Positions 1 to 11,640 of a stretch of 11,640 nucleotides of DNA are shown here, one piece after another. Source of the DNA: an uncultured Porphyromonadaceae bacterium (GTDB lineage Bacteria > Bacteroidota > Bacteroidia > Bacteroidales > Muribaculaceae); contig CAMHDX010000005.1 of assembly GCA_946183895.1 (NCBI GenBank), positions 1 through 11,640 on the forward strand, in the 5' to 3' direction. How positions within the stretch are numbered: the first letter of the stretch is position 1; every line of letters begins with the position of its first letter. The notes under the pieces were generated by a model, which was not told the origin of the DNA, ran no database searches, and saw only the letters and a program-made list of their open reading frames with translations. The translations under genes were made by a program, and so were the position numbers.

Positions 1-811
1 ATCCTCCAATTTTTATAAATACTTTACCAGTAACTACATCAAGCTCAATTTTGTCAAAATATTGCTTTCCGTTGACAATCACGGGAATGTCTGCGGAACT
101 TTGAGCGTTGAAATTTATGCGACCGTCGCCCAATGGATGTGGGGTTTTTGTTGGGTCACTTTTAAGTGTAACATAGCAAAAATGAGAAGAAGCAGTAAAT
201 TGTTGTAAAGCTTCAAAATGGTTGTTGGTGGTGCTAGTAAAATTAATCTTTATTGAATCGATGTCATTCTCTACGTCTTTGAAAAAGATCGGTTCTTGAT
301 TGCTTACACTATGTTGTTTTTGGCAATCATTATAGAAATCCAAAAATTGCAATTCAATTGTTTTACTCCTTTTGGACAACTCGCAAAATTCAATAGAAAT
401 TTGTTTCTTATTACCTGCGATTTTGGCAATTTTGCGTAGTTCAATTGGAGCGAGCAAACGATAGTAAATTTTCGTTTCTTCTGTTTCGGCGTTAATGTAG
501 ACGACAAAGAATGCTACTCCACCATTAGCCTGATAAATTTTAATGTCATTAACTTCAATCGGATACTTAATTTTGCGATTAGAGAAATCTTTGAATTGTC
601 GTCCTTTAACTTGAACGGGAATAAAACCTATTAAGCCAGTTTTACTTTGCTTATCAGAGCCGCTTTTATAGAGAAACAACTTGCCATCCCAAACGGGTTC
701 CTTATCGTTTTTAGGAATGTTTGGGGCAAGTGTTTCACTGAAGTTGAAATAGCCACTAACTGCATCAACACTTGCGTTTTCTATTTGAGTACTATTAAGT
801 CGCCTTAGCAT
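1..811 (-). CDS. Partial gene: DUF4365-like protein, possible PD-(D/E)XK nuclease (N-terminal 270 residues)
   Basis: An uninterrupted reading frame starts at the ATG at 811-809 and is still open at the left edge, giving 270 residues with no stop. It begins MLRRLNSTQIENASVDAV. The segment WDGKLFLYKSG (residues 41-51) followed by VQVKGRQF (66-73) resembles the D...(E/Q)xK core of PD-(D/E)XK nucleases of the DUF4365/Mrr type. Candidate active residues are E11, D42, Q67 and K69. The region GGVAFFVVYIN (97-107) fits the next core strand. The start codon overlaps the stop of the upstream DUF4391 gene in the string ATGCTAA, which implies translational coupling and one operon with the helicase. The gene is visibly richer in A+T than its two partners; the first 60 bases contain only 16 G or C. 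Seen directly: frame, overlap and motif. Inferred: nuclease function. The rest of the protein is outside the window, so other domains are unknown. Confidence 0.75.
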   Translation of the reverse strand, partial: MLRRLNSTQIENASVDAVSGYFNFSETLAPNIPKNDKEPVWDGKLFLYKSGSDKQSKTGLIGFIPVQVKGRQFKDFSNRKIKYPIEVNDIKIYQANGGVAFFVVYINAETEETKIYYRLLAPIELRKIAKIAGNKKQISIEFCELSKRSKTIELQFLDFYNDCQKQHSVSNQEPIFFKDVENDIDSIKINFTSTTNNHFEALQQFTASSHFCYVTLKSDPTKTPHPLGDGRINFNAQSSADIPVIVNGKQYFDKIELDVVTGKVFIKIGG

Positions 812-1404
812 AAATCTGATTTAAGTTTAAGTATTTGCTGATGTAGTTCGAACTTGCGTCGTGGTTGTTTCTCTTTGCGCATTTTTGATTCGAGGGCGGC
901 AATCAGCTTGCGCAGTTTCTCTTGCTGCTCGTCGAGCGTGATTTGCTCGGTGAGCGTGTTGCCGTCCTTGATGTCGATGTCGCCAATGGTGGTGACCATT
1001 GACTGCCAAACATCATCAAGCGACAAGCCATTGAGCGGTAAACTCGCTTCTGCGGCAGGTTGCCACGGAGAGAAGAATAGCCGCTCGTGGAAAATGGCGA
1101 ATTGCACCTGCTCGTTGTGCAGAAGTGCGATGACCATTTTCTGCGGAATGAGTTTGGTCAGAAGTTCAATATTGCGGTGGTCAAAGTCACGGCGTTTGAG
1201 CAGGACCGTGACCACATAGATGCCTCGAATGTCAACCGTGGCCAGCGCAGGGACTGAGCGCGTGGTGATTTCGTGTGAAATCACCAGTCGGCTGATGTCC
1301 TCATCGAAGTGGTCGCGCTGCGCCGCCTTTAAGCCAAACATTGCAAAGATGGCTTTCTTCAGCAACGCCTTGTTGACCTCTGTATTTGCTGGCAGGTTGA
1401 ACAT
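805..1404 (-). CDS. DUF4391 domain-containing protein
   Basis: This 199-residue protein matches my memory of the DUF4391 pattern at both ends. The N terminus MFNLPANTEVNK fits the family's FNLP..T..NK opening. The C-terminal part (about 158-199), EQQEKLRKLIAALESK followed by a basic stretch and FELHQQILKLKSDL, fits its predicted coiled coil. The middle (about 50-140) has the alternating hydrophobic strands expected of the core. No signal peptide or membrane segment is seen, so it is probably cytoplasmic. No biochemical function is established for DUF4391. From memory, it typically sits next to SNF2-type helicases in restriction-like loci. Here its ATG lies 4 bases after the helicase stop, and its own stop overlaps the start of the next gene. 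It is therefore probably a fixed partner of the helicase, with the coiled coil a possible contact surface; that role is inference. Confidence 0.85.
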   Translation of the reverse strand: MFNLPANTEVNKALLKKAIFAMFGLKAAQRDHFDEDISRLVISHEITTRSVPALATVDIRGIYVVTVLLKRRDFDHRNIELLTKLIPQKMVIALLHNEQVQFAIFHERLFFSPWQPAAEASLPLNGLSLDDVWQSMVTTIGDIDIKDGNTLTEQITLDEQQEKLRKLIAALESKMRKEKQPRRKFELHQQILKLKSDLC

Positions 1405-1408
1405 CGGT

Positions 1409-1978
1409 TTACTTGATAACTAAAAAACAAATCAGCTCGAAATCGTCAAGCCCGGTGATGGGGTCGGCAAACAGCGAGCCTTGCACACCGCGCAGGAAAC
1501 TGTCGATGTCGCTTTCCTGCTTGACGTTGATAATAGAATTGATGGCTTCGCCCAACAATTCAGAGTAACGCTTCATGTTGCGTCCGTCGCGCGTTTGCTT
1601 GTTGAAATCACGGCACAGCTCCTTGTCGGGAGTGTGCACGCCTTTGCACAACAAGCGCAAGCGGTCGAGCAGGTCTTTGGGCGCAAGGTGGTTGACCACC
1701 ACTTCGCCCTCGTCGCTGATATAGACCATGTAGAACGGGTGCAACTGGTTCTTGTGGTCGATGTTCACGCCGTTGTTGCGGTTTTTCAGCACGAAGACCA
1801 CGCCTGGAGGCGTTGCCTCGCGAGCCGCCACCACGGCGTGCAGTCCAAACGGCGTGTGCTCAATGTCGTGGCCCTGGTTGATGTATTCCAGCAGGTCAAG
1901 GCGGAACTCGTTCAAGCCCAAGTCCATGATGGAAACACCGCTGTTCATCTCCTCGATGTCAACCACTTCTTCCTGCAA
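1409..1978 (-). CDS. Displaced C-terminal part of the SNF2 helicase (-1 frame)
   Basis: This frame continues the helicase beyond the frame break. Reading back from here, the -1 frame gives DDLDYRRQQLQRLQEEVVDIEEM, the natural continuation of SENE in the upstream piece. The open stretch extends up to the break near 2013-2024. The nominal start at 1978 is a TTG codon that would be an ordinary leucine in the intact protein, so I do not think it is a genuine start. The segment (LGLNEFRLDLLEYI, then HTPFGLHAVV, GVVFVLKNR and HPFYMVYISDEGEVV) looks like the conserved region that follows the helicase core in this family, with a mixed alpha/beta pattern. It ends 4 bases before the DUF4391 start. Unless translation shifts frame or restarts internally, this domain is not made as part of the helicase. 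Confidence 0.75.
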   Translation of the reverse strand: MQEEVVDIEEMNSGVSIMDLGLNEFRLDLLEYINQGHDIEHTPFGLHAVVAAREATPPGVVFVLKNRNNGVNIDHKNQLHPFYMVYISDEGEVVVNHLAPKDLLDRLRLLCKGVHTPDKELCRDFNKQTRDGRNMKRYSELLGEAINSIINVKQESDIDSFLRGVQGSLFADPITGLDDFELICFLVIK

Positions 1979-4659
1979 GCGTTGCAGCTGCTGGCGGCGA
2001 TAGTCGAGGTCGTCCTTTCGTTTTCGGAAAGTGGGTTGCCGTCGCCTGTGGCGGTGAGCACACTGGCTTTCATGCGTGCCTCGACGCGCTCTTTCAGATT
2101 GATGTACTCGTCAAGCGTCATGTCCGGCCAGTAGTTGACCAACTGAATGACGGCGTTTCGCGAGCCGATGCGGTCGATACGCCCGAAGCGTTGAATAATG
2201 CGCACGGGGTTCCAGTGAATATCGTAGTTGATGAGGTAGTCGCAGTCCTGCAAGTTCTGTCCCTCGCTGATGCAGTCGGTGCCGATGAGCACGTCAATCT
2301 CTGCATCGAGTTTCGGGTAGATTGCGGCTTTCTCTTTCGATACCGGCGAGAACAGCGTGAGAACCTTGTTAAAATCAAGTTTCTCACGCAGTTTGAGCGT
2401 ACTGCGAGCCTCCACGTCACCGCTCACAAGGGCGGTGTGCAAGCCATGCTTTTCTAGGATTGCGGGAGCGAGGTTCTTGTAAAGGTACTCGGCGGTGTCG
2501 CTGAATGCCGTGAAGATTATCACTTTCTTGTTGCCCTCATTGATGGGGTTAGCAAACTTGTCGCGCAGGTCGGCAATTAGTTGCTGGAGTTTGCTGTCGT
2601 GTTCGGGCGTGATGTCGGCAAGCATGAGTAGCAGCAATTTGAGATTGTCAGCGTCTTTCTGCAAGAAAGTGCGCCACGACATATAATCGAGGTCGGCGAG
2701 CAAGATTTTATTCTTGCGTCGCCCGATGATTATATCATTGTCGGCATCCTCAATGTCCCAATCGGCGGCAGGCTCGGCAGCCATCATGCAATCGTCAACC
2801 TGCGTCTGCTCAACATGGCTGTCAATGCGTTTAAGCATTTCCTCAATGTACGCCGCGATGCGCTGCACAGTGAGGCGGAACGAGTTGACCGAACTCTCCA
2901 AGCGTTTGAGCATTTGTATGCTCATCAGGCGGCGAATACCTTTCTCGCGGTCTTCGATACTTAGGCGGTGGCCAGTGGCGGTTATCTCGTCCTCGGTGTC
3001 GATGCCGTACTTGTCTTTGCGGCTGTCGAGAATAAATGCCGACGGCGTGTAAACAGCGAGATTGAGCTGCTGCAGCTGCTCAAAAATCTCGTTGTAATTG
3101 ATGGCTGTGTTCAGGTCAGTAAGTGGCGGACGGCGTGATATTGGCTTCAACCTTGTGGGGAACTTGCCAATGTCGGCGGTGTCGTAATACTGCTCGATGT
3201 GCTTTCGGCTTCGGGCAATCGTCACGCTGTCGAGCAGGGTGAAGAAGTCAAAGCTCAACATCGAGAGCAGCTGCTTGGTGGTGCGCTCCTCTTTAGGCAA
3301 GCGTGACCACTCGTTGTAGCTGCGCTGCGCCTTGCGGAAAATGTCGTCAACACTCGATTCAGTGTTGAGCAGAGCGTCAAGGCGTGCACTCTCACCTTCG
3401 TAGGCGAGTTGCAGCTGGTTTTTGAGGTCGTTGAAGCGGTTGTTAACCGGCGTTGCACTGAGCATGAGAACTTTCGTGCGCACGCCTGCACGGATGATTT
3501 TATTCATCAGTCGCAGGTAGCGGTTCTCACGTGGGTTCTCGTCGTTCTCATCGGTGCTGACTTTGCCGCCGTTGCGGAAGTTGTGGCTCTCGTCAATGAC
3601 CACCAGGTCATAGTTCCCCCAGTTGATGTTGGCTAGCTCGCGTCCGTTGCTGCGCCCCTCGTCGCGTGACAGGTCGCTGTGGAAAAACACGTCGTATCGC
3701 AAGCGGTCGGCGACAAGCGGATTATTGAGATAGTTGCCGTGATAGGTTTCCCAGTTGTCGTGCAACTTCTTGGGGCAAAGCACAAGCACGTTGCGGTTGC
3801 GCCCCTCGTAGTATTTAATGACGGCAAGGGCTGTGAACGTCTTGCCGAGGCCCACGCTGTCGGCAAGAATGCAGCCGTTATATTTCTCCAGTTTATTGAT
3901 AATGGCAAGCGCCGCGTCTCGCTGGAAGTTATACAGCTTGCCCCAAATCACGCTCTGCTTGAAGCCTGTCGCCTCGTTGGGCAGCACGCCTTCGCTGATG
4001 TCTTCAAGAAACTCGTTGAAGATATTGTAGAGCGTGACAAAGTAGAGAAATTCGGGAGCGTTTTCCTTATAGACATTGCTGATGTTGTCAATGACTTCTT
4101 CGGTGACTACTTGCAGCATTTCGCTGTCGTTCCAAACTTGTTCAAACAGCGTCAGGAAATCTTGTGAGGCCGGGAAGTCATTGCGCATGATCATCGTGTA
4201 GGCGTTGTCGCCCTGCTCGGTGCCGAGGTCAACGGTAGTGAAGCCGTTGACCGGCGCATAATTGGTCTGGTCAACGTTTATAAATCCCTGCATGAACTTG
4301 TTCGTGCGGTTGGATTTGAAGCAGACCTTTTGCCGAATCCACTCGGCGCACTCACGGGCGATGGCGCGTTGCGTGAGTTCGTTGCGCAGTTTGATTTCAA
4401 ACTCCGAGCCGAATACCGTGCGTTCACGGTTGAGGCGCGGAATGTAGAACTCACGCTTCTGCTTATCCACCTTGTCGGTGGTAAAAGTCGGTGATGTGAA
4501 GATGAAACGTAGCTCGTCAATGCTTTTCAGACGTTCTTTCAGCTCTTGGAAAGCATAGATGGAGAAACAAGACGCAGCAATGGCAATCTTGCTGCCGTCC
4601 TGAATGACGGTGAGCAAGTCGTCGCGCAGTGTCATGGTCTTGTTGTCAATAAGTTTCAT
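1945..4659 (-). CDS. SNF2-family DNA helicase/translocase with PLD-like N-terminal domain, frameshifted
   Basis: I place the start at the ATG at 4659 (MKLIDNKTMTLRDDLLTVIQ), which fits my memory of the family's usual MK.IDN opening. The frame stays open up to a GTG at 4899, but that lies upstream of the putative promoter. From this start: residues 1-150 resemble the PLD-like domain found ahead of such helicases (KIAIAASCFSIYAF), but no HxK catalytic motif is visible. Motif I DSVGLGKT is at 267-274, motif II DESH at 356-359, motif III SATP at 401-404, motif IV VIIFTAFSD at about 713-721, motif V IGTDCISEGQNL at 792-803, and motif VI QRFGRIDRIGS at 823-833. It should be an ATP-driven duplex DNA translocase. 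After SENER (about residue 882) a one-base loss switches frame, adding about 23 unrelated residues before a stop. The corrected protein would be about 1,083 residues (1409-4659). It leads an operon with DUF4391 and a possible nuclease, suggesting DNA restriction or defence (inference). Confidence 0.85.
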   Translation of the reverse strand: MKLIDNKTMTLRDDLLTVIQDGSKIAIAASCFSIYAFQELKERLKSIDELRFIFTSPTFTTDKVDKQKREFYIPRLNRERTVFGSEFEIKLRNELTQRAIARECAEWIRQKVCFKSNRTNKFMQGFINVDQTNYAPVNGFTTVDLGTEQGDNAYTMIMRNDFPASQDFLTLFEQVWNDSEMLQVVTEEVIDNISNVYKENAPEFLYFVTLYNIFNEFLEDISEGVLPNEATGFKQSVIWGKLYNFQRDAALAIINKLEKYNGCILADSVGLGKTFTALAVIKYYEGRNRNVLVLCPKKLHDNWETYHGNYLNNPLVADRLRYDVFFHSDLSRDEGRSNGRELANINWGNYDLVVIDESHNFRNGGKVSTDENDENPRENRYLRLMNKIIRAGVRTKVLMLSATPVNNRFNDLKNQLQLAYEGESARLDALLNTESSVDDIFRKAQRSYNEWSRLPKEERTTKQLLSMLSFDFFTLLDSVTIARSRKHIEQYYDTADIGKFPTRLKPISRRPPLTDLNTAINYNEIFEQLQQLNLAVYTPSAFILDSRKDKYGIDTEDEITATGHRLSIEDREKGIRRLMSIQMLKRLESSVNSFRLTVQRIAAYIEEMLKRIDSHVEQTQVDDCMMAAEPAADWDIEDADNDIIIGRRKNKILLADLDYMSWRTFLQKDADNLKLLLLMLADITPEHDSKLQQLIADLRDKFANPINEGNKKVIIFTAFSDTAEYLYKNLAPAILEKHGLHTALVSGDVEARSTLKLREKLDFNKVLTLFSPVSKEKAAIYPKLDAEIDVLIGTDCISEGQNLQDCDYLINYDIHWNPVRIIQRFGRIDRIGSRNAVIQLVNYWPDMTLDEYINLKERVEARMKASVLTATGDGNPLSENERTTSTIAASSCNACRKKWLTSRR
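2013..2024 (-). other. One-base frame break in the helicase gene
   Basis: On the coding strand the region reads TCC GAA AAC GAA AGG ACG ACC in the upstream frame. Inserting one A to give GAA AAG GAC GAC restores SENEKDDLDYRRQQLQ and joins the two reading frames. The most likely lesion is loss of one A from a run of four, leaving AAA at 2016-2018; a second run of four A lies beside it at 2021-2024. No classical X XXY YYZ slippery heptamer is in the correct phase, so programmed -1 frameshifting is not well supported. A true mutation, slippage-based switching or an assembly error all remain possible. Confidence 0.75.
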
Positions 4660-4758
4660 CAGCGTATTTATCAAAACAAACTCCAGTGCAGTGCCAGAAA
4701 GCCGACCAAAGCTTGTATCACTACAAAGGAGTTCGTAAGTCGTTAAGTTATATGTTGT

Positions 4759-4771
4759 CTGCGTAACGCAG
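4759..4771. repeat. 13-base palindrome in the helicase leader
   Basis: The sequence CTGCGT-A-ACGCAG has two perfect 6-base arms around one central base. It lies about 100 bases before the helicase ATG and downstream of the putative promoter. It could be a small regulator binding site; with a single-base centre it is a poor RNA hairpin. The function is unknown. Confidence 0.4.
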
Positions 4772-4790
4772 TTAGGTCTTCTACTGGAAG

Positions 4791-4809
4791 AGAATAAGAT
4801 TCTTATTCT
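4791..4809. promoter_or_regulatory. 19-base palindrome at the helicase transcription start, candidate operator
   Basis: AGAATAAGA-T-TCTTATTCT has perfect 9-base arms around one central base. It begins 8 bases past the putative -7 element at 4818-4825, so it would cover roughly the first 20 transcribed bases. That is a usual place for a repressor operator. No regulator gene is visible in the window, so the binding protein is unknown. The symmetry is seen directly; the operator role is inferred. Confidence 0.5.
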
Positions 4810-4817
4810 AGGGACGA

Positions 4818-4844
4818 CAAAGTTACAAAATTTATTGCAATCAA
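4818..4844 (-). promoter_or_regulatory. Putative Bacteroidota promoter for the helicase operon
   Basis: On the minus strand TAACTTTG at 4825-4818 matches the Bacteroidota -7 consensus TAnnTTTG. A TTG at 4844-4842, 16 bases upstream, is a candidate -33 element, though the spacing is a little short. Transcription would start near 4812 and leave a leader of about 150 bases before the ATG at 4659. This position supports the 4659 start over the in-frame GTG at 4899. Confidence 0.5.
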
Positions 4845-4901
4845 GGCATAGATTGCGATAAAGTTTTACCAAAAAAGTTCTGCAATGCCGTAAAATCACT
4901 C

Positions 4902-4939
4902 ACGTCACAAAAGTGGTAAAAATGTCACTTTTGTGACGT
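4902..4939 (-). terminator. Large inverted repeat, probable terminator of the kinase-to-beta-helix operon
   Basis: Perfect 14-base arms ACGTCACAAAAGTG (4902-4915) and CACTTTTGTGACGT (4926-4939) flank a 10-base loop. It lies about 90 bases past the stop of the beta-helix gene and upstream of the helicase promoter, where a terminator is expected. The downstream T tract on the minus strand is weak (GAGTGATTTT). The right side also contains its own palindrome, GTCAC-TTTT-GTGAC (4924-4937). A protein-binding role is therefore an alternative. Confidence 0.5.
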
Positions 4940-5026
4940 AAAAGCCAGTCGGGCGACGGCTCGGCGCTCAAAAATCGAGACTGCCCTCATTGAGCAGGAA
5001 GTCCATGATGCCGATGGTGAGAATTG

Positions 5027-6742
5027 TCAGCGCGGGGTGGTGATGATGGTGTTGGCGCGTTGGTCTACGGTGGGGGCGAGCTTGCTGTCGGCTATCTTGC
5101 GGCAATTGAAGGTGTTGCCATTGAGCGACGAGACGGTGTTCTTGGCGCCGGTGAACAAGGTCGTGGCGCGCGCGTTGAGCGCGCACCGGTTGAGCCGCAG
5201 GTCCTTGACGGTGTTGAAGCAGGCGTTGATGGTGCCGGGGCCATTCACGGTGAGGTCCGATGCGCTGAAGCGCATATCCACGCCGGCCACGTGCGGGAAA
5301 CATAGCTGGTTAAGCTTGGTGCCCTGCGAGAGGTTAATGGTGACGTTGTTGAGGTCGAAGTGCGGACTGGAAGCGCTCTTGCCGAATACTGAGAAGACCT
5401 CGGTCATCGACCACTTGGACTTGCTCTTGGGGTGAAGGTTGATGTCGAAGTTGAAGGTGACGCTGCTGAACACAGCGCGCGAGGTGCGACATCGTATGCC
5501 GCCAAATGCTCGGTCTTTCTTCACGTCAAACGTGCAGTCACTCATGCGGAACACATCGCCCGGCGCCCCCTCGGCGATGCTGAGCGTGAACTGCGAGCCG
5601 TCAAGCATGAAGTAGTCGTCGTTGATCTCAAAGTAGCAACGGTTGATGGCATTGTCGTGGAGCATTGAGCGGAATTGGGTGCCTGTCTCCTGCTTGGGAC
5701 CGGTTGCGCAGCGCGTGAAGCGGCTGTCGCTCACGGTGACGTGGTTGCTGCACGTCGAGATGTCAATGGGCTGGAAACAGTAGTCCGATGTGATGTTAGT
5801 GGCGGTGCACCGGCTCGCATGGAACCCCAGCGGCTGATAGGCGATGTGGCTCATCGTGCAGCTGTCAATCGTGACATTGGTGGTGATGCGTTTGTCGCTG
5901 CGGGTGCCAATCATGATGCCTCCCTGCCGCATCTCGAAGTGGCAGTGGCGGATGTCAATGTTGCTGCTCGTCTTGCCGTCGGTGTCAACATACGCCCAGA
6001 TGCCGTCATCGGCAACGCCGATGTTGGCGAGGCCGTCGCCTTTCATCTTGAAGGAGTTAGCAGTGGTGTATCGGACGCCGTTAAATGTCACGGGCTCTTT
6101 ATCGTAAATGGGTGGGAAGTCGTGTGGCTCGTGGTAGCCCACCCAGCTGATGCCGTTGACCGACACATCATTGCAGTTGACTAGTCGCAGCCCCATAATC
6201 ATGGTGCCTCCTTGCAGGCTCAGCCCCCTGGCGTCGTAGATGTGAACGAACCGTGTGCCCTGATTGTTGTAGAAGCTGCCGTTGAACGTGACGCTGACGC
6301 CCCGGCTATTGGTGAGGAACTGGGCGAGCTGCAGCCAGGCGCGTGAGTTGTCGGTGCCGCCGCGGATGCCTGCGCGTAGCGTGCGGCTCTTGATGACGAT
6401 GTCGCGAGTTGTGGTGGTCATGTCGCCCACAAGGCCGAAGTTGGTCGCCACAACAGCGGAGTTGACTATCGTGGTGTTGAACGTGCAGTTCTCGAAGGCG
6501 ACTTCGGCTCCATGTGGCTTGACCGTGATGTTGTCGCCGTTGATGGTGACGCCCACCAGCTTGCAACTCGGCTCAAAGGTCACAATGGTGCCCGCTTCGA
6601 GATTGAGGGTCCCGCCATACATGGTTTGGGACACGTTGAACAAGTGGGCGGCGGCACGGGCGCCGGAGGTCATGGGCGCGGCAAATGCGAGCATCAAGAG
6701 GGTCGTTGCCAAGATATGCGAGCTGAACCGATTCATAGTCAT
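5027..6742 (-). CDS. Secreted right-handed parallel beta-helix protein
   Basis: This 571-residue protein begins with a typical Sec signal peptide: basic MTMNRFSSH, a hydrophobic core ILATTLLMLAFAAP, and likely signal peptidase I cleavage after ARA at about residue 30. No lipobox cysteine is seen. The rest is a long series of short strand-rich repeats with N/T/S/G turns (VTINGDNITVKPHG, FENCTFNTT, VTIDSCTMSHIAYQPLGF, VTVDSRFTR-like segments), typical of pectin-lyase-fold beta-helices in polysaccharide-active or adhesive proteins. I see no catalytic set that assigns it to a particular lyase or glycosidase family. Its substrate, and whether it is an enzyme at all, are unknown. It should act in the periplasm or at the surface. 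It starts 12 bases after the antiporter stop, so it is last in the operon. The start could instead be the ATG two codons later (MNRFSSH). Confidence 0.8.
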   Translation of the reverse strand: MTMNRFSSHILATTLLMLAFAAPMTSGARAAAHLFNVSQTMYGGTLNLEAGTIVTFEPSCKLVGVTINGDNITVKPHGAEVAFENCTFNTTIVNSAVVATNFGLVGDMTTTTRDIVIKSRTLRAGIRGGTDNSRAWLQLAQFLTNSRGVSVTFNGSFYNNQGTRFVHIYDARGLSLQGGTMIMGLRLVNCNDVSVNGISWVGYHEPHDFPPIYDKEPVTFNGVRYTTANSFKMKGDGLANIGVADDGIWAYVDTDGKTSSNIDIRHCHFEMRQGGIMIGTRSDKRITTNVTIDSCTMSHIAYQPLGFHASRCTATNITSDYCFQPIDISTCSNHVTVSDSRFTRCATGPKQETGTQFRSMLHDNAINRCYFEINDDYFMLDGSQFTLSIAEGAPGDVFRMSDCTFDVKKDRAFGGIRCRTSRAVFSSVTFNFDINLHPKSKSKWSMTEVFSVFGKSASSPHFDLNNVTINLSQGTKLNQLCFPHVAGVDMRFSASDLTVNGPGTINACFNTVKDLRLNRCALNARATTLFTGAKNTVSSLNGNTFNCRKIADSKLAPTVDQRANTIITTPR

Positions 6743-6754
6743 GAGTTCGTTTGA

Positions 6755-8071
6755 TTAGTCGGGCTTGGTCTCGCTCAGTTGCGCATTGCGGAATGCGATG
6801 GTTATCAGCACCATGATTAAGAGGGCGAGAGGATAGTATAGGTGCGGCAAGAAGGCGATGGGCGCCACACCCGCCAGGCCTGCCGCCAGCAGGGTTTGCG
6901 CGCCGTAGGGCAGCACCGACTGGGTGATGCACGAGCAGGTGTCAAGCAGACTTGCCGTGCGGCGCGGGTCGATGTTGAACCGCGATGCGATGGAGCGCGC
7001 GACACGTCCAACGGTGAGGATGGCGATTGTGTTGTTGGCGGTGCAGATGTTCACTAACGCCACCAGACCGGCTATCGCGCCTTGAGCGCCGCGGGGGCTG
7101 CTCGTGCGGCGCGTGAGCAGTTGGATTATGAACGTGATGCCTCCGTTGTAGCTTATCACTTCGAGCAGACCGCTTGCCAACAGCGTGACTATAATCAGGT
7201 CGCTCATGTTCTTGATGCCGTCGCCCAGGGTGGTGCACATCTCGATGAGGGGCATGCCGCTTGAGCTCAAGCCGAGCACGATGCACATGACAATGCCCAG
7301 CAGCAACACCAGCAGCACGTTCATGCCGAAGGCGGCAGTCACGATTACGAGCAGGTAGGGTAGTACCAGCCACCCAGACGCGGAGGACTGCAGGGCGGCA
7401 ACCGGCTCCGCTGTCATGTGATAGCCGATTACGCCGTAGACGACCAGGCACACTATCGCTGCCGGCAACGCTATGCGCAGGTTGGCGCGGAACTTGTCCG
7501 ACATGCCCACATGCTGCGTGCGCGTGGCGGCAACGGTGGTGTCGCTGATGAAGGACAGGTTGTCGCCAAAGAACGAGCCTCCCAGCACCACAGCGACCAT
7601 GGCGGCAACGTCACTGCCCGTTGCCACCGCCAGTTGAGTGGCAAACGGGGTGAGAGCGACAATGGTGCCGACGCTTGTCCCGATTGACATCGAGATGAAG
7701 CATGCCGTGATGAACAGCCCGGCAGGCAATGCCCATGGCGGGAGCAGGGCAGTGGTGAACTGGACTGTGGCGTTGATTGAGCCGATGCCGCTTGCCAGAG
7801 CCGAAAAAGCGCCGGAGAGGATGAAAATCCATATCATGTACAGGATGCCGGGATTGGCGGCTCCGTTCGAAAAAATCTCGATGCGCTCACTGACGGGCAT
7901 GCGCCTCATGGTCAACAATGCCCACACGCTCGCGGCGATAAAGGCGATAGACAACGGCATGCGGTAGAAGTCGCCCACCGCCAGCGACACGCCAACGTAC
8001 ATCGCCAGGAAAACGACCATTGGCGACAATGCCAGCAAGCCGCGTTGCCATGTCACATGATTAGTCTCCAT
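6755..8071 (-). CDS. nhaC: NhaC-family Na+/H+ antiporter
   Basis: This is a 438-residue, very hydrophobic inner-membrane protein with roughly 10-12 predicted membrane spans, the usual size for the family. The NhaC signature is clear: GGSFFGDNLSFISDTTVAAT (164-183), with the charged/polar residues D170, S173 and D177 in a membrane region. A second conserved block SLLDTCSCITQSVLPYGAQT (374-393) corresponds to the family's C-terminal pore region. NhaC proteins exchange cytoplasmic Na+ for external protons, giving sodium and pH tolerance; some relatives exchange organic acids, so the exact substrate is inferred. Its ATG lies inside the 3' end of rarA (11-base overlap), so translation is probably coupled. 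There is no obvious functional link to rarA. Confidence 0.88.
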   Translation of the reverse strand: METNHVTWQRGLLALSPMVVFLAMYVGVSLAVGDFYRMPLSIAFIAASVWALLTMRRMPVSERIEIFSNGAANPGILYMIWIFILSGAFSALASGIGSINATVQFTTALLPPWALPAGLFITACFISMSIGTSVGTIVALTPFATQLAVATGSDVAAMVAVVLGGSFFGDNLSFISDTTVAATRTQHVGMSDKFRANLRIALPAAIVCLVVYGVIGYHMTAEPVAALQSSASGWLVLPYLLVIVTAAFGMNVLLVLLLGIVMCIVLGLSSSGMPLIEMCTTLGDGIKNMSDLIIVTLLASGLLEVISYNGGITFIIQLLTRRTSSPRGAQGAIAGLVALVNICTANNTIAILTVGRVARSIASRFNIDPRRTASLLDTCSCITQSVLPYGAQTLLAAGLAGVAPIAFLPHLYYPLALLIMVLITIAFRNAQLSETKPD

Positions 8072-9341
8072 CGCGTTGCCATAGTACTTTCATCCGGTCG
8101 GCCAAGCGCGCCTCGGCGGGGGTGTCTTGCGGTTCCCACAGGCGCGGGTGATGCAGCTCGTCGGGCATGTACTGCTGCTTGACAAAGTGCCCCGGATAGT
8201 CGTGTGGATAATGGTAGTCGGCGCCGTAGCCGAGTTCGCTCATCAGCGCCGTGGGGGCATTGCGCAGGTGCAGCGGCACAGGCGCGTTGCCGGTTTGCTT
8301 GACCAGTGCCAGCGCCTTGTCAATGGCGAGGTAGGCGCTGTTGCTCTTGGGCGACGTGGCAAGGTAGATGGCGCACTCGCTCAGGGGGATGCGCCCCTCG
8401 GGCCAGCCTATCTTATTGATGATGTCAAAGGTGGCATTGGCGAGCAGCAATGCGTTGGGATTGGCCAGGCCGATGTCCTCGGCGGCGCTGATGCACAAGC
8501 GGCGCGCGATGAACTTGGGGTCCTCGCCACCGGCAATCATGCGCGCCAACCAGTAGACCGCCGCGTCGGGGTCGCTGCCGCGAACACTCTTGATAAACGC
8601 CGAGATGATGTCATAATGCATCTCGCCGCCTTTGTCAAAGGCGACCGGATTCTCCTGCAACCTGCTCGTGACAATATCGTTGTTAATCACCATCGGCTCG
8701 GTGGGACCCAGAGACTGATAGATCAAATCGAGAATGTTGAGCAGCTTGCGGGCATCACCGGCGGCAAACCGCAGCAAGGCATCGGTCTGCTCAATGCGCA
8801 CCTCGCGGTCCTTGAAGATGCTGTCGGTCTTGATGGCGCGGTCGAGCAGCACCAGCAAGTCGCTGTCCTCAAGCGGCTTGAGCACATACACCTGCGCTCG
8901 GCTGAGTAGCGGGCGGATTACCTCGAACGACGGATTCTCGGTCGTCGCGCCTATCAGGGTGACAGTGCCGTTTTCCACCGCGCCCAGCAGCGAATCCTGC
9001 TGCGACTTGTTGAAGCGGTGAATTTCGTCGATAAACAGGATGGGGCGCCCGTGGGTGAACATGCTGGAGGCATCGGCGCGACAGCGGTCCAGCACCTCAC
9101 GCACCTCCTTCACGCCGCTTGTCACCGCGCTCAGTGTGTAAAACGGGACTTGGGTTTGCTCGGCGACGATGCGCGCCAGCGTGGTCTTGCCCACACCGGG
9201 CGGGCCCCACATGATAAACGAGGACACATTGCCACTCTCAATCATGCGGCGCAACACAGCGCCTTCACCCACCAGGTGTCGCTGACCGATGTAGTCGTCA
9301 AGGCTGTGGGGTCTGAGGCGCTCGGCAAGTGGTTCGTACAT
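8061..9341 (-). CDS. rarA: Replication-associated recombination protein A (RarA/MgsA), AAA+ ATPase
   Basis: The full-length 426-residue protein opens with MYEPLAERLRPHSLDDYIGQRHLVG, the family hallmark. Walker A GPPGVGKT is at 46-53, Walker B LFIDEIHRF at 102-110, sensor 1 GATTENPSFEV at 131-141, and the arginine-finger SRA at 147-149. The C-terminal half has the conserved MgsA tetramerisation region, including EDIGLANP, LSECAIYLATSPKSNSAY and APTALMSELGYGADYHYPHD. RarA acts in the cytoplasm at stalled replication forks, on single-stranded DNA gaps and DNA ends; it forms tetramers and is related to clamp-loader subunits. The gene follows the YbjN-like gene by 6 bases and overlaps the antiporter by 11, so it lies in the middle of an operon. 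No defects are seen. Confidence 0.96.
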   Translation of the reverse strand: MYEPLAERLRPHSLDDYIGQRHLVGEGAVLRRMIESGNVSSFIMWGPPGVGKTTLARIVAEQTQVPFYTLSAVTSGVKEVREVLDRCRADASSMFTHGRPILFIDEIHRFNKSQQDSLLGAVENGTVTLIGATTENPSFEVIRPLLSRAQVYVLKPLEDSDLLVLLDRAIKTDSIFKDREVRIEQTDALLRFAAGDARKLLNILDLIYQSLGPTEPMVINNDIVTSRLQENPVAFDKGGEMHYDIISAFIKSVRGSDPDAAVYWLARMIAGGEDPKFIARRLCISAAEDIGLANPNALLLANATFDIINKIGWPEGRIPLSECAIYLATSPKSNSAYLAIDKALALVKQTGNAPVPLHLRNAPTALMSELGYGADYHYPHDYPGHFVKQQYMPDELHHPRLWEPQDTPAEARLADRMKVLWQRDGD

Positions 9342-9347
9342 ATGGGT

Positions 9348-9737
9348 TTACAGTTGTTCGTCAAGTGAATGGTAGAATGCCTTGCGGGCACGATGCAGCA
9401 GGCCCAGCGCGCGCGGCATGATGTCCTCCACGACCGGGGTGCTGTCAGCCAGAATCTCAAACGCCACGTTGACAGTACCCTCGTCAACGTAGGCCTTCAC
9501 GACCTTGAAGGCGCTGTTGACGGTATTCATCGCGTTGTATACGACAAGCCGCTCGCGGCTCTCGCGCGGAAAGTCATGAATGTAGGGTATCACGAGGCGG
9601 AAGTATTGCTCGTCGTTATCGTCGTTGACAAACAGATAGTCAAGGTCGTTGTACTTGAACGTAACGCCAAACTCCACCTCGCGATAGGCGATGCCGCGCT
9701 CGGCGAGAAAATCTATGACAAGTTGATTGAGTGACAT
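9348..9737 (-). CDS. YbjN-like small protein (secretion-chaperone-like fold)
   Basis: This 129-residue soluble protein has no signal peptide. Its pattern is an N-terminal helix (LNQLVIDFLAERGI, 3-16), alternating strands (REVEFGVTFKYNDLDYLFVN; QYFRLVIPYI), the stretch YNAMNTVNSAFKVVKAYVDE (67-86), another strand (TVNVAFEILA), and a C-terminal helix (DIMPRALGLLHRARKAFYHSL). This fits YbjN-domain proteins, which share the type III secretion chaperone fold. The central N..N......K motif and terminal helix are the best match. The molecular function of these proteins is poorly known; a protein-binding role is plausible. It lies 41 bases after the kinase-AAA+ gene and 6 bases before rarA. A partnership with the upstream kinase-AAA+ protein is an inference from position only. 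Confidence 0.65.
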   Translation of the reverse strand: MSLNQLVIDFLAERGIAYREVEFGVTFKYNDLDYLFVNDDNDEQYFRLVIPYIHDFPRESRERLVVYNAMNTVNSAFKVVKAYVDEGTVNVAFEILADSTPVVEDIMPRALGLLHRARKAFYHSLDEQL

Positions 9738-9778
9738 ACTCTTGAATTTTGTGTGATTAGCGTGAATTATGGCGCAGC

Positions 9779-11581
9779 TTACTTGAAGCCGATGCGCGGA
9801 ATGGAGTTGCGGTGGTCCACATCTTCCATCTTGGCGCGCAACTCCTCGTACTCCTTGAGCAACTCGCTACGCACCGAGGGTCCGGTGGCGGCAATGGTCT
9901 TCTCCATCAACTCCTGCGTGATCTCCTCATCGTTGAAGGCGGCAATCATGGCGGCCTCGTTGACCACATAGGCGATGTCGCTTGCCACATATCCGTCGGC
10001 CAGCGTTGCCAGCTTGGCGCAATCAATCTCCTTGCAGGGACGGCCCTTGAGGTAGAGCTCAAACATCTCCTTGCGCGCCTCATCATCGGGCATGGGCACA
10101 TACACCATCTTGTCGATGCGACCGGTGCGCAGCACTGCGGGGTCAATCTTGTCAGGGCGGTTGCTGGTCGCGATAACAAAAATGCCACGCTTTGAGCAGT
10201 TGTTCAGTTGCGAGAGGAACTCGTTGACCTCGCCTCCTTGATGCTCACCACCCCAGCCGGTGCGGTTGGGCACAAAGGCATCAAACTCGTCAAAGCACAA
10301 CACCGTGGGAGCATTCTTCTCGGCCTTCTTGAACAGGTCGGCAATCTTGCCCTGCGTGCCGTGAACGTAGATTGAGCCCAAGTCGCTCGCCTTGACCAGA
10401 ATGAAGTTGAAGCCGGTCTCCTCGGCAAACTTCTCGGCAAAGAAACTCTTGCCGCATCCCGGAGGACCGTACAGCAACATGCCGTTGGGGGGCGTGATGC
10501 GATACTTCTGGCTACGCTCGGTGTCTTTCAGCACAAAGATCACGCGCTGGGTGAGCATGTCCTTGAGTTCCTGCATGCCGGCGATGTCGGCAAATCCGTT
10601 GCCGCCACCGCGCTTGATGGTCACGCCTGCCTCGGTGTCACTGGCGCTCTCACGGTCGCTGCGATTGACGGGGTCATCGTCCTTGGTGCGAGTGCGTGAA
10701 CCGGCGCCACGACCGGCGGGTGCTTGCGGCGCCTCCTCGCCGCCCAGGTCGCCGAGCACCTGAGTCACACGATCATAGCGGTCTGCGCCGGTTGCCGTCA
10801 AACCGCGCTCCAGCACATGCCTGAGCTCGGGCGTCAAGCCCTCAATGTCAAGGTCTAACGCTGTGCCGCGCGCCTTCTTGACTGCCTTGATCTTGTCCTG
10901 GCGTGTCGCATTGATGTCATACTGCGGCTCCCAGGGCGCCTTGCCCGCCAACATCGCGTACAGCACCGCGATGGCGCTGAAGATGTCGGAGCGATCGTTG
11001 TACAGGCCGCCAAAGGTCGAGTTGGCGCAATAACGCGGGTCCAGGTCGCTCGTGTCAAATGCGGGACTGCCGGCGGCACCGCGACCCAAGTGACCCATGT
11101 CAATCAGCTCGGGGATGCCTCCGGTCTTTTGGCTCAGCATGATGTTGCGGGGCGTAATGTCATTGTGCAACAAGCCTTTCTCGTGCAGATAGCGGAGGCC
11201 GGAGAGTATTCCCTTGAATATCTCGGTTGCCTCGGCAGGTGCGATGCGACCCTCGCGCTGAATCTTCTCCACCAGCAGTTCGCCGCTAAAGTAGATCGTA
11301 ATCATGTATTGGCATGCCCCCTCGGCGGCGATAAATCGTCCCGAAGCGACATAGCTGATGATGTTAGGGTGCTTCAACTCGGCGCACTTGACAATCTCGC
11401 TCACCTCGCCATTGTCATTGAGAAGGCGGTCAGGAGTGTTCTTGATGATATATAACTTAAGGAAATAGGGTGTGCCGTTCTCATCGGCGAGGCGATAAGT
11501 CTCACAGTAATCGTTCGCGTTGATCAAAAACACCACTTTATATTTGTTCTCAATCGATTGGCCGTCTTTCAGTATGCTCAT
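9779..11581 (-). CDS. Ser/Thr protein kinase-like domain fused to a CDC48/FtsH-type AAA+ ATPase
   Basis: The protein has 600 residues. Residues 1-275 form a Hanks-type kinase fold: likely ATP-binding K42 (FLKLY), catalytic loop HNDITPRN (139-146; HND in place of HRD), a DFG equivalent DMG (161-163), and the SDIFSAIAVLYAMLAGKAPW segment (198-217). The usual glycine-rich loop is absent; the region reads FLINANDYCETYRL. Residues 282-325 are a charged, low-complexity linker. Residues 329-570 form a classic AAA+ module: DIAGM..LK, Walker A GPPGCGKS (372-379), putative pore-loop IYVHG (404-408), Walker B VLCFDEFD (427-434), sensor 1 N474, and arginine fingers R485 and R488 in LRTGRID. It is probably a cytoplasmic ATP-driven remodeller with a kinase or kinase-like sensing domain. 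No protease or membrane segment is present. It is the first gene of the operon. Confidence 0.88.
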   Translation of the reverse strand: MSILKDGQSIENKYKVVFLINANDYCETYRLADENGTPYFLKLYIIKNTPDRLLNDNGEVSEIVKCAELKHPNIISYVASGRFIAAEGACQYMITIYFSGELLVEKIQREGRIAPAEATEIFKGILSGLRYLHEKGLLHNDITPRNIMLSQKTGGIPELIDMGHLGRGAAGSPAFDTSDLDPRYCANSTFGGLYNDRSDIFSAIAVLYAMLAGKAPWEPQYDINATRQDKIKAVKKARGTALDLDIEGLTPELRHVLERGLTATGADRYDRVTQVLGDLGGEEAPQAPAGRGAGSRTRTKDDDPVNRSDRESASDTEAGVTIKRGGGNGFADIAGMQELKDMLTQRVIFVLKDTERSQKYRITPPNGMLLYGPPGCGKSFFAEKFAEETGFNFILVKASDLGSIYVHGTQGKIADLFKKAEKNAPTVLCFDEFDAFVPNRTGWGGEHQGGEVNEFLSQLNNCSKRGIFVIATSNRPDKIDPAVLRTGRIDKMVYVPMPDDEARKEMFELYLKGRPCKEIDCAKLATLADGYVASDIAYVVNEAAMIAAFNDEEITQELMEKTIAATGPSVRSELLKEYEELRAKMEDVDHRNSIPRIGFK

Positions 11582-11628
11582 ATCTTATTACTTTAGATGG
11601 TTTTTTGTCTCAATTCTAAATTATAGTG

Positions 11629-11636
11629 CAAAATTA
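11629..11636 (-). promoter_or_regulatory. Putative Bacteroidota -7 promoter element for the kinase-AAA+ operon
   Basis: On the minus strand TAATTTTG at 11636-11629 matches TAnnTTTG. It would start transcription near 11622, about 40 bases before the ATG at 11581. The -33 element would lie just beyond the right edge, so it cannot be checked here. The leader is A+T-rich and shows no Shine-Dalgarno sequence, as is usual in this phylum. Confidence 0.45.
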
Positions 11637-11640
11637 CGAT

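Follow-up and report, generated by a model that had tools for sequence, protein, structure and literature searches.

The window (the whole stretch of DNA that was analysed, 11,640 nucleotides) most likely begins with the promoter-proximal portion of a type III restriction-modification locus that was severed by a contig end and that carries a cargo nuclease as a putative backup effector (probability roughly 0.85). The type III identity of the locus is the firmest element of this reading and is held with slightly more confidence than the whole. The window corresponds to positions 1–11640 of contig C5 in an assembly of 339 contigs (71% completeness), which is probably a metagenome bin. Since the contig starts at position 1 and the assembly is incomplete, the absence of a methyltransferase from the window is uninformative about what lies to the left, where the remainder of the nuclease gene, Mod, and Res would be expected in this order. 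The original prediction of a methyltransferase-free defence cassette was partly supported: the nuclease and the defence context were upheld, and the methyltransferase-free variant was not. Two elements are new here: a recurrent slot is occupied by a nuclease family that PADLOC does not match, and the core consists of four genes of which the literature searches gave no description.

Genes at the contig end

Three leftward genes were located at this end (Table 1), and they are coupled as tightly as had been claimed, by a 4-base gap followed by an ATGCTAA overlap.

Table 1. Coordinates of the features at the left end of the window
Feature	Position	Strand	Basis
HKD/PLD-like + SNF2 helicase gene, broken frame	1409..4659	-	Pfam, PADLOC PDLC01075, L011 alignment
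DUF4391 gene, 199 aa	805..1404	-	PF14335
Predicted DUF4365-like PD-(D/E)XK nuclease gene, 5' part, in slot B, continuing past the contig end	2..811	-	270 of about 600 codons
ATGCTAA shared by the DUF4391 stop and the cargo start (cargo boundary)	805..811	-	Sequence, L011/L012 alignment, GC
4-base gap between helicase and DUF4391 (slot A)	1405..1408	-	Sequence; slot contents of L011 and L012

The first gene contained SNF2-rel_dom and Helicase_C domains, both above the Pfam cut-offs, and its best model was PADLOC PDLC01075 (‘HKD+Snf2’, 948 positions). It is not a single ORF: the first part (4659..1945) matched this model up to position 774, and the C-terminal part (1978..1409), in another frame, matched positions 792–946, in order. 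The earlier description of an SNF2 helicase with a PLD-like N-terminus held for the SNF2 domains and failed for the N-terminus, which had no Pfam match and no histidine within residues 1–230. The PLD active site is an HxK motif, with HxK(x)4D as its catalytic form, so the motif cannot be present in this copy, and an active phospholipase D/HKD nuclease was rejected. No histidine column conserved at ≥90% was found in the N-terminal 230 residues of 76 aligned helicases, and the ‘HKD’ name would suit a degenerate fold at most. In the helicase of one relative (L072), an H.K is present by chance, in a variable column. The SNF2 core is common to this helicase and those of other defence systems (DISARM DrmD, BrxHI/BrxHII, DpdE, and HmaA), but the first frame scored far below every listed NCBIfam cut-off for them (e.g., 149.5 vs 610 bits for DrmD).

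The second protein matched PF14335 with 104.2 bits (cut-off, 29.9), and its structure model (pLDDT 95.5) had no convincing match in the PDB. A PDLC01075-type SNF2 helicase directly ahead of DUF4391 is the arrangement that marks an HKD-SNF2/DUF4391-led type III locus, and the window has it, with the 4-base gap between the two genes.

The third ORF is open to the left edge. A D...QVKG nuclease pattern had been noted in it, and the corresponding D, D, and Q.K columns were invariant or nearly so across the family (alignments A1 and A2, with 13 and 63 rows, respectively, including that of the window), which gives the protein the acidic residues plus (Q/E)xK of PD-(D/E)XK nucleases. The structure-based check pointed the same way, as the model of a relative, L058 (pLDDT 90.6; 27% identical to the window piece), had the PD-(D/E)XK fold when compared with SPARDA and Hjc. 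The Pfam score for DUF4365 was below the cut-off (20.1 vs 24.3 bits), and the relatives L058, L038, L072, and P0001 were likewise sub-threshold (18.5–22.3 bits); L074 and P0003 had no DUF4365 match, and a precomputed PF14280 label was attached to 7 of the 120 listed nuclease relatives. No PADLOC match was obtained with the window piece or L058, and no PDB sequence match with the nuclease protein. The third protein is predicted to be a PD-(D/E)XK nuclease whose C-terminal region is helical and possibly TPR-like. The rest of the protein, with its partly helical architecture, differs from the SPARDA nuclease subunit (DUF4365/DREN-APAZ). Among those neighbouring genes that carry an annotation, none is labelled as an Argonaute.

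Gene order in related loci

A contig scan with the helicase yielded at least 586 relatives, the best 80 of which were analysed; these rows are related rather than independent, and two of them (L020 and L144) seem to duplicate a single record. ORFs were labelled by similarity to the proteins of the relatives L011 and L012. Among these best 80 of at least 586, Mod and Res were found downstream of the helicase in 66 and 64 loci, respectively; 60 of the 66 loci with a downstream Mod had DUF4391 between it and the helicase. In one further locus (L059), Mod and Res were located upstream, bringing Mod to 67 of 80. In the other 13, the contig ended 2 to 2,384 bases past the helicase. The maximum came from L017, where an opposite-strand ORF followed the helicase and no Mod was reached, and L073 continued for 1,940 bases, also without Mod. 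No locus among the 80 had more than 2.4 kb of downstream sequence without an adjoining Mod. The usual order in these relatives is helicase, DUF4391, Mod, Res, with the first two at the head of a type III restriction-modification locus.

Scanning the phylum with PF14335 gave matches in 27 of 395 genomes, including the window's own (24 above the cut-off). Outside the window, 20 near-complete DUF4391 matches were retrieved, of which 18 had the helicase within a 1.5-kbp flank. Mod was present within this flank in 16 and, after extension, in two more (L137 and L138); the last two end at contig edges. Two of the 20 (L103 and L104) had Mod and no helicase, and three of them (L108, L109, and L111) contained an ORF of 125–129 aa between helicase and DUF4391. 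Not counted among the 20 were nine fragmentary or weak loci (L119–L127; Mod or helicase in four, neither in five) and five PF14335 matches without a locus. A gene-order search identified five other genomes, four with helicase and Mod and one (L145) ending early with a helicase fragment. With tens of loci showing it, this gene order is far beyond chance.

The Mod and Res proteins of L011 matched the EcoP15I subunits in the PDB and the PADLOC type III models, with the Pfam domains N6_N4_Mtase, ResIII, and RE_endonuc, and are in this respect like the EcoP15I/EcoP1I Mod-Res systems. The phage P1 record differs in holding Mod-Res alone, whereas in the relatives Mod comes after a helicase and DUF4391, and three slots hold cargo. 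The same order was present on plasmids of Enterobacter, Raoultella, and Acetobacter (three of 16 plasmid records were read), the last with Res interrupted by an IS1380-like element, and in the Erysipelothrix phage phi1605, with helicase and DUF4391 recognised. In Escherichia coli, the helicase-DUF4391 stretch occurred in 54 of 5,426 complete genomes; the three loci opened all had Mod and Res, with Mod interrupted in one. Two further matches (G915 and G971) were left out of the analysis.

Probably exchangeable cargo

Cargo was defined as ORFs of ≥90 aa from a simple ORF picker. Slot A (helicase/DUF4391) was filled in 9 of 60 loci, slot B (DUF4391/Mod) in 32 of 60, and the Mod/Res slot in 33 of 64, for a total of 99 ORFs in 67 clusters when six loci without DUF4391 are included. 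Pfam families among the 94 same-strand ORFs included RhuM (6), Abi_C and SLFN_AlbA_2 (5 each), YhcG PDDEXK, DUF4365, and TIR_2 (4 each), and Fic and Zeta_toxin (3 each). Three of the four DUF4365 matches belonged to the nuclease family of the window and were sub-threshold; the fourth is another ORF because its best E-value was 5e-30.

Near-identical cores hold different cargo. The DNA identity of the window to L011 and L012 was 93–94% for the helicase and 89–90% for DUF4391, and homology faded within the last DUF4391 codons. Slot A is empty in the window, contains an SLFN_AlbA_2 gene in L011, and a 95%-identical counterpart in L012; slot B contains the nuclease, a TIR gene, and a 92-aa ORF, respectively. 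With such different contents in such similar cores, the exchange looks recent. The three E. coli loci differed as well: one encoded an ATP-binding protein of 900 aa, another an ATP-dependent nuclease together with DUF2130, and the third only a small ORF. The first of these cargos was complete in 8 and the second in 2 of the 5,426 genomes.

In systems of the EcoP15I type, Mod recognises an asymmetric site and methylates one of its strands, whereas cleavage by Res follows once unmodified sites have communicated in an ATP-driven process; Mod and Res of the present locus would methylate and restrict likewise. The SNF2 ATPase, with its degenerate PLD-like domain, and DUF4391 would form an accessory module that helps to sense or process foreign DNA, and the third protein would be an exchangeable cargo effector. 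The nuclease would probably be kept inactive until phage DNA escapes or inhibits restriction; its broad DNA cleavage would then serve as a backup or an abortive response. This mechanism of a nuclease held inactive and fired on restriction failure is tentative, and we give it clearly less than even odds.

Its closest competitor, slightly less probable again, is that the nuclease is an unrelated passenger at a permissive insertion site, functionally independent of the restriction locus. Some relatives of the nuclease occur outside such loci (L095–L097, L140, and L141), which counts against cooperation of cargo and core; the diversity of the cargo and its low GC fit a passenger as well. Cargo GC was below core GC in 86 of 91 ORFs (8 ORFs from loci without DUF4391 being excluded), including 40 of 40 in the DUF4391/Mod slot, and in the window the nuclease piece had a GC of 0.356, as against 0.532 for helicase and 0.507 for DUF4391. 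Cargo is not alone in its low GC: Mod was lower in GC than the helicase in 57 of the 67 loci with Mod, DUF4391 in 43 of 66, and Res in 22 of 65. Other features speak against a passenger: 94 of the 99 cargo ORFs were co-directional, and 16 of 31 same-strand slot-B cargos overlapped DUF4391 by exactly 4 bases. Cargo also matched 266 PADLOC families, against 64 for 95 controls drawn from 200 upstream ORFs (94 ORFs on the cargo side, 5 opposite-strand ORFs excluded), a comparison that counts families matched by any member rather than proteins and is inflated by redundant PDC-S05 candidate-family models.

Integrity of the locus

The frame break in the helicase raises the question of whether the locus is decaying, i.e., a non-functional relic with a broken helicase whose remainder was lost or rearranged. 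Decay is evident elsewhere: in E. coli 0H26 an IS30 element interrupts Mod, as do two opposite-strand ORFs in L139. A further 44 E. coli genomes had a partial match to the 900-aa ATP-binding gene of slot B; in the seven such matches listed, 19% of the gene was kept, one piece from each end, so that an internal deletion is the suggested cause of the loss. The helicases of L011 and L012, in contrast, are single uninterrupted ORFs (1,083 and 1,080 aa), and that of the window is 98% identical to L011 over residues 1–882, where the alignment ends (about window position 2000–2020). With a single break at this identity, DUF4391 and the nuclease piece both open, and a single frame slip possible as an assembly error, we consider decay improbable. 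The break may be biology or assembly error alike, and this particular copy may be inactive or misassembled.

The apparently missing methyltransferase

For the methyltransferase question (the METHYLTRANSFERASE question), the window's own assembly (71% complete) was searched with Mod and Res, and no match was obtained. As a control, the Mod query was positive in all of four further genomes, including the one it came from, which indicates that the search works. The proposal that helicase, DUF4391, and nuclease act alone as a methyltransferase-free system, with the nuclease replacing Mod and Res, can point to this search and to L017 and L073, but is very improbable in view of Mod in 67 of 80 helicase loci, with every other contig ending within 2.4 kb, and of Mod following in all five slot occurrences of the nuclease family. 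Judged by the gene order of the relatives, continuation of the locus into Mod and Res appears far more likely, and the apparent lack of a methyltransferase most likely reflects assembled DNA that stops at a contig end. The DUF4365-type nuclease would then look like an extra DNA-cutting gene inserted into the front part of a widespread restriction locus.

Significance and distribution

This reading disposes of the methyltransferase-free system as a false lead and accounts for the fragment. As a system the locus is ordinary, and its modest interest lies in its possible role as a cargo-swapping platform. Its slots provide a ready list of candidate defence genes within a common restriction locus; if the core controls the cargo, the locus would also be a tangible example of how a restriction system can license an effector of second line. 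Literature searches found no description of the helicase-DUF4391-Mod-Res core. That it represents a distinct, unnamed type III subtype and docking platform, with core-controlled slot effectors that fire when restriction fails, is a stronger proposal that we regard as rather unlikely. In EPEC, DarTG2 is placed inside a type I restriction-modification system (PMC12255303). That case and the present loci share extra defence-like genes between restriction subunit genes; ours differ in being type III, in having three slots, and in cargo that varies between near-identical cores.

In a 28-row Mod tree, a branch with support 96/97 had all 24 helicase-linked rows on one side, together with one helicase-less phage Mod nested among them; the P1 Mod and two further Mods encoded in the L011 and L012 genomes fell outside. 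The tree included 24 of 76 helicase-linked Mods and four helicase-less rows (L148 was excluded as too short), and the separation is tentative in view of its long branches, the midpoint rooting, and the small number of outgroup rows. The four-gene order is spread across Bacteroidota, Bacillota, Pseudomonadota, and at least one phage, and a relative from Verrucomicrobiota has the same genes with Mod and Res first.

Variation in related loci

In the slot between DUF4391 and Mod, two genomes carried an equal-sized insert of three ORFs (219, 123, and 294 aa) on the opposite strand (L137, 7968-10087; L138, 7688-9816), and in the L137 copy, the only one tested, one ORF was DUF6884-like and one was GIY-YIG-like. 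In one Bacteroidales genome (L032, 13914-18053), five cargo ORFs were arranged in a row in this slot. The Mod gene itself was split in two loci: two ORFs on the opposite strand interrupt it in L139 (11780-13925), and in E. coli 0H26 (L099, 18400-19551) the insertion is an IS30 element. The helicase-DUF4391-Mod-Res core was also found on the Erysipelothrix phage phi1605 (L151, 2954-11861), where the DUF4391 gene is annotated in the record as a chemotaxis protein. On a Priestia plasmid (L097, 4735-12647), a DUF4365 relative that stands alone has as its neighbours two DndB genes and a pair consisting of an AAA ATPase and a UvrD helicase.

Genes upstream of the helicase

All five enterobacterial loci examined (L092, L093, L098, L099, and L100) have a regulator gene immediately upstream of the helicase, with a WYL or helix-turn-helix annotation. 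The window genes adjoining the helicase (5027-9737) resembled ordinary chromosomal ones. In the 600-aa protein encoded at 9779-11581, a protein kinase domain at the N-terminal end (Pkinase, 83.7 bits) is fused to an AAA ATPase domain at the C-terminal end (116.8 bits), which seems an uncommon combination in one protein.

Window genes upstream of the helicase
Feature	Position	Strand	Evidence
MgsA/RarA-type AAA ATPase	within 5027-9737	-	
Na+/H+ antiporter	within 5027-9737	-	
YbjN-like chaperone	within 5027-9737	-	weak match
571-aa protein	within 5027-9737	-	no Pfam match
600-aa protein, protein kinase and AAA ATPase	9779-11581	-	Pkinase and AAA domain matches
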